Source: Pseudorhodoferax aquiterrae
Lineage (GTDB): Bacteria > Pseudomonadota > Gammaproteobacteria > Burkholderiales > Burkholderiaceae_C
DNA: 64,000 nucleotides
Assembly: GCF_014652235.1 (NCBI RefSeq)
Contig: NZ_BMYK01000002.1
Coordinates: 434,708-498,707, forward strand
Direction of reading: 5' to 3'
Shown here piece after piece: positions 1-64,000 of the stretch (position 1 is the stretch's first letter; each line of letters begins with the position of its first letter). A program made the translations under genes and the position numbers. The notes beneath the pieces were generated by a model. The model was not told the DNA's origin and ran no database searches. It saw nothing but the letters and a program-made list of their open reading frames with translations.

Positions 1-309
1 GGGGGCCGGAGCCGCCGCGGCGGGCGCGGGCGGCGCGGCAGCCGGGGCAGGCGCGGCCGCCGCCGCCTCGCCAGCGCCTTCGAGCACCAGCACCAGCGAG
101 CCTTCCTTGACCTTGTCGCCCACCGCGACCTTGATCTCCTTGACCACGCCGGCGGCGCTGGACGGGATCTCCATCGAAGCCTTGTCCGATTCCACCGTGA
201 TCAGCGACTGCTCGGCCTTGACCGTGTCGCCCGGCTTGACCATGACCTCGATCACGCTCACTTCATCGAAGTCCCCGATGTCGGGGACCTTCACTTCCAC
301 CAATGCCAT
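1..309 (-). CDS. aceF: Pyruvate dehydrogenase E2 (dihydrolipoamide acetyltransferase), N-terminal part only
   Basis: The first 103 residues are inside the window; the gene continues past the left edge. Residues 1-78 form a biotinyl/lipoyl domain, with the lipoylation motif E-S-D-K-A at 40-44 (K43 is the expected lipoyl-lysine). An Ala/Pro-rich flexible linker follows from about residue 80, typical of E2 subunits, where the swinging lipoyl arm passes acetyl groups from E1 to the catalytic core. It starts 34 nt downstream of the aceE stop, so aceE-aceF is an operon encoding E1 and E2 of the pyruvate dehydrogenase complex in the cytoplasm. The lipoyl domain alone could also belong to a 2-oxoglutarate dehydrogenase E2, but the aceE neighbour settles the assignment. 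Confidence 0.93.
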
Positions 310-343
310 GTTGTTCGTCTCGCTTGTGTGTGGGTGGGTGGGA

Positions 344-3064
344 TCAGGCGTACAGCGGGTTGACCTTGTCGGTCTTGATGCCGTACTTGGCGATCGCTTC
401 GGCCACCTTGGCGACCGGCACGGTGCCATCTTCGCTCAAGGCCTTCAGCGCGGCCACGACGATGTAGTGGCGGTTGATCTCGAAATGTTCGCGCAGCTTG
501 CTGCGGAAGTCGCTGCGGCCGAAGCCGTCGGTGCCCAGCACCTTGTAGTTGCGGCCGGCCGGCACGAACGGGCGGATCTGCTCGGCGTAGGACTTCATGT
601 AGTCGGTCGAGGCGATGACCGGGCCCACAGAGCTGGAGAGCTGCTGCGCCACGAAGCTCTGGCGCGGCGTCTCGGTCGGGTGCAGCAGGTTCCAGCGGTC
701 GGCGTCCTGGCCGTCGCGGCCCAGCTCGTTGAAGCTCGGGCAGCTCCAGACGCCGGCGGCCACGCCCCAGTCCTTCTCCAGCAGTTCCTGGGCGAAGAAG
801 CTCTCGCGCAGGATGGTGCCGCTGCCCAGCAGTTGCACCGTGGGCGCACCGGCGGCCAGTGCGGGCGCCTGCTTGGCCAGGTACATGCCCTTGATGATCT
901 GCTCCTCCGTGCCGGGCTGCAGGCCGGGCATGGGGTAGTTCTCGTTGAGCAGCGTGATGTAGTAGTAGACGTTGTCCTGGCGCTCGACCATGCGCTTCAA
1001 GCCATGGTGCAGGATCACGCCGACCTCGTGCGCGAAGGTCGGGTCGTAGCTCACGCAGTTCGGGATCGTGCCGGCCAGGATGTGGCTGTGGCCGTCCTCG
1101 TGCTGCAGGCCTTCGCCGTTCAGCGTGGTGCGGCCCGAGGTGCCGCCCAACAGGAAGCCGCGCGCCTGCATGTCGCCGGCGGCCCAGGCCAGGTCACCGA
1201 TGCGCTGGAAGCCGAACATCGAGTAGTACACGTAGAACGGCACCATGATGCGGTTGCTCGTGCTGTAGCTCGTCGCGGCCGCGATCCAGCTGGCCATGCC
1301 GCCGGCCTCGTTGATGCCTTCCTGCAGGATCTGGCCGGCCTTGTCTTCCTTGTAGTACATGACCTGGTCCTTGTCGACCGGGGTGTACTGCTGGCCATGC
1401 GGGTTGTAGATGCCGACCTGGCGGAACAGGCCTTCCATGCCGAAGGTGCGGGCCTCGTCCACGAGGATGGGCACCACGCGCGGGCCCAGGGCCTGGTCGC
1501 GCAGCAGCTGCGTCAGGAAGCGCACATAGGCCTGCGTGGTCGAGATCTCGCGGCCTTCGGCCGTCGGCTCGATGACCGACTTGAAGGTCTCCAGCGCGGG
1601 CACGGTGAAGCTCTCGTCGGCCTTGGTGCGGCGGTGCGGCAAGTAGCCGCCCAGGGCCTTGCGGCGCTCGTGCAGGTACTTCATCTCCGGCGTGTCGTCG
1701 GCCGGCTTGTAGAACGGCAGCTCGGCGATCTGGCTGTCGGGGATCGGGATGTTGAAGCGGTCGCGGAAGGACTTGATGTCCTCGTCGCTGAGTTTCTTGG
1801 TCTGGTGGACGGTGTTCTTGCCCTCGCCGATCTTGCCCATGCCGAAGCCCTTGACGGTCTTCACGAGCAGCACGGTGGGCTGGCCGCTGTGGTTCTGCGC
1901 GGCATGGAAGGCGGCGTAGACCTTCTGCGAATCGTGGCCGCCGCGCTGCAGGTTCCAGATCTCGTCGTCCGTCATGTTCTCGACCATCTTGGCCGTGCGC
2001 GGATCGCGGCCGAAGAAGTGCTTGCGCACGTAGGCACCGTCGTTGGCCTTCATGGCCTGGTAGTCGCCGTCGTTGGTCTTCATCATGAGCTCGCGCAGCG
2101 CGCCGTCATGGTCCTTGGCCAGCAGGGCATCCCAGCCCTTGCCCCAGATCAGCTTGATGACGTTCCAGCCCGAGCCCCGGAACTCGCCTTCCAGCTCCTG
2201 GATGATCTTGCCGTTGCCGCGCACCGGGCCGTCCAGGCGCTGCAGGTTGCAGTTGATCACGAAGATCAGGTTGTCCAGGTTCTCGCGCGCGGCCAGGCCG
2301 ATCGCGCCCAGCGATTCGACCTCGTCCATCTCGCCGTCGCCGCAGAACACCCAGACCTTGCGGTTGGACGTGTCGGCGATGCCGCGGGCATGCAGGTACT
2401 TGAGGAAGCGCGCCTGGTAGATCGCCATCAGCGGACCCAGGCCCATGGAGACGGTCGGGAACTGCCAGAACTCGGGCATGAGCTTGGGGTGCGGGTAGCT
2501 CGACAGACCCTTGCCGTCCACTTCCTGGCGGAAGTTCAGCAGTTGCTCTTCGGTCAGGCGGCCCTCGAGGTAGGCGCGCGCGTAGACGCCCGGCGAGACG
2601 TGGCCCTGGATGTAGATGCAATCGCCGCCGTGCTTTTCGCTCTCGGCATGCCAGAAATGGTTGAAGCCGGCACCGAACATGCTGGCCAGCGAGGCGAAGG
2701 AGCCGATGTGGCCGCCCAGGTCACCGCCTTCGGGCGGGTGGTGGCGGTTGGCCTTGACCACCATGGCCATGGCGTTCCAGCGCATGTAGGCGCGCAGGCG
2801 CTGCTCGATTTCCAGATTGCCCGGGCTGCGCGCCTCTTCGCTGGGCTCGATGGTGTTCACATAGCCGGTGTTGGCCGAGAACGGCATGTCCACCGTGTTC
2901 TGGCGCGCGTGCTCCAGCAGTTGTTCCAGCAGGTAATGGGCGCGCTTGGGCCCGTCGCTGGCGATGACCGCTGACAGCGCGTCCATCCACTCACGGGTCT
3001 CCTGGCTGTCGGTGTCCTGGGGGTCATTGGCTGCGCCAGGCAAGTTCTGGGGTTGGGCTGACAT
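344..3064 (-). CDS. aceE: Pyruvate dehydrogenase E1 component, homodimeric type
   Basis: A 906-residue protein, close to the usual ~890 of single-chain E1p. It decarboxylates pyruvate with thiamine diphosphate and reductively acetylates the lipoyl arm of E2. The ThDP/Mg site is visible as G-D-G-E-M-D followed about 28 residues later by [14 protein letters not shown], the signature of the homodimeric AceE family rather than the alpha/beta heterodimer. An in-frame upstream extension to 3133 exists, but the ATG at 3064 is preceded by a good GAGGAG ribosome-binding site and gives the expected N-terminus (MSAQPQ...). It is first in the operon with aceF and divergent from a sensor kinase across an AT-rich 200-bp interval. 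Confidence 0.96.
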
Positions 3065-3264
3065 GCGGTCTCCTCGAAATAGACAAACGGACGCTTGGCC
3101 GATACCGGCCGGGCGCGGCGAAGTGTCGCACACGCCCTCTAATTTTCAAATAGCAATTTACAATTCTGTAATGTGAAAAATGAAGAGGTTCAAAGGCCGA
3201 GTCATTCGACACACCAAGCCCGCTCATGGGCAACTGCTGCAAACCCTCACATACACTGCCGCCC
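3065..3264. promoter_or_regulatory. Divergent intergenic region between aceE and the sensor kinase, with an AT-rich core and an inverted repeat
   Basis: This 200-bp gap must carry the promoters of both divergent units. Positions 3138-3185 are conspicuously AT-rich against the GC-rich surroundings. Within it, 3158-3171 reads TTACA-ATTC-TGTAA, a perfect 5-bp inverted repeat with a 4-nt spacer, suitable for a dimeric regulator. No clear -35/-10 pair could be assigned with confidence, and the identity of any regulator is unknown. Confidence 0.5.
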
Positions 3265-5826
3265 ATGTCCGTCCCCCCCTCCCACCAGACGCCCGGCCAA
3301 GGGCTTGCCGCCGCCGAAGTGCGCAAGCCCTGGCGCGCCTGGTGGCGGCGCCAGGCACCCCACCGGCAGGACCGCTTCGCGGCGCTGGCGCCGCTGGTGG
3401 CGGTGGTGCTGTTCCTGGCGGCGATCGCGTCGTCCTTTCTCTATCTGCGGCTGGAGGAGATCGACCGCGAGCAGGAAGCCGTCAAGCGCGATGTCGAGTA
3501 CGCGCAGCAGCAGATCCGCCTGCGCCTGCTGGAGCGCCAGGAACAGCTCATGCGCGTGGCACGCGATGCGGCCAACGAGGAAATCGACGTCGAGGAGTTC
3601 GTGAGCCGCGCGCAATCGCTGATCTCCCAGTACCCGGAGCTGCAGGCCGTCAGCTGGATCGACGAGCGCCGCCGCATCAAGACCAGCTACGCCGCGCCCA
3701 GTCTGCACACGCCGCTCATGCGCATGGTGGACGACGTGCTGCGCCCCGGCGAAACCGAGACCAACTTCAGCCTGGCGCGCGACTTGCACCAGCCCGTCTA
3801 CGGCCAGCCCCTGGGCACGGCCGGCGACCCGACGCCGCTCTTGCAGCTGCACATCCCGCTGACCGACCGCGGACGCTTCGCCGGCGTGGTGCTGGCCGAG
3901 TACGGCACCGACGCGCTGCTGCGCCACGGCGTGCCGGCCGAAGTCCTCAACAAGTACGCCGTGGCGCTGGTGGCCAGCGACGGGCGCATGCTGGCCGGCA
4001 CCGTCATGCCACCGTCGACCTCGGGCTCGCGCCTGCTGCCCTGGTCCAGCCAGGCCGAGCCCTACGAGATCCCGGTGTCACCGGTGGGCAACGGCCTGGT
4101 GCTGCGCGCCCAGGCCTACCGCACCTCGCAGGGCGTGGTGGGCAGCGGGCTGTTCTGGCTGGTCGGTGCACTGTCGGTGCTGACGGCCTGGATGCTGATC
4201 GGTAGTTGGAGCCACACGCGCAAGCGCCAGCAGGCCCAGCAGGCGCTGATGGCCGAGACCAACTTCCGCCGCGCCATGGAGAACTCCATGCTGACCGGCA
4301 TGCGTGCCATGGACCTGCAGGGCCGCATCACCTACGTGAACGCGGCCTTCTGCCAGATGACGGGCTGGAGCGAAGGCGAGCTGGTGGGCCGCACCGCGCC
4401 CTTCCCCTACTGGCCCGAGGAAGACCTGGAGTACCTGATCGCGCGGCTGGAGGACGAGCTCAACGGTCGCAGCACACCCTCGGGCTTCCAGCTGCGCATC
4501 AAGCGCCGCGACGGCTCCATCTTCGATGCGCGGCTGTACATCTCGCCGCTGATCGACGCCGTGGGCAAGCAAACCGGCTGGATGGCATCGATCACCGACA
4601 TCACCGAGCCCAACCGCATCCGCGAGCAGCTGTCGGCCTCGTACGAGCGCTTCACCACGGTGCTCGAGGCGCTGGACGCCGCCGTGTCAGTGGCGCCGCT
4701 GGGCAGTCCCGAGCTGCTGTTCGCCAACAAGCTCTACCGCCAATGGTTCGGCTCGCAGACCCACGGCCACGAGAGCCTGGTGGCGCGTGCTGGCATGCCG
4801 TCCATGCCGCCCAACGACGAGCACCTGGACGATGTGGACGCCTACGCCGGCCTGCCCACTGATTCGCTGACCACGAGCGACGCCGAAAGCGCCGAGATCC
4901 ACGTGGCCGAACTCGGCAAGTGGCTGGAGGTGCGGGCGCGCTACCTAAGCTGGGTCGACGGCCGCCTGGTGCAGATGGTGATCGCCACCGACATCACGCC
5001 GCGCCGGCTGGCCGAGGAGCAGGCCGCCCACCACGCCGAGCGGGCCCAGACCTCCAGCCGCCTCATCACCATGGGCGAGATGGCCTCCAGCGTCGCGCAC
5101 GAGCTGAACCAGCCGCTGGCCGCCATCACCAACTACTGCAATGGCATGGTCTCGCGCCTCAACGGCAATGGCATCGCGCACGAGGACCTGCTGGCGGCGC
5201 TCGAGAAGACCTCCCGCCAGGCGCAGCGCGCGGGCCAGATCATCCACCGCATCCAGTCCTTCGTGAAACGCAGCGAGCCCAAGCGCAGCCTGTCGAACGT
5301 GCAGGACATCGTGCAGGAGTCCGTGGAACTGGCCGGCATCGAGCTGCGCCGACGCAACGTGCGCCTGAGCCACTACGTGGCGGCGCGCCTGCCCCCGCTC
5401 ATGGTCGACCCGATCCTGATCGAACAGGTGCTGGTCAACCTGCTGCGCAACGCGGCCGAAGCCATCGACTCCGCCCAGCGCCCGCCGCAGCGCCGCAACA
5501 TCGAGCTGCGCGTGCTGCCGCGCCAGGAGGCCGATGTGCCCGGCATCGAGTTCGCCGTCACCGACACCGGCACGGGCCTGGCACCCGAGGTCATGGAACA
5601 TCTGTTCGAAGCGTTCTTCTCGACCAAGGCCCATGGCATGGGCATCGGGCTGAACCTGTGCCGTTCCATCGTCGAATCGCACATGGGCAGGATGCAGGCG
5701 GAGAACATCTACAATGGCTCCGAGTGCATGGGATGCCGGTTTTCCTTCTGGATTCCGTTGGCAAAAGCTGCCAACGCCCTGCCAAATCCAGCCAACGCAG
5801 CTAAAACTCCCGGAGTACCCGCATGA
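3265..5826 (+). CDS. Membrane-bound PAS-domain sensor histidine kinase
   Basis: An 853-residue kinase from the ATG at 3265 (an earlier ATG at 3226 would add 13 residues). It has a transmembrane helix at about residues 40-58, a ~235-residue periplasmic sensor domain, and a second helix at about 295-315. A PAS domain follows at about 334-455 and a second, more divergent PAS-like region at about 462-580. The HisKA dimerisation helix carries V-A-H-E-L-N-Q-P with the phospho-acceptor at H612, and the HATPase domain shows an N-box (N-L-L-R-N-A-A-E-A) near 725 and G boxes (D-T-G-T-G, M-G-I-G-L) near 765-793. This is the FixL/NtrB-like kinase layout. Its stop overlaps the start of the response regulator (ATGA), so the two form a pair. 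The ligand is not known; proximity to aceE does not prove a regulatory link. Confidence 0.9.
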   Translation: MSVPPSHQTPGQGLAAAEVRKPWRAWWRRQAPHRQDRFAALAPLVAVVLFLAAIASSFLYLRLEEIDREQEAVKRDVEYAQQQIRLRLLERQEQLMRVARDAANEEIDVEEFVSRAQSLISQYPELQAVSWIDERRRIKTSYAAPSLHTPLMRMVDDVLRPGETETNFSLARDLHQPVYGQPLGTAGDPTPLLQLHIPLTDRGRFAGVVLAEYGTDALLRHGVPAEVLNKYAVALVASDGRMLAGTVMPPSTSGSRLLPWSSQAEPYEIPVSPVGNGLVLRAQAYRTSQGVVGSGLFWLVGALSVLTAWMLIGSWSHTRKRQQAQQALMAETNFRRAMENSMLTGMRAMDLQGRITYVNAAFCQMTGWSEGELVGRTAPFPYWPEEDLEYLIARLEDELNGRSTPSGFQLRIKRRDGSIFDARLYISPLIDAVGKQTGWMASITDITEPNRIREQLSASYERFTTVLEALDAAVSVAPLGSPELLFANKLYRQWFGSQTHGHESLVARAGMPSMPPNDEHLDDVDAYAGLPTDSLTTSDAESAEIHVAELGKWLEVRARYLSWVDGRLVQMVIATDITPRRLAEEQAAHHAERAQTSSRLITMGEMASSVAHELNQPLAAITNYCNGMVSRLNGNGIAHEDLLAALEKTSRQAQRAGQIIHRIQSFVKRSEPKRSLSNVQDIVQESVELAGIELRRRNVRLSHYVAARLPPLMVDPILIEQVLVNLLRNAAEAIDSAQRPPQRRNIELRVLPRQEADVPGIEFAVTDTGTGLAPEVMEHLFEAFFSTKAHGMGIGLNLCRSIVESHMGRMQAENIYNGSECMGCRFSFWIPLAKAANALPNPANAAKTPGVPA

Positions 5827-6446
5827 GTCTGATACCCAAGAAGGGCACGGTCTATGTTGTCGACGACGACGAAGCCGTGCGCGATTCGCTCCAATGGCTG
5901 CTAGAGGGCAAGGACTACCGCGTCCGCTGCTTCGAATCGGCCGAGGCCTTCCTCTCGCGTTACGACGCCCGCGAGGTCGCCTGCCTGCTGGTGGACATCC
6001 GCATGGGCGGCATGACCGGCCTGGAACTGCAGGACAAGCTCATCGAGCGCAAGTCGCCGCTGCCCATCGTCTTCATCACCGGCCATGGCGACGTGCCCAT
6101 GGCCGTGGACACCATGAAGAAGGGCGCGATGGACTTCATCCAGAAGCCCTTCAAGGAAGACGAGCTCGTGACCCTGGTCGAGCGCATGCTGGACCATGCC
6201 AAGGACGCCTTCACCGACCACCAGCAGGCCGCCAGCCGCGGCGCCCTGCTGTCCAAGCTGACCTCGCGCGAATCGCAGGTGCTCGAACGCATCGTCGCAG
6301 GCCGGCTCAACAAGCAGATCGCCGATGACCTGGGCATCAGCATCAAGACCGTGGAGGCGCACCGCGCCAACATCATGGAAAAGCTGAACGCCAACACCGT
6401 GGCCGACCTGCTCAAGATCGCCCTGGGCCAGACCGCCAAAGCCTGA
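5823..6446 (+). CDS. FixJ/NarL-type two-component response regulator
   Basis: 207 residues. An N-terminal receiver domain has the acidic pocket D-D-D at 14-16, the phospho-acceptor D58 in V-D-I-R-M, and the conserved K in Q-K-P-F near 103. A C-terminal LuxR-type helix-turn-helix begins near residue 140 (L-T-S-R-E-S-Q-V-L, then [10 protein letters not shown]). This is the architecture of FixJ/TodT/StyR regulators, which dimerise on phosphorylation and activate transcription. Translation is coupled to the upstream kinase through a 4-nt overlap, so it is the kinase's cognate partner. A hairpin with a U-rich tail follows the stop codon. The target genes cannot be read from the sequence. Confidence 0.93.
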
Positions 6447-6469
6447 CCACCACATCCCCCACACCGCAG

Positions 6470-6506
6470 CGCCCGTCCACCGTCCGGTTGGCGGGCGTTG
6501 TTCTTG
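6470..6506 (+). terminator. Probable rho-independent terminator after the response regulator
   Basis: A 12-bp stem (one wobble, one mismatch) with loop GTCC spans 6470-6497 and is followed by a T-rich run TTGTTCTT. It ends the kinase/regulator unit and lies just before the folD ribosome-binding site. Confidence 0.65.
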
Positions 6507-6516
6507 GAGACTCCCC

Positions 6517-7368
6517 ATGACTGCCCAACTCATCGACGGCAACGCGCTGGCCCGCCAGATCCGCGCCGACGTGGCCGGCCGCACGGCCGCGCTCAAGGCC
6601 CGCGGCATCCAGCCGCATTTGGCCATCGTGCTGGTCGGCGACGACCCGGCCAGCCAGGTCTACGTCAAGCACAAGGTCAACGACAGCAGCGAGACCGGCC
6701 TTGAGGCCACGCTGGAACGCCACCCGGCCGACATGGCCGAGGCCGACCTGCTCGCACGCATCCATGCGCTCAACGCCGATCCGGCCGTGCACGGCATCCT
6801 CGTGCAGCTGCCGCTGCCCAAGCACATGGACGCGAACAAGGTCATCGAGGCGATCTCGCCGGCCAAGGACGTGGACGGCTTCCATGTCGCCAGCGCCGGC
6901 GCGCTGATGGTCGGCCAGCCAGGCTTTTGGCCCTGCACGCCGCACGGCTGCCTGCGCATGCTGGAGTCCATCGGCTATGGCCTGCGCGGCAAGCATGCCG
7001 TGGTGATCGGCCGCAGCAACATCGTCGGCAAGCCCATGGCCATGATGCTGCTGGCGCAGAGCGCCACGGTCACCATCTGCCACAGCGCCACGCCGGATCT
7101 TGCGGCCTTCACGCGCCAGGCGGACGTCATCGTCGCCGCGGTCGGCAAGCAGAACCTGGTCACGGCCGACATGGTCAAGCCCGGCGCCGTGGTCATCGAC
7201 GTGGGCATGAACCGCAATGCCGAAGGCAAGCTCTGCGGCGACGTGGACTTCGCCGGTGTCAAGGAAGTGGCCGGCTGGATCACCCCCGTGCCGGGCGGTG
7301 TGGGCCCCATGACGCGCGCCATGCTGCTCGTCAACACGCTGGAAGCGGCCGAACGCGCTGCCGGCTAA
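6517..7368 (+). CDS. folD: Bifunctional methylenetetrahydrofolate dehydrogenase/methenyl-THF cyclohydrolase
   Basis: 283 residues, the normal FolD length (E. coli 288). It interconverts 5,10-methylene-THF and 10-formyl-THF using NADP in the cytosolic one-carbon pathway. The catalytic motif Y-V-K-H-K is at 49-53 (K53 the general base), the family signature P-A-K-D-V-D-G-F follows at about 108-115, and the nucleotide-binding G-R-S-N-I-V-G-K-P motif is in the second half. P-G-G-V-G-P-M-T is present near the C-terminus. The ATG at 6517 has a GGAGA ribosome-binding site. It appears to be a single-gene unit behind the preceding terminator, 49 nt before the peptidase gene. Confidence 0.97.
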
Positions 7369-7417
7369 GGCGGCGATAGCCCGCGCGGGGGCTTGTGATT
7401 GGCGGGGCTGGCGCAAA

Positions 7418-9481
7418 ATGCCCTACATGCAGTCCAACCCCCTCCTCTCGTTTTCCGACCTGCCGCTGTTCGACCAGATCCGGCCCGAACACGTGGCGCC
7501 CGCCATCGACCAGCTGCTGGGGGAGGCCAGTACCGCGCTGGAGCAGGCCACGGCGCCGGACTTCCCGGCCGATTGGAGCGCCATGTCGCGCGTGCTGGAC
7601 ACCGCGACCGAGCGCCTGAGCCGCGCCTGGGGTGCCGTGAGCCATTTGAACGCCGTGGCCGACACGCCCGAACTGCGTGCCGCGTACAACGAGGCGCTGC
7701 CGCGCGTCACCGAGTTCTGGACGCGCCTGGGCGCCGACGAACGCCTGTACGCCAAGTACAAGGCCATCGACGCCAAGGCGCTGACGCCGGCCCAGCAGCA
7801 GGCCCTGCGCAACGCCATCCGCAACTTCGTGCTGAGCGGCGCCGAGCTGACGGGCGCGGCCAAGGAGCGCTTCGCCGCGATCCAGGAACGCCAGGCCGAG
7901 CTCTCGCAGAAGTTCAGCGAGAACGCGCTGGACGCGACCGACGCCTACGCGTACTACGCCAGCGCCGACGAACTCGACGGCGTGCCCGAGGACGTGCGCC
8001 AGGCCGCGCGCGCTGCCGCCGAAGCCGAGGGCAAGGCCGGCTTCAAGCTCACGCTCAAGCTGCCCTGCTACCTGCCCGTGATGCAGTTCGCCAGGAGCAG
8101 CGCGCTGCGCGAACGGCTGTACCGTGCCTACGCCACGCGCGCCTCCGACCAGGCCGAGGGCGACGCGACCAAATTCGACAACACCGCGCTGATCCGCGAA
8201 ATCCTGGCCCTGCGCCAGGAAGAAGCGCGGCTGCTGGGCTACGCCAACTTCGGCGAGGTCTCGGTCGTGCCCAAGATGGCCGATTCGCCGGCCCAGGTGA
8301 TCGGCTTCCTGCGCGACCTGGCCCGGCGTGCACGGCCCTATGCCGAGAAGGACGTGGCCGACCTGCGCGCCTTCGCGGCCGAGAAGCTGGCCCTGACCGA
8401 CCCGCAGCCCTGGGACTGGAGCTACATCGGCGAGCAGCTCAAGGAGGCGCGCTACGCCTTCAGCGAACAGGAGGTCAAGCAGTACTTCACGGCGCCCAAG
8501 GTGCTGGCCGGGCTGTTCAAGATCGTCGAGACGCTGTTCGAGGTCTCCATCCGGCGCGACACCGCGCCCGTGTGGCACCCCACCGTGGAGTTCTACCGCA
8601 TCGAGCGCGCGGCAGCCCAGGCCGGTGGCGCACCGCAGCTGGTCGGCCAGTTCTACCTCGACCCCTCGGCGCGCAGCGGCAAGCGCGGTGGCGCCTGGAT
8701 GGACGACGTGCGCGCGCGCTGGCTGCGCCCCGACGACGGGCGCCTGCAGACGCCGGTCGCCCAGCTGGTCTGCAACTTCGCGGCCGGCGTGGACGGCAAG
8801 CCGCCACTGCTCACGCACGACGACGTGACCACGCTGTTCCACGAGTTCGGCCATGGCCTGCACCACATGCTCACGCAGGTCGACGAGCGCGACGTGTCCG
8901 GCATCAGCGGCGTGGAATGGGACGCCGTGGAGCTGCCCAGCCAGTTCATGGAGAACTTCTGCTGGGAATGGGACGTGCTGCGCCACATGACGGCCCACGT
9001 GGACACCGGCGAGCCGCTGCCGCGCGCGCTGTACGACAAGATGCTGGCCGCCAAGAACTACCAGAGCGGCATGCAGACGCTGCGCCAGATCGAGTTCGCG
9101 CTGTTCGACATGCTGCTGCACACCGAGCACGCGCCCCAGGCCGACTTCATGGCCCTGCTGGCCAGCGTGCGCGAGGAAGTCGCCGTGCTGCCCTCGCCCC
9201 AATTCAGCCGCACGCCCAATACCTTCAGCCACATCTTCGCGGGCGGCTACGCGGCCGGTTACTACAGCTACAAGTGGGCCGAGGTGCTCAGCGCCGATGC
9301 CTACGCGGCCTTCGAGGAAACCGCGGGCGCCGACGGCCTGCCCAGCATCGAGACCGGCCGGCGCTACCGCGAGGCCATCCTCGAAGCGGGCGGCAGCCGG
9401 CCCGCCATGGAATCGTTCAAGGCCTTCCGCGGCCGCGAACCCACGCTGGACGCGCTGCTGCGCCACCAGGGCATGGCCTGA
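7418..9481 (+). CDS. prlC: M3-family zinc oligopeptidase (oligopeptidase A-like)
   Basis: 687 residues, matching oligopeptidase A (about 680). This family degrades short peptides, including cleaved signal peptides, in the cytoplasm. The zinc motif H-E-F-G-H is at residues 475-479 (F-H-E-F-G-H-G-L-H-H), with the downstream third-ligand region E-L-P-S-Q-F-M-E. The N-terminus shows the family-typical N-P-L-L. Two in-frame ATGs (7418 and 7427) are possible; the second gives the more typical MQSNPLL start. Its TGA overlaps the ATG of the next gene by one base, so the two are likely cotranslated. Confidence 0.93.
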   Translation: MPYMQSNPLLSFSDLPLFDQIRPEHVAPAIDQLLGEASTALEQATAPDFPADWSAMSRVLDTATERLSRAWGAVSHLNAVADTPELRAAYNEALPRVTEFWTRLGADERLYAKYKAIDAKALTPAQQQALRNAIRNFVLSGAELTGAAKERFAAIQERQAELSQKFSENALDATDAYAYYASADELDGVPEDVRQAARAAAEAEGKAGFKLTLKLPCYLPVMQFARSSALRERLYRAYATRASDQAEGDATKFDNTALIREILALRQEEARLLGYANFGEVSVVPKMADSPAQVIGFLRDLARRARPYAEKDVADLRAFAAEKLALTDPQPWDWSYIGEQLKEARYAFSEQEVKQYFTAPKVLAGLFKIVETLFEVSIRRDTAPVWHPTVEFYRIERAAAQAGGAPQLVGQFYLDPSARSGKRGGAWMDDVRARWLRPDDGRLQTPVAQLVCNFAAGVDGKPPLLTHDDVTTLFHEFGHGLHHMLTQVDERDVSGISGVEWDAVELPSQFMENFCWEWDVLRHMTAHVDTGEPLPRALYDKMLAAKNYQSGMQTLRQIEFALFDMLLHTEHAPQADFMALLASVREEVAVLPSPQFSRTPNTFSHIFAGGYAAGYYSYKWAEVLSADAYAAFEETAGADGLPSIETGRRYREAILEAGGSRPAMESFKAFRGREPTLDALLRHQGMA

Positions 9482-10110
9482 TGCGGGGCGCTGCGCCCGC
9501 CGGCAAGCACGCGGTGGCCGCCGCGCTGCTGCTGGCCGCGGGCCTGTGTCCGGCCCAGGCCGTGTACCGCAGCGTGGGACCGGACGGCCGCGTCACCTTC
9601 TCCGACCGCCCCATCACGAGCGATGCCCGGGCCGCGACGACCGCCAGCCGCGGCGGCATTCCGCCCGCCCCGCGCGTGCTGCCCTACGAACTGCGCCAGA
9701 CCGTGGACCGCTTTCCGGTGACGCTGTACACCGGCAGCGACTGCGCGCCCTGCGACAGCGCGCGCCAGCTGCTGGTGGCGCGCGGCGTGCCGTTCAGTGA
9801 GCGCACGGTGCAGAGCAACGAGGACATCGAGGCGCTGCGCCGCCTGGCGGGCGACAACAGCCTGCCCGTGGTCACCATCGGCGGCCAGCGGCTCCAGGGC
9901 TTCGCGCCTGCGGAGTGGACGCAGTACCTGGACAGCGCGGGCTACCCGCGCAGCTCGCAGCTGCCGCCCGGCTACCGGGCGCCGCCCGCGCAACCGCTGG
10001 TGGCCGTGCGCGCGGCCGAGCCCGCGCCAGCGCCCGCACCCCGTGCGGCCGCGCCTGCGGCACCCGCGCCAGCGCCGGCCCCGTCCAATCCGGCGGGCAT
10101 CGTCTTCTAG
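9481..10110 (+). CDS. Exported DUF4124 and glutaredoxin-like fusion protein with Pro/Ala-rich tail
   Basis: 209 residues. A cleavable-looking signal peptide (about 1-26, ending A-Q-A) precedes a DUF4124 segment, whose hallmark [17 protein letters not shown] is visible. A glutaredoxin-like domain follows from about residue 80, with the redox pair C88-A-P-C91 and the cis-proline strand L-P-V-V-T-I-G-G. After residue 165 the chain becomes a low-complexity Pro/Ala tail. A periplasmic or envelope thiol-disulfide role is plausible but unproven. The start overlaps the peptidase stop (TGATG). Its TAG stop overlaps the rpiA stop in a shared CTAG. Confidence 0.8.
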
Positions 10111-10802
10111 AACGTCAGCGTCTGCACGCCCTCGGGCGTGCCGAGCAGGCAGACCTGGGCGCGCTGGTGCGCGAACACGCCCACGGTGACCACGCCGGGC
10201 CACTGGCTGACCTGGGTCTCGAAGCCCAGCGGATCGGCAATGGCCAGGCCGGCCACGTCCAGGATGTGCTGACCGTTGTCGGTCACGAGCGGGCCGCTGC
10301 CGTCCTTGGCCTGGCGCAGCGTCGCCTGTCCGCCCATGGCGGCGAAACGGCGCACCAGTTGCTGCGCCGCCATCGGCACCACCTCCACCGGGATCGGGAA
10401 GCGGCCCAGCACCGGCACCTTCTTGGACGCATCGGCGATGCAGACGAAACGGCGCGACTGGGCCGCGACGATCTTCTCGCGCGTGAGAGCAGCGCCGCCG
10501 CCCTTGACCATGTGGCCGGCGCCATCGATCTCGTCGGCGCCGTCCACGTAGACGGCGAGCTCGCCCACCGCGTTGGCGTCGAACACCGGGATGCCCAGCG
10601 CCTTCAGGCGCGCCGTGCTCGCTTCCGAACTCGACACCGCGCCCGGGATCCGGTCCTTGATCTCGGCCAGCGCGTCGATGAAGCAGTTGACCGTGGAGCC
10701 CGTGCCCACGCCCAGGATCTCGCCCGGCACCACGTAGGCCAGGGCGGCACGGCCCACCAGGGCCTTGAGTTGGTCTTGCGACAGCGGAGCGTTGGAAGTC
10801 AT
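10107..10802 (-). CDS. rpiA: Ribose-5-phosphate isomerase A
   Basis: 231 residues, close to E. coli RpiA (219). It interconverts ribose 5-phosphate and ribulose 5-phosphate in the non-oxidative pentose phosphate pathway. The phosphate-binding loop G-T-G-S-T-V is at 33-38 and the active-site motif D-G-A-D-E is near 89-93, followed by K-G-G-G-A-A. An upstream frame extension antisense to pyrD is not credible; the ATG at 10802 gives the family N-terminus. It is convergent with the preceding gene (stop codons overlap) and divergent from pyrD with only a 45-bp gap that must hold both promoters. Confidence 0.97.
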
Positions 10803-10847
10803 CTGGGAGAATCCGGCGTTTGTTGAGAACTGGCCGAGAATTATCCG

Positions 10848-11969
10848 ATGCCCTTGCTGCCGACCCGGCTCACCTATGCCCTGGCCCGGCCCCTGCTCTT
10901 CGGCCTGGACGCCGAAGCTGCCCATGACGCCACCATGTCCGCCCTGGCCCGCAGCCACGGCACACCGCTGGCCTGGGCCTGGTGCGACCGCCGTGTCGAA
11001 GACCCCGTCACCGTGGCCGGACTGCACTTTCCCAACCGCGTGGGCCTGGCCGCCGGCCTGGACAAGAACGCGCGTTGCATCGATGCGCTGGGCGCGCTGG
11101 GCTTCGGCTTCGTCGAGGTCGGCACGGTCACGCCGCTGGGCCAGCCCGGCAACCCAAAGCCGCGCATGTTCCGGCTGCCGCAGGCGCAGGCACTGATCAA
11201 CCGGCTGGGCTTCAACAACGACGGCCTCGCGGCCTTCATCGCCAACGTGCAGCGCGCCAGGTTCCGCCAGCAGGCCGGCAGCCCCATGCTGCTGGGCCTG
11301 AACATCGGCAAGAACGCGGCCACGCCGACCGAACGCGCGACCGACGACTACCTCGCCGGCCTGTCCGGCGTCTACCCGCACGCCGACTACGTCACGATCA
11401 ACATTTCGAGCCCGAACACGCAGAACCTGCGCACGCTGCAGGCCGACGCCGCGCTCGACGCGCTGCTCGGCGCGCTGGCCGAGCGCCGCGCGGTGCTCGC
11501 GCGCGAACACGCCAGCACCAGCGCCGACGGCCGCACCCAGCTGCGCCGCGTGCCACTGTTCGTGAAGATCGCGCCCGATCTGGACGAGGGCCAGGTCGCC
11601 GTGATCGCCGCCACGCTCAAGCGCTATGCGGACGCCGACCACGCGGCCGACCAGCTCGGCTGGGGCCTGATCGCCACCAACACCACCTTGGCGCGCGACC
11701 GCGTGCAGGGCCTGCCGCATGCCGAAGAGACCGGCGGCCTGTCCGGCGCCCCGCTGCTGGCCGCCAGCAACCGCGTGATCGCGCAGCTGCGCCAGGCCCT
11801 GGGCCCGGACTTCCCCATCATCGGCGTGGGCGGCGTGCTGAGCGCGCGCGACGCGCTGACCAAGATCGAAGCCGGCGCCGACCTCGTGCAGATCTACACC
11901 GGCCTGATCTACCAGGGCCCGGCGCTGGTGCGCGAGGCGGCTCAGGCGATCCGCGACCGCAAGGCCTGA
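10848..11969 (+). CDS. pyrD: Dihydroorotate dehydrogenase, quinone-dependent (class 2)
   Basis: 373 residues, class 2 size. It oxidises dihydroorotate to orotate in pyrimidine synthesis, passing electrons through FMN to membrane quinone. The N-terminal amphipathic extension (Y-A-L-A-R-P-L-L-F) that docks class 2 enzymes on the inner membrane is present. So are the FMN and substrate motifs [16 protein letters not shown] and the C-terminal G-V-G-G-V. Its TGA overlaps the ATG of the following transporter gene, suggesting a two-gene operon. Confidence 0.97.
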
Positions 11970-13366
11970 TGCCCTCTCCCGCCGCGGAGCCCACGGACGG
12001 CCTGCCCACGCCGGCCCGCCACTGGTCGATGGCGGTGATCCTGCTCGGCATCGGCATCTCGGTGCTGGACGCGACCATCGTCAACCTCGCGCTGCCCGGC
12101 ATCGCGCGCGACCTGAACCGGCCGGCTTCGGACGCGATCTGGATCGTCAACGCCTACCAGCTCGGCGTGCTGGTGCTGCTGTTGCCCTGCGCCAAGCTGG
12201 GCGATCTGCTGGGCTACCGACGCGTCTACCTGGCCGGCGTGGCCGTGCTGCTGCTGGGCTCGCTGGGCTGCGTGCTCGCGCGCGACCTTCCCATGCTGGT
12301 GGCGGCCCGCGCCCTGCAGGGGGTGGGCGCGGCCGGCGTCATGGGCGTCAATTCGGCGCTGGTGCGGCTGACCTATCCACGCGCGCTGCTGGGCCGCGGC
12401 ATCGCCCTCAATTCCATGACCGTGGCCGTGGCCTCGGTGGCCGGGCCCAGCGTGGCCGCTGCCGTGCTCTCGGTCGCCAGCTGGCCCTGGCTGTTCGCGA
12501 TCAACCTGCCCGTCGCGGCCGCGTTGCTGCTGCTGGGTCTGCGTGCGCTGCCAGCCAACCCGCTGCCGCTGGCCAAGGGCGGGCTGTCGCTGCTCGACGT
12601 GGGGCTCAACGCCGCCATGTTCGCGCTGCTGTTCCTGGGCGTGGACCAGCTCGGCACGCGCGCCGGCCAGAGCGGCGTGGCACTGCAGTCGGTGCTGCTG
12701 ATCGCTGTGGGCCTGGTGGTGGGCGTCGTCTACGTACGGCGCCAGCTCGGCCAGGCCGTGCCGCTGTTCCCGGTGGACCTGCTGCGCATCCGCGTGTTCG
12801 CGCTGTCCATGTGCAGCTCGGTCACGGCCTTCGCCGCGCAGATGCTGTCCAACATCGCCCTGCCCTTTCTGCTGCTGGACGGCTACGGCCGCTCGCATGT
12901 GGACACGGGCCTCTTGATCACGGCCTGGCCGCTCGGCAGCATCGTCACGGCGCCGATCGCCGGGCGGCTGATCGGCCGCGTGCAGCCCGGCCTGCTGGGC
13001 TGCGCCGGCATGTGGACCATGGCCAGCGGCCTGGCGCTGCTGGCCCTGCTGCCCGCGCAGCCGCACAACGCCGACATCGCCTGGCGCATGGCGCTGTGCG
13101 GCATCGGCTTCGCGCTGTTCCAGTCGCCCAACAACTACCTGATCGTGACCTCGGCGCCGCCGCACCGCGCCGGTGGCGCCAGCGGCATGCTGGGCACGGC
13201 GCGGCTGACCGGGCAGAGCATCGGCGCGGTGCTGCTGGCCGTGCTGTTCAGCCTCGCGCCGCCTCGGGCCGGCCATGCCGGCGGCGCCACGCTGGCGCTG
13301 GGCCTGGCTGCCGCGCTGGCCGCCGGGGCCGGCCTGTTCAGCCTGCTGCGCATCCGCCGCGCCTGA
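11969..13366 (+). CDS. Major facilitator superfamily drug-type exporter (DHA2/QacA-EmrB-like)
   Basis: 465 residues of mostly hydrophobic sequence consistent with 14 transmembrane helices. The DHA2 markers are visible: motif D1-like [11 protein letters not shown] in helix 1, G-D-L-L-G-Y-R-R in loop 2-3, and motif C-like G-P-S-V-A in helix 5. This family expels drugs or other small molecules by proton antiport. The start ATG overlaps the pyrD stop (TGATG), so it is translated from the same message. The substrate is unknown, and no membrane-fusion or outer-membrane partner is adjacent, unlike the emr operon further on. Confidence 0.88.
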
Positions 13367-13468
13367 GCACAGCGGCCGTCGCCGCCCGGCTGCCGTCCGT
13401 CTTCAGGCCGCAGCGCCGGGCGGCGCGGCGGCCTAGACTGGCGGCCACGCCACCACAGCGACCGACCC

Positions 13469-13858
13469 ATGCAGCACCTTGCCCGCCCCACTGCGTCGCC
13501 GCCCAGAGCGCTCGTCGTGCCGCGCTACCAGCGCAGCGGTCACGGTGCGCTGGACGACGCGCTGCAGCGCCTCACCGTGCTGTGGATGAAGAGCCTGCCC
13601 GAGCCGCTGCGGCCGCAGCAATGCGCACGCCGCCATCCGCGGGTGGTGAACCAGATCGCCGCACTGTGGGGCCTGCCGCAGCGCTGCATCGCCTACCTGG
13701 ACGAACTGCAGACCGACCGCCGCGGCAACCGCCGTGGCTTCGGCCCCGAGGTGACGCTGGAATTGCAGCGCCTGCGTGCACGGCGCGCAGGCTTGGCAGC
13801 CATGGCGCGCCAGCGCGCAGCCTCGGACTTCCCCGCCACCCAGCCGATGGGGCCGTAG
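13469..13858 (+). CDS. Conserved hypothetical protein, 129 residues
   Basis: A small basic protein with no signal peptide or membrane segment. It contains blocks that look conserved in related Comamonadaceae hypotheticals: P-R-Y-Q-R-S-G-H-G-A-L-D-D-A-L at about 17-31, W-M-K-S-L-P-E-P-L near 39-47, H-P-R-V-V-N-Q-I-A-A-L-W near 56-67 and D-R-R-G-N-R-R-G-F-G near 82-91. It may be a small DNA- or RNA-associated protein, but no function can be assigned. It lies 102 nt beyond the MFS gene and only 12 nt before the structured repeat element. Confidence 0.6.
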   Translation: MQHLARPTASPPRALVVPRYQRSGHGALDDALQRLTVLWMKSLPEPLRPQQCARRHPRVVNQIAALWGLPQRCIAYLDELQTDRRGNRRGFGPEVTLELQRLRARRAGLAAMARQRAASDFPATQPMGP

Positions 13859-13870
13859 CGGCCCCTGGCG

Positions 13871-14098
13871 CTCAGAAGCTGTGAATGAATCGATCAGGGT
13901 CACGACGGGGTACGCCGGGCCACAGGCGTAGGCGCAGGCCGCCGCCCGGGCTCGTGCCCGGGCAAGGACTGCAACGCCCGCCTGTGGCTTGGCGTGCCCC
14001 GGCCCGAAGGGCGAGGCCCCAGGGCGCGACGCTGACCATGGAAGCCGGCTTTCACGGGGCCTCGCGTGGCCGTGAGGGATTCGTTCACAGCTTCTCAG
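13871..14098. repeat. Structured dispersed repeat, copy A (228 bp, terminal inverted repeats)
   Basis: A near-duplicate of 51652-51881. The ends pair over about 21 bp: the left starts CTCAGAAGCTGTGAATGAATC and the right end is its near-perfect reverse complement. Inside, GCCACAGGCG (near 13919) pairs perfectly with CGCCTGTGGC (near 13978), capped by the hairpin GCCCGGGC-TCGT-GCCCGGGC. A third stem pairs GCGAGGCCCC (near 14011) with GGGGCCTCGC (near 14056). No reading frame looks genuine. It fills the gap between two convergent genes. Its right terminus CTCAG contains, on the minus strand, the TGA stop of the FAD oxidoreductase gene. Confidence 0.9.
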
Positions 14099-15210
14099 AC
14101 CGGCTGCAGCAGCCGCACCACCTGCTCGCCGATGGCCAGCGAGCTCGTGAGACCCGGTGATTCGATGCCGAACAGGTTGACCAGCCCCGGCACGCCATGC
14201 ACGGCGGGGCCTTGCAGCACGAAGTCGCGCGCCGGCTCGTGCGGCGCCTGGATTTTGGGCCGCATGCCGGCGTAGCCCGGCTGCAGCGCGCCATCGGGCA
14301 GGCCCGGCCAGTACTTGCGCACCTCGGCATAGAAGCCGTCGCCACGGCGCGGATCGACGACCAGGTCCTCGGGATCCTCCACCCATTGCACGTCGGGGCC
14401 GAACTTGGCCTGGCCGCCCAGGTCCAGCGTGAGGTGCACGCCCAGGCCGGCCGCCTCGGGCGCCGGATAGATCAGCCGCGTGAACGGCGCACGCCCGGCC
14501 AGCGTGAAGTAGTTGCCCTTGGCGAAATGGCTGGGCGGCACATGCGCCGGGTCCAGCCCCTCGAAGCGCAGCGCCAGCGCCTGGGCCGACAGGCCGGCCG
14601 CATTGACCACGGTGCCGGCCAGCAGCTCGGTGCCGTCCGCCATGGTCAGCACCATGCCCTGCGCCGTGCAGCGCGCCTGCGCCAGCGCCGTGTTCAGCGC
14701 CACGAGGCCGCCGGCGTTCTCGAAATCGCCCTGCAGCGCCAGCATCAGGCCATGGCTGTCGACGATGCCGGTGGACGGCGAATGGATGGCCGCCGTGCAG
14801 CGCAGCTGCGGCTCCATGGCGCGGGCTTCGTCGGCAGACAGCAGCACCAGGTCGTCCACGCCGTTGGCCGCGGCCTTGGCGACGATGCCTTGCAGCTGCG
14901 CGACCTGGGCTTGGTCGGTGGCCACGATGAGCTTGCCGCAGCGGCGGTGGGCAATGCCGCGCTCGGCGCAGTAGGCGTACAGCAGGGCCTTGCCGCGCAC
15001 GCACAGTTGCGCCTTGAGCGAGCCGGCAGCGTAGTAGATGCCGGCGTGGATGACCTCGCTGTTGCGCGAACTGGTGCCGGTGCCGATGGCATCGGCGGCC
15101 TCCAGCACCATGCACTCGCGCCGGGCGAAGGCCGGCGACAGCGCCAGCGCACGGGCCACGGCCAGGCCCACGACACCGGCGCCGATGACGACGCAATCGA
15201 CCCGGTCCAT
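14095..15210 (-). CDS. FAD-dependent oxidoreductase, L-2-hydroxyglutarate dehydrogenase-like (LhgO/DAO superfamily)
   Basis: 371 residues. A Rossmann dinucleotide motif G-A-G-V-V-G is at 10-15 in a DAO-type fold, followed by [14 protein letters not shown] near residue 50, characteristic of the L-2-hydroxyglutarate oxidase group. LhgO oxidises L-2-hydroxyglutarate to 2-oxoglutarate at the membrane. The exact substrate here is inferred by similarity only. The start ATG overlaps the stop of the upstream N-formylglutamate amidohydrolase gene, so both are on one message, which fits glutamate/2-oxoglutarate-linked catabolism. The TGA stop lies inside the terminal repeat of the adjacent structured element. 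Confidence 0.85.
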
Positions 15211-16058
15211 CACAGACTCCGCGGGTCGGTGGCCAGCAGCAGCTCGACCAGCGAGCGCAGGTGGGCCTTCAGGCCTTCGGCGCCCGCGTGCAGGGCCAGC
15301 GTGTCCTCGTCCATGTAGAGCTTGCGGTTGATTTCGAGTTGTACGCTGTGGCGCTGCTGTGCCGGGTCGCCATAGCGGCGCACGAGTTCGACGCCCTTGT
15401 AGGGATGGTTGTAGGCCACGTCGTAGCCCAGGCCGCGCAGGTGCTCGACGATGCGGGCAGACAGCGCGGCAGCGGCCGTGCTGCCGTCGCGGTCGCCGAC
15501 CACGAAGTCGGCATGGGCCAGGCCCGGGAAGTCGGTGGCGAAGCGCGAGGCCACGGCCGGCATGGAGTGGCAGTTCAGGTGCAGGCTGTAGCCGTGCCGC
15601 GCATGCGCGGCGTCGATGGCGGCCTTGACCGCTGCGTGGTACGGCTGCCAGCAGCGCGCGATGCGCGCCTGCACTTCGGCCACCGTGAGCTTGCGCGCGT
15701 ACAGCGGCGTGCCCTCGTCGGTGGTGCGCCAGATCAGCCCCTTGCCCAGGCGCACCTTGGACAGCACGCGCGCATCGGTGGCCACGGGCCCGGGCCAGGG
15801 CGCATCGAGCAGCGCCTGGTCGATCTCGGTCAGGTCGCGGTTGGCATCCAGGTAGCTGCGCGGAAACAGCGCCTCGACCCAGGCCACGCCCAGGGCCGGC
15901 GCGAAGTCGTAGAGTTTCTCGACGTGGGTGTCTTCGGCGCGGCGCAGCACCAGGGGGTCGCAAGCGTGGTCGAAATCGGCCGGATAGGCCGTGCCGCTGT
16001 GCGGCGAATCGAGAACCAGCGGGGTGGTCCCCGCGGTGGTGAGAAGAGCGGAGAACAT
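15210..16058 (-). CDS. N-formylglutamate amidohydrolase family protein
   Basis: 282 residues with the family pattern: the N-terminal S-P-H-S-G-T-A-Y-P loop, [11 protein letters not shown], and the metal-site segment N-C-H-S-M-P near residue 160, then D-R-D-G and [10 protein letters not shown]. The family hydrolyses N-formyl-L-glutamate to formate and glutamate, the last step of one histidine-degradation route, but no other hut gene is nearby. It overlaps the following FAD oxidoreductase gene by one base (TGATG), pointing to a two-gene operon. Confidence 0.88.
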
Positions 16059-16211
16059 GGGCCGGCATTGTGCAGCAGGGCGTTGCGTGGCCGCGCTCGC
16101 AGGTGCATCGGCCTGCCGTCCTACGGCCACGGAACCAAACATGGAATACTTGTATCCCTCAAGCGGGGCCCGTGCCGGGGTGTCCTGTCGTACACACCGA
16201 TGAAGGTTCCG

Positions 16212-16936
16212 ATGATCGAATTGCACTACTGGCCCACGCCCAACGGATGGACTTGCTCCATCATGTTGGAAGAGTGCGGCCTGCCTTACCGCATGGTGCC
16301 GGTCAACATCGGGCGCGGCGAACAGTTCACGCCCGAATTCGTGGCCTTGATCAACCCGCACCACAAGATGCCGGCCATCATCGACCCGGAGCCACTGGGC
16401 GGTGGCGCACCGATGCAGGTCAGCGAGGCCGGCGCCATCCTGGTCTACCTGGCCGGCAAGACCGGGCGCTTTCTGCCCACCGACGGCCTGGCACGGCTGC
16501 AGGTGCTGCAGTGGCTGATGTGGCAGGTCAGCGGGCTCGGCCCCATGACCGGGCAGAACAGCCACTTCCTGCAGTACGCCAGCGAGAAGGTGCCTTACGC
16601 GATCACGCGCTACGGCAACGAGTTGCGCCGGCTGTACGGCGTACTGGACCACCAGCTCGGCCAGACCGGCAGCCACGTGGCCGGGCCGGAGTTTTCCATC
16701 GCCGACATCGCCATCCTGCCCTGGATCCGCATGCACAACGCGCAGCGCATCGACCTGTCGGCCTTCGCCCACATCGGCCGCTGGTACGAGACGGTGCTGG
16801 CGCGCCCTGGCGTGCAGCGCGGCCTGGCCCTGGGCCGCGAGCTGCGTGCGCCGGTGCTCAGCGCGGCCGCCCGCGAGGCCTTGTTCGGCAGCGGCTCGGG
16901 GGCGCAGAGCCCGGGTCGCCAGCGCCGCGGCAGCGA

Positions 16937-16940
<4 letters not shown>
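16212..16940 (+). CDS. yfcG: Glutathione S-transferase, YfcG-type disulfide-bond oxidoreductase
   Basis: 242 residues resembling E. coli YfcG closely in its N-terminal thioredoxin-fold motif T-P-N-G at 9-12, the stretch [16 protein letters not shown], and the C-terminal S-I-A-D-I-A. YfcG is a Nu-class GST with glutathione-dependent disulfide reductase activity and no active-site cysteine. The ATG at 16212 is chosen over 16200 because it has GAAGG five bases upstream and reproduces the family N-terminus ([12 protein letters not shown]). The stop TAA overlaps the lolD TAG in CTAA. The last ~25 residues are a basic low-complexity tail. Confidence 0.88.
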
Positions 16941-17633
<693 letters not shown>

Positions 17634-17641
<8 letters not shown>

Positions 17642-18890
17642 AGCGCAGCGCCTCGGCGGGGTTCACGCGGCTCGCCCGCCAGCTCGGGTAGATGGTGGCC
17701 AGGAAGGCCAGGATCAGCGAGATGACGGCGATCGGCAGGATGTCGCCCTGCTGCGGGTCGCTGGGCATGCGGTTGATCAAATACACCTCGCGCGGCAGGA
17801 AGCTCGCATGGAACAGCTTCTCCAGCGCGGGCACGATCACGTCGACGTTGTAGGCCACACCCAGGCCCAATGCCAAGCCGGCCAGGGTGCCGATCACGCC
17901 GACCATGGCGCCCTGCACCATGAAGATGGTCATGATGCTGCGCGGGCTCGCGCCCAGCGTGCGCAGGATGGCGATGTCGGCGCGCTTGTCGGTCACGGTC
18001 ATGACCAGGGTGCTGACCAGGTTGAACGCGGCCACGGCCACGATCAGCGTGAGGATGATGAACATCATGCGTTTTTCCAGCTGCACGGCGGCGAACCAGG
18101 TCTGGTTCTGGCGCGTCCAGTCGCGGATCAGCAGATCGCCCGACAGGCTGCGGGCCAGTTCGAAGGCCACCTCGCGCGCCTGGTGCAGATCGCGCAGCTT
18201 GAGCCGCACGCCGCTGGGGCCCTCCAGACGGAACAGCCGCTGCGCGTCCTCGATGTGCACCATGGCCAGCGCCGAGTCGTACTCGTAGTGGCCGGAACTG
18301 AACAGGCCCACCACCGTCATCTGCTTGAGCCGCGGCACCACGCCGGCCGGCGTGACCTGGCCCGAGGGCGCGACCAGCGTGACGGGATCCCCTTCGCGCA
18401 CGCCCAGGCTGCGCGCCAGGTCCGTGCCCAGCACAATGCCGAACTGGCCCGGCACCAGGCGCGCGATGGCCTCGGCCCCTGCGCCGCCGGCCACATCGGT
18501 CACCTGGCTCTCGGTCGCCGGGTCGATGCCACGCACCAGCGCGCCCTTCATGTCCTCGCCGCGCGCGATCAGCGCCTGGCTGGCGATGAAGGGGGCGGCG
18601 CCGATGACCGCGGGGTTGCGTTTGGCTTCCTCCATGGTCTTGTTCGGATCGGGGATGGCCTGGCCCTGCGGCGCATAGATCTCGATGTGCGAGACCACGC
18701 CCAGCATGCGGTCGCGCACCTCCTTCTGGAAGCCGTTCATGACCGACAGCACGATGATGAGCGCGGCCACACCGAGCGCGATGCCCAGCATGGAGACGCC
18801 GGAGATGAAGGAGATGAAGCCGTTGCGGCGCGTCGCGCGCCCGGCGCGGGTGTAGCGCCAGCCGACGGCCAGTTCGTAGGGAAGGTGCAT
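17634..18890 (-). CDS. lolC: Lipoprotein-releasing system transmembrane protein, LolC/LolE family
   Basis: 418 residues, as for E. coli LolC/LolE. It opens with the family N-terminus [12 protein letters not shown], then transmembrane helix 1 (about 24-50), a large periplasmic MacB-like domain, and three helices in the C-terminal FtsX domain (about 270-410). It ends with the conserved [17 protein letters not shown]. There is one permease gene next to lolD, so a homodimer with LolD is likely, as seen in many beta-proteobacteria. The ATG at 18890 is selected by homology. It is divergent from the rpfE-type gene across 58 bp. Confidence 0.93.
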
Positions 18891-18948
18891 TGCGCGCAGG
18901 CCGGGCCCGCAAAAATCGGGGATTGTGGCATCCCGGACAATCCCCTCA

Positions 18949-19896
18949 ATGTCTCCCAACTCCCCGCCGGCCCAGCTGCTGATCCTCGACGCCGCCAGCG
19001 AAGCGCCCGCCTGCCGCAGCGCGCTGGCCGCGCTGCCTCTGCCCTCCCTGTCCGCCCTGCTGGCCGAACTGACCCCCTCGCCCCTGGAGCGCCTGCCCGA
19101 TGCTGCGTTGGATACGCCGGCCGAGCGCGCACTGGCCCAGGCCCGGGGCCTGGCCGGCGACGATGGCCGCCTGCCCTGGGCTGCCGCCGCGGCTGCGGCG
19201 GCCGGCCTGCCGCCCGGGCAGGACTGGGCCTTCCTCACGCCCTGCCATCTCGAGGTCGGCATGAATCAGGTGCGCCTGACCGACCCGGCCGCGCTGGCCT
19301 TGCCGGACGACGAGGCCGAGGCCTTGATGGCCAGCATGGCGCCCTACCTGGCCGAGGACGGGATCGTCGTCGAGCGCTGGCAGGACGGCCGCTGGCTCGC
19401 CCACGGCGCGCCCTTCGCCGGCCTGGCCACGGCCTCGCCCGAGCGCGTGCTGGCCGAGGAGAACCTCAACGCCTGGCTGCCCGCCAACCCCTTGCTGCGG
19501 CGCCTGCAGAACGAAATGCAGATGCTGCTCTACACCCACCCCGTCAACGACGCGCGCGAGGCCCGGCGCCTGGTGACCGTCAACGCGCTGTGGATCAGCG
19601 GCTGCGGCAGCTGGCCGGCCACGCCGCCCCGGCCGCAGGCCGTGCAGGTCGTGGACGCTCTGCGCGCCAGCGCGCGCCAGGGCGATTGGGCCGCCTGGGC
19701 CGCCACCTGGCAGCAGATCGACAGCACGCACTGCGCGGCGCTGCTGCAGCGCCTGCGCGCCGGCGAGCCCGTGGCGCTGACGCTCTGCGGCCCGCAGGGC
19801 AGCCGCCGCTTCGACGGCCGGCCGCGCGGCGCGCTGGCGCGCTGGCTCGCCCGCTGGCGCAGGCCGCAGCCGGCCCAGCTGCTGGAGGGCCTGTGA
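18949..19896 (+). CDS. RpfE-type conserved protein adjacent to recJ
   Basis: 315 residues, soluble, Ala/Leu-rich, with no transmembrane segment. Visible conserved pieces are F-L-T-P-C-H-L-E-V-G-M-N-Q-V near 100, E-E-N-L-N-A-W-L near 168 and N-A-L-W-I-S-G-C-G near 212. Proteins of this type sit directly upstream of recJ in Xanthomonas (rpfE) and many beta-proteobacteria, and are also annotated as phosphoglycerate mutase-related. The name here rests on gene order and motif resemblance; no activity is established. The stop codon overlaps the recJ GTG start (GTGA), so the two are translationally coupled. Confidence 0.75.
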   Translation: MSPNSPPAQLLILDAASEAPACRSALAALPLPSLSALLAELTPSPLERLPDAALDTPAERALAQARGLAGDDGRLPWAAAAAAAAGLPPGQDWAFLTPCHLEVGMNQVRLTDPAALALPDDEAEALMASMAPYLAEDGIVVERWQDGRWLAHGAPFAGLATASPERVLAEENLNAWLPANPLLRRLQNEMQMLLYTHPVNDAREARRLVTVNALWISGCGSWPATPPRPQAVQVVDALRASARQGDWAAWAATWQQIDSTHCAALLQRLRAGEPVALTLCGPQGSRRFDGRPRGALARWLARWRRPQPAQLLEGL

Positions 19897-21611
19897 AGAT
19901 CCGCACCCGTGACGTGCCGCCGCGCGCGGCCTGGGCGCTGGAGCAGGCCGGCGTGCATCCGCTGCTGGCGCGGCTGTACGCCGCGCGCGGCGTGCAGGCC
20001 GCGGACGAACTCGACGACGGCCTGGCCCGGCTGCTGCCCCCCACCGGCCCGCAGGGCCTGCGCGGCGCCGATGCCGCGGCGCGGCTGCTGGCCGATGCGA
20101 TCGCGCGCGATGCCCGCATCTGCATCGTGGCCGATTACGACTGCGACGGCGCCACCGCCTGCGCCGTCGCCGTGCGCGGGCTGCGCCTGCTGGGCGCGCG
20201 CCATGTCGACTACCTGGTGCCCGACCGCGTGGTCGACGGCTACGGCCTGACCGCCGCCATCGCCGAGCGCGTGCACGCCCGCGGCGCCGACCTGCTCGTG
20301 ACCGTGGACAACGGCATCGCCAGCATCGAGGGCGTGGCCCATGCCCGCGCGCTGGGCCTGGCCGTGCTCGTGACCGACCACCACCTGCCGGCCCCCGCGC
20401 TGCCCGCGGCCGACGTGATCGTCAACCCGAACCAGCCGGACTGCAGCTTTTCGAGCAAGTGCATGGCCGGGGTCGGCGTGATGTTCTACGTGCTGCTGGC
20501 CCTGCGCGCCGAACTGCGCACGCGCGGCGCCTACGCCGACCGGCCCCAGCCCAAGCTGGACGCGCTGCTGCCCCTGGTCGCGCTCGGCACCGTGGCCGAC
20601 GTGGTCAGGCTGGACGCCAACAACCGCCGCCTCGTGGCCCAGGGCCTGCGCCGCATACGCGCCGGCCAGATGCCGGCCGGCCTGGCCGCGCTGTTCGACG
20701 CCGCAGGCCGCAAGAGCGCCCAAGCCACGGGCTTCGACTTCGGCTTCGCGCTGGGCCCGCGCATCAACGCCGCCGGCCGCCTGGCCGACATGACGCTGGG
20801 CATCGAATGCCTGCTGACCGACGACGCCGCCCGCGCCACCGAGCTGGCCCGCACGCTGGACGCGATCAACCGCGAGCGCCGCAGCATCGAGACCGACATG
20901 CGCGAGCAGGCCGAGCTGGTCGCCGAATCCCTGTTCGGCGACGGTGAGGAGCCGCCGCCGGCCATCTGCGTCTACGACCCGGCCTTCCACGAAGGCGTGG
21001 TCGGCATCGTGGCCTCGCGCCTGAAGGACCGGCTGCACCGGCCCTGCTTCGTGTTCGCGGCTTCGCGCGCGCCGGGCCACGAAGGCGAGATCAAGGGCTC
21101 GGGCCGCTCCATCGCGGGCTTTCACCTGCGCGACGCGCTGGACCTGCTGGCCAAGCGCCACCCCGGCGTGCTGCTGCGCTTCGGCGGCCACGCCATGGCG
21201 GCCGGCTGCACGGTGGCGGCCGCGCGCTGGCCCGAGTTCGAGGCCGGGCTGCGCGTCATCGCGCGCGAGTGGCTGGACGAAGCAGCGCTGACGCGCCGGC
21301 TGGACACCGACGGCCCGCTGGCGCCCGAGTACCGGCGCGCCGACATGGTCGACACCCTGCACCGCGAGGTCTGGGGCCAGGGCTTCGCCGCGCCGACCTT
21401 CAGCGAGGAAGTGGAGATCGTCTCGCAGCGCCTGGTCGGCGAGCGCCACCTGGCGCTCAAGCTGCGCCACCAGGGCCAACCCGTGGACGGCATCTGGTTC
21501 GGCCGCGTGGAACCGCTGCCCAACCGGGCGGTGCTGGCCTTCCGGCTCGATGCCGACGAGTGGCAGGGTCAGCGGCGCGTGCGCTTCCTCGTGGAAGGCA
21601 TGGCCGGCTGA
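19893..21611 (+). CDS. recJ: Single-stranded-DNA-specific 5'-3' exonuclease RecJ
   Basis: 572 residues, standard RecJ length. The DHH phosphoesterase signatures are present: A-D-Y-D-C-D-G-A-T-A near residue 80, V-D-N-G-I-A near 138, and V-T-D-H-H-L-P near 160. The DHHA1 domain has R-F-G-G-H-A-M-A-A-G near 430. RecJ degrades 5' single-stranded DNA in RecF-pathway recombination and mismatch/base-excision repair. The start is GTG at 19893, overlapping the TGA of the preceding gene by 3 nt. No ATG in a plausible place gives a full N-terminus. Confidence 0.96.
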   Translation: MKIRTRDVPPRAAWALEQAGVHPLLARLYAARGVQAADELDDGLARLLPPTGPQGLRGADAAARLLADAIARDARICIVADYDCDGATACAVAVRGLRLLGARHVDYLVPDRVVDGYGLTAAIAERVHARGADLLVTVDNGIASIEGVAHARALGLAVLVTDHHLPAPALPAADVIVNPNQPDCSFSSKCMAGVGVMFYVLLALRAELRTRGAYADRPQPKLDALLPLVALGTVADVVRLDANNRRLVAQGLRRIRAGQMPAGLAALFDAAGRKSAQATGFDFGFALGPRINAAGRLADMTLGIECLLTDDAARATELARTLDAINRERRSIETDMREQAELVAESLFGDGEEPPPAICVYDPAFHEGVVGIVASRLKDRLHRPCFVFAASRAPGHEGEIKGSGRSIAGFHLRDALDLLAKRHPGVLLRFGGHAMAAGCTVAAARWPEFEAGLRVIAREWLDEAALTRRLDTDGPLAPEYRRADMVDTLHREVWGQGFAAPTFSEEVEIVSQRLVGERHLALKLRHQGQPVDGIWFGRVEPLPNRAVLAFRLDADEWQGQRRVRFLVEGMAG

Positions 21612-21618
21612 GCCAGGC

Positions 21619-23442
21619 TCAGAAGCTCTCCCACTCGCCCTCTTCGGCCGAAGCGGCCTTGGGCCTGGCGGGCGCCGGCGTGCGCGCGGGGGCGGCCAGG
21701 GTCTTGGGCGCGGCCGGCCTGGCCGCCGGTTTGGGTGCGGCCTTGGGCGCAGCCGCTGCCGGGGCGCGGACGGCGGCGGGTGCAGGCGCCAGGCGCTTGG
21801 CAGCGGGCGCCGCCACCGCTGGCGCCGGCCGCTTCGCAGGCGCGGGGGCCGGGGCCGGGGCCGCCACGACCGCCGAACGCGGTGCCAGCGTCTGCACCGC
21901 GCCGCTGCCGACGTTGAACACGGCCACCACCTCGGACAGCCGCTGTGCCTGGTCCTTCAGGCCCGATGCCGCGGCCGCCGACTCCTCCACGAGCGCGGCG
22001 TTCTGCTGCGTCATCTGGTCCAGCTGCGTGACCGCCTGGTTGACCTGGGCGATGCCGTCGCGCTGCTCGGTGGACGAGGCGCTGATCTCGCCGATCAGGT
22101 CGCTCACGCGGCGCACGCTGGCGACGATCTCCTGCATCGAGGCACCGGCATGCTCGACCTGGGCGGAGCCCGTCTCCACGGTCTGCACCGAGGCGTTGAT
22201 GAGGGCCTTGATCTCCTTGGCCGCCTCGGCCGAGCGCCCGGCCAGCGCGCGCACCTCGGAGGCGACGACCGCGAAGCCGCGCCCCTGTTCGCCGGCGCGG
22301 GCGGCTTCCACCGCGGCGTTGAGCGCCAGGATGTTGGTCTGGAAGGCGATGGCGTCGATGGTGCCGATGATGTCGGCGATCTTGCGCGAGGCCTCGCTGA
22401 TGTCCTGCATGCTGCGCACCACCTGGCCCACCACCTCGCCGCCCTGGGTCGCGGCCTGGGCGGCCGTGCTGGCCAGCTGGTTGGCCTGGCGCGCGGTGTC
22501 GGCCGACTGCGTCACCGTGCTGGTCAGCTCTTCCATGCTGGCCGCCGTCTGCTGCAGGTTCGACGCAGTCTGCTCGGTGCGCGCGGACAGATCGTGGTTG
22601 CCGCTGGCGATTTCGGTCGAGGCCGTGGACACCGACTCCACGCCGTTGCGCACTTCGCTGACCAGGCCACGCAGCCGCTCGGTCATGGCCGACAACGCGC
22701 GCAAGAGTTGGCCGAACTCGTCGCGCCGCGGGTCGTCCAGGCGCTGCGTGAGGTCGCCGCTGGCGATGGCGTCGGCCGCCTTCAGTGCGCGCTCCAGCGG
22801 CCGCACGATGGAACGCACCAGCGCCACGGTCAGGCCGATGCCGATCAGGAACACCAGGACGATCGCGGCCAGGCCCGTGAACGAACCCGTGCGGCGTGCG
22901 TCCTCGGCCGCCGCGCGGGCCTGGTCGCGCAGGCCTTCCTGCACGGTCACGAAGTTGTCCAGCGCCTTGAGGTACAGGTCGATGGCCGGGCGGAAGTCGC
23001 GTTCGACGAAGGCCTGCACATCGGCACCGCTGTTGCGCACCTCGGCCACGCGCGCGGTCAAGGCCAGTACACGCGTGCGCTGGTCGGCAATGGCCTGCAG
23101 CGCGGCCTTGCTCTCGTCGGTGGTGGACGCCTTGGTGATGCGCTCCTGCACCGCCGAGATCTGCGCGATCAAGCCCTTCACCCGGCCGTCGTAGAGCTTG
23201 GCGATCGCCGGATCGGCGGTCAACGCGTTGCCTTCGACCATGGTCGTGGCGGTCTCCGTCATGCCGCGCCAGCGGATGGCGTCGGAGATGCGGCCCTCGT
23301 AGGCCAGGACCGAGCGCAGCGCGTTGTCCATCACGTTGGCTGAATTGACCTGGGCCCAGGCCGCGATCGCCAGCATGGCGACCAGCAGCCCAAGCACCAC
23401 CAGCCACAGCCGGCGTCCCACTCCGATGTCGTTCCACTTCAT
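21619..23442 (-). CDS. Methyl-accepting chemotaxis protein with C-terminal CheR/CheB tether
   Basis: 607 residues. Transmembrane helices are at about 12-32 and 193-215, bracketing a ~160-residue periplasmic four-helix-bundle sensor. A HAMP domain (about 216-268) and a long cytoplasmic signalling coiled coil follow, with the conserved hairpin tip around 375-400 ([16 protein letters not shown]). After residue ~515 comes an 85-residue Ala/Pro/Lys linker. The chain then ends in E-W-E-S-F (603-607), matching the xWxxF pentapeptide that recruits CheR and CheB in enteric receptors such as Tsr (NWETF). The ligand is unknown. It is followed on the other strand by convergent recJ, 7 nt away. Confidence 0.93.
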
Positions 23443-23508
23443 GTCGTATTCCCTCGTCCGCGCCCAATTTGCGCGTCTTGCGCGCTAATCCACACGGAGT
23501 TTAGGGGC

Positions 23509-23532
23509 GAAGGCGCTCGAAACAGCGCCTTC
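23509..23532 (-). terminator. Hairpin downstream of the algR-like gene
   Basis: GAAGGCGCT and AGCGCCTTC form a perfect 9-bp stem with loop CGAAAC, 13 nt past the stop codon of the response regulator. No long T-run follows on the minus strand, so it may be a weak terminator or an mRNA-stabilising hairpin. It also lies upstream of the chemoreceptor gene and probably separates the two units. Confidence 0.5.
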
Positions 23533-23544
23533 CATCGTGCCGGA

Positions 23545-24285
23545 TCAGCCGGCCAGCACCTCTCGCACGGCGGCCAGTTGCCGGCGCGAGACGGCCAGCG
23601 GCTCGTCCAGGCCGTGCAGGCGCACCGCCCAGCCCTCGCCCTCCTCGGGGTCGTGGTGCTTCTCCAGCGCGCGCAAGGCCTTGCGCGCCACCAGCGCGTT
23701 GCGGTGCACGCGTACGAAATGCTGGCGGTGGCGCGTCTCCAGCTCGTTGAGCGCACCGTCCAGAATGTAGCTGCGCGCCAGCGTGCGCACCGTCACGTAC
23801 TTGAGCTCGGCCTTGAGGTACAGGATCTGCGCCAACGGCACGCGTTCGGTGCGGCCGCGGTCCTGGATCAGGATGAAGGCTTCGGCGTCCGCCTCTGCCG
23901 GTTGGCCGGCCAGGCCGCGCAGGCGCTCGACCTTCTGCAGCGCATGCTGCAGCCGCTGCAGCCGCACCGGCTTGGTCAGGTAGTCGATGGCTTCCACGTC
24001 GAAGGCCTGCAGCGCGTGCTGGGCATAGGCCGTCACGAACACCACGGCAGGTGGTGCGGGCAGCGCGCGCAGCGTATTGGCCAGGACCAGGCCGTCGCTG
24101 CCGGGCATGTGGATGTCCAGCAGCGCGAGGTCGAAGCGCTCGCGCTGCAGCAGCACCATGGCCTCGCTGGCATTTCCGGCCTCGCCGCAGACCAGTGCCG
24201 CCGGCGCATGGCAGTCGCCCAGCAGCGTGCGCAGCCGCGTGCGCGCCAGGGGTTCGTCGTCGACGATCAACACACGCAAGGCCAT
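23545..24285 (-). CDS. LytTR-family response regulator, AlgR-like
   Basis: 246 residues. The receiver domain has D9-D10, phospho-acceptor D57 in L-L-D-I-H-M-P-G, and K in L-T-K-P near 107. From about 145 a LytTR DNA-binding domain follows, with hallmark segments I-L-Y-L-K-A-E-L-K-Y-V-T-V-R-T and F-V-R-V-H-R-N-A-L-V. In Pseudomonas the equivalent pair AlgZ(FimS)/AlgR controls alginate and type IV pilus-related genes and lies beside argH; the same order is found here. It begins 25 nt after the end of the kinase gene, so they are one operon. The regulon cannot be inferred from this window. Confidence 0.9.
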   Translation of the reverse strand: MALRVLIVDDEPLARTRLRTLLGDCHAPAALVCGEAGNASEAMVLLQRERFDLALLDIHMPGSDGLVLANTLRALPAPPAVVFVTAYAQHALQAFDVEAIDYLTKPVRLQRLQHALQKVERLRGLAGQPAEADAEAFILIQDRGRTERVPLAQILYLKAELKYVTVRTLARSYILDGALNELETRHRQHFVRVHRNALVARKALRALEKHHDPEEGEGWAVRLHGLDEPLAVSRRQLAAVREVLAG

Positions 24286-24310
24286 GGCTTGCTCCGTTCC
24301 TCGTTGTTGT

Positions 24311-25360
24311 TCATGCCGGCACCTCGATGCGCACGCGGAACACCCCGTAGCGCAGCCCGGCCCGGAAGCTGCCGCGCACATCGTGCAACAGCCCGAGCCG
24401 GGTGCGCACATTGTCCAGCGCCACGCCATGGCCGCTGGCGCCCTGCCCGGCCGGCACCGTGTTGACGACCGTGATGCGCACGGTGTCACCGCGGCGCTCG
24501 CTGGCGATGCGGATGTCCGCGCCCCTGTCGCTGGGTTCCACGCCGTGCTTGACGGCGTTCTCCACCAGCGGCTGCAGCAGCAGCGGCGGCAGCCGCACCT
24601 GGTCGGCCGCGGGATCCAGGGACCACTGCACGCGCAGCCGGCTGCCGAAGCGCACCTGCTCGATGGCCAGGTAGCGCTCGGCCAGCGCGATCTCCTCGCC
24701 CAGCGTGACCGATTCGCCGGGATCCTTGAGCACGTGGTGGAACAGGTCCGAGAGGTCTTCGAGCAAGGCCTCGGCCTTGGCCGGCTCCTCGCGCACCAGG
24801 GCGATGGCACTGTTGAGCGTGTTGAACAGGAAGTGGGGGCGGATGCGCGCCTGCAGTTCCGCCAGCCGCGCCGCCGTGGCCGCCGGCGTGCGCGCGCGCG
24901 CGCGCAGCCCCAGGCCGATCACGAGCAGCACCGACAGCAGCAGCCCCGTCACCGCGCTGGCCAGCCAGGGCGGGTCGGCCGCCACCCCCAGGCCCGCCAG
25001 CACCGCGCAGGCCACCAGCCCTGCCAGCGCGCCCAGCACCACGCCCACCGGGTAATGCGCCTGGCGGCCGAGCCGGCCGAGCCGGTGCTTGAGGCTGCAG
25101 GCCACCAGCAGCCACAGCAAGGTGGCGGGCATGGCGCCGGCCGTCAGCAGGGCCAGGCGCTCGGCCCATTGCCACAGGTTGTTGCTGCCGAACATGGCGC
25201 CCACGGCCATCACGGTTTCCACGAACAACACGGCGCGCAACACCACGCCGGGCTGGCAGGCATCGAACACCAGGACCGCATTCGCGCGCCCGCGCGCACG
25301 GCGGCGCGGGGTCGGCGCGGCGGGCTCCTGGAAGGTCGATAAAATTTGCGGCTCCTTCAT
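24311..25360 (-). CDS. LytS/AlgZ-family membrane sensor histidine kinase
   Basis: 349 residues. About four hydrophobic helices lie between residues 38 and 155, without a large periplasmic domain. A His_kinase domain follows with the diagnostic [11 protein letters not shown] around 174 (phospho-acceptor histidine) and an HATPase with V-E-N-A-V-K-H-G-V near 267. This class lacks a classical HisKA helix and partners with LytTR regulators, here the downstream algR-like gene. It is divergent from argH over a 94-bp gap, the same arrangement as algZ-argH in Pseudomonas. Confidence 0.9.
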
Positions 25361-25454
25361 GCGCAGGCTGCGGGGAGCGTTCGATTATGGTGCACCACTC
25401 CGCGCCCGACGCCGCGCCGGCGCCCGCCCCCATCTCTTGAGCCCACGGCATCCC

Positions 25455-26870
25455 ATGTCCCACAACCAACTCGACCAGAAATCCCAGGCGTGGTCCGCGC
25501 TGTTCTCCGAGCCCATGAGCGATCTGGTCAAGCGCTACACCTCCAGCGTGTTCTTCGACAAGCGCCTGTGGCAAGCCGACATCGCCGGCAGCCTGGCCCA
25601 TGCCGAGATGCTGGCGGCGCAGAAGGTCATCGGCGCGGACGACCTGGCCGCCATTCAGAAGGGCATGGCGCAGATCACGGCCGAGATCGAGTCCGGCCAG
25701 TTCGCGTGGAAGCTCGACCTGGAAGACGTGCACCTGAACATCGAGGCCCGGCTCACGCAGCTGGTGGGCGACGCCGGCAAGCGCCTGCACACGGGCCGCA
25801 GCCGCAACGACCAGGTCGCCACCGACGTGCGCCTGTGGCTGCGGGGCGAGATCGACCTCATCTCGGGCCTGCTGACGGACCTGCAGAAGGCCCTGCTCGA
25901 CATCGCCGAGCGCAACGTAGACGTGATCCTGCCCGGCTTCACGCACCTGCAGGTGGCCCAGCCCGTGAGCTTCGGCCACCACATGCTGGCCTACGTGGAG
26001 ATGTTCGCGCGCGATGCCGAGCGCATGGCCGACGTGCGCCGCCGGACCAACCGCCTGCCCTTGGGCGCGGCCGCGCTGGCCGGCACCAGCTACCCGCTGG
26101 ACCGCGAGCGCGTGGCCCGGACGCTGGGCATGGTGGACATCGACGGGTACCCCGCGGTCTGCCAGAACAGCCTGGACGCGGTGAGCGACCGCGACTTCGC
26201 GATCGAGTTCACGGCCGCTGCCAGCCTGGCCATGGTGCACATCAGCCGCTTCAGCGAGGAGCTGATCCTGTGGATGAGCCAGAACTTCGGCTTCATCCGG
26301 ATCGCCGACCGCTTCACGACCGGCAGTTCCATCATGCCGCAGAAGAAGAACCCGGACGTGCCGGAGTTGGCGCGCGGCAAGACGGGCCGCGTGGTCGGCC
26401 ACCTGATGGGCCTGATCACGCTCATGAAGGGGCAGCCGCTGGCCTACAACAAGGACAACCAGGAAGACAAGGAGCCGCTGTTCGACACGGTGGACACCTT
26501 GAAGGACACGCTGCGCATCTTCGCCGAGATGGTGGGCGGCATCACGGTCATGCCACAGGCCATGGAACAGGCCGCTGCACGCGGCTACGCCACGGCAACC
26601 GACCTGGCGGACTACCTGGTCAAGAAGGGCCTGCCCTTCCGCGATGCGCACGAGACGGTGGCACATGCCGTCAAGGCTGCCACCTCGCACAACTGCGACC
26701 TGTCGGAGCTGCCGCTCACGGTGCTGCAGGGCTTCCACCCGGCCATCGAGAAGGACGTGTTCGACGTGATGAGCCTGCGCGGTTCGCTGCAGGCGCGCAG
26801 CACGCTGGGCGGCACCGCGCCAAGCCAGGTCCAGGCCCAGATCGCCCGGCACCGCGCGCGGCTGGGCTGA
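25455..26870 (+). CDS. argH: Argininosuccinate lyase
   Basis: 471 residues, standard length. It cleaves argininosuccinate to arginine and fumarate, the last step of arginine synthesis. The fumarase/aspartase superfamily signature [11 protein letters not shown] is at about 290-300. [10 protein letters not shown] (residues ~112-121) and T-H-L-Q-V-A-Q-P are the substrate loops. The ATG at 25455 gives the usual N-terminus. The upstream 94 bp shared with algZ must contain its promoter. A 10-bp hairpin follows the stop. Confidence 0.97.
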
Positions 26871-26875
26871 GCACA

Positions 26876-26899
26876 GGGGGCGTTGCGCGCAGCGCCCCC
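26876..26899. terminator. Bidirectional hairpin terminator between argH and the TRAP operon
   Basis: GGGGGCGTTG pairs with the 3' arm AGCGCCCCC (10 bp including one G-T wobble) around a CGCG loop, immediately between the convergent argH and dctP stop codons, which are 37 nt apart. It is well placed to end transcription in both directions, though the flanking T-runs are poor. Confidence 0.6.
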
Positions 26900-26907
26900 G
26901 CATCGCG

Positions 26908-27924
26908 TCACTTCTTGCGCAGCGCGCCCAGGGCCGCCTGGGTTTCGTTCCACAGGTCCATGCCCACCGTGGTGGCGATGCCTGCGTTCACCTGCGTGAG
27001 CTTGTCGCGCATGCGCGCGGCCTCGCTGGCCGGCAACTCGTTGATCTGCATGCCCTTGGCCTTGAGGTCGGCCAGCGCCCTGGCGCCTTCGGCGCGCGTG
27101 TCCTTGCGCTCGAAGTCGCGGCTGGCGAGCGCCGCGTCACGCAGCACCTTCTGCTCGTCCTTGGAGAGCTGGTCCCACCACTTCTTGCTGACCAGCACGA
27201 TCCAGGGGCTGTACACGTGGTTGGTCACGCTGAGGTACTTCTGCACCTCGTAGAACTTGCTGGACAGGATGGTGTTGAAGGGGTTTTCCTGGCCATCGAC
27301 GGTCCTGGTCTCCAGCGCGCTGAACAGCTCGGAGAAGGGCAGCGGCACGGCGTTGGCACCGAGCTGCTTGAAGCTGTCCAGGTAGACGTTGTTCTGCATC
27401 ACACGCAGCTTGATGCCGCCGAGGTCTTCCAGCCTGGCGACCGGCCGCGTGCTGTTGGTCAGGTTGCGGAACCCGTTCTCCCAGTAGGCCAGGCCGACCA
27501 GTCCCTTGGCCTGCAACTGGTCCATCACCTTCTGGCCGATCGGGCCGTCCAGCACGGCGTCGGCCTCGCGGGTGTTGTTGAACAGGAAAGGCGTGTCCCA
27601 CAGCGCCATTTCCTTGGTGATGCCGACCAGCGTGGCGGTGGAGCCGACCATCATCTCCTGCGCGCCGCCGACCAGGGCCTGCTGCATCTGGGTGTCCGGG
27701 CCAAGCGCGGCGGCGCCGATGGCGCGCACGCGCATCTTGCCGCCCGAGGCCTTTTGCACCGCCTCGGCGAAGACCTTGGCGGCGCGGCCCTGGTTGCTGT
27801 CCTCGTTCAGGCCGTAACCGAAGCGGATGATGCGCGGCTTGATGTCCTGGGCGGCGGCGATGCCGGACGCGGCCAGCGTGGCGGCGGCGCAGGCGAGAAC
27901 GAGGGAACGGCGCAGGAATGGCAT
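26908..27924 (-). CDS. TRAP transporter solute-binding protein (DctP family)
   Basis: 338 residues with a signal peptide (about 1-25, cleavage after A-A-A-Q). The mature chain shows the DctP-family pattern, including F-G-Y-G-L-N-E-D-S-N-Q-G, the conserved R-N-L-T-N-S-T-R-P with the arginine that binds the substrate carboxylate, and G-I-K-L-R-V. It captures an organic acid in the periplasm and delivers it to the DctQM permease. It is the last gene of the gluconokinase-dctQ-dctM-dctP operon, 35 nt after dctM. The linkage to gluconokinase suggests gluconate or a related sugar acid as ligand; this is inference. Confidence 0.92.
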   Translation of the reverse strand: MPFLRRSLVLACAAATLAASGIAAAQDIKPRIIRFGYGLNEDSNQGRAAKVFAEAVQKASGGKMRVRAIGAAALGPDTQMQQALVGGAQEMMVGSTATLVGITKEMALWDTPFLFNNTREADAVLDGPIGQKVMDQLQAKGLVGLAYWENGFRNLTNSTRPVARLEDLGGIKLRVMQNNVYLDSFKQLGANAVPLPFSELFSALETRTVDGQENPFNTILSSKFYEVQKYLSVTNHVYSPWIVLVSKKWWDQLSKDEQKVLRDAALASRDFERKDTRAEGARALADLKAKGMQINELPASEAARMRDKLTQVNAGIATTVGMDLWNETQAALGALRKK

Positions 27925-27959
27925 GGGGAAGTCTCCTTCGGAAGCGAACAGGAAGCTGG

Positions 27960-29252
27960 TCAGCGGAACCACGCGATGGGCGCGATGACGAGCTGGGGGA
28001 ACAGCACGAACGTGAACAGGATCAGCGTGTACGTGATGAGGAAGGGGTTGACGCCGCGGATCACGTCGACGAGCGACATGCGCCCCACGCCGGCCACCAC
28101 GTTGAGCACGGTGCCCACCGGCGGCGTGATCAGGCCGATGGTGCCGTTCAGCACGAACATCAGGCCGAAATACACGGGGTCGATGCCGGCCTTGACGGCG
28201 ATCGGCAGCATCACAGGCGCCAGGATCAGGATGGTGGGCGTGAGGTCCAGCGCCGTGCCGATCAGGATCAGCACCAGCATCATCACGAGCATCAGCAGGC
28301 GCGGCTGCTCCACCAGCGGGCCGAGCCAGTTGCCCAGCACGCCGGGCAGGTCGGCCAGCGTGATCATGTAGCTGGCCACCTGGGCGCCCGCGCACAGGAA
28401 CATCACGATGGCGGTGGTCTTGGCGGCGCGCACGAGCACGCCCTCGATCTCGCGCAGGCGCATCTCGCGGTGCACCACGAGCGCGACGAACAGCGCATAG
28501 AACGCGGCCACCACGGCGGCCTCGGTCGGCGTGAACACGCCGGTCTTCATGCCGCCGATGATGATCACCGGCATCAGCAGCGCCCAGAAGGCGCGGCCCG
28601 TGGTGCGCAGCCGCTCGCGCAGCGGCAGCGCGGCACCGGCGGGCAGGTCGAGCCGGCGCAGCACGAGCTTCCACGCGACGATCAGGCCCAGGCCCATGAT
28701 CAGGCCCGGCACGATGCCGGCCAGGAACAGCGCGGAGATCGAGGTGTTGGTCGTGACGCCGTAGATGATCAGTGGCATCGACGGCGGGATGATGGGGGCG
28801 ATGATGCCGCCCGAGGCGATCAGCCCGGCCGAGGTGTTCATCGGATAGCCCTGCAGGCGCATCATGGGCAGCAGGATGGTGGCAAGCGCCGCGGTGTCGG
28901 CCAGCGCCGAGCCGCTCATGCTGGCCATCAGCACGGCCGCGCCGATCGCGACGAAGCCCAGCCCGCCGCGGATGTGGCCGACCCAGGCCTGGGCCATGTC
29001 GATGATGCGCCGGCTGATGCCGCCCGCGTTCATGAGCTCGCCGGCCAGGATGAAGAAGGGCACGGCCAGCAGCGGGAAGCTGTCCACGCCGGCCACCAGG
29101 TTCTGCGCCAGCAGCTGCGTATCCCAGAAGTCCAGCGCCCAGGCCATGCCGGCGCCGGTCAGCACCAGGGCCAGGCCCATGTTCATGCCGATGCCCATCA
29201 GCACGAGCATGCCGACGGTGAAGACCACGAAGGCCAGTGCTTCCGGGCTCAT
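27960..29252 (-). CDS. TRAP transporter large permease subunit (DctM family)
   Basis: 430 residues, about 12 transmembrane helices, standard DctM size. Visible family features are the P-F-F-I-L-A-G-E-L-M-N near residue 70, G-S-A-L-A-D-T-A-A near 115, and the I-P-P-S motif near 155. Together with DctQ it couples uptake to the sodium gradient. Its start overlaps the dctQ stop by 4 nt (ATGA), so DctQ and DctM are translated together and probably in equal amounts. Confidence 0.94.
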   Translation of the reverse strand: MSPEALAFVVFTVGMLVLMGIGMNMGLALVLTGAGMAWALDFWDTQLLAQNLVAGVDSFPLLAVPFFILAGELMNAGGISRRIIDMAQAWVGHIRGGLGFVAIGAAVLMASMSGSALADTAALATILLPMMRLQGYPMNTSAGLIASGGIIAPIIPPSMPLIIYGVTTNTSISALFLAGIVPGLIMGLGLIVAWKLVLRRLDLPAGAALPLRERLRTTGRAFWALLMPVIIIGGMKTGVFTPTEAAVVAAFYALFVALVVHREMRLREIEGVLVRAAKTTAIVMFLCAGAQVASYMITLADLPGVLGNWLGPLVEQPRLLMLVMMLVLILIGTALDLTPTILILAPVMLPIAVKAGIDPVYFGLMFVLNGTIGLITPPVGTVLNVVAGVGRMSLVDVIRGVNPFLITYTLILFTFVLFPQLVIAPIAWFR

Positions 29253-29773
29253 TCGATGTCTCCGCCATGGCCCAGCTGCAACGGGGTGCCGCGCAGCAGT
29301 TCGGTGCAGGCCATGGCGCCGATGGCGACCGCGCACAGCAGTGCCGGCAGCGGCTGCAAGGCCGTGGAGTAGCCGAGCACGACGGAATGGCTGTCCAGCC
29401 CCACCAGCACCTGCTGCCAGGCGCCGCGGGCGAGCAGCACGCAGGCCAGCAGCACCAGCAGGCGGATCACGACGGTGGCGGCGCGGAATGCCAGCGGCCG
29501 GCCGCGCAGCAGGCCCACCAGGCCCGTGAAGGCCATGTGCTCGCCGCTGCGGTAGGCCAGCGTGGCGCCGATGAACACCACCCAGATGAACAGCAGGCGC
29601 GAGAGCTCCTCGCTGGCGGCCACGCCGCCGCCGAAACCGTAGCGCAGCACCACGTTCAGGAACACCACCACGGCCATCACGCCCAGGCAGGCCGCCATCA
29701 CACGGTAGAAAAAGCGCTCGATGCCGCTCGCCGGAGCGTCGGCGGTCAGTGCGTCAGGGGTTGGCTCAGCCAT
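29249..29773 (-). CDS. TRAP transporter small permease subunit (DctQ family)
   Basis: 174 residues with four predicted transmembrane helices, the normal DctQ topology. It has F-L-N-V-V-L-R-Y-G-F near 40 and E-E-L-S-R-L-L-F-I-W-V-V-F near 55, both characteristic of the family. The start codon at 29773 lies inside the last 28 bases of the gluconokinase gene in another frame, a strong sign of translational coupling. It pairs with DctM encoded directly downstream. Confidence 0.9.
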   Translation of the reverse strand: MAEPTPDALTADAPASGIERFFYRVMAACLGVMAVVVFLNVVLRYGFGGGVAASEELSRLLFIWVVFIGATLAYRSGEHMAFTGLVGLLRGRPLAFRAATVVIRLLVLLACVLLARGAWQQVLVGLDSHSVVLGYSTALQPLPALLCAVAIGAMACTELLRGTPLQLGHGGDIE

Positions 29774-30255
29774 GCATGGATCTCTTGTTGAAGTTGTGCG
29801 AGCGGCGCCATGGCGTCCAGCCGCAGCACGCCGGGCTCGCCGGTCGGCACCTCCAGCGTGGCGAACTGGCTGTCTACCAGCGAGGAGGAAAAGAAATGCG
29901 TGGCGGCGCGCGCCTGCACGCGGGCCAGCGCGTCGTCGCGCGCGATGTCCAGGTAGGCGAAGCGCAGGCCCGGCAGGGCCTGGCGCAACCGCTCGCGGTA
30001 GGCCCGCCGCAAGGCCGAGCAGGTCAGCACCACGCCGCGCCCGGCATGGGCGGCCAGTTGCTCGCCCAGCGTGGCCAGCCAGCCCTGGCGGTCCGCATCG
30101 GTCAGCGCGATGCCCTGGCTCATCTTGTGGCGGCTGGCCTCGCTGTGGAAGCTGTCGCCCTCGATCAGCACCGCCCCCTCGGACTGCGCGACCAGCGCCC
30201 CCAGGCTGGACTTGCCGCAACCGGCCACCCCCATCACCACCAATCCGTCAATCAT
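29746..30255 (-). CDS. gntK: Gluconokinase
   Basis: 169 residues, the size of E. coli GntK (175). It phosphorylates gluconate to 6-phosphogluconate for the Entner-Doudoroff or pentose phosphate route. Walker A G-V-A-G-C-G-K-S-S is at 9-17, and E-G-D-S-F-H (about 32-37), T-C-S-A-L-R-R-A-Y-R and T-H-F-F are family signatures. The ATG at 30255 gives the correct N-terminus; an upstream extension would run through the operator. It is the first gene of the TRAP operon. A palindromic operator begins 3 nt upstream of the start, so a bound LacI-type repressor would block transcription into the operon. Confidence 0.94.
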   Translation of the reverse strand: MIDGLVVMGVAGCGKSSLGALVAQSEGAVLIEGDSFHSEASRHKMSQGIALTDADRQGWLATLGEQLAAHAGRGVVLTCSALRRAYRERLRQALPGLRFAYLDIARDDALARVQARAATHFFSSSLVDSQFATLEVPTGEPGVLRLDAMAPLAQLQQEIHAWLSQPLTH

Positions 30256-30257
30256 TT

Positions 30258-30271
30258 GGACAGCGCTATCC
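30258..30271. promoter_or_regulatory. LacI-type operator O1 (gntK-proximal)
   Basis: GGACAGCGCTATCC is palindromic apart from one mismatched pair and centred on CpG, as expected for LacI/GalR-family operators. The identical 14-mer recurs at 30344-30357, 86 bp away centre to centre, or close to eight helical turns, which would permit DNA looping. It lies 3 bp from the gntK start codon. Confidence 0.8.
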
Positions 30272-30343
30272 CAAAAAACCAAAAAGAAAGACCCAGAAAA
30301 CAACTCCGCTGTCACGCAAGCGACAAAGCGTCTCCAAGTCTTT

Positions 30344-30357
30344 GGACAGCGCTATCC
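30344..30357. promoter_or_regulatory. LacI-type operator O2 (regulator-proximal)
   Basis: Second exact copy of GGACAGCGCTATCC, each copy preceded by TTT and followed closely by A. It lies 70 bp before the start codon of the LacI-family gene, so autoregulation as well as control of the gntK operon is likely. Core promoter hexamers could not be assigned reliably. Confidence 0.8.
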
Positions 30358-30426
30358 TAATGAAGAAACTGGCAATGCCATCCAAGGGATAACCCTGGGT
30401 CGGCGTTCGCGTATGCTCCGCGGCCC

Positions 30427-31452
30427 ATGGCCAGTTCCGTCCCCCGCGCGCGCTCCACAGGTCGGGTGACCCTGGACGATGTCGCCCATGCGGCGGGCGT
30501 GAGCCCGATCACCGTGTCGCGCGCGCTGCGCGGCGAGCGCGCGGTGGCGCCCGAACTAGTCGAGCGCGTGCGCGCCGCCGCGCTCAAGCTCGGCTACGTG
30601 CCCGACCCCGCAGCCCGCGCGCTGGCCTCGCGCCGCAGCACCCACGTGGCGGTGCTGATCCCCATGCTGTCCAACGCCCTGTTCGTGGACATGGTCGAGG
30701 CGATCCAGCGGCGGCTGCGCCCGGCCGGCTACCAGACGCTGATCGGCATCACCCACTACGACGCCAACGAGGAGGAGCAATTGCTGCGCGAGCATTTGCT
30801 GCACCGCCCCGCCGGCCTGTTGGTGACGGGGCTGGAACGCACGCCCGCCACGCGCGCGCTGATCGCCAACAGCGGCGTGCCCTGCGTGCACCTGATGGAG
30901 ACCTCGACCGATCCTGGGGTCCACAGCGTGGGCTTCGGCCAGGCCGATGCCGCCGCTGCGATGACGCGCCATCTGCTCGAACGCGGCCGCCGGCGCATCG
31001 CGTTCGCGGCGGCGCAACTGGACGCGCGCACGCTGCAGCGCCTGTCGGGCTGGCGCGCGGCGCTGACGCAGGCCGGCCTGTACGACCCGGTGCTGGAGTG
31101 GCGCAACCCCGCGCCCTCCTCGCTGGCGCTGGGCGCCCTGCTGTTCGAGCAGATCGCGGCGCACCGGCCCGCGGTGGACGCGGTGTTCTTCTGCAACGAC
31201 GACCTGGCCCAGGGCGCGCTGCTGGCCGCCATGCGGCTGCGCATCGCGGTGCCGCGCAAGGTGGCCATTGCCGGGTTCAATGACCTGACCGGCAACGATC
31301 AGATGCTGCCGCCGCTGACTTCCGTGCGCACGCCGCGCGCGGAGATCGGTAGCGCCGGCGCCGACATGCTGCTGACGCTGATGCAGGGCGGCCGCCCGCC
31401 CAGCCACACCGTGGACCTGGGCTTCGAACTGGTGGTGCGCGCCAGCACCTGA
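30427..31452 (+). CDS. LacI/GntR-type transcriptional regulator of the gluconate operon
   Basis: 341 residues. The N-terminal LacI HTH is clear: [21 protein letters not shown] near 16-36, then the hinge [10 protein letters not shown] periplasmic-binding-protein-like effector domain follows (residues ~64-341). It resembles E. coli GntR, the gluconate-responsive repressor. The gene is divergent from gntK with two identical palindromes between them, so it is the likely repressor, relieved by gluconate or a derivative. Confidence 0.93.
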
Positions 31453-31576
31453 GGGCGCCGAGCCGAGTACCTGGCCGCCGTACGGGTTTGCGCCGCGGCC
31501 GCGGCCAGGCAAGGCTCCTACACTCGCGGCTCCGATCCGGGCCCGGTCCCGCGCGGGCTACAACCAAGGGGCAGCC
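31453..31576. other. Intergenic 124 bp before the second chemoreceptor gene
   Basis: Very GC-rich; contains runs such as GCGCCGCGGCCGCGGCC. No clear terminator, no convincing sigma-28 promoter and no open frame. An AAGGGG ribosome-binding site lies just before the chemoreceptor ATG. Confidence 0.4.
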
Positions 31577-33502
31577 ATGTCGACGACATCTTCCCGCACC
31601 ACGATTGCGCGCCGCGTCTCCCTGCTGGCCAGCAGTGCCGTCGCGGCCATGCTGGTCGCCATCTGCGGCGTGCTGTCCTGGGTGCTGACCCAGCAGGCCT
31701 ACCAGCGCACGCTGGACTACATGGCCAGCGAGGCCGGTGCGGTCGCCCGCATCGCCGACGCGCTGGACCGCACCGCGCGCGATTCGGCCCAGAAGCTGTA
31801 CGAGGTGTTCGGCACGGAGTACCGCGGCGCGTTCACGTTGCCCGGGCCGGGCCAGTTGATGCTGGACGGCAAGCCGCTGGCGGGCGACTTCGAGCGGGTC
31901 GACCGCTTCGCGCGCACCACCGGCGGCGTGGCGACGATCTTCGCGCGCAAAGGCGACGATTTCCTGCGCGTGGCCACCTCGCTGACCAAACAGGACGGCA
32001 CGCGCGCTGTCGACACGCTGCTGGGCCTGCAGCATCCGGCCTACGCGCGCATGCTGGCCGGCGAGAGCTACGTGGGCATGGCCCAGTTGTTCGGCGTGCC
32101 CTACATGTCGCGCTACCAGCCCGTGCGCGACGCCGCGGGCCAGGTGGTGGGCATCCTGTTCATCGGCTTCAACATGCAGGGCCTGCGCCAGGAACTGGTC
32201 GCGCTCAGCGAAGAAAAGCGCTTTCTGGGGGACGGTGGCATGTACCTGCTCGACCCCGGCCGCACGCCGGCCGATGCGCTGCTGCTGGCACATCCCAGCG
32301 CCAAGGGCCGCAAGCTGGCCGAACTGCTGCCCCCGGCCCGGGCCGAGGCACTGCTGACCGCCCTGCCTGCGGCACCCCAGGGTGTACTGCAGGGGCAGCC
32401 GGCGGTGCAGGACCCGGCCCGCACCGACCCCATCGCCGTCGCGGCGCGCAGCCAGGCCACCGGCTGGTGGGTGGTGGCCGAGGCTTCGCGGGCGCAGGCC
32501 CTGGCCGCCCACAACGCCACGCTGGCCTGGCTCTGGGGGCTGATGCTGGCGGCCGTGGTGCTGACGGGCCTGGGCGTCACGCTGCTGCTGCGCCGCATGG
32601 TCGGCCAGCCCTTGCTGCAGCTCAATGCGCAGCTGGCCGCCATCGCGGGCGGTGACCTGTCGCGGGCCGCGTCCAGCACCCGGCGCGACGACCTGGGCCT
32701 GCTGGCCGAGGGCGTGGACAGCATGCGCCAGCAGCTGGCGCACACCATCACCGAAGTGCGCGCCGTCAGCGAGGGCGTGGACACGGCCAGCGCCGAGGTC
32801 AGCGCAGGCAGCCGCGACCTGGCACAGCGCACCGAGCAGTCGGCCAGCCAGCTGGAGGAAACCGCCAGCGCGCTGGAGCAGCTCACGTCGTCGATGAACC
32901 AGACGGCAGACGCCGCGGCCCAGGGCAGCCAGCTGGTGCAGGCGTCCAACCAGTCCGTGCAGCAAGGGCACCGCACGGTGCAGCAGGTCGTGGGCACGAT
33001 GGCGCAGATCCGCGAGGCCAGCGGCGCCATCGGCGAAATCACCAACACCATCGACTCCATCGCCTTCCAGACCAACATCCTCGCGCTGAACGCCGCGGTC
33101 GAGGCCGCACGCGCCGGCGAGCAGGGTCGGGGCTTCGCCGTGGTGGCCAGCGAAGTGCGGCAGCTGGCGCAGCGCAGTGCCGAGGCCGCCAAGCAGATCA
33201 AGGCCTTGATCACCTCCAGCGGGCAACAGGTGCAGGATGGCGCGGCCCGCGCCGAGGAAGCGGGACGCGCCATGGGCGAGATCCTGGACAGCGTGGGCCG
33301 CGTGTCCGGCCTGATCACCGAGATCGCCGCGGCCGCGCGCCAGCAGGCGCAGGGCGTGCAACAGATCAACCAGGCCGTGGCGCAGCTGGACCAGAGCACA
33401 CAGCAAAATGCGGCCCTTGTGGAGCAAAGCACCGCCGCGGCCGAAAGCCTGCGCGACCAGGCCGGCCGCCTGGTTCAGCAGGTTGCCAATTTCCGGCTCT
33501 GA
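31577..33502 (+). CDS. Methyl-accepting chemotaxis protein with Cache-type sensor
   Basis: 641 residues. One helix is at about 13-37. A large (~275-residue) periplasmic domain resembling Cache_3/Cache_2 sensors includes [19 protein letters not shown] near 180-198. The second helix is at about 315-338. A HAMP (about 335-390) and the signalling coiled coil with the invariant tip [12 protein letters not shown] follow. Unlike the receptor at 21619 it ends without a xWxxF tether (V-A-N-F-R-L), so adaptation would depend on other receptors or on direct modification. The ligand is unknown; Cache receptors often sense organic acids or amino acids. Confidence 0.93.
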
Positions 33503-33545
33503 GCGGCGCTGCCCTCCCGCCACCGCAACACGACAGGCCCGCCCC

Positions 33546-34679
33546 ATGACCCGTATCGACGACCCCACCCACGACCAGGAAGCCGGCGCGCGCGACAGCA
33601 CGCAGGACACCACGCGCATCGACGACGTGCGCATCTCGGCCGTGCGCCCGCTGATCTCGCCAGCACTGCTGCTCGACGAGCTGCCCGTGCCACCGGCCGT
33701 GCAGACCCTGGTCGAGCAGAGCCGGCTGGCGATCGCCGACATCCTGCACGGCCGCGACGACCGGCTGGTGGTGGTCACCGGCCCCTGCTCCATCCACGAC
33801 CATGGCCAGGCCATGGCCTACGCCCAGCATCTGAAAGCGCTGCAGCCCAAGGTCGAGAAGGAGCTGCTGCTGGTCATGCGCGTGTACTTCGAGAAGCCGC
33901 GCACCACGGTGGGCTGGAAGGGTTACATCAACGACCCGCGGCTCGATGGCAGCTTCCGCATCAACGAGGGCCTGCGCAAGGCGCGCGAGCTGCTGCTGGA
34001 GATCGGTGCCCTGGGCCTGCCCACCGGCAACGAGTTCCTGGACCTGCTGAGCCCGCAGTACATCGCCGACCTGATCGCCTGGGGTGCCATCGGCGCGCGC
34101 ACCACCGAGAGCCAGAGCCACCGCCAGCTGGCCTCGGGCTCGAGCTGCCCGATCGGCTTCAAGAACGGCACCGACGGCGGCGTGCAGATCGCCGCCGACG
34201 CCATGGTCGCGGCGCGCGCGCCGCATGCCTTCATGGGCATGACCAAGATGGGCCAGGCCGCCATCTTCGAGACGCGCGGCAACCCGGACTGCCACGTGAT
34301 CCTGCGCGGCGGCAACAAGGGGCCCAACTACGAGGCCGAGCATGTGGATGCGGCCTGCGCCGTGCTCAAGAAGGCCGGCCTGCGCGAGCAGCTCATGGTG
34401 GACTGCTCGCACGCCAACTCGTCCAAACAGCACGCACGCCAGATCGTCGTGGCCGAGGACGTGGCGCGCCGCATCGCGGCCGGCGAGCGCCGCATCACGG
34501 GCCTCATGATCGAGAGCCACCTGGAGGAAGGCCGGCAGGACTTGAAGCCCGGCGAGCCGCTGCGCTACGGCGTGTCGGTCACGGACGCCTGCATCGGCTG
34601 GGCGCAGACCGAGCCGGTGCTGCGGCAGCTGGCGGAGGCGGTGCGGCAGCGGCGCTCCGGCGGCCCGGCGAAGATGTAA
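33546..34679 (+). CDS. aroG: 3-deoxy-7-phosphoheptulonate (DAHP) synthase, class I AroG/F/H type
   Basis: 377 residues. It condenses phosphoenolpyruvate with erythrose 4-phosphate, the first step of aromatic amino-acid synthesis. Class I signatures are V-T-G-P-C-S-I-H-D (metal Cys), R-V-Y-F-E-K-P-R-T-T-V-G-W-K-G, A-I-G-A-R-T-T-E-S-Q-S-H-R, and C-S-H-A-N-S. The ATG at 33546 follows the chemoreceptor stop by 43 nt. The N-terminal ~28 residues are polar and poorly conserved. Which of Phe, Tyr or Trp inhibits it is not decided from sequence here. Confidence 0.95.
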   Translation: MTRIDDPTHDQEAGARDSTQDTTRIDDVRISAVRPLISPALLLDELPVPPAVQTLVEQSRLAIADILHGRDDRLVVVTGPCSIHDHGQAMAYAQHLKALQPKVEKELLLVMRVYFEKPRTTVGWKGYINDPRLDGSFRINEGLRKARELLLEIGALGLPTGNEFLDLLSPQYIADLIAWGAIGARTTESQSHRQLASGSSCPIGFKNGTDGGVQIAADAMVAARAPHAFMGMTKMGQAAIFETRGNPDCHVILRGGNKGPNYEAEHVDAACAVLKKAGLREQLMVDCSHANSSKQHARQIVVAEDVARRIAAGERRITGLMIESHLEEGRQDLKPGEPLRYGVSVTDACIGWAQTEPVLRQLAEAVRQRRSGGPAKM

Positions 34680-34720
34680 CAACCGGGAACTTTGGTGTGC
34701 ACAGGTCCTCCCCCTGTGCC

Positions 34721-35173
34721 ATGTCCTTTGCATTCCCCATTGTTCTCCGCATCTTCGTCGCAGTCCTCGCGCTGCAATCCTTCGGCGCCTGGGCGCAGCA
34801 GTACGTGAGCATCACGGCGCGCGAGGCCAACATGCGCTCGGGCCCCGGCACCCAGCACGCCGTGCAATGGTCGCTGAGCCGCGGCTACCCCCTGCAGGTG
34901 GTGGCCCGCCGCGGCGAATGGCTGCAGGTGCGCGACTTCGAGCGCGACACGGGCTGGGTGCACCGCAGCCTCACGGGCAAAGCCACGCACAAGGTCGTGC
35001 GCGCCTCCGTCGCCAACCTGCGCGCGCAGCCGCGCACGGGTGGCAAGCTGCTTGGAAAGATCGAGCGTGGCGAGATCGTGCAGCGCCTCGCGCGCCGCGG
35101 CGACTGGGTGCAGGTGCAGCGCGAAGGCGGGCAACGCGGCTGGGTCGCCGGCCGGCTGCTGTGGGGCGGATAG
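34721..35173 (+). CDS. Exported bacterial SH3-domain protein
   Basis: 150 residues from the ATG at 34721 (an in-frame GTG at 34697 would add 8). A signal peptide (about 1-26, A-W-A-Q) is followed by two SH3_3-like repeats: R-E-A-N-M-R-S-G-P-G-T-Q near 35-46 and V-A-N-L-R-A-Q-P-R-T-G-G-K near 98-110, each followed by G-x-W-x-x-V. Such proteins are periplasmic and often bind cell-wall peptides, but the target here is not known. It lies 22 nt before the AttH-like gene, so cotranscription is likely. Confidence 0.82.
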   Translation: MSFAFPIVLRIFVAVLALQSFGAWAQQYVSITAREANMRSGPGTQHAVQWSLSRGYPLQVVARRGEWLQVRDFERDTGWVHRSLTGKATHKVVRASVANLRAQPRTGGKLLGKIERGEIVQRLARRGDWVQVQREGGQRGWVAGRLLWGG

Positions 35174-35195
35174 CCCACTTGTGTATCGTGCGGTG

Positions 35196-36269
35196 ATGCA
35201 CCGCCGCACCCTCCTGCTTGCCGCCCTGGCCGCAGCCCACCGTGCCCACGCCCTGCCGCCGCTGACGCTGCAGTTCCCGCGCGACCTGGGCAGCCACCCC
35301 GACCTGCGCACCGAGTGGTGGTACATCACGGGCCAGGCCAGCAGCGCCGGCCGCCTGTTCGGTTTCCAGCTGACCTTCTTCCGCTCGCGCGTGGACGCCG
35401 CGCAAGCGCTGCGTTCGCGTTTCGCGGCCCGGCAGTTGCTGTTCGCGCATGCCGCCATCACCGACCTGGAAGGCAAGAAGCTCTGGCACGACCAGCGCAT
35501 CGCGCGCGCCGGCTTCGGCATCGCAGAGGCCAGCGAAACCGATACCGGCGTGAAGCTGCAGGACTGGCAGCTGCTGCGCGCACCCGACGGCACGCTCACG
35601 ACCGAACTGCCGGCGCAGGACTTCGGCCTGCACCTGCGCTTCTCCGAAACCCAGCCCTTGCTGCTGCAGGGCCGGGCCGGCCTGTCGCGCAAGGGGCCCG
35701 ACCCTGCACAGGCCAGCTACTACTACAGCGTGCCGCAGCTGGCCGTCGATGGCACGCTGGTGCTGCAGGGCCGGCGCTTCGCCATCGATGCGCAGCCGGC
35801 CGAACCCAGCCTGCGCAGCCGCGCCTGGCTGGACCATGAATGGAGCGAGGCGCTCATGCATCCCGAGGCCGTGGGCTGGGACTGGATCGGCATGAACCTG
35901 TTCGACGGCGGGGCGCTGACGGCCTTCCACCTGCGCCGTGCCGATGGCTCGGGCCTGTGGGACGGCGGCTCGTTCCGCGCAGCGGGCCAGCCCGCGCGCA
36001 TCTTCGGCCAGGCCGAGGTGCGCTTCACGCCGCGGCGGTGGTGGAGCAGCGCGAGCAGCCAGGCGCGCTATCCGGTCGAGTGGCAGGTGGACACGCCGGC
36101 CGGTGTCTTCACCGTGCGCGCGCTGCTCGATGCGCAGGAGCTCGACAGCCGCGGCTCCACCGGCGCGATCTACTGGGAGGGTCTGTCGGATCTGCTCGAC
36201 GCGCAGGGCCGCCTGGTCGGCCGCGGCTACCTCGAGATGACGGGCTACGCGCAGCGGCTGCGGCTGTAG
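35196..36269 (+). CDS. AttH/CrtC-like exported lipocalin-type protein
   Basis: 357 residues with a short signal sequence (about 1-20). The N-terminal half carries the AttH/hydroxyneurosporene-synthase family pattern: F-P-R-D-L-G-S-H-P-D-L-R-T-E-W-W-Y-I-T-G near 27-47, S-Y-Y-Y-S-V-P near 172, and W-L-D-H-E-W-S near 210. C-terminal W-D-W-I-G-M-N-L and Y-W-E-G-L follow. Members are usually paired with MacB-like ABC transporter genes and described as predicted secreted hydrolases; here no ABC partner is adjacent. Carotenoid hydratase activity is unlikely without other crt genes. It converges on livM with a 9-nt gap. Confidence 0.8.
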   Translation: MHRRTLLLAALAAAHRAHALPPLTLQFPRDLGSHPDLRTEWWYITGQASSAGRLFGFQLTFFRSRVDAAQALRSRFAARQLLFAHAAITDLEGKKLWHDQRIARAGFGIAEASETDTGVKLQDWQLLRAPDGTLTTELPAQDFGLHLRFSETQPLLLQGRAGLSRKGPDPAQASYYYSVPQLAVDGTLVLQGRRFAIDAQPAEPSLRSRAWLDHEWSEALMHPEAVGWDWIGMNLFDGGALTAFHLRRADGSGLWDGGSFRAAGQPARIFGQAEVRFTPRRWWSSASSQARYPVEWQVDTPAGVFTVRALLDAQELDSRGSTGAIYWEGLSDLLDAQGRLVGRGYLEMTGYAQRLRL

Positions 36270-36278
36270 CCCCCGCCC

Positions 36279-37256
36279 TCAGGTCTTCTTGGCGCGCTGC
36301 AGCAGCGCGATGATCTCGCCCATGATGCCGCGGCGGAAGGCCAGCACGCAGACGACGAAGATCAGGCCCGTGACCATGGTCACGGACTCGCCCAGCGTGG
36401 TGAACCACTCGATGCCGGTCAGCGAAGCCAGGCCATGGCCCATCTCGCCGATCTTGTTCTCCAGCAGGATCACGACGGCTGCGCCGACCAGCGGGCCCGA
36501 CAGCGTGCCCAGGCCACCCACCAGCGTCATCAGGATCACGCCGCCCGAGGCCGTCCAGTGCACGTCGGTCAGTGTGGCGAAGCCCAGCACCAGCGTCTTC
36601 AGCGAGCCGGCCAGCCCGGCCAGCGCGGCCGACAGCACGAAGGCCAGCAGCTTGAAGCGGTGCGTGTCGTAGCCCAGCGAAACCGCCCGCGGCTCGTTCT
36701 CCTTGATGCCTTTCAAGACCTGGCCGAACGGCGAGTGGATGGTGCGCACGATCAGCGCGAAGGCCGCCACCACGATCACCAGCGTCACGAAGTACATGGC
36801 CAGGTCGCTCTGCAAGGACAGCACGCCGAACAGCTTGCCGCGCGGCACGCCCTGCAGGCCGTCCTCGCCGCCCGTGAACTTGGCCTGCAGCGCGACGAAG
36901 AACACCATCTGCGCGAGCGCCAGCGTGATCATCGAGAAGTAGATGCCCTGGCGCCGGATCGCCAGAAGGCCGAACAGCAAGCCCAGCAGTGCGCCCGTGG
37001 CCGTGCCCAGCACCAGGCCGATCTCGGGTGTCAGGCCCCAGACCTTCATGGCGTGGCCGGCGATGTAGGCCGAGCCGCCCAGGAAGGCGGCGTGGCCGAA
37101 CGACAGCAGGCCTGTGTAACCCAGCAGCAGGTTGAAGGCCGAGGCGAACAGCGCGAAGCACAGCAGCTTCATCATGAAGACCGGGTAGGCGCCCACGAAG
37201 GGGGCGGCGACCAGCGCCAGCAGCAACAGGCCGTAGCCGATGGAGCTCTTGCTCAT
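36279..37256 (-). CDS. livM: Branched-chain amino-acid-type ABC transporter permease (LivM family)
   Basis: 325 residues, about 8-10 transmembrane helices. It has the LivM signatures L-L-G-Y-T-G-L-L-S-F-G-H-A-A-F-L-G, the cytoplasmic coupling loop I-R-R-Q-G-I-Y-F-S-M-I-T, and G-G-L-G-T-L-S-G-P. It is last in the operon, overlapping livH by 4 nt. The family imports branched-chain amino acids, but also aromatic acids and amides in beta-proteobacteria, so the substrate is uncertain. Confidence 0.93.
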   Translation of the reverse strand: MSKSSIGYGLLLLALVAAPFVGAYPVFMMKLLCFALFASAFNLLLGYTGLLSFGHAAFLGGSAYIAGHAMKVWGLTPEIGLVLGTATGALLGLLFGLLAIRRQGIYFSMITLALAQMVFFVALQAKFTGGEDGLQGVPRGKLFGVLSLQSDLAMYFVTLVIVVAAFALIVRTIHSPFGQVLKGIKENEPRAVSLGYDTHRFKLLAFVLSAALAGLAGSLKTLVLGFATLTDVHWTASGGVILMTLVGGLGTLSGPLVGAAVVILLENKIGEMGHGLASLTGIEWFTTLGESVTMVTGLIFVVCVLAFRRGIMGEIIALLQRAKKT

Positions 37257-38128
37257 TTCTCTTTCCCGAACAGACCCGCGGGACGGATCAGCAGCACGAT
37301 GGCCATGATGATGAAGACCACCGTCGACGAAGCCTCCGGATAGAACACCTTGGTCAGCCCTTCGATGACGCCCAGGCCCAGCCCCGTGAGGATGGAGCCC
37401 ATGATGGAGCCCATGCCGCCGATCACGACCACGGCGAAGACCACGATGATGAGGTTCTGCCCCATCAGCGGCGAGACCTGGATCACGGGCGCGGCCAGCA
37501 CGCCGGCCAGCGCCGCGAGCGCGACGCCGAAGCCGTAGGTCAGCGTGATCATGAGCGGCACGTTGACGCCGAAGGCTTCGACCAGGCGCGGGTTCTCGGT
37601 GCCGGCGCGCAGGTAGGCGCCGATGCGCGTCTTCTCGATCAGGAACCAGGTTGCCAGGCACACCACGAGCGAAGCCACGACCACCCAGGCGCGGTAGTTG
37701 GGCAGCATCATGAAGCCCAGGTCGGTCGCGCCGGTCAGCGCGTCCGGCGTGTCGTAGGACAGGCCCGAGACGCCGTAGACCGAGCGGAACGCGCCCTCGA
37801 TCAGCAGCGTGAGGCCCAGCGTGAGCAAGAGGCCGTAGAGATGGTCGAGCTTGTAGATCCAGCGCAGCAGCAGCCGCTCGATCAGCACGCCGAACACGCC
37901 CACGATGAGCGGCGCGGCGACGAGCATGACCCAGTAGCTGATCTCGAAGTAGTTCATCGCCATCCAGGTCACGATGGCGCCCATCATGAACAGCGCGCCG
38001 TGCGCGAAGTTGATGACGTTGAGCAGGCCGAAGATCACCGCCAGGCCCAGGCTCAGGATCGCGTAGAACGAGCCGTTGACCAGGCCCAGCAGCAGCTGGC
38101 TCAGCAGGGCGGGCAGAGAAATCGTCAT
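37253..38128 (-). CDS. livH: Branched-chain amino-acid-type ABC transporter permease (LivH family)
   Basis: 291 residues, about 8 transmembrane helices, normal LivH length. It has L-G-L-A-V-I-F-G-L-L-N-V-I-N-F-A-H-G near 27-44, R-A-G-T-E-N-P-R-L-V-E-A-F-G-V-N in the coupling loop, and G-G-M-G-S-I-M-G-S near 240. It starts 12 nt after the second binding-protein gene and overlaps livM, forming the heterodimeric channel with it. Confidence 0.93.
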   Translation of the reverse strand: MTISLPALLSQLLLGLVNGSFYAILSLGLAVIFGLLNVINFAHGALFMMGAIVTWMAMNYFEISYWVMLVAAPLIVGVFGVLIERLLLRWIYKLDHLYGLLLTLGLTLLIEGAFRSVYGVSGLSYDTPDALTGATDLGFMMLPNYRAWVVVASLVVCLATWFLIEKTRIGAYLRAGTENPRLVEAFGVNVPLMITLTYGFGVALAALAGVLAAPVIQVSPLMGQNLIIVVFAVVVIGGMGSIMGSILTGLGLGVIEGLTKVFYPEASSTVVFIIMAIVLLIRPAGLFGKEK

Positions 38129-38140
38129 GAAACGGTCAGA

Positions 38141-39334
38141 TCACTTCCAGAGCGCGCACTTGGACTCGGCCTTGGTCGTGAAGACCTCGTCGCCCTTGAG
38201 CTTGGTGACGACCTTGTAGTAGTCCCAAGGCTGGGTGGACTCGGCCGGCGTCTTGACCTGCATGAGGTACATGTCGTGCACGAAGCGTCCATCCGGGCGC
38301 ACCACGCCCTTGGCGTAGAAGTCGTCGATCGGCGTCTTCTTGATGTACTCCATGATCTTGTCGGCATCCAGCGTCTTGGTCGCCTGCACGGCCTTCAGGT
38401 AGGTCGTCGTGGCCGAGTAGTTGGCGGCCTGGATGTCGGTCGGCATGCGCTTGGTCTTCTCGAAGAACTTCTTGCCGAAGGCGCGCGTCTTGTCGTCCAG
38501 GTTCCAGTCCCAGCTGGTGGTCAGCAGCAGGCCGGAGGTGCTCTTCAGGCCCAGGCTGTGCACGTCGGTCACGAAGACCAGCAGGCCGACCATCTTCATG
38601 GTCTTGTCGATGCCGAACTCCTTGGCCGCCTTGAGCGCGTTCTGCGTGTCGCCGCCGGCATTGGCCAGCGCCAGCACCTGGGCCTTGGAGTTCTGCGCCT
38701 GCAGCAGGAAGGAGGAGAAGTCCGACGCGTTCAGCGGGTGCTTGACGCTGCCCAGCACCGTGCCGCCCTTTTCCTTGACGACCCGGGATGCGTCGGCTTC
38801 CAGCGCAGCGCCGAAGGCGTAGTCCGCGGTCAGGAAGAACCAGTTCTTGTCGCCGCGCGCGATGACCGCGCTGCCCGTGCCCTTGGCCAGCGCCACGGTG
38901 TCGTAGGCGTAGTGCACGGTGTAGGGGCTGCACTGCTCGTTGGTCAGCGCCGAGCTGCCCGCACCGTTGACGATGTAGACGCGCTTTTTCTCCTGCGCGA
39001 CCTTGGCCATGGCCAGGCCGGCCGACGAGGTCGTGCCGCCGACCAGCATGGACAGGTTCTGCGTGTCCATCCACTCGCGCGCCTTGCTGGCGGCGATGTC
39101 GGCCTTGTTCTGGTGGTCGGCGGTCAGCAGCTCGATGGGCAGGCCGTTGACCTTGCCGCCGAAGTCGTCGATCGCCATCTGGATCGCCGTGGCGCCGCCC
39201 TTGCCGTCCACGTCGGCGTACAGGCTGGACATGTCGGTGACGAAGCCGATGCGGACCTTGTCCTGGGCCTGTGCCGCGCCGGTGGCGAACAAGGTCGCCA
39301 ACACCAGGGCGGAGAGCGGGAACTTGGCAGTCAT
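38141..39334 (-). CDS. Periplasmic ABC substrate-binding protein (Liv/Amide family), paralog 2
   Basis: 397 residues with a signal peptide (about 1-23, A-Q-A). It has the Periplas_BP_6 fold with the N-terminal I-G-F-V-T-D-M-S-S-L-Y, A-I-D-D-F-G-G and A-D-H-Q-N-K-A-D motifs. It is a tandem paralog of the neighbouring gene (39375-40562), aligning end to end without large gaps and sharing the C-terminal K-C-A-L-W-K. Differences in the loops may tune ligand choice. The exact ligand is unknown: LivJ/K proteins bind leucine-type amino acids, but this subgroup also includes aromatic-acid and amide binders. Confidence 0.9.
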   Translation of the reverse strand: MTAKFPLSALVLATLFATGAAQAQDKVRIGFVTDMSSLYADVDGKGGATAIQMAIDDFGGKVNGLPIELLTADHQNKADIAASKAREWMDTQNLSMLVGGTTSSAGLAMAKVAQEKKRVYIVNGAGSSALTNEQCSPYTVHYAYDTVALAKGTGSAVIARGDKNWFFLTADYAFGAALEADASRVVKEKGGTVLGSVKHPLNASDFSSFLLQAQNSKAQVLALANAGGDTQNALKAAKEFGIDKTMKMVGLLVFVTDVHSLGLKSTSGLLLTTSWDWNLDDKTRAFGKKFFEKTKRMPTDIQAANYSATTTYLKAVQATKTLDADKIMEYIKKTPIDDFYAKGVVRPDGRFVHDMYLMQVKTPAESTQPWDYYKVVTKLKGDEVFTTKAESKCALWK

Positions 39335-39374
39335 ATGCAATCTCGGAATCGAAGAATGGAACAGGGAACGGCGC

Positions 39375-40562
39375 TCACTTCCAGAGCGCGCACTTGGTCT
39401 CGGCCTTGGTCGTGAACACCTGCTCGCCCGGCAGGGTCTTGATGACCTTGAGGTAGTCCCAGGGCTTGCTGGATTCCTTGGTCGACTTGACCTCGACCAG
39501 GTACATGTCGTGCACGAAGCGGCCGTCGGCGCGGATCTGGCCCTTGCCGAAGAAGTCGTTGACGGGGGTCTTCTTGAGCTGCTCCATGACCTTGTCGGCA
39601 TCCACGCTGCCGGCCGCCTGCACGGCCTTGAGGTAGGTCGTGGTGGCGGAGTAGTCGGCGGCCTGGATGTCGGTGGGCATGCGCTTGGTCTTGTCGAAGA
39701 ACTTCTTGGCGAAGGCGCGCGTCTGGTCGTTGAGGTCCCAGTACCAGCTGGTGGTGTGCAGCAGGCCCTCGGTGTTGCGCAGGCCCAGGCTGTGGATGTC
39801 CGACAGGAACACCAGCAGGCCGGCGGTCTTCATGGTCTTGTTGATGCCGAATTCGCGTGCCGCCTTGATCGAGTTGATCGTGTCGCCGCCCGCATTGGCC
39901 AGGCCCAGGATCTGCGCCTTGGAGTTCTGCGCCTGCAGCAGGAAGGACGAAAAGTCGGACGCGTTCAGCGGCGTGCGCACGGCGCCCACCACGGTGCCGC
40001 CCTTCTCCTTGACGACGCGCGTGGTGTCGGCCTCCAGCGCGTGGCCGAAGGCGTAGTCGGCCGTCAGGAAGAACCAGCTCTTGCCGCCGGCATCGACCAC
40101 CGCCGCACCCGTGCCCTTGGCCAGCGCCACGGTGTCGTAGGCGTAGTGCACGGTGTAGGGGCTGCACTGCTCGTTGGTCAGCGCCGAGGTGGCCGCGCCG
40201 TTGTTGAAGTAGACGCGCTTCTTCTCCTGCGCCACCTTGGCCATGGCCAGCGCCGTGCCCGAGTTGGTGCCGCCGAAGACCATGGTCAGGCCGGCCGTGT
40301 CGATCCACTCGCGCGCCTTGCTGGCGGCGATGTCGGCCTTGTTCTGGTGGTCGGCCGTCATGAGCTCGATGGGCTGGCCCAGCACCTTGCCGCCGAAGTC
40401 GTCGATGGCCATCTGGATCGCCGTCGCGCCGTTCTTGCCCTCCACGTCGGAGTACAGGCTGGACATGTCGGTGATCAGGCCGATCTTGACCTGGGCGGCG
40501 GCACCGGTGGCAAAGCCCGCGGCAGCAAGCGCCAGGCACAGCGTGGTCAGGGTACGGTTCAT
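39375..40562 (-). CDS. Periplasmic ABC substrate-binding protein (Liv/Amide family), paralog 1
   Basis: 395 residues from the ATG at 40562, with a signal peptide (about 1-22, A-A-A-Q). It shares with its downstream paralog the stretches E-Q-C-S-P-Y-T-V-H-Y-A-Y-D-T-V-A-L-A-K-G-T and N-A-S-D-F-S-S-F-L-L-Q-A-Q-N-S-K-A-Q, both probably around the ligand cleft. It lies 35 nt after livF and 40 nt before the second copy. Two receptors served by one permease are known from E. coli (LivJ and LivK), giving the transporter two specificities. Confidence 0.9.
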   Translation of the reverse strand: MNRTLTTLCLALAAAGFATGAAAQVKIGLITDMSSLYSDVEGKNGATAIQMAIDDFGGKVLGQPIELMTADHQNKADIAASKAREWIDTAGLTMVFGGTNSGTALAMAKVAQEKKRVYFNNGAATSALTNEQCSPYTVHYAYDTVALAKGTGAAVVDAGGKSWFFLTADYAFGHALEADTTRVVKEKGGTVVGAVRTPLNASDFSSFLLQAQNSKAQILGLANAGGDTINSIKAAREFGINKTMKTAGLLVFLSDIHSLGLRNTEGLLHTTSWYWDLNDQTRAFAKKFFDKTKRMPTDIQAADYSATTTYLKAVQAAGSVDADKVMEQLKKTPVNDFFGKGQIRADGRFVHDMYLVEVKSTKESSKPWDYLKVIKTLPGEQVFTTKAETKCALWK

Positions 40563-40597
40563 GGCAGTCTCCTTGGAAATGGTGATCGGTGCCGGCG

Positions 40598-41308
40598 TCA
40601 AACGCCCAGCAACTCGTGCAGCACGGGCATCTTCTGTTCGAGCTCGGCCGCGGCGAAATGCTCCACCATGCGGCCGTGCTCCATCACGTAGAAACGGTCG
40701 GCCAGGGGCGCGGCGAAGCGGAAGTTCTGCTCGACCATGACCACCGTGTAGCCCTTGGTGCGCAGCGTGGTGATCATGCGCGCAAGCGCCTGCACGATCA
40801 CGGGCGCCAGGCCCTCGGAAATCTCGTCGAGCAGCAGCAGCTTGGCGCCCGTGCGCAGGATGCGCGCCACGGCCAGCATCTGCTGCTCGCCGCCCGACAG
40901 CCGGGTTCCCTGGCTGTTGCGGCGCTCGGCCAGGTTGGGGAACATGGTGTAGATCTCGTCCAGCGACATGCCGGCGCCCATGCCCTTGAGCGCGGGCGGC
41001 AGCAGCAGGTTCTCCTCACACGAGAGGCTGGCGAAGATGCCGCGCTCTTCGGGGCAGTAGCCCACGCCGAGGTGCGCGATGCGGTGCGTGGCCAAGCCGA
41101 TGGTTTCGGTGCCGTGGATGCGCACCGAGCCCTCGCGCCGGCCCGTCAGGCCCAGCACGGCACGCATGGTGGAGGTGCGGCCCGCACCGTTGCGGCCCAG
41201 CAGCGTGACGACCTCGCCGGGGTGCACCACCATGTCCACGCCATGCAGCACATGCGATTCGCCGTACCAGGCCTGCAGTCCCTTGATTTCCAGTGCCGGT
41301 ACGGACAT
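40598..41308 (-). CDS. livF: Branched-chain amino-acid-type ABC transporter ATPase (LivF family)
   Basis: 236 residues, LivF length. Walker A is L-G-R-N-G-A-G-R-T-S (R in place of the usual K), the signature is L-S-G-G-E-Q-Q-M, Walker B is L-L-L-L-D-E-I-S-E-G-L-A-P, and the H-loop region is V-E-Q-N. The R-for-K change in Walker A (GAGRT) occurs in part of this family. The start is the ATG at 41308, which overlaps the livG stop by one base. It acts with LivG as the ATPase pair of the transporter. Confidence 0.92.
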   Translation of the reverse strand: MSVPALEIKGLQAWYGESHVLHGVDMVVHPGEVVTLLGRNGAGRTSTMRAVLGLTGRREGSVRIHGTETIGLATHRIAHLGVGYCPEERGIFASLSCEENLLLPPALKGMGAGMSLDEIYTMFPNLAERRNSQGTRLSGGEQQMLAVARILRTGAKLLLLDEISEGLAPVIVQALARMITTLRTKGYTVVMVEQNFRFAAPLADRFYVMEHGRMVEHFAAAELEQKMPVLHELLGV

Positions 41309-42078
41309 CAATGCGCCCCTTGCAGTTCGCCGTCGACGGTGCCCATGTAGGCCTCCATGACCTGGCGGTTGCGCGAGACCTCGGCGTAGGGCCCCTCGGC
41401 CAGCACGGCACCGCGCTGCAGCACCGTGATGGTGTCGGCGATGGTGGAGACCACGCCCATGTTGTGTTCGACCATGAGGATGGTGCGGCCCTGGCTGACT
41501 TTCTTGATGAGCTGCGCGACGCGGTCCACGTCCTCGTGGCCCATGCCCTGCGTGGGTTCGTCCAGCAGCATGAGTTCGGGCTCCATCGCCAGCGTCGTGG
41601 CGATCTCCAGCGCGCGCTTGCGGCCGTAGGGCAGGTTCACGGTGACCTCGTTCGCCATGTCGGCCAGGCCGACCTGGTCGAGCAGGGCCACGGCCTGGCC
41701 GTTGAGACGGTCCAGCTGCTTCTCGCTCTTCCAGAAGTGGAACGACCAGCCCAGCTTGCGCTGCAGGCCCAGGCGCACGTTCTCCAGCAGTGTGAGGTGC
41801 GGGAACACGGCCGAGATCTGGAACGAGCGGATCACGCCGCGCCGCGCGATCTGCGCCGGCTGCTCACGCGTGATGTCGTGGCCGTTGAAGGTGATGGTCC
41901 CCGTGGTCGGTTCGAGGAACTTGGTGAGCAGGTTGAAGCAGGTGGTCTTGCCGGCACCGTTGGGACCGATCAGCGCATGGATGCTGCCGCGTTGGACCGC
42001 GAGGTTGACCTTGCTGACGGCAGTGAAGCCCTTGAACTCTTTCGTGAGGTCCCTGGTTTGCAGAATGATGTCCGCCAA
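41308..42078 (-). CDS. livG: Branched-chain amino-acid-type ABC transporter ATPase (LivG family), TTG start
   Basis: 256 residues. Walker A is G-P-N-G-A-G-K-T-T, Walker B is M-L-L-D-E-P-T-Q-G-M, and the signature region is replaced by P-Y-G-R-K-R-A-L-E as in LivG proteins. The frame has no ATG at its beginning. The TTG at 42078, preceded by AGGCG, gives the family N-terminus (M-A-D-I-I-L-Q-T). An in-frame TAG lies three codons upstream, so TTG is the only sensible start. It is the first gene of the liv operon, so a weak start codon here could limit synthesis. Confidence 0.9.
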   Translation of the reverse strand: MADIILQTRDLTKEFKGFTAVSKVNLAVQRGSIHALIGPNGAGKTTCFNLLTKFLEPTTGTITFNGHDITREQPAQIARRGVIRSFQISAVFPHLTLLENVRLGLQRKLGWSFHFWKSEKQLDRLNGQAVALLDQVGLADMANEVTVNLPYGRKRALEIATTLAMEPELMLLDEPTQGMGHEDVDRVAQLIKKVSQGRTILMVEHNMGVVSTIADTITVLQRGAVLAEGPYAEVSRNRQVMEAYMGTVDGELQGAH

Positions 42079-42285
42079 TTTCGCCTAGCCTTCCGCCGTT
42101 GCCGCGTTGGTTCGTTCGCACGGCCGTTGCCGGCCTTGCACTGCGGCGCACTGTATGCGGCGACATCTGTGCAAAGCACTAGGACAAACGCCAATGCTGC
42201 ACTGCGATATTGCCCAGAGATTAGGCAAAGCGGCCGGGCTTTGTCGCCCGGCCGGCAAGCTTGACGCGAAGCTGACAGAACGCGC
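42079..42285. promoter_or_regulatory. Intergenic region upstream of livG containing the emr operon terminator
   Basis: 207 bp between livG and the end of the upstream emrB gene. It holds the hairpin at 42231-42254, then about 150 bp that must carry the liv promoter. No unambiguous -35/-10 pair or palindromic operator was seen. Confidence 0.4.
42231..42254 (-). terminator. Terminator of the emr operon
   Basis: CGGCCGGGC and GCCCGGCCG form a perfect 9-bp stem. Read on the minus strand the loop is GACAAA and the stem is followed by CTTTGCC. It lies 32 nt after the emrB stop codon and ahead of the liv promoter region. Confidence 0.65.
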
Positions 42286-43845
42286 TCAGTGCGCGCCTGC
42301 AGCGGCCTCCGCGCCGCCGGCGCCACCGCGTTGCGGACGGGTGAGCCAGACCAGCGGAATCAGCAGCATGAACAAGGCCGCCGAGGCATAGAACACGTCG
42401 TTGGCCGCGAGCATGAAGGCCTGCTGGTCGACCACGCGGTTGAGCTGCGCGAGCGCCTGGTCGGCGTTCATGCCCGCGTTGCGGTAGACCTGCAGCGCCT
42501 GCTGCGTGGCCTCGCTGCCGCGCTGCACGTACTCGACCAGTTGCGCATGGTGCAGGGCCGCGCGGTTCTCCCAGACCGTGGTGGCGACCGAGGTGCCGAT
42601 GGCGCCCGCCGTGATGCGCGCGAAGTTCGACAAACCGGATGCCGCGGGAATGCGGTCCGGCGTGATGCCCGACAGCGTGATCGTGGTCAGCGGAATGAAG
42701 AAGAAGGCCATCGCGACGCCCTGGATCACGGTGGGCACGAGGATGGTGAACATGTCGGCCTGCGTGGAGAAGCGCGAACGCATCCACAGCACGAGGCCGA
42801 AGGTCAGGAAGGCGAAGGTCACGTAGCGGCGCGGGTCGACCTTGGCCACCGTCCTGCCGACGATGGGCGAGAGGATGATGGCCATCAGGCCCACGGGCGC
42901 GGTAACCAGACCGGCATCGGTGGCGGTGTAGCCCATGTACTGCTGCAGCCACAGCGGCAGCAGCACCACGTTGCCGAAGAACAGCCCGTAGGCGACCGAG
43001 GTGGCCAGCGTACCGCCCCAGAAGTTGCGCCGCGCGAACAGCCGCAGGTCCACCACGGGATGGTCGGCCGTGAGCTCCCAGACCAGGAACACCGCGAAGG
43101 CGATCAGGAACACCACGCCCAGGCCCACGATGAGGTCGGAGTGGAACCAGTCGTACTCCTTGCCCAGGTCCAGCATCATCTGCAGCGAAGCGATCCAGAC
43201 CACGAGCAGCGCCAGGCCGGTGGCATCGATCGGCAGCTTGCGCGTCTGGCTTTCGCGGCTGGTGTAGATGCGCCAGGCCCCGAACGCCGCGAGCAGGCCC
43301 ACCGGCACGTTGATGTAGAAGATCCAGGGCCAGGACATGTTGTCCGTGATCCAGCCGCCCAGCAACGGCCCCATCACGGGCGCGACCAGTGTGGTCATGG
43401 CCCACATGGCCATCGCGGTTCCGGCGAGCGCGGGTGGGTAGCTCGCCAGCAGCAACGACTGCGACAGCGGGATCATGGGCCCGGCGACGAAGCCCTGCAC
43501 CGCCCGCAGCGCGATCAGCATGGGCATGGTGGGCGCCAGGCCGCAGGCCCAGGAGGCCAGCACGAACAGCAACACGCTGGCCACGAACAGGCGCACCTGG
43601 CCGAAGCGCTGCGACAGCCAGCCCGTGAGCGGCACGGCGATCGCGTTGGCGACGGCGAAGCTGGTGATGACCCAGGTGCCCTGGTTGGGACTCACGCCCA
43701 GGTCGCCGGCGATGGCCGGCAGCGAGACGTTGGCGATGGACGTGTCCAGCACGTTCATGAAGGTCGCGGCCGACAGCGCGACCGTGCCCCACATGCGGGC
43801 GCTGCCCTGCAGTGGTGGCGGGCGGACGAAGGAAGCGGTGCTCAT
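42286..43845 (-). CDS. emrB: EmrB-type multidrug efflux MFS permease (DHA2 family)
   Basis: 519 residues, 14 predicted helices. DHA2 motifs are F-M-N-V-L-D-T-S-I-A-N-V-S-L-P in helix 1, W-V-I-T-S-F, and G-P-L-L-G-G-W in helix 5. With EmrA and an outer-membrane channel it forms a tripartite pump that drives drugs directly out of the cell using protons. It starts 21 nt after emrA. The order marR-nodT-emrA-emrB is all on one strand and likely one message, ended by the hairpin at 42231-42254. Confidence 0.94.
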   Translation of the reverse strand: MSTASFVRPPPLQGSARMWGTVALSAATFMNVLDTSIANVSLPAIAGDLGVSPNQGTWVITSFAVANAIAVPLTGWLSQRFGQVRLFVASVLLFVLASWACGLAPTMPMLIALRAVQGFVAGPMIPLSQSLLLASYPPALAGTAMAMWAMTTLVAPVMGPLLGGWITDNMSWPWIFYINVPVGLLAAFGAWRIYTSRESQTRKLPIDATGLALLVVWIASLQMMLDLGKEYDWFHSDLIVGLGVVFLIAFAVFLVWELTADHPVVDLRLFARRNFWGGTLATSVAYGLFFGNVVLLPLWLQQYMGYTATDAGLVTAPVGLMAIILSPIVGRTVAKVDPRRYVTFAFLTFGLVLWMRSRFSTQADMFTILVPTVIQGVAMAFFFIPLTTITLSGITPDRIPAASGLSNFARITAGAIGTSVATTVWENRAALHHAQLVEYVQRGSEATQQALQVYRNAGMNADQALAQLNRVVDQQAFMLAANDVFYASAALFMLLIPLVWLTRPQRGGAGGAEAAAGAH

Positions 43846-43866
43846 GGCGCAGCGGGCCTGCCGTCC

Positions 43867-45198
43867 TCAGTGGGCGGCCTGGGCCGTCTGCAGGGACGTG
43901 GCACGGGCGGGCGCGCGCGCCACCGGCGCCTGGGCGCGCGCGGCGGGCCCGACGTTGGCCGCAATCACGCGGCGCACCTGCTCGTCGGCGCCGCGTGCGT
44001 CGGCCGCGTACACGGCCGTGGCGGCCAGCGGCGCGCTGCGCGGGGCTTCGGCCAGCGTGGGGCCGTCCTTGTGCGTGATGTCCACGGTCACGTCCATGGA
44101 CAGGCCCACGCGCAGCGGGTTGGCCGCCAGTTGCTGCGGGTCGAGCGCAATGCGCACGGGCACGCGCTGCACCACCTTGATCCAGTTGCCGGTGGCGTTC
44201 TGCGCCGGCAGCAGTGCGAAGGCGGCCCCCGTGCCCACGCCCAGGCCCTGGACGGTGCCCTTGTACTCGACCTTCTTGCCGTACACGTCCGCCGTCAGCT
44301 TGACGGGCTGGCCGAGGCGGATGTTGCGCAACTGCACTTCCTTGAAATTGGCGTCCACCCAGAGCTGGTCCAGCGGCACCACCGACATCAGCGGCGTGCC
44401 CGCGGCCACGCGCTGGCCCAGCTGCACGCTGCGCTTGGCGACATAACCCGAGACCGGCGCCGGCAGCGCCGCGCGCTGCGTGGCCAGCCAGGCTTCGCGC
44501 ACCTTGGCCGCGGCGGCCAGCACGCTGGGGTGCTGCTCCACGCTCGTGCCTTCGGTCATGGACTGGTTGCTGGCCAGCTGTTCGCGCGCGGCCGCGGCCG
44601 CGGCCTGGGCCGACTGCACGCCGGCCTCGGCCGCCGCCAGCGCGCTCTTGGCGCTGGCCAGCGTGGTCTGGGCATGGTGCAGTTCTTCGCGCGAGACCGC
44701 GCCGTTGCCGGACAGCGCCTGGCGCCGGTTCAGGTCGTCGTTGGCGCGCGCCACCTCGCTCTGGGCGCGGCCGATCTCGGTGCGTGCCCGCACCACGTCG
44801 GCATCGCGCAGCGAAACCTGGGCGCCGAGCGCGCCGTTGTTGGCGTACAGCGTGCGCACCTGGCGCACGGTCTGGGCGAGCTGGGCCTCGGCCTGCTCCA
44901 GCGCGACGCGGCCGTCGGCCGGGTCCAGCTGCACCAGCGGCTGGCCGGCCTGCACGCGGTCGGTGTCGTCGGCCAGGATGGCCATCACGGTGCCGCCGAT
45001 CTGCGGCGTGATCTGCACGAGGTTGCCCTGCACGTAGGCGTTGTCGGTCTCCTCGTAGTGGCTGGCGACCAGCCATTCGTAGGCGGCCAGGCCCAGGCCG
45101 GCGACGACGACGACCGCGGCGATGGCGGTCAAGGCCTTCTTGCGCTTGTTCGGGGCAGCGGGTTCGGAAGCAGCGGCGGGTGTTGTGGTGGTGTTCAT
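43867..45198 (-). CDS. emrA: EmrA-type membrane fusion (HlyD-family) protein
   Basis: 443 residues. A short cytoplasmic N-terminus is followed by a membrane anchor at about 24-44, then a biotinyl-lipoyl-like half-motif (D-N-A-Y-V-Q-G-N, about 53-60). A long alpha-helical hairpin rich in Ala/Gln spans about 90-215, and the beta-barrel region contains V-D-A-N-F-K-E-V-Q-L. This is the EmrA/HlyD periplasmic adaptor that bridges EmrB and the NodT-type channel. The last ~40 residues are an unusual Ala/Arg/Pro-rich extension. It starts 29 nt after the nodT-type gene. Confidence 0.93.
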   Translation of the reverse strand: MNTTTTPAAASEPAAPNKRKKALTAIAAVVVVAGLGLAAYEWLVASHYEETDNAYVQGNLVQITPQIGGTVMAILADDTDRVQAGQPLVQLDPADGRVALEQAEAQLAQTVRQVRTLYANNGALGAQVSLRDADVVRARTEIGRAQSEVARANDDLNRRQALSGNGAVSREELHHAQTTLASAKSALAAAEAGVQSAQAAAAAAREQLASNQSMTEGTSVEQHPSVLAAAAKVREAWLATQRAALPAPVSGYVAKRSVQLGQRVAAGTPLMSVVPLDQLWVDANFKEVQLRNIRLGQPVKLTADVYGKKVEYKGTVQGLGVGTGAAFALLPAQNATGNWIKVVQRVPVRIALDPQQLAANPLRVGLSMDVTVDITHKDGPTLAEAPRSAPLAATAVYAADARGADEQVRRVIAANVGPAARAQAPVARAPARATSLQTAQAAH

Positions 45199-45227
45199 GG
45201 TGATCGGGTCCGGAAGGAAAAGGCGGC

Positions 45228-46679
45228 TCAGCGCGTGTTCTGGGCCAGTGGCGTGGCGGGTGCGGCATCGACCGTGACGCCGCCGCCCAATGCGTGGGCC
45301 AGCTGGGCCTGCACGTCGAGCGCGCGGGCGGCCAGTTCGACCTGCTGGCGGCGCTGGGCCAGCACGTTGGATTCGGCGGTCAGCACCTGCAGGTAGTTGC
45401 CCAGGCCCGCGCCGTAGCGCTGTTTGGCGATGGCGTAGGCGCCCTCGGCGGCCTCCTGCGCGGCGCGCTGCTCCTGCTGCTGCACGGCCACCGAGCGCGC
45501 CGAGACGAGCTGGTCGGCCACCTCGCGCACGGCGCCGACGATGGCGCCGTTGTAGCTTTCCACGGCGGCGTCGACATCGGCAGCCTTGCCGCGCAGGTTG
45601 GCGCGCAGCCGGCCCGCGTCGAAGAGCGGCAGGCGCAGCGCCGGGCCGATGCCCCATTGCAGGCTGCCGGCCTCGAGCAGGTTGGACAGGCCGATGCTGG
45701 ACAGGCCCGCGAAGCCGGTCAGGCTGATGTTGGGATAGAACTGGGCGCGCGCGGAATCCACGTCGCGCGTGGCGGCCTCGACGCGCCAGCGCGCGGCCTG
45801 CACGTCAGCGCGGCGGCCCAGCAGGTCGGCCGGAAGGGCCGTCGGCAGGCTGGGCACCTGCAGGCGCGCCAGCGAGGGCGCGGCGTCCTGCAAAGCGGCC
45901 GGCGGCAGCGCCGCGAGCGCGGCCAATGCGTGGCGCGCGAGCTGGATCTGCTCGCGCAGCGCTTCGATCTGCTGGCGCGCCTCGGGCAGGCCACCCTCGG
46001 CCTGGCGCAGTTCCAGCCGCGTGTCCAGGCCGGCGTCGAGCCGGTCCTTCACCAGGGCCAATTGCTCGCCGCGCTGGGCCAGCGTGCGCTCCGCCACGGC
46101 CAACTGGTCCTGCGCACGGGCCAGCTGCAGCCAGCCGCGCACGACCTGCTGGGCCAGCAGCGCACGCGCGGCCTGGGCGTCGGCTGCGGCCGCGCGGGCC
46201 CCACCCAGGGCCGCGTCGAGCGCGGCGCGGTTCTTGCCGAAGAAATCGAGCTCCCAGCTGCTGGACAGTTGCAGCAGGCCGTTGTTGCGCACGGAGCCGG
46301 CCAGCGGCGCGGGCACGGCGCCGTTTTCGGTATAGCGCTGGCGCGTGATGTCCGCACCCAGGCCGACTTGCGGCAACAAGGCAGCATCGGCCACCTCGGC
46401 CACGGCCAGGGCGCGGGCCAGCCGTGCCTGCGCCAGCCCCAGGCTGGGACTGCCGGCCAGGGCCTGGTCGACGAGCCGGTCGAGCGCGGGATCGCCATAG
46501 GCGCGCCACCATGCGGCCTCGACGGCAGGCGCGGTGGCCGCGGTGGGCGCGGGCACGCCGACCGTGGAGGCGTCGCGCAGCTGCGCCCGTGGCGCGATGC
46601 CCGAGGGGTTGGCGCAGGCCGCCAGGGCCAGCGCCAGAGCGGCCGCCAGCGTCAGGCGCAGGCTTGGAGCGGATGTCAT
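45228..46679 (-). CDS. NodT-family outer-membrane efflux lipoprotein (TolC-like)
   Basis: 483 residues. A lipoprotein signal ends in L-A-A-C with lipidation at C22. Two OEP repeats follow, typical of NodT/OprM channels: W-W-R-A-Y-G-D-P-A-L-D-R-L-V near 58-71 and Y-P-N-I-S-L-T-G-F near 343. The trimer would form the outer-membrane duct for EmrAB. Its ATG at 46679 overlaps the marR stop by 4 nt, so regulator and channel are translationally coupled. Confidence 0.93.
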   Translation of the reverse strand: MTSAPSLRLTLAAALALALAACANPSGIAPRAQLRDASTVGVPAPTAATAPAVEAAWWRAYGDPALDRLVDQALAGSPSLGLAQARLARALAVAEVADAALLPQVGLGADITRQRYTENGAVPAPLAGSVRNNGLLQLSSSWELDFFGKNRAALDAALGGARAAAADAQAARALLAQQVVRGWLQLARAQDQLAVAERTLAQRGEQLALVKDRLDAGLDTRLELRQAEGGLPEARQQIEALREQIQLARHALAALAALPPAALQDAAPSLARLQVPSLPTALPADLLGRRADVQAARWRVEAATRDVDSARAQFYPNISLTGFAGLSSIGLSNLLEAGSLQWGIGPALRLPLFDAGRLRANLRGKAADVDAAVESYNGAIVGAVREVADQLVSARSVAVQQQEQRAAQEAAEGAYAIAKQRYGAGLGNYLQVLTAESNVLAQRRQQVELAARALDVQAQLAHALGGGVTVDAAPATPLAQNTR

Positions 46680-47206
46680 GGGTTCTTCTTTCCGGCGCAG
46701 CCCTGCTGCGCGTTGTCCAGGATGCGGGAGAGGAAGCTCTTGAGCAGCAGCCATTCCTCGCGCGAGAAGCCGGCGAGGTAGGCGTTCTGCACGCGGCTTA
46801 GTGCCACGGGGATTTGTTCGGCCACGGCCTTGCCCTGCTCGGTCAGCGCCAGGCGCACCACACGGCGGTCTTCCGAGGAGCGCTCGCGCTGGCACAGGCC
46901 CTTGGCCTCGAGCCGGTCGAGCAGGCGCGTCATGGCGCCCGCGTCGAGTTCGCACAGCCGCGCGAGCTCGGCCACGGTGGCACCACCCGGATGCACGGCC
47001 AGCTTGAACAGCGGAATCCACTGTGCATGCGTGAGGCCGGTGGATTCCAGTTCGCGTTCCACCGCCAGCGCCACCAGGGACATGATGCGGCGCATCAGGT
47101 AGCCCACGCTGTCGCTCGGGTTGTAGGTCGTGGGCGCGTAGAAATCGGCCGGCGGCGGGCGGCCAGCGGCGGTGGGCACGGGCTTGTGCGAGGGTCGTTC
47201 GTCCAT
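46676..47206 (-). CDS. MarR-family transcriptional repressor of the efflux operon
   Basis: 176 residues. A winged-helix MarR domain spans about 35-160: L-T-H-A-Q-W-I-P-L-F near 58, V-A-E-L-A-R-L-C-E-L-D-A-G-A-M-T-R-L-L-D-R-L-E near 78-100, and the wing D-R-R-V-V-R-L near 112. It is the first gene of the marR-nodT-emrA-emrB unit. An 18-bp perfect palindrome lies 12 bp upstream of its start codon, so it very probably represses its own operon and is released by a drug-like ligand, as E. coli EmrR does. Confidence 0.93.
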   Translation of the reverse strand: MDERPSHKPVPTAAGRPPPADFYAPTTYNPSDSVGYLMRRIMSLVALAVERELESTGLTHAQWIPLFKLAVHPGGATVAELARLCELDAGAMTRLLDRLEAKGLCQRERSSEDRRVVRLALTEQGKAVAEQIPVALSRVQNAYLAGFSREEWLLLKSFLSRILDNAQQGCAGKKNP

Positions 47207-47217
47207 GGGCGCGAATT

Positions 47218-47235
47218 TAATTGCCTAGGCAATTA
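47218..47235. promoter_or_regulatory. MarR operator, 18-bp perfect palindrome
   Basis: TAATTGCCTAGGCAATTA is a perfect 18-bp palindrome, the typical form of a MarR-family site, 12 bp from the marR start codon. It stands out in an AT-rich patch of the divergent marR/ABC-exporter region and could control both directions. Confidence 0.85.
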
Positions 47236-47250
47236 TTGTCAAGGCTGTTT

Positions 47251-47262
47251 TTGTCATGACAA
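47251..47262. promoter_or_regulatory. Second palindrome in the marR/ABC exporter region
   Basis: TTGTCATGACAA is a perfect 12-bp palindrome, 25 bp centre-to-centre spaced slightly beyond the MarR site and 34 bp before the ABC exporter ATG. It shares the TTG...CAA outer bases with the 18-bp site and may be a weaker MarR site or the site of another regulator. Confidence 0.5.
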
Positions 47263-47296
47263 TTTCCGCAGTCCCGGCTGGATACACTCACGCCCC

Positions 47297-49102
47297 ATGC
47301 CTTCTTCTGCACATTCGGCGGCCGAGCCGGCCAAGGGCTCGCCGCGGTCGCTGCGTGGCCTGCTGCCCTTCCTGACCCCCTACCGGGGCCAGATCGCACT
47401 GGCCGCGCTGTTCCTGGTGCTGGCTGCCGGCGCCACGCTGGTGTTCCCGCTCGCGCTGCGCAGCCTGATCGACAACGGCCTGGTCAGCGGCGGCAGCACG
47501 CTGGCGGACACGGGCGCGCGCCTGCTCGCGCTGCGCACGCACTTCTTCGAGCTGTTCGCCGTGGCGGCCGCGCTGGGCCTGTTCTCGGCCGGCCGCTACT
47601 ACGTGGTCAGCTGGCTCGGCGAGCGCGTGACGTCGGACTTGCGCAACGCGGTCTATGGCCACGTGGTGCGCCAGAGCCCCGAGTTCTTCGAGACCACGCA
47701 GACCGGCGAGGTCCTGTCGCGCCTGACCGGTGACACCACGCTCGTGCAGACGGTGGTCGGCTCCTCGCTGTCGGTGGGCCTGCGCAATGCCGTGATGGGC
47801 GTGGGCGCGCTGGCGATGCTGGTCTGGTCCAACCCCTATGTGATGACCCAGGTGCTGGCCATCCTCGTGCTCGTGGTGGTGCCGACCATGTGGTTCGGCC
47901 GGCGCGTGCGCAAGCTCTCGCGCGCGAGCCAGGACCGCGTGGCCGATTCCAGCGCGATCGCGGCCGAGGTCTTGAACGCGATTCCCGTGGTGCAGAGCTA
48001 CACGGCCGAGGCGCGCGAGGCCGCGCGCTTCACGCAGTCCACACAGAACGCCTTCCAGACCGCGGTGCGGCGCACGCGCGCGCGCGCCGTGCTCGTGGCC
48101 TTCATCATCACGGCCACCTCGGCCGCGCTGCTGTGGGGCCTGTACCAGGGCACGCAGGCCGTCATGCGCGGCGACATCTCGGCCGGCCACCTGGGCCAGA
48201 CGGTGGTCTACGTCATCATCCTGGCCGGCGCCTTCGGCGCGCTGAGCGAGGTCTACGGCGACCTGCTGCGGGCGGCCGGTGCGACCGAGCGGCTCATGGA
48301 GCTGCTGCACATGCGCTCGCCGATCGCCTCGCCGGACAAACCGGCCGCGGCGCCCCCCCGCAACGGCGGCAGCCGCGTGGAACTGTCCGACGTGACGTTC
48401 CACTACCCGTCGCGCCCGGCCCAGGCCGCGCTGAGCGACTTCAGCCTGGCCGTGGCACCCGGTGAAACCGTGGCCCTGGTGGGCGCCAGCGGCGCCGGCA
48501 AGAGCACGGTGTTCCAGCTGCTGCTGCGCTTTTACGACCAGGAGCGCGGCACGATCGCGCTGGACGGCGTGCCCACGCGCGAGATGGCGCTGGACGAATT
48601 GCGCGGGCGCATCGGCATCGTGCCGCAGGATCCGGTGCTGTTCTCCACCAGCGCGCGCGAGAACATCCGCTACGGCCGGCCCGACGCCAGCGACGCCGAG
48701 GTCGAGGCGGCGGCGCGCGCGGCCTTCGCGCACGATTTCATCGCCGCCTTGCCGCAGGGCTACGACAGCTTCCTGGGCGAACGCGGCGTGCGTCTGTCGG
48801 GCGGCCAGCGCCAGCGCATCGCGATCGCCCGCGCCATGCTCAAGAACGCCCCGCTGCTGCTGCTCGACGAGGCCACCAGCGCGCTCGATGCCGAGAGCGA
48901 GCGCATGGTGCAGGCCGCGCTGGAGTCGGCCATGCAGGGCCGCACCACGCTGGTCATCGCGCACCGGCTGGCCACCGTGCAGCAGGCCGACCGCATCGTC
49001 GTGCTCGAGCAGGGCCGCATCGTCGAACAGGGCACGCACGCGGCGCTCGTGGCGGCCGGCGGCACCTACGCGCGCCTGGCAGCGCTGCAGTTCACGCAGT
49101 AG
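47297..49102 (+). CDS. MsbA-like ABC exporter (half-transporter, fused TMD-NBD)
   Basis: 601 residues. Six helices lie in the first ~330 residues with the ABC exporter loop [18 protein letters not shown]. The ATPase follows with Walker [10 protein letters not shown], signature L-S-G-G-Q-R-Q-R, Walker [13 protein letters not shown], and H-loop I-A-H-R-L. It acts as a homodimer. The substrate may be a lipid or drug; the divergent position opposite a MarR-controlled efflux operon makes a multidrug role plausible but not shown. The ATG at 47297 is chosen by homology. Confidence 0.9.
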
Positions 49103-49124
49103 CCACCCGCCTTCGCCGGCAGCC

Positions 49125-49141
49125 TATGCATGATATGCATA
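49125..49141. promoter_or_regulatory. Perfect inverted repeat upstream of gdhA
   Basis: TATGCAT-GAT-ATGCATA: two 7-bp arms, each containing the palindrome ATGCAT, around a 3-nt centre. It is 88 bp before the gdhA start codon and just after the ABC exporter stop, in one of the few AT-rich patches here. It resembles an operator for a dimeric regulator; the regulator is unknown. Confidence 0.5.
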
Positions 49142-49156
49142 AGGCACGAAGCAGCC

Positions 49157-49184
49157 GCTGCCGGGCTTGGACAAGCCCGGCAGC
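49157..49184. terminator. Perfect 12-bp hairpin between the ABC exporter gene and gdhA
   Basis: GCTGCCGGGCTT and AAGCCCGGCAGC pair perfectly around a GGAC loop. It could end the ABC exporter transcript, although no T-run follows, or form a 5'-leader structure of the gdhA message 44 nt ahead of its start codon. Confidence 0.55.
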
Positions 49185-49228
49185 CCAAGCCTAAGCTTGC
49201 GCTCCTCGACAACAACAGGAGCCAGTCC

Positions 49229-50536
49229 ATGGCAACCTCTTCCTCTAAGCCGGCGCCCGGCGCGCACGCCCTGCCCTCCTACTTGCAAGCCGACCACCTC
49301 GGCCCCTGGGGCATCTTCCTGCAGCAGGTCGACCGCGTCGAACCCTACCTCGGCAACCTGGCACGCTGGGTGGAGACGCTCAAGCGGCCCAAGCGCATCC
49401 TGGTGGTGGACGTGCCCATCCACATGGACGACGGCCGCGTGGCCCACTTCGAGGGCTACCGCGTGCAGCACAACACCTCGCGCGGCCCGGGCAAGGGCGG
49501 CGTGCGCTTCCACCAGGACGTGACGCTGTCCGAGGTCATGGCGCTGTCGGCCTGGATGTCGATCAAGAACGCCGCCGTCAACGTGCCCTACGGCGGTGCC
49601 AAGGGCGGCATCCGCGTGGATCCCAAGACCCTCTCGCGCGGCGAGCTCGAGCGCATGACGCGCCGCTACACCAGCGAGATCGGCATCATCATCGGCCCCT
49701 CCAAGGACATCCCGGCTCCGGACGTCAACACCAACGAGCAGATCATGGCCTGGATGATGGACACCTACTCCATGAACCAGGGTGCCACGGCGACGGGCGT
49801 GGTGACCGGCAAGCCCGTGGACCTGGGCGGCTCGCTGGGCCGGCGCGAGGCCACGGGCCGCGGCGTGTTCACGGTGGGCGCGGAGGCCGCCAAGAACATC
49901 GGCCTGGACGTCAGCACCGCGCGCATCGCCGTGCAGGGCTTCGGCAACGTGGGCGGCATCGCGGCCAAGCTGTTCGCCGAGGCGGGCTCGCGCATCGTGG
50001 CGGTGCAGGACCATGGCGGCGCCATCTACCGCGAGGCCGGCCTGGACGTGCCCGCGCTGCTCAAGCACGTGGCCGACAAGGGCACGGTGGCCGGCTTCGA
50101 GGCGGCCGAGAAGCTCGCGGTCGAGAAGTTCTGGGACGTGCCCTGCGACATCCTGATCCCGGCCGCGCTCGAGCAGCAGATCACCAAGGACAACGCGCAC
50201 CGCATCCAGGCCCGCATGGTCATCGAGGGCGCGAACGGCCCGACCACGCCGGACGCCGACGACATCCTGCACGACCGCAATGTGCTCGTGGTGCCCGACG
50301 TGATCGCCAACGCCGGCGGCGTGACGGTCAGCTACTTCGAATGGGTGCAGGACTTCTCGAGCTTCTTCTGGGACGAGGACGAGATCAACAAGCGCCTCGT
50401 GCGCGTGATGCAGCACGCCTTCGCGGGCGTCTGGCAAGTGGCGCAGCAACACAAGGTCAGCCTGCGCACGGCCACCTTCATCGTGGCCTGCCAGCGCATC
50501 CTGCAGTCGCGCGAGCTGCGCGGGCTGTATCCCTGA
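49229..50536 (+). CDS. gdhA: Glutamate dehydrogenase
   Basis: 435 residues, the size of hexameric GDH. It interconverts glutamate with 2-oxoglutarate and ammonium. The catalytic signature P-Y-G-G-A-K-G-G has the catalytic lysine at K125, and G-F-G-N-V-G-G is the dinucleotide-binding loop near 232. E-G-A-N-G-P-T-T-P follows. The [12 protein letters not shown] substrate loop is near 77-88. This sequence type resembles the NAD- or dual-specific catabolic enzymes of Gram-positives and many beta-proteobacteria rather than E. coli GdhA; cofactor choice is not decided here. Confidence 0.94.
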
Positions 50537-50568
50537 CCGCCGCCCGGCCGCCCGAAGGCGGTCACACC

Positions 50569-50587
50569 CTGTGCCCCACGGGCACAG
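50569..50587. terminator. Hairpin terminator between convergent gdhA and the DUF1178 gene
   Basis: CTGTGCCC-CAC-GGGCACAG is a perfect 8-bp stem with a 3-nt loop, 32 nt after the gdhA stop and 15 nt before the DUF1178 stop. A second weaker stem CCGCC...GGCGG precedes it. It can act on both strands. Confidence 0.6.
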
Positions 50588-50602
50588 GTTCCCAGCCCTG
50601 GC

Positions 50603-51043
50603 CTACTGCAAAGGCTCTTTGAGGGCCTTGGGGATCGGCAGGGGCATCACCGGGATGCCCTCCTCCAGCAAGGACTCGGTTTCCTCGCGCGAGGCCTGGC
50701 CGCGGATGTTGCGCTCCGCGGCCTCGCCGTAGTGGATGCGGCGCGCCTCTTCGGCAAAGCGCCCGCCCACATCCTCGGTGTTGGCCAGCACGTGGCGCAC
50801 CATCTTCATCCAGGCGGCCTGCAGTTGCGGATCGACGGCCGCCACTTCGCGCGGCTTGCTTTCCGCAGGCACGCTCGCGCCCAGGTTCAGGCGCGGCGCG
50901 GACAGTTTCTTGGTGACCGACGTGTCGCCGCAGACCGGGCATTCCACGAGGCCACGCGCCAGCTGCGACTGGAAATCGTCTTCCGAGCCGAACCAGCCTT
51001 CGAACCCGTGGCCATGGGGACACTGGAGATCCAGGACTTTCAT
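50603..51043 (-). CDS. DUF1178 family zinc-ribbon-like protein
   Basis: 146 residues, soluble. The DUF1178 pattern is M-K-V-L-D-L-Q-C-P-H-G-H-G-F-E-G-W at the N-terminus and C-P-V-C-G at 35-39. Cysteines C8, C35 and C38 suggest a metal-binding ribbon. The C-terminus has F-A-E-E-A-R-R-I-H-Y-G-E, also conserved in the family. No function is established. It is the last gene of the nuo operon tail, 8 nt after the NUDIX gene. Confidence 0.85.
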   Translation of the reverse strand: MKVLDLQCPHGHGFEGWFGSEDDFQSQLARGLVECPVCGDTSVTKKLSAPRLNLGASVPAESKPREVAAVDPQLQAAWMKMVRHVLANTEDVGGRFAEEARRIHYGEAAERNIRGQASREETESLLEEGIPVMPLPIPKALKEPLQ

Positions 51044-51051
51044 GGGCAAGA

Positions 51052-51651
51052 TTATCCGGCCGCGCCCAGGTCCGGGTTGGCCTGCCACTGCAAGTCCCAG
51101 GCGCCCGCACGCCAATTCTGCAGCCACAGCGCGGCGCTCAGGGTCTTGGCGTCGGTGACCGTGCCGTCGCGGCACCAGGCCAGCAGTTCGTCCACGCTGG
51201 CGCTGAAGACCTCGAGGAACTCGCCCGCGTCGAGGTGGCGCTCCTGCAGCGCGAGGCCGCGCGCGAACCAGATCTCGATGAACTCCGTGGAATAGGAAAT
51301 GACCGGATGCAGCACGCCGGCCTTGGCCCACTCGCGCGCCGTGTAGCCGGTCTCTTCCAGCAGTTCGCGGCGACCGCAGGTCCAGGTGTCCTCGCCGGCA
51401 TCGAGCTTGCCGGCCGGGAACTCCACCATCACGCGCCCCATGGGGTGGCGGTACTGGCGCTCCAGCACGATGCGGCCATCGTCGAGCAGCGGAACGACCA
51501 TCACGGCGCCCGGGTGCACGATGAACTCGCGCGTGTCGCTGCCGCCATCAGGCAGGCGCACGGTGTCGCGCAGAACCTGCAGGAAACGGCCGCGCAGCAG
51601 TTCCTCGCGCTGCACGGTCTCCTCGATGAGGTGGTCGTCGCCGGTGGTCAT
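51052..51651 (-). CDS. NUDIX hydrolase, ADP-ribose pyrophosphatase-like
   Basis: 199 residues from the ATG at 51651. The NUDIX box is complete: G-K-L-D-A-G-E...R-E-L-L-E-E-T-G (residues ~88-108). The flanking P-A-G before the box is typical of ADP-ribose or nucleoside-diphosphate sugar pyrophosphatases, which hydrolyse ADP-ribose to AMP and ribose 5-phosphate. The ATG directly abuts the left terminus of the structured repeat (copy B), so its ribosome-binding region lies inside the element. An in-frame GTG at 51684 within the element would add 11 residues. Its place at the end of the nuo operon is common in beta-proteobacteria. Confidence 0.9.
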   Translation of the reverse strand: MTTGDDHLIEETVQREELLRGRFLQVLRDTVRLPDGGSDTREFIVHPGAVMVVPLLDDGRIVLERQYRHPMGRVMVEFPAGKLDAGEDTWTCGRRELLEETGYTAREWAKAGVLHPVISYSTEFIEIWFARGLALQERHLDAGEFLEVFSASVDELLAWCRDGTVTDAKTLSAALWLQNWRAGAWDLQWQANPDLGAAG

Positions 51652-51881
51652 CTCAGAACGTGTGAATGAACCGATCGCGCCCACGACGGGGTGCGGCGGG
51701 CCGCAGGCGTAGGCGCAGGCCGCAGCCCGGGCTCGTGCCCGGGCAAGGACTGCAACGCCCGCATGCGGCCTGGCGCGCCCCCGGCCCGAAGGGCGAGGCC
51801 CCGGGCGCGACGATCATGATGGAAACAGGAGCTCATTGGGGGCCTCGCGTGGATGTGAGCGGTTCGTTCACACGTTCTCAG
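51652..51881. repeat. Structured dispersed repeat, copy B (230 bp, terminal inverted repeats)
   Basis: The second copy of the element at 13871-14098. The left end starts CTCAGAACGTGTGAATGAACC and the right end is its near-perfect reverse complement. The terminal stem, the internal GCCCGGGC-TCGT-GCCCGGGC hairpin, and the stem GCGAGGCCCC/GGGGCCTCGC are all retained. Bases that differ from copy A change on both sides of a stem. It separates the NUDIX gene from the upstream DUF2818 gene: its left end abuts the NUDIX ATG and its right-terminal CTCAG contains the TGA stop of DUF2818. No open frame inside it looks genuine. Confidence 0.9.
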
Positions 51882-52180
51882 TGCCGGTGCTTCAGAAGGT
51901 AGCGCCAGACGAAGCCCGGAAAGGCCAGCGTCACGAACAGCGCGGCGGTCACGGCGTAGAACTCCCAGCCCTGGGGCGCGATGCGGCCCACGTTGCGTTC
52001 GAGCAGCAGGCCCAGAATGCCTACCAGCAGGTAGTAGACCAGCAGCTCCAACAGCCGCCAGGCCAGGCCCTTGCCCTGTGCGAGCCGCAGCGCCAGGAAC
52101 AGGCGCTGCGTGAGGAACGGCAGATTGGCGGCCACCACGGCCGCCAGGATCACGAGCCAGACCGCCGCATCGGGCGCCAA
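51878..52180 (-). CDS. DUF2818 small membrane protein, TTG start
   Basis: 100 residues with three hydrophobic helices (about 5-20, 43-63 and 73-93). DUF2818 proteins follow nuoN in many beta-proteobacteria and are suspected of a role around complex I, without proof. No ATG starts the frame. TTG at 52180, one base after the nuoN stop, is the only reasonable start, implying translational coupling to nuoN. The TGA stop at 51878 lies within the end of the repeat element. Confidence 0.88.
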   Translation of the reverse strand: MAPDAAVWLVILAAVVAANLPFLTQRLFLALRLAQGKGLAWRLLELLVYYLLVGILGLLLERNVGRIAPQGWEFYAVTAALFVTLAFPGFVWRYLLKHRH

Positions 52181-52181
52181 C

Positions 52182-53666
52182 TCAGGTGCCCAGCGTCAGG
52201 GTGATGGCCTGCACGCACAGCGCCATCAGCCCGCCCGGGACCACGCCCAGCAGCAGCACGAGCGCGCCGTTGACCGACAGCACGGCACGCACGTCCAGCG
52301 GTGCGGCGACCGTGGTGGCCGTGATCGGCGCATCGAAGTACATGACCTTCACCACGCGCAGGTAGTAGAAGGCGCCGATCAGCGACATGATGACCGCGAA
52401 GATCGCCAGGCCGATCAGGGAGCCCTCGCCCGAAGCCACCAGGGTCTGCAGCACCGACAGCTTGGCATAGAAACCCACCATGGGCGGGATGCCGGCCAGC
52501 GAGAACATGCAGATCGCCATGACGGCCGCGTACAGCGGGCTGCGCTGGTTCAGGCCGGCGAGGTCGGCGACCTCGTCGCTCTCGAAGCCTTCACGTGCCA
52601 GCAACAGCAGCACGCCAAAGCTCGCCAGCGTGGTCAGCACATAGGTGACGACATAGAACATGGCCGAGCTGTAGGCGTTGGCGGCCGACAAGGTGTTGCC
52701 ATTGACGACGCCGGCCAGCAGGCCCAGCAGCACGAAGCCCATCTGCGAGATCGTCGAGTAGGCCAGCATGCGCTTCAGGTTGCTCTGCATCACCGCCGCC
52801 AGGTTGCCGATCAGCAGCGAGGCCACGGCCAGCACGACCAGCATCTGCTGCCAGTCGATGGCCAGCGGCAAGAGGCCTTCCACGAGCAGGCGGATCACGA
52901 TGGCGAAGGCGGCCAGCTTGGGCGCGCCGGCGATCATCAGCGTGATGGCCGTGGGCGCGCCGTGGTAGACGTCGGGCACCCACATGTGGAACGGCACCAC
53001 GCCGAGCTTGAAGGCCAGGCCCGCGACGATGAACACCAGACCGAACACCAGCACCTGGTGCTGCACCTGGCCCGAAGCCACGGCCTTGAAGACCTCGTTG
53101 AGGTCCAGCGACCCGGTGGCGCCATACATCATCGACAGGCCATAGAGCAGGAAGCCCGACGCCAGCGCGCCCAGCACGAAGTACTTCATCGCGGCTTCGC
53201 TGGCGACCGCGTTGTCGCGGCGCAGCGCCACGAGCGCGTAGCTCGACAGCGTGAGCAGTTCCAGGCCCATGTAGATGACCAGGAAGTTGCCGCCCGAGAT
53301 CATGACCGACATGCCCAGCAGCGCGAACATCGACAGCGTGAACAGCTCACCGCCGCGCAGCATGCCGCGGTCGGCCGAGTATGGCCGGCTGTAGACCAGC
53401 GTGACCATCACGGCGATGGTGGCGAAGCACTTGAGCCAGTTGCCCATGGGGTCGCTGACGACCATGCCGCCGAAGCCGTACAGGGTGGTGTTGCCCGAGG
53501 CATAGGTGCCGTGCAGCACGGCCACGATGGCCAGGCTCAGCAGCGTGAGCACGTAGGTGGCGGTGCGGCGCGGGCTCTTGACCGCGAGGTCGACCAGCGC
53601 GATCACGCAGGCCATGACGAGCAGCACGATTTCCGGATAAACGGTGATCCAGCTGATTTTGTCCAT
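52182..53666 (-). CDS. nuoN: NADH-quinone oxidoreductase subunit N
   Basis: 494 residues, about 14 helices. NuoN is one of three antiporter-like proton-pumping subunits of complex I. The Mrp-antiporter core has [20 protein letters not shown] near 240-260 (in this protein [10 protein letters not shown]), and Y-S-T-I-S-Q-M-G near 300. It starts 21 nt after nuoM. It is the last canonical nuo gene, followed one base later by DUF2818. Confidence 0.96.
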
Positions 53667-53687
53667 ATCTTTTCTTCTCTCGCCCGC

Positions 53688-55163
53688 TCAGTTCAGCTTG
53701 GACACCGCGACGTGCTTGAGCAGCTCGGCCACCGACACGTCCATCACATCGGTGAAGGGCTTGGGATAGATGCCCATCGCCAGCACCGCGATCGCCAGCA
53801 GCGCCAGCATCAGGAATTCGCGGGCGTTGATGTCTTCGAGTTCCTTGACGTGGTCGTTGGCCACGGGGCCCAGGTAGACGCGCTTGAACATCCACAGCGT
53901 GTAGGCCGCGCCGAAGATCAGCGCCGTGGCGGCCAGCAGGCCGATCCAGAAGTTGGCCTTCACGGCGCCCAGGATCACCATCCACTCGCCGACGAATCCG
54001 GCCGTGCCCGGCAGGCCGCAGTTGGCCATGGCGAACAGCAGCGCGAAGGCCGCGAACTTGGGCATGGTGTTGACCACGCCGCCGTAGGCCGCGATCTCGC
54101 GCGAATGCACGCGGTCGTACAGCACGCCGATGCACAGGAACATGGCACCCGAGACGAAGCCGTGCGCGATCATCTGCACCAGGCCGCCGGAGACGCCCAG
54201 GTCGTTGAAGATGAAGAAGCCCAGCGTGACGAAGCCCATGTGGGCGACCGAGGAGTAGGCCACCAGCTTCTTCATGTCCTGCTGGACCATGGCAACCAGG
54301 CCCACGTAGACCACGGCGATCAGCGACAGCGCGACCATCAGCCAAGCCCATTCGTGCGCGGCGTCTGGTGCGATCGGCATCGAGAAGCGCAGGAAACCGT
54401 AGGCACCGAGCTTCAGCATGATGGCCGCCAGCACGGCGGAACCGCCGGTGGGCGCTTCCACGTGCACGTCGGGCAGCCAGGTGTGCACCGGCCACATCGG
54501 CACCTTGACGGCAAACGCCGCGAAGAAACCGAAGAACAGCAGCGTCTGCGCGGTGCGCGGCAGCGGCAGGTCGTGCCAGGTCTGGATGTCGAAGCTGCCA
54601 CCCGAGTGCACGTACAGGTAGATCAGCGCGATCAGCAGCAGCAGCGAACCGAGCAGCGTGTACAGGAAGAACTTGAACGCCGCGTAGATCTTGTTGGGCC
54701 CGCCCCAGATGCCGATGATCAGGTACATCGGGATCAGCGTGGCTTCGAAGAACACGTAGAACAGCAGGCCGTCCAACGCGGAGAACACGCCGATCATCAG
54801 GCCCGACAGGATCAGGAAGGCGCCCATGTACTGGTTCACGCGCGAGGTGATGGCTTCCCAGCCGGCGATCACGACGATGACCGTGATGAAGGCCGTCAGC
54901 AGCACGAACCAGAACGAGATGCCGTCCACGCCCAGGTGGTAGAACACATTGAAGCGTTCGATCCAGGGGGCCTTCTCGACGAACTGCATGGCAGCCGTCG
55001 TGTTGTCGAAGCCGCTGTACAGCGGCAAGGTCACCAGCAGGCTGACGATGGCGCCGATCAGCGCCACCCAGCGCACGGCGCGCGCGTACTCATCCCTCCC
55101 GAGGGCCAGCAGCACGGCGCCGAAGAAGATCGGCGTCCAGATCGCAAGGCTCAACAAACCCAT
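53688..55163 (-). CDS. nuoM: NADH-quinone oxidoreductase subunit M
   Basis: 491 residues, about 14 helices. NuoM is a proton-channel subunit of complex I. It carries the conserved charged core K-V-P-M-W-P-V-H-T-W-L-P-D-V-H-V-E-A-P-T, Y-S-S-V-A-H-M-G, and an N-terminal lipid-facing segment. The ATG at 55163 lies 21 nt after the nuoL stop. All conserved lysines visible in the channel motif are retained. Confidence 0.96.
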   Translation of the reverse strand: MGLLSLAIWTPIFFGAVLLALGRDEYARAVRWVALIGAIVSLLVTLPLYSGFDNTTAAMQFVEKAPWIERFNVFYHLGVDGISFWFVLLTAFITVIVVIAGWEAITSRVNQYMGAFLILSGLMIGVFSALDGLLFYVFFEATLIPMYLIIGIWGGPNKIYAAFKFFLYTLLGSLLLLIALIYLYVHSGGSFDIQTWHDLPLPRTAQTLLFFGFFAAFAVKVPMWPVHTWLPDVHVEAPTGGSAVLAAIMLKLGAYGFLRFSMPIAPDAAHEWAWLMVALSLIAVVYVGLVAMVQQDMKKLVAYSSVAHMGFVTLGFFIFNDLGVSGGLVQMIAHGFVSGAMFLCIGVLYDRVHSREIAAYGGVVNTMPKFAAFALLFAMANCGLPGTAGFVGEWMVILGAVKANFWIGLLAATALIFGAAYTLWMFKRVYLGPVANDHVKELEDINAREFLMLALLAIAVLAMGIYPKPFTDVMDVSVAELLKHVAVSKLN

Positions 55164-55184
55164 TTTTGTTCTTCTCCCTCAGCC

Positions 55185-57212
55185 TTATTTGTTGAACCAG
55201 ACGAAGTACGTCATCAGCACGAAGATGCCGAGGATCATGACCAGCGCGTAGTGGTAGATGAAGCCGGTCTGCACGCGGCGCACGACGCCGGCCACCCAGC
55301 CCACGAGCTTCCACGAACCGTTCACCACGGCGCCGTCGATGACGGCCTGGTCGCCACCCTTCCACAGGCCGTAGCCCAGGGCACGGGCGCCGCGCGCCAG
55401 GATGTTCTCGTTGATCCAGTCCATGTAGTACTTGTTCTCGAGCAGGCGGTAGATCGGGCCGCAGGCACGCTTGATGGCCGCCGGCAGCGCCGGGTTGACC
55501 ATGTACATGTAGTAGGACAGGGCCACACCGGCCAACGCCAGCCAGAACGGTGCGGTCTGCAGGCCGTGCAGGGCCATCGCCACGGGGCCGTGGTACTCCT
55601 CGGCCAGCTCGGCCATGGCATGGTGGATCTGGCCGTTGACGAAGATGGCGTCCTTGAAGAAGTCACCGAACAGCATCGGGCCGATGGTCAGGTAGCCGAT
55701 GATGACCGAGGGGATGGCCAGCAGGATCAACGGCGCGGTCACGACCCAGGGCGACTCGTGCGGATCGTGGCCATGGCCGTGGTCGTCGTGGCCATGGTGG
55801 TCGTCGTGGTGGTGCGCGTCGGGGTTCTGGTCGTAGCGCTCCTTGCCGTGGAAGACCAGGAAGTACATGCGGAACGAGTAGAACGCCGTGACGAACACGC
55901 CGGCCATGACGGCGAACTGCGCGAAGCCCGCCGCGGGCAGGTGGCTGGCGTGCGTGGCGATGATGATGCTGTCCTTGGAGTAAAAGCCCGAGAACAGCGG
56001 CGTGCCGATCAGCGCCAGCGAGCCCAGCAGCGAGGTGATCCAGGTGATGGGCATGTACTTGCGCACGCCGCCCATCCAGCGGATGTCCTGGTTGTGGTGC
56101 ATGCCCATGATCACCGAGCCGGCGCCAAGGAACAGCAAGGCCTTGAAGAAGGCGTGCGTCATCAGGTGGAACACCGCGACCGAGTAAGCCGATGCGCCCA
56201 GCGCCACCGTCATGTAGCCCAGCTGCGACAGCGTGGAGTAGGCCACCACGCGCTTGATGTCGTTCTGGATGATGCCCAGAAAGCCCATGAACAGCGCCGT
56301 GATGGAGCCGATCACGAGGATGAAGTTCAGCGCGGTCTCGGACAGCTCGTACAGCGGCGACATGCGCGCCACCATGAAGATGCCGGCCGTCACCATGGTG
56401 GCGGCGTGGATCAGCGCGGAGATCGGCGTGGGGCCTTCCATGGAATCGGGCAGCCAGACGTGCAGCGGGAACTGTGCGCTCTTGCCCATGGCACCGATGA
56501 ACAGGCAGATGCAGATCACGGTGATCAGCATCCATTCCGTGCCCGGGAAGGCCAGCTTGGACAGCTCGTCGGCCTTGGCGAAGGCTTCGGTGTAGTTCAG
56601 CGTGCCGGCGTAGGCGGCGATCAGGCCGATGCCCAGGATGAAGCCGAAGTCGCCCACACGGTTGACCAGGAAGGCCTTCATGTTGGCGAAGATGGCCGTC
56701 GGACGGTTGAACCAGAAGCCGATCAGCAGGTAGGACACCAGGCCCACGGCTTCCCAGCCGAAGAACAGCTGCAGCATGTTGTTGCTCATGACGAGCATCA
56801 GCATGGAGAAGGTGAACAGCGAGATGTAGGCGAAAAAGCGGTTGTAGCCGGCGTCCTCTTCCATGTAGCCGATGGTGTAGATGTGCACCATCAGCGACAC
56901 GAAGGTCACGACGACCATCATCATGGCCGTGAGGCCGTCGACGAGGAAACCGACCTCCATCTTGAGGTTGCCGACCACCATCCAGGTGTACAGCGTCTCG
57001 TTGAAGCGCGCGCCGTCCAGCGCCACGCTCTTGAGCGTCATGGCCGAGATGACGAAGGCGACGAGCACGCCGAGGATGGTCAGCGAGTGCGACAGGCGGC
57101 GGCCGATCTTGTTGCCGCCGAAGGCGGTGCCGAAGATGCCGGCCAGCGCGGAACCGACCAGCGGTGCGAGCGGGACGGCCAGCAGCGTGGAGGCCGAGAG
57201 TGTTTGGCTCAT
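55185..57212 (-). CDS. nuoL: NADH-quinone oxidoreductase subunit L
   Basis: 675 residues, about 15-16 helices with the long lateral helix at the C-terminus. NuoL is the distal proton pump of complex I. Core motifs include Q-F-P-L-H-V-W-L-P-D-S-M-E-G-P-T-P, with K-S-A just before it, and Y-S-T-L-S-Q-L-G. A cytoplasmic or periplasmic loop near residues 461-486 is very rich in His and Asp (10 His in about 20 residues), unusual compared with E. coli NuoL. It lies 10 nt after nuoK. Confidence 0.95.
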   Translation of the reverse strand: MSQTLSASTLLAVPLAPLVGSALAGIFGTAFGGNKIGRRLSHSLTILGVLVAFVISAMTLKSVALDGARFNETLYTWMVVGNLKMEVGFLVDGLTAMMMVVVTFVSLMVHIYTIGYMEEDAGYNRFFAYISLFTFSMLMLVMSNNMLQLFFGWEAVGLVSYLLIGFWFNRPTAIFANMKAFLVNRVGDFGFILGIGLIAAYAGTLNYTEAFAKADELSKLAFPGTEWMLITVICICLFIGAMGKSAQFPLHVWLPDSMEGPTPISALIHAATMVTAGIFMVARMSPLYELSETALNFILVIGSITALFMGFLGIIQNDIKRVVAYSTLSQLGYMTVALGASAYSVAVFHLMTHAFFKALLFLGAGSVIMGMHHNQDIRWMGGVRKYMPITWITSLLGSLALIGTPLFSGFYSKDSIIIATHASHLPAAGFAQFAVMAGVFVTAFYSFRMYFLVFHGKERYDQNPDAHHHDDHHGHDDHGHGHDPHESPWVVTAPLILLAIPSVIIGYLTIGPMLFGDFFKDAIFVNGQIHHAMAELAEEYHGPVAMALHGLQTAPFWLALAGVALSYYMYMVNPALPAAIKRACGPIYRLLENKYYMDWINENILARGARALGYGLWKGGDQAVIDGAVVNGSWKLVGWVAGVVRRVQTGFIYHYALVMILGIFVLMTYFVWFNK

Positions 57213-57222
57213 GTTGTTGTTC

Positions 57223-57531
57223 TCAGCCCTTGAGCGTGTTGAGTTCGTCCACGTTGATGCTGGAGCGGTTGCGGAACAACAGCACCAGGATCGCGAGGCC
57301 GATGGCGGATTCCGCCGCGGCCACGGTCAGGATGAAGAACACGAAGATCTGACCGTGCATGTCGTTCAGGTAGTACGAGAACGCCACGAAGTTCATGTTG
57401 ACCGCCAGCAGCATCAGCTCGATGGCCATCAGCAGCACGATCAGGTTCTTGCGGTTCAGGAAGATGCCGATCACCGACAGCGCGAACAGCATCGCGCCCA
57501 GCGACAGGAAATGACCCAGACTGAGCGTCAT
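57223..57531 (-). CDS. nuoK: NADH-quinone oxidoreductase subunit K
   Basis: 102 residues with three helices, exact NuoK size. It has [24 protein letters not shown] (the glutamate in helix 2 is in the proton pathway) and [10 protein letters not shown] in helix 3. It overlaps the nuoJ stop by 4 nt (ATGA). Confidence 0.96.
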
Positions 57532-58187
57532 GCCTTCTTCTCCTCGGCGGCTGCCGGTGCGGGCGGTGGGGGTGCGGGGCGCACGGGATCGACCTTGACC
57601 AGCGCGACGCGGTCGGCCGACCGCACACGGATCTGGTCTTCGGGACGCACGTTGCGCGAGTCCTTGCGGCCACGCAGCGTCAGCGCGATCGCGGCGATCA
57701 TGGCCACGAGCAGGATGCAGGCCGCCACCTGCACCGGGAACAGGTACTCGGTGTAGAGCAGGATGCCCAGCGCCTTGGTGTTGGAGACCTGCGTGGCCGC
57801 CTGGGCGGCGGCGCCGGCTAGGTTGCGCGACTCATCGGTGGCGCGGAAGCCGCCCATCAGCACAGCCGCCATTTCCAGCGCGATCAGCACGCCGATCGCA
57901 CCGGCCAGCGGGAAGTGCTCCCAGAAGCCCTGGCGCAAGCCCTCGACATCCACGTCCAGCATCATCACGACGAACAGGAACAGCACGAGCACCGCCCCCA
58001 GGTAGACCAGCACCAGCACGATGGCCAGGAACTCGGCCTGCAGCAGCAGCCAGATCGCAGAAGCCTGCGAGAACGCGAGGATCAGGTACAGCACGGCATG
58101 TACCGGATTGCGCGCTGTGATCACCCGGAATGCCGCGAACAGCAGCACGAGCGAAAACAGATAGAAGAAGCCTGTCTTGACGTCCAT
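57528..58187 (-). CDS. nuoJ: NADH-quinone oxidoreductase subunit J
   Basis: 219 residues with five helices in the first ~165 residues: [13 protein letters not shown] near 26-38 and [13 protein letters not shown] near 60-72, the usual NuoJ core. The last 45 residues are a charged, Pro/Ala-rich extension beyond the E. coli protein. It is 24 nt after nuoI. Confidence 0.95.
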
Positions 58188-58211
58188 TTTTTTCTTCGGG
58201 GCGCCTGGCCG

Positions 58212-58724
58212 TTAACGGTACGGGGCGTCGGCAGCCTTGGCGGCCGAGATTTCTTTTTCGTAGCGGTCGCCCACGGCCAGCAGCATGTCCTTGGTGAAGT
58301 ACAGGTCGCCGCGCTTTTCGCCGTGGTATTCGAGGATGTGGGTCTCGACGATGGAATCGACCGGGCAGCTCTCTTCGCAGAAGCCGCAGAAGATGCACTT
58401 GGTCAGGTCGATGTCGTAGCGCGTGGTGCGGCGCGAACCGTCGTCGCGCACGTCGGACTCGATCGTGATCGCCATGGCGGGGCACACGGCCTCGCACAGC
58501 TTGCAGGCGATGCAGCGCTCTTCGCCGTTCTCATAGCGGCGCAGCGCGTGCAGACCTCGGAAGCGCGGCGACAGCGGGGTCTTCTCTTCCGGGAACTGCA
58601 CGGTCACCTTGCGCTTGAAGGCGTAGCGGCCGGTCAGCACCATGCCCTTGAAGAGCTCGGCGAGCATGAAGCTCTTGAGGAAGTCCTTGACGGAGAAGCC
58701 AGAGGAAGCGGTCGCGGTGGTCAT
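58212..58724 (-). CDS. nuoI: NADH-quinone oxidoreductase subunit I
   Basis: 170 residues. It holds two 4Fe-4S clusters (N6a and N6b) in two ferredoxin motifs: [12 protein letters not shown] near 71-82 and [12 protein letters not shown] near 111-122. It relays electrons from NuoG to NuoB in the peripheral arm. The ATG at 58724 is preferred, because GGAGA lies just upstream; an in-frame ATG at 58742 overlapping the nuoH stop would add 6 residues. Confidence 0.96.
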
Positions 58725-58738
58725 CGTGGGTTCTCCGC

Positions 58739-59815
58739 TCATTTCCAGATGTTCCAGGACGTCTGCATCCAGCCGCCGACCAGCAGCAGCCACACCAGCG
58801 TGACCGGAATGAAGATCTTCCAACCCAGACGCATGATCTGGTCGTAACGGAAGCGTGGGAAGGTGCCGCGGATCCAGATGAACAGCGAGAGCACGAAGAA
58901 GGTCTTCAGGCCCAGCCAGATCCAGCCCGGAATGAAGTCCAGGAAGCCGATGGGCGAGAGCCAGCCGCCCAGGAACATCAGCACCGCGAGGATGGACACC
59001 AGCCACATGCTGGCGTACTCGGCCAGGAAGAAGATGGCAAAGCCCATGCCCGAGTACTCGACCATGTGGCCGGCCACGATCTCGGCCTCGCCTTCGACCA
59101 CGTCGAAGGGGTGTCGGTTGGTTTCGGCCACGCCCGAGATCAGGTAGACCACGAACACCGGCAGCAGCGGCAGCCAGTTCCAGGACAGGAAGTCCAGGCC
59201 CATGTTGGCGCCCATGCCCTTGGCCTGCGCAGCGACGATCTCGCCCAGGTGCAGGCTGCCCGACACCATGATCACGATCACGAGGCAAAAGCCCATCGCG
59301 ATCTCGTAGCTCACCATCTGAGCCGAGGCACGCAGCGCGCCCAGGAAGGCGTACTTCGAGTTCGAGGCCCAGCCCGCGATGATCACGCCATAGACCTCGA
59401 TCGAGGTGATGGCCATGATCAGCAGCAGACCGGCGTTCACGTTGGCGATCACGGCCTCGGGGCCGAAGGGCACGGCCACCCAGGCGGCCAGCGCCGGCAT
59501 GATGGCCATGATGGGGCCCAGGCGGAAGAGGCCGCTGCTGGCAGCGGACGGGTTGATCAGCTCTTTGGTCAAGAGCTTGAGCGCGTCGGCGATGGGCTGC
59601 AAGAGGCCGAGCGGGCCGACGCGGTTGGGACCGTGGCGGACCTGGATCCAGCCCAGGAACTTGCGCTCCCACAACGTCGCGTAGGCCACCGCGCCCAGCA
59701 GGGGCAGCAGCACGCAGAGGATCTTGATCATGCCCCAGACCACGGGCCAGATGCCGCCGGTCCACCAGCTGGCTGCGACCAGGCCTTGGCCGAAACCGTA
59801 GATGCTGTCGATCAT
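58739..59815 (-). CDS. nuoH: NADH-quinone oxidoreductase subunit H
   Basis: 358 residues, about 8 helices. NuoH forms the quinone-binding chamber at the junction of the two arms. Family motifs are [18 protein letters not shown] near 51-68, [19 protein letters not shown] near 148-166, and [16 protein letters not shown] near 234-249. Its start overlaps the nuoG stop by 4 nt. Confidence 0.97.
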
Positions 59816-61956
59816 GCTGCGCTCGCTCCCTGGGCTTGCCGCGCATCCGCGGTCAACTGCAAGGACGTGGCCCGGCGCACCAGGCTGTCCAACTGGTAAA
59901 TGCTGGCGACGGCCGGCGCCGCCACCGCCTTGGCGGCGGCAACGCTGGCACGCGTTGCGTTCGACAGGCGCTCGGCCGGGATGCGCGCGACACCGTCGAC
60001 CTGGGCCAGGCCCAGCGCGGCCAGCACGTCCTGCGAGGACTCCTGGGCGAAGCCCGGCAGGCCCAGCATGTTGCCCAGCACACGGATCACCTTCCAGGCC
60101 GGGCGCGTCTCGCCGAGCGGGCGCACCACGGCGTGGAAGCTCTGCACGCGGCCTTCGGCGTTGGCGAAGCTGCCCGAGGTTTCGGTGAACGGAGCGATCG
60201 GCAGCAGCACGTCGGAGAACGCCATGTTGGCCTTGAACGGGCTCAACGTGACGACCATCTCGGCCGCGTCGAGTGCCGCAGCGGCACCGGCGCCGGCAGC
60301 GGAGTCGAACTCGGGCTCGTTGTTGAGCAGCAGCACGGCCTTGAGACCGCCAGCCAGCATCTGGCCGGCGTTGCGGCCGTCGGCCTTGGGCTGGGCGCCG
60401 ACGAACTGCGCGCCCACGGTGTTGGCGGCCTCGGTCAGGTAACCGAAGCTCGCGCCGGTCTGCTCGGCGATCCACTGCGCCAGCGCCAGCAGGCTCGCGG
60501 CCTGGCCGTGGTGTGCGGCGGCATTGCCCAGCAGCACGGCCTTGCGCTCACCGGAGAGCAGCGACTGCGCGACGGCCTTGGCGGCGTCGTGCGCCTGGCC
60601 TGCGGCCGGCGCGGCAACGCCCTTCTCGGCGCCGATGGCGGTGGCCACATCGGCCAGGGCCTGCAGCCAGTCACCGGCTTCGGCCTTGAGCGTGGCGGAG
60701 AGCGTCATGGCCCAGGCGTCCGCATCGGGCAGTTGGCTGCACGAAGCGATGGCATGGACCTTGGCGCCCTTGCGGGCGGCCTGGCGGATGCGCTGTGCGA
60801 ACAGCGGATGGTCCTTGCGCAGGTTGGAACCCACGACCAGCACGCGCTGCAGCGTGGACAGCGCTGTGATCGGCATGCCCAGCCAACGCACGCCTTCGCT
60901 CGGGGCGAATTCGGCATGGCGCAGGCGGTGGTCGATGTTGTCGCTGCCCAGGCCGCGCACCAGGGCGCCGGCCAGGCTCAGCTCCTCGAGCGTGCTGTGC
61001 GGGCTGGCCAGCAGGCCGATACTGGGCGCGCCGTGGTCGGCCTTGATCTGCTTGAGGCCATTGGCCACGTATTCCAGCGCGGTCTGCCAGTCCACGGTCT
61101 GCCATTGCCCGCCCTGCTTGAGCATGGGCTGCGTCAGGCGCTCGTCGCTGTTCAGGGCTTCATAGGAGAAGCGGTCGCGGTCGGCGATCCAGCACTCGTT
61201 GACGGCCTCGTTCTCGAGCGGCACCACGCGCATGACCTTGTGGTTCTTGACCTGCACGATCAGGTTCGCACCCGTGGAATCGTGCGGGCTCACGCTCTTG
61301 CGGCGCGACAGTTCCCAGGTGCGGGCGCTGTAGCGGAAGGGCTTGCTCGTGAGCGCACCGACCGGGCAGATGTCGATCATGTTGCCCGACAGCTCGGAGT
61401 CCACGGTCTCGCCCGTGATGGTCGTGATCTCGGAGTGCTCGCCCCGGTGGATCATGCCCAGTTCCATGATGCCGGCCACTTCCTGGCCGAAGCGCACACA
61501 GCGCGTGCAGTGGATGCAGCGGCTCATCTCCTCCATGGAGATCAGCGGGCCCACGTCCTTGTGGAACACCACGCGCTTTTCCTCGGCGTAGCGCGAGGAC
61601 GAACCGCCGTAGCCCACGGCCAGGTCCTGCAGCTGGCATTCGCCGCCCTGGTCGCAGATCGGGCAATCCAGCGGGTGGTTGATGAGCAGGAACTCCATGA
61701 CCGACTTCTGCGCCTTCAGCGCCTTGTCGCTCTTGGTGTGGACGACCATGCCCTGCGTGACCGGGGTGGCGCAGGCCGGCATGGGCTTGGGCGCCTTCTC
61801 CACGTCCACCAGGCACATGCGGCAGTTGGCCGCGATGGACAGCTTCTTGTGGTAGCAGAAATGCGGGATGTAGGTCCCGGCCTTGTCGGCCGCATGCATG
61901 ACCATGCTGCCTTCGGCGATCTCGACCTTCTTGCCGTCGACTTGGATTTCAACCAT
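59812..61956 (-). CDS. nuoG: NADH-quinone oxidoreductase subunit G
   Basis: 714 residues, somewhat shorter than E. coli NuoG (~900), as is usual for beta-proteobacteria. The N-terminus has the 2Fe-2S plant-type ferredoxin cysteines (C-Y-H then N-C-R-M-C near 34-49), then C-I-H-C-T-R-C and C-P-V-G-A-L for the 4Fe-4S clusters. The remainder is a molybdopterin-oxidoreductase-like domain without a cofactor role. It links NuoF to NuoI in electron transfer. It follows nuoF by 16 nt. Confidence 0.95.
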
Positions 61957-61972
61957 ATCGGGTGCTTCTCGT

Positions 61973-63325
61973 TCAGGCCTGCGCCGTCGCGGGTTTCTTG
62001 CACATGGCCTCGAACTCGTGGCGGAAGTGCTTGATCATGGCGCGCACAGGCATCGCGGCGGCATCGCCCAATGCACAGATGGTGCGGCCCTGGATGTTGT
62101 CGGCGATGGAGTTCAGCAGATCCATGTCGCTGGACTGCCCTGCCCCACGGTGCACCTTGTCCACCAGGCGCCAGAGCCAGCCCGTGCCTTCGCGGCAGGG
62201 CGTGCACTGGCCGCAGGACTCGTGCATGTAGAAGTACGACAGGCGCTTGAGCGACTCCACCATGCAGCGCGTGTCGTCCATCACGATCAGTGCGCCCGAG
62301 CCCAGCATGGAGCCGGCCTTGGCGATGGAGTCGTAGTCCATCGTGCACTCGTTCATGATCGCGGCCGGCAGCACCGGCGAGGACGAGCCGCCCGGGATCA
62401 CGGCCTTGAGAGTGCGGCCCTTGTCCGCGCCGCGCACGCCGCCGGCCAGCTCGAGCAGCTTGGTGAACGGCGTGCCGAGCGGGATCTCGTAGTTGCCGGG
62501 CAGTTCCACGTCGCCCGAAACCGAGAAGATCTTGGTGCCACCGTTGTTCGGCTTGCCGCACTCGAGGTAGGCCTGGCCGCCGTTGCGGATGATCCAGGGC
62601 ACGGCCGCGAAGGTCTCGGTGTTGTTGATCGTGGTCGGCTTGCCGTACAGGCCGAAGCTGGCCGGGAACGGCGGCTTGAAGCGCGGCTGGCCCTTCTTGC
62701 CTTCCAGCGATTCCAGCAGCGCAGTTTCTTCGCCGCAGATGTAGGCGCCGAAGCCGTGCGAGGCGTGCAGCTGGAAGCTGTGCTTGCTGCCCAGGATGTT
62801 GTCGCCCAGGTAGCCGGCCGCGCGCGCTTCTTCCAGCGCCTCTTCGAAGCGCTCGTAGACCTGGAAGATCTCGCCGTGGATGTAGTTGTAGCCGACCGTG
62901 ATGCCCATCGCGTAGGCCGCGATGATCATGCCCTCGATCACGATGTGCGGGTTGTACATCATGATGTCGCGGTCCTTGCAGGTACCGGGCTCGCCCTCGT
63001 CCGAGTTGCAGACCAGGTACTTCTGGCCCGGGAACTGGCGCGGCATGAAGCTCCACTTCAGGCCGCTCGGGAAACCCGCGCCGCCGCGGCCGCGCAGGGC
63101 CGATTCCTTGACGGTCGCGATGACCTGGTCCTGCGTGAGGCCCTCGCCGCCGTCCGCGGCCAGGATCTTCTTCAAGGCCTGGTAGCCGCCGCGCGACTCG
63201 TAGTCCTTCAGGCGCCAATTGCTGCCGTTCAGATCGGCATAGATCTGCGGGTTGATGTGGCGTCCATGGAAGCAGGTCTGCACGCCGGTGGCGGCGAACT
63301 GCGCCAGAACTTGATCCGCGTTCAT
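61973..63325 (-). CDS. nuoF: NADH-quinone oxidoreductase subunit F
   Basis: 450 residues. NuoF binds NADH and FMN and one 4Fe-4S cluster. Motifs are [13 protein letters not shown] (NADH/FMN site, about 75-87), C-G-E-E-T-A-L near 195, and [11 protein letters not shown] near 370 with the fourth cysteine in I-C-A-L-G. It overlaps nuoE by 4 nt. Confidence 0.97.
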
Positions 63326-63867
63326 GCCTTGCCCTCCTGTGCCGCGGCCGCACGCAACCCGTCGACGAGCTGGTCGAGCTTATCCGTGCTCATGAAGCTG
63401 CACATGGTGCGGTCGTTGACCAGCATCACCGGGGAGTCGGCGCAGGCGCCCAGACATTCGCTCTGCTGCAGCGTGAACAGGCCATCGGCCGTGGTCTCGC
63501 CCATCGCGATGCCGAGCTTTTGCTCCAGGTGGTGCAGCGCCTTGTAGCCGTCGCGCAGCTGGCACGGCAGGTTGGTGCAGACGTTCAGCTTGAACTTGCC
63601 GACCGGCTGCTGGTTGTACATGTTGTAGAAGGTCGTGACCTCGTGCACGGCGATGGTCGGCATGCCCAGCAGCTCGCCGATGATCTTCTCGTGCTCGGGG
63701 TAGACGTGGCCGTGCTGCTGCTGTGCGATCGACAGGCAGGCCATCACGGCCGAAGCGCGGCCTTCGTAGGGGTACTTCGCGATCTCGCGCGCGAAGCGGT
63801 CCAGCGTCTCCTGCGACAAGGCAGGCGCTGGCGTGGCGGATGCGGAATGGGGAGCTGCTGCGCTCAT
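63322..63867 (-). CDS. nuoE: NADH-quinone oxidoreductase subunit E
   Basis: 181 residues. It carries the 2Fe-2S cluster N1a with cysteines in C-T-N-L-P-C near 97-102 and C-L-G-A-C near 138-142. The N-terminal ~18 residues are an Ala/Pro/Ser-rich extension. Its ATG overlaps the nuoD stop by 4 nt (ATGA). Confidence 0.96.
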
Positions 63868-64000
63868 CGGTCGATCTCTCCGAACACGATGTCCAAGGTG
63901 CCGATGATCGCGACGGCATCGGCCAGCATGTGGCCGCGCGACATCTCGTCGAGCGCAGCCAGGTGCACGAAGCCGGGCGGACGGATCTTCAGGCGGTAGG
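63864..64000 (-). CDS. nuoD: NADH-quinone oxidoreductase subunit D, C-terminal end
   Basis: Only the last 45 codons are in the window; the gene starts beyond the right edge. It shows the conserved NuoD ending: [36 protein letters not shown]. NuoD lies at the quinone site of complex I. It is the first visible gene of the nuo operon and overlaps nuoE. Confidence 0.95.

Follow-up and report, generated by a model that had tools for sequence, protein, structure and literature searches.

Short palindromic sequences between genes are commonly regarded as IS remnants or as repeats of the REP type. Bacterial IS MITEs (IS5- and IS630-type) have interiors that are normally particular to one IS family. 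The elements analyzed here resemble these MITEs in having inverted ends, a short target duplication, no transposase and many copies and, as in MITEs, their ends resemble an IS in a few genomes; unlike in MITEs, however, the sequence, structure and length of their interior are conserved even where the ends differ. ERIC/IRU elements are also long imperfect intergenic palindromes, with IS630-like TA targets, but by description they are set apart from the present class by sequence, length and hosts. Integron attC sites have the box consensus GTTRRRY/RYYYAAC, and this identity was rejected because the ends of the present elements (GTTCTCA and TCAGAAC) lack such boxes and the copies are dispersed. 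REP, BIME and REPIN sequences, as described in the accessible portions of PMC3116915 and PMC2817692, share with the present class inverted pairs of palindromic units, an extragenic location and a high copy number; by contrast, the present unit is several times longer, has a target duplication and has no link to a RAYT gene. A further REP/REPIN paper (PMC3733652), searched for genus names, contained none. In a literature search that covered few subscription journals, we found no paper with the architecture described below, and the sole possible precedent is the Beta-proteobacterial repeat element (BRE). The accessible part of PMC3110155 describes BRE as ∼90 bp long, GC-rich and mostly intergenic, present in Bordetella, Delftia, Acidovorax, Polaromonas and Rhodoferax, with partial copies of 40 to 60 bp and tandem repeats at some loci.

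Results

The window is a 64,000-nucleotide stretch of the Pseudorhodoferax aquiterrae genome (G000; contig NZ_BMYK01000002.1, positions 434,708 to 498,707) and contains the element twice. Copy A (220 bp; 13875..14094, plus strand) has the ends GAAGCTGTGAATGAATC..GATTCGTTCACAGCTTC. To its left is a TCA (13872..13874, without strand assignment) that is one half of a 3-bp target duplication and corresponds to a single TCA at this locus in the genome G004; the TCA to its right (14095..14097, minus strand) is the other half and, at the same time, supplies the in-frame TGA stop for the minus-strand reading frame 14095-16068. The conserved core of copy A, which is the tip of arm 1, spans 13916..13992 on the plus strand (converted from the match of covariance model R1 at G000:C2:448623-448699). 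The mini-hairpin GCCC-GAA-GGGC, the fourth junction arm, spans 14002..14012 (plus strand) and has CC/GG closing pairs in 16/16 aligned relatives, and a shortened arm 2 (GAGGCCCC..GGGGCCTC) spans 14013..14063 (plus strand). Copy B (222 bp; 51656..51877, plus strand; ends GAACGTGTGAATGAACC..GGTTCGTTCACACGTTC) has its core, again the tip of arm 1, at 51697..51773 on the plus strand (R1 match G000:C2:486404-486480, converted). Its left TCA (51653..51655, without strand assignment) lies 1 base away from the CAT start codon (51649-51651) of a gene that we take from its sequence to be NUDIX-like, and its right TCA (51878..51880, minus strand) combines target duplication and TGA stop of a 100-aa minus-strand reading frame (51878-52180). 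Copy B thus sits between the TGA of the 100-aa gene and the start codon of the NUDIX-like gene.

A sequence-only reading had described the two copies as aligning almost end to end; they lie at the positions that it gave, and the alignment has 196 identical columns of 234. The features that it listed, i.e., a terminal inverted repeat in both copies, a middle stem capped by GCCCGGGC-TCGT-GCCCGGGC, a GCGAGGCCCC/GGGGCCTCGC stem and paired, compensatory differences between copies A and B, are all found in the sequence. The end pattern of the element matches the window without mismatch at four places, all inside copies A and B, and with up to three mismatches five matches are found compared to 0.39 expected in shuffles. 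Neither copy (220 to 222 bp) contains a reading frame of ≥100 aa, in line with the earlier statement that no transposase lies inside the element.

Two lines of evidence support that both copies are insertions. First, locus B is empty in the same-genus genome G004, which reads GGTCAT-CTCAG-TGCCGG with one CTCAG compared to two in the window and with flanks that are 94% identical, and it is also empty in G001, G002, G003 and G005. G002 to G005 have no copy at locus A, where in G001 the right flank alone aligned. Second, among the complete copies in the P. aquiterrae genome, the left TCA is present in 44/44 and the right TCA in 43/44; the bases outside the TCA vary, with C before it in 37/44 and G after it in 37/44. 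Together, the single CTCAG at the empty site and the TCA flanks identify TCA within cTCAg as the duplicated target. It is well supported that the copies are mobile and non-autonomous and that they duplicate their target, a 3-bp TCA. The element lies in cTCAg with the TCA doubled, has inverted ends of ∼18 bp or more and is too short for a transposase. From the alike flanks of two loci (L097 and L098), at least one insertion is apparently common to G000 and G004.

The element is dispersed, as had been proposed from the two copies. In the 7.1-Mb genome (94 contigs), a similarity search lists 41 matches, one of which is a short match inside another copy, and a search with the right-end pattern adds further copies, giving a total of at least 47 loci, i.e., 46 de-duplicated copies, 44 of them complete, and one more at C3:93237-93462. 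The 44-copy set used throughout is without the partial copies L064 and L066, and C3:93237-93462 was never added to it. Two subfamilies can be told apart by their ends, GAAGC and GAACG. A sister of copy A on contig C41 is 98% identical to it and has different flanks, which points to recent movement. At one locus (L021; G000:C7:185493 and 186466), two copies lie <1 kb apart on the same strand, and a 121-bp remnant of subfamily A (L064; G000:C2:545194) has kept only the right end. As for membership among MITEs, the copies have terminal inverted repeats and a target duplication, with an empty site at both window loci and in line with the flanks of the 44 copies, and they are short, transposase-free and numerous.

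In 37/44 complete copies, a neighboring minus-strand frame uses the right TCA as its in-frame TGA stop (counting frames of ≥90 codons with coding-like third-position GC), and all copies in the genome have one orientation relative to the TCA, i.e., in core orientation the sequence is TCA and never TGA. The 37/44 stop-codon positions are an excess (rough P 1e-5). However, among the CTGAG sites of the window that are at stops or outside coding sequence, 11/21 are gene stops, a figure that rests on crude gene calls and includes the two insertions. Stop-codon targeting as a special mechanism is weakened by this count. Because eligible CTGAG sites are often gene stops anyway, target preference together with selection may explain much of the stop-codon placement. 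These two factors leave the fixed orientation unaccounted for, and this orientation is unexpected for a symmetric TNA target.

By DNA similarity, each of the five same-genus genomes contains the element. G010 and G012, from two other genera, gave weaker matches that have the same architecture with other ends; weak matches in G019 and G035 are without the appearance of the element. To reach further relatives, we used R1, a covariance model of the 77-nt core built from 15 sequences. With the own genome included, R1 matches 106/200 family genomes at E 1e-4 and 26/274 class genomes at E 1e-6; per-genome core counts from R1 searches are lower bounds, as scoring covered up to 23 or 17 places in a genome, respectively. 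A core pattern scan of named genomes gave at least 117 stretches. Among the matches listed are Delftia, Acidovorax, Polaromonas, Variovorax, Xylophilus, Pelomonas, Rubrivivax, Methylobacillus and Sulfuritalea as well as Stenotrophomonas, Lysobacter, Thioalkalivibrio, Halothiobacillus and one contig labeled Desulfovibrionaceae. The lengths of the relatives are narrowly distributed: among 128 distinct elements with ends found (from 147 oriented end rows), 81 are 263 to 269 bp and 11 are 158 to 163 bp, and among the 62 with a duplication-like flank, the corresponding numbers are 44 and 5. At 28 class-level loci, the ends are 262 to 273 bp apart in 12 and at other distances in 13, and three have none.

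Some individual loci illustrate the settings in which relatives occur. A single-core element in G020 (L104:1501-1578) lies inside a run of 12 tRNA genes, flanked by tRNA-Trp (1343-1418) and tRNA-Cys (1676-1756). A TGA-flanked element of 427 bp (L299; G010:C7:86500-89000) seems to hold a complete element with other ends (GGGCCTGTTCACAC), and thus seems to be a nested insertion. The window element has no match in plasmid records or phage records, and neither do the relative L175 in plasmids and the relative L198 in phages. The relatives L193 and L383 each match one plasmid record, with no annotated feature under either match. A plasmid-borne relative on the Comamonas odontotermitis plasmid NZ_CP083452.1 (L410:2501-2772) is intergenic and unannotated, and its neighbors are genes called SMR family transporter and organic hydroperoxide resistance protein. 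Viral contigs scanned with the core pattern gave 0 exact matches.

The taxonomic distribution bears on whether the entire class might be identical with the BRE of Hot et al. 2011. As far as the available description in PMC3110155 goes, BRE is like the present class in taxa, GC content, intergenic location and a size near that of the core arm, and the taxa overlap in that the core scan matches Delftia, Acidovorax and Polaromonas. However, four core words are absent from the main text of PMC3110155, which does not contain the BRE sequence, and in its accessible part BRE is described, as tandem at some loci, without ends, target duplications, two-core architecture or a junction. We consider full identity a real possibility but lean against it. 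BRE may instead be a fragment of the present element class (PMC3110155), a possibility missing from the sequence-only reading, which named no fitting family.

The element consists of a terminal stem and then a junction with three arms. Arm 1 carries the core AAGGCGC..GCC[hairpin]GGC..GCAACG and is followed by a mini-hairpin (CCC..GGG) and by arm 2. In 55 elements, the terminal stem is ≥95% Watson-Crick at 17 of the first 18 positions, and this pairing is partly built in because the end finder demanded near-complementary ends. In alignment A3, 16 diverse elements fold as a four-way junction in which the four junction-closing pairs are identical in 16/16 and no unpaired column lies between arms. 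A3 comprises 16/18 diverse candidates; L156 and L184 were left out and are outside the 16/16 claim, and in an alignment of all 18, L156 is out of register and has the stronger core in its other arm. RNAalifold on whole elements gives 96 consensus pairs, 81 of which have a compensatory change. For the core, 20/30 pairs are changed on both sides in alignment A1 (a plain alignment), 96.2% are paired, and both-side changes number 47 vs. 10.9. In alignment A2 (137 distinct rows from a search of 100 chosen sources), 93.1% of cells are paired vs. 65.2% in shuffles and 29 to 41% with slid partners, and 1070 cells are changed on both sides vs. 331; A2 is fitted to the model and so leans towards it, and the shuffles leave relatedness in. 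Compensatory changes have preserved the structure of the interior in element types that differ in their ends. The earlier proposal that the fold is under selection is borne out by many copies with covariation in A1, A2 and the whole-element alignment; the opposite outcome, i.e., only two copies and no covariation, is clearly contradicted.

Many relatives have a second, inverted core in arm 2. In 33/33 core pairs, the left core is on the plus and the right core on the minus strand, and the gap between them is 26 to 30 nt in 32 pairs and 51 nt in one. No partner core was found for 77/143 core matches, and in the 221-bp form of the window, arm 2 is without a core match in the six own-genome copies examined. 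Inverted core pairs of this kind are also what makes REPIN-like elements, with the core as a REP hairpin and mobilized by RAYT (a single-strand Y1 transposase), worth considering; a single-strand target would also suit the fixed orientation at TGA. Moreover, each of six genus genomes has one Y1_Tnp gene (L340-L345), which in the loci read is upstream of a gene that we take to be gltB-like. However, no significant core was found within the ∼3.3-kb loci of Y1_Tnp genes (best E 0.69). Y1_Tnp is similarly present in high-copy genomes (16/20, one below the curated cut-off) and no-hit genomes (14/17), and is therefore neither needed nor linked. Finally, the target duplication and the IS-like ends fit DDE transposases. 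Because there is neither linkage nor correlation, RAYT was rejected as the mover, and we consider this explanation very unlikely.

Strong covariation would also be expected if the elements were a structured regulatory or small RNA family (terminator, 3'-UTR stabilizer or sRNA) kept for the benefit of the host. In line with this, wobble pairs on the core strand favor G-T (131) over A-C (35), although the model tolerates G-U and may inflate this asymmetry; the elements are at gene 3' ends, with a convergent gene stop ≤25 bp away on the other side in 15/44 copies; and in Bordetella pertussis, an sRNA region contains a possibly related BRE repeat according to the accessible part of PMC3110155. Four observations argue against a host-beneficial RNA. 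First, congeners are without copies at both window loci. Second, transcription that runs on from the abutting gene into the 37 stop-codon copies would yield RNA complementary to the core strand, and it is on the core strand that the wobble preference was measured, mostly in other genera. Third, in two-core elements, wobble favors each core's own strand (25:3 in arm 1 and 27:13 in arm 2); accordingly, the asymmetry was rejected as proof of RNA. Fourth, no Rfam family is matched at the gathering threshold: the window gave 0 matches at the gathering score, and the best sub-threshold match was to the miRNA precursor model MIR904 (29.1 bits vs. a cut-off of 80, E 3.2e-4). On balance, we regard a host-beneficial RNA as unlikely.

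Relatives with GA(A/G) ends often have equal 3-bp TNA flanks; among the 37 with TNA on both sides, 27 are equal vs. 11.4 in shuffles (largest 21). Relatives flanked by CTA|G..C|TAG are consistent with a TA target, but flank shuffling cannot tell a fixed TA from element sequence, and we treat TA duplications as putative. A joint duplication criterion is passed by 62/128 relatives vs. 30 on average in shuffles. Transposases were searched in ten genomes and presumably are of the IS630 and IS5 types, names that rest on Pfam matches PF13358 and PF01609. The ends of a G162 IS630-type element agree with those of a single-core element of the same genome at 19/23 and 18/23 positions, those of a G010 IS630-type element with elements of other genomes at 13/18 and 11/18, and those of a G046 IS5-type element, flanked by TTA at either end, with L184 from a different genome at 16/18 and 15/18; these pairs were picked after looking. 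In the P. aquiterrae genome, we found no IS with the ends of the element (GAACGTGTGAAYGAACC) and no match to PF13340. The two IS5-type copies of this genome agree with copy B at only 10/18 end bases (shuffle P 0.013); TTA and TCA follow their ends, in keeping with the TNA rule. These copies (L357 and L363, in the first 480 bases of contigs C15 and C16) break contigs, and at another locus (L017; G000:C55:96-323), an element copy adjoins sequence resembling the end of the genome's own IS5-type element (AGGGTGTATCTGAAAT). G012, with at least 23 cores, has no PF01609 or PF13358 match, and among the collected loci, no convincing autonomous pair of IS length with the ends of the element was found, two pairs being chance-like.

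Discussion

Here, we describe two ∼221-bp elements in P. aquiterrae and propose, with a probability of roughly three in four, that each is a non-autonomous, IS-mobilized, MITE-like element whose structured module is conserved across end types. The sequence-only reading had correctly seen a dispersed, transposase-free element with a selected structure, but had overlooked its class membership, IS-like ends and target duplication. It is well supported, as a pattern, that the copies are members of a widespread class in which the ends change and the folded interior persists; the cause may lie in the mechanism suggested below.

We suggest that an IS5-type transposase making 3-bp TNA duplications recognizes the ends and moves the element in trans; IS630-type transposases, with TA as target, would serve other class members. 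The folded interior, i.e., a four-way junction that bears one core hairpin or two and varies little in length, would be needed for amplification or tolerance with any transposase. As a single strand or as a cruciform, the fold may bring the two ends together; alternatively, it may bind a junction-binding host protein. Copies would persist because insertion at the very end of a gene keeps the stop codon intact.

A bolder extension of the MITE-like reading is that the structured DNA module (mostly ∼265 or ∼161 bp) is a parasite of transposases that survives across wide evolutionary distances by taking the ends of unrelated IS of the IS5 and IS630 types, so that the fold rather than the ends is inherited and itself promotes mobility or tolerance. 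We put this forward as a speculative and rather doubtful idea.

Across Burkholderiales and in several genera of gammaproteobacteria, one architecture has been kept, with strong covariation, while those parts change that a transposase would be expected to recognize. If the proposed reading is true, these elements would provide a testable case for DNA (or RNA) shape as a selected part of a mobile element, and the covariance model could be used to annotate many unannotated loci. In that case, the class may also explain the BRE repeats in Bordetella.
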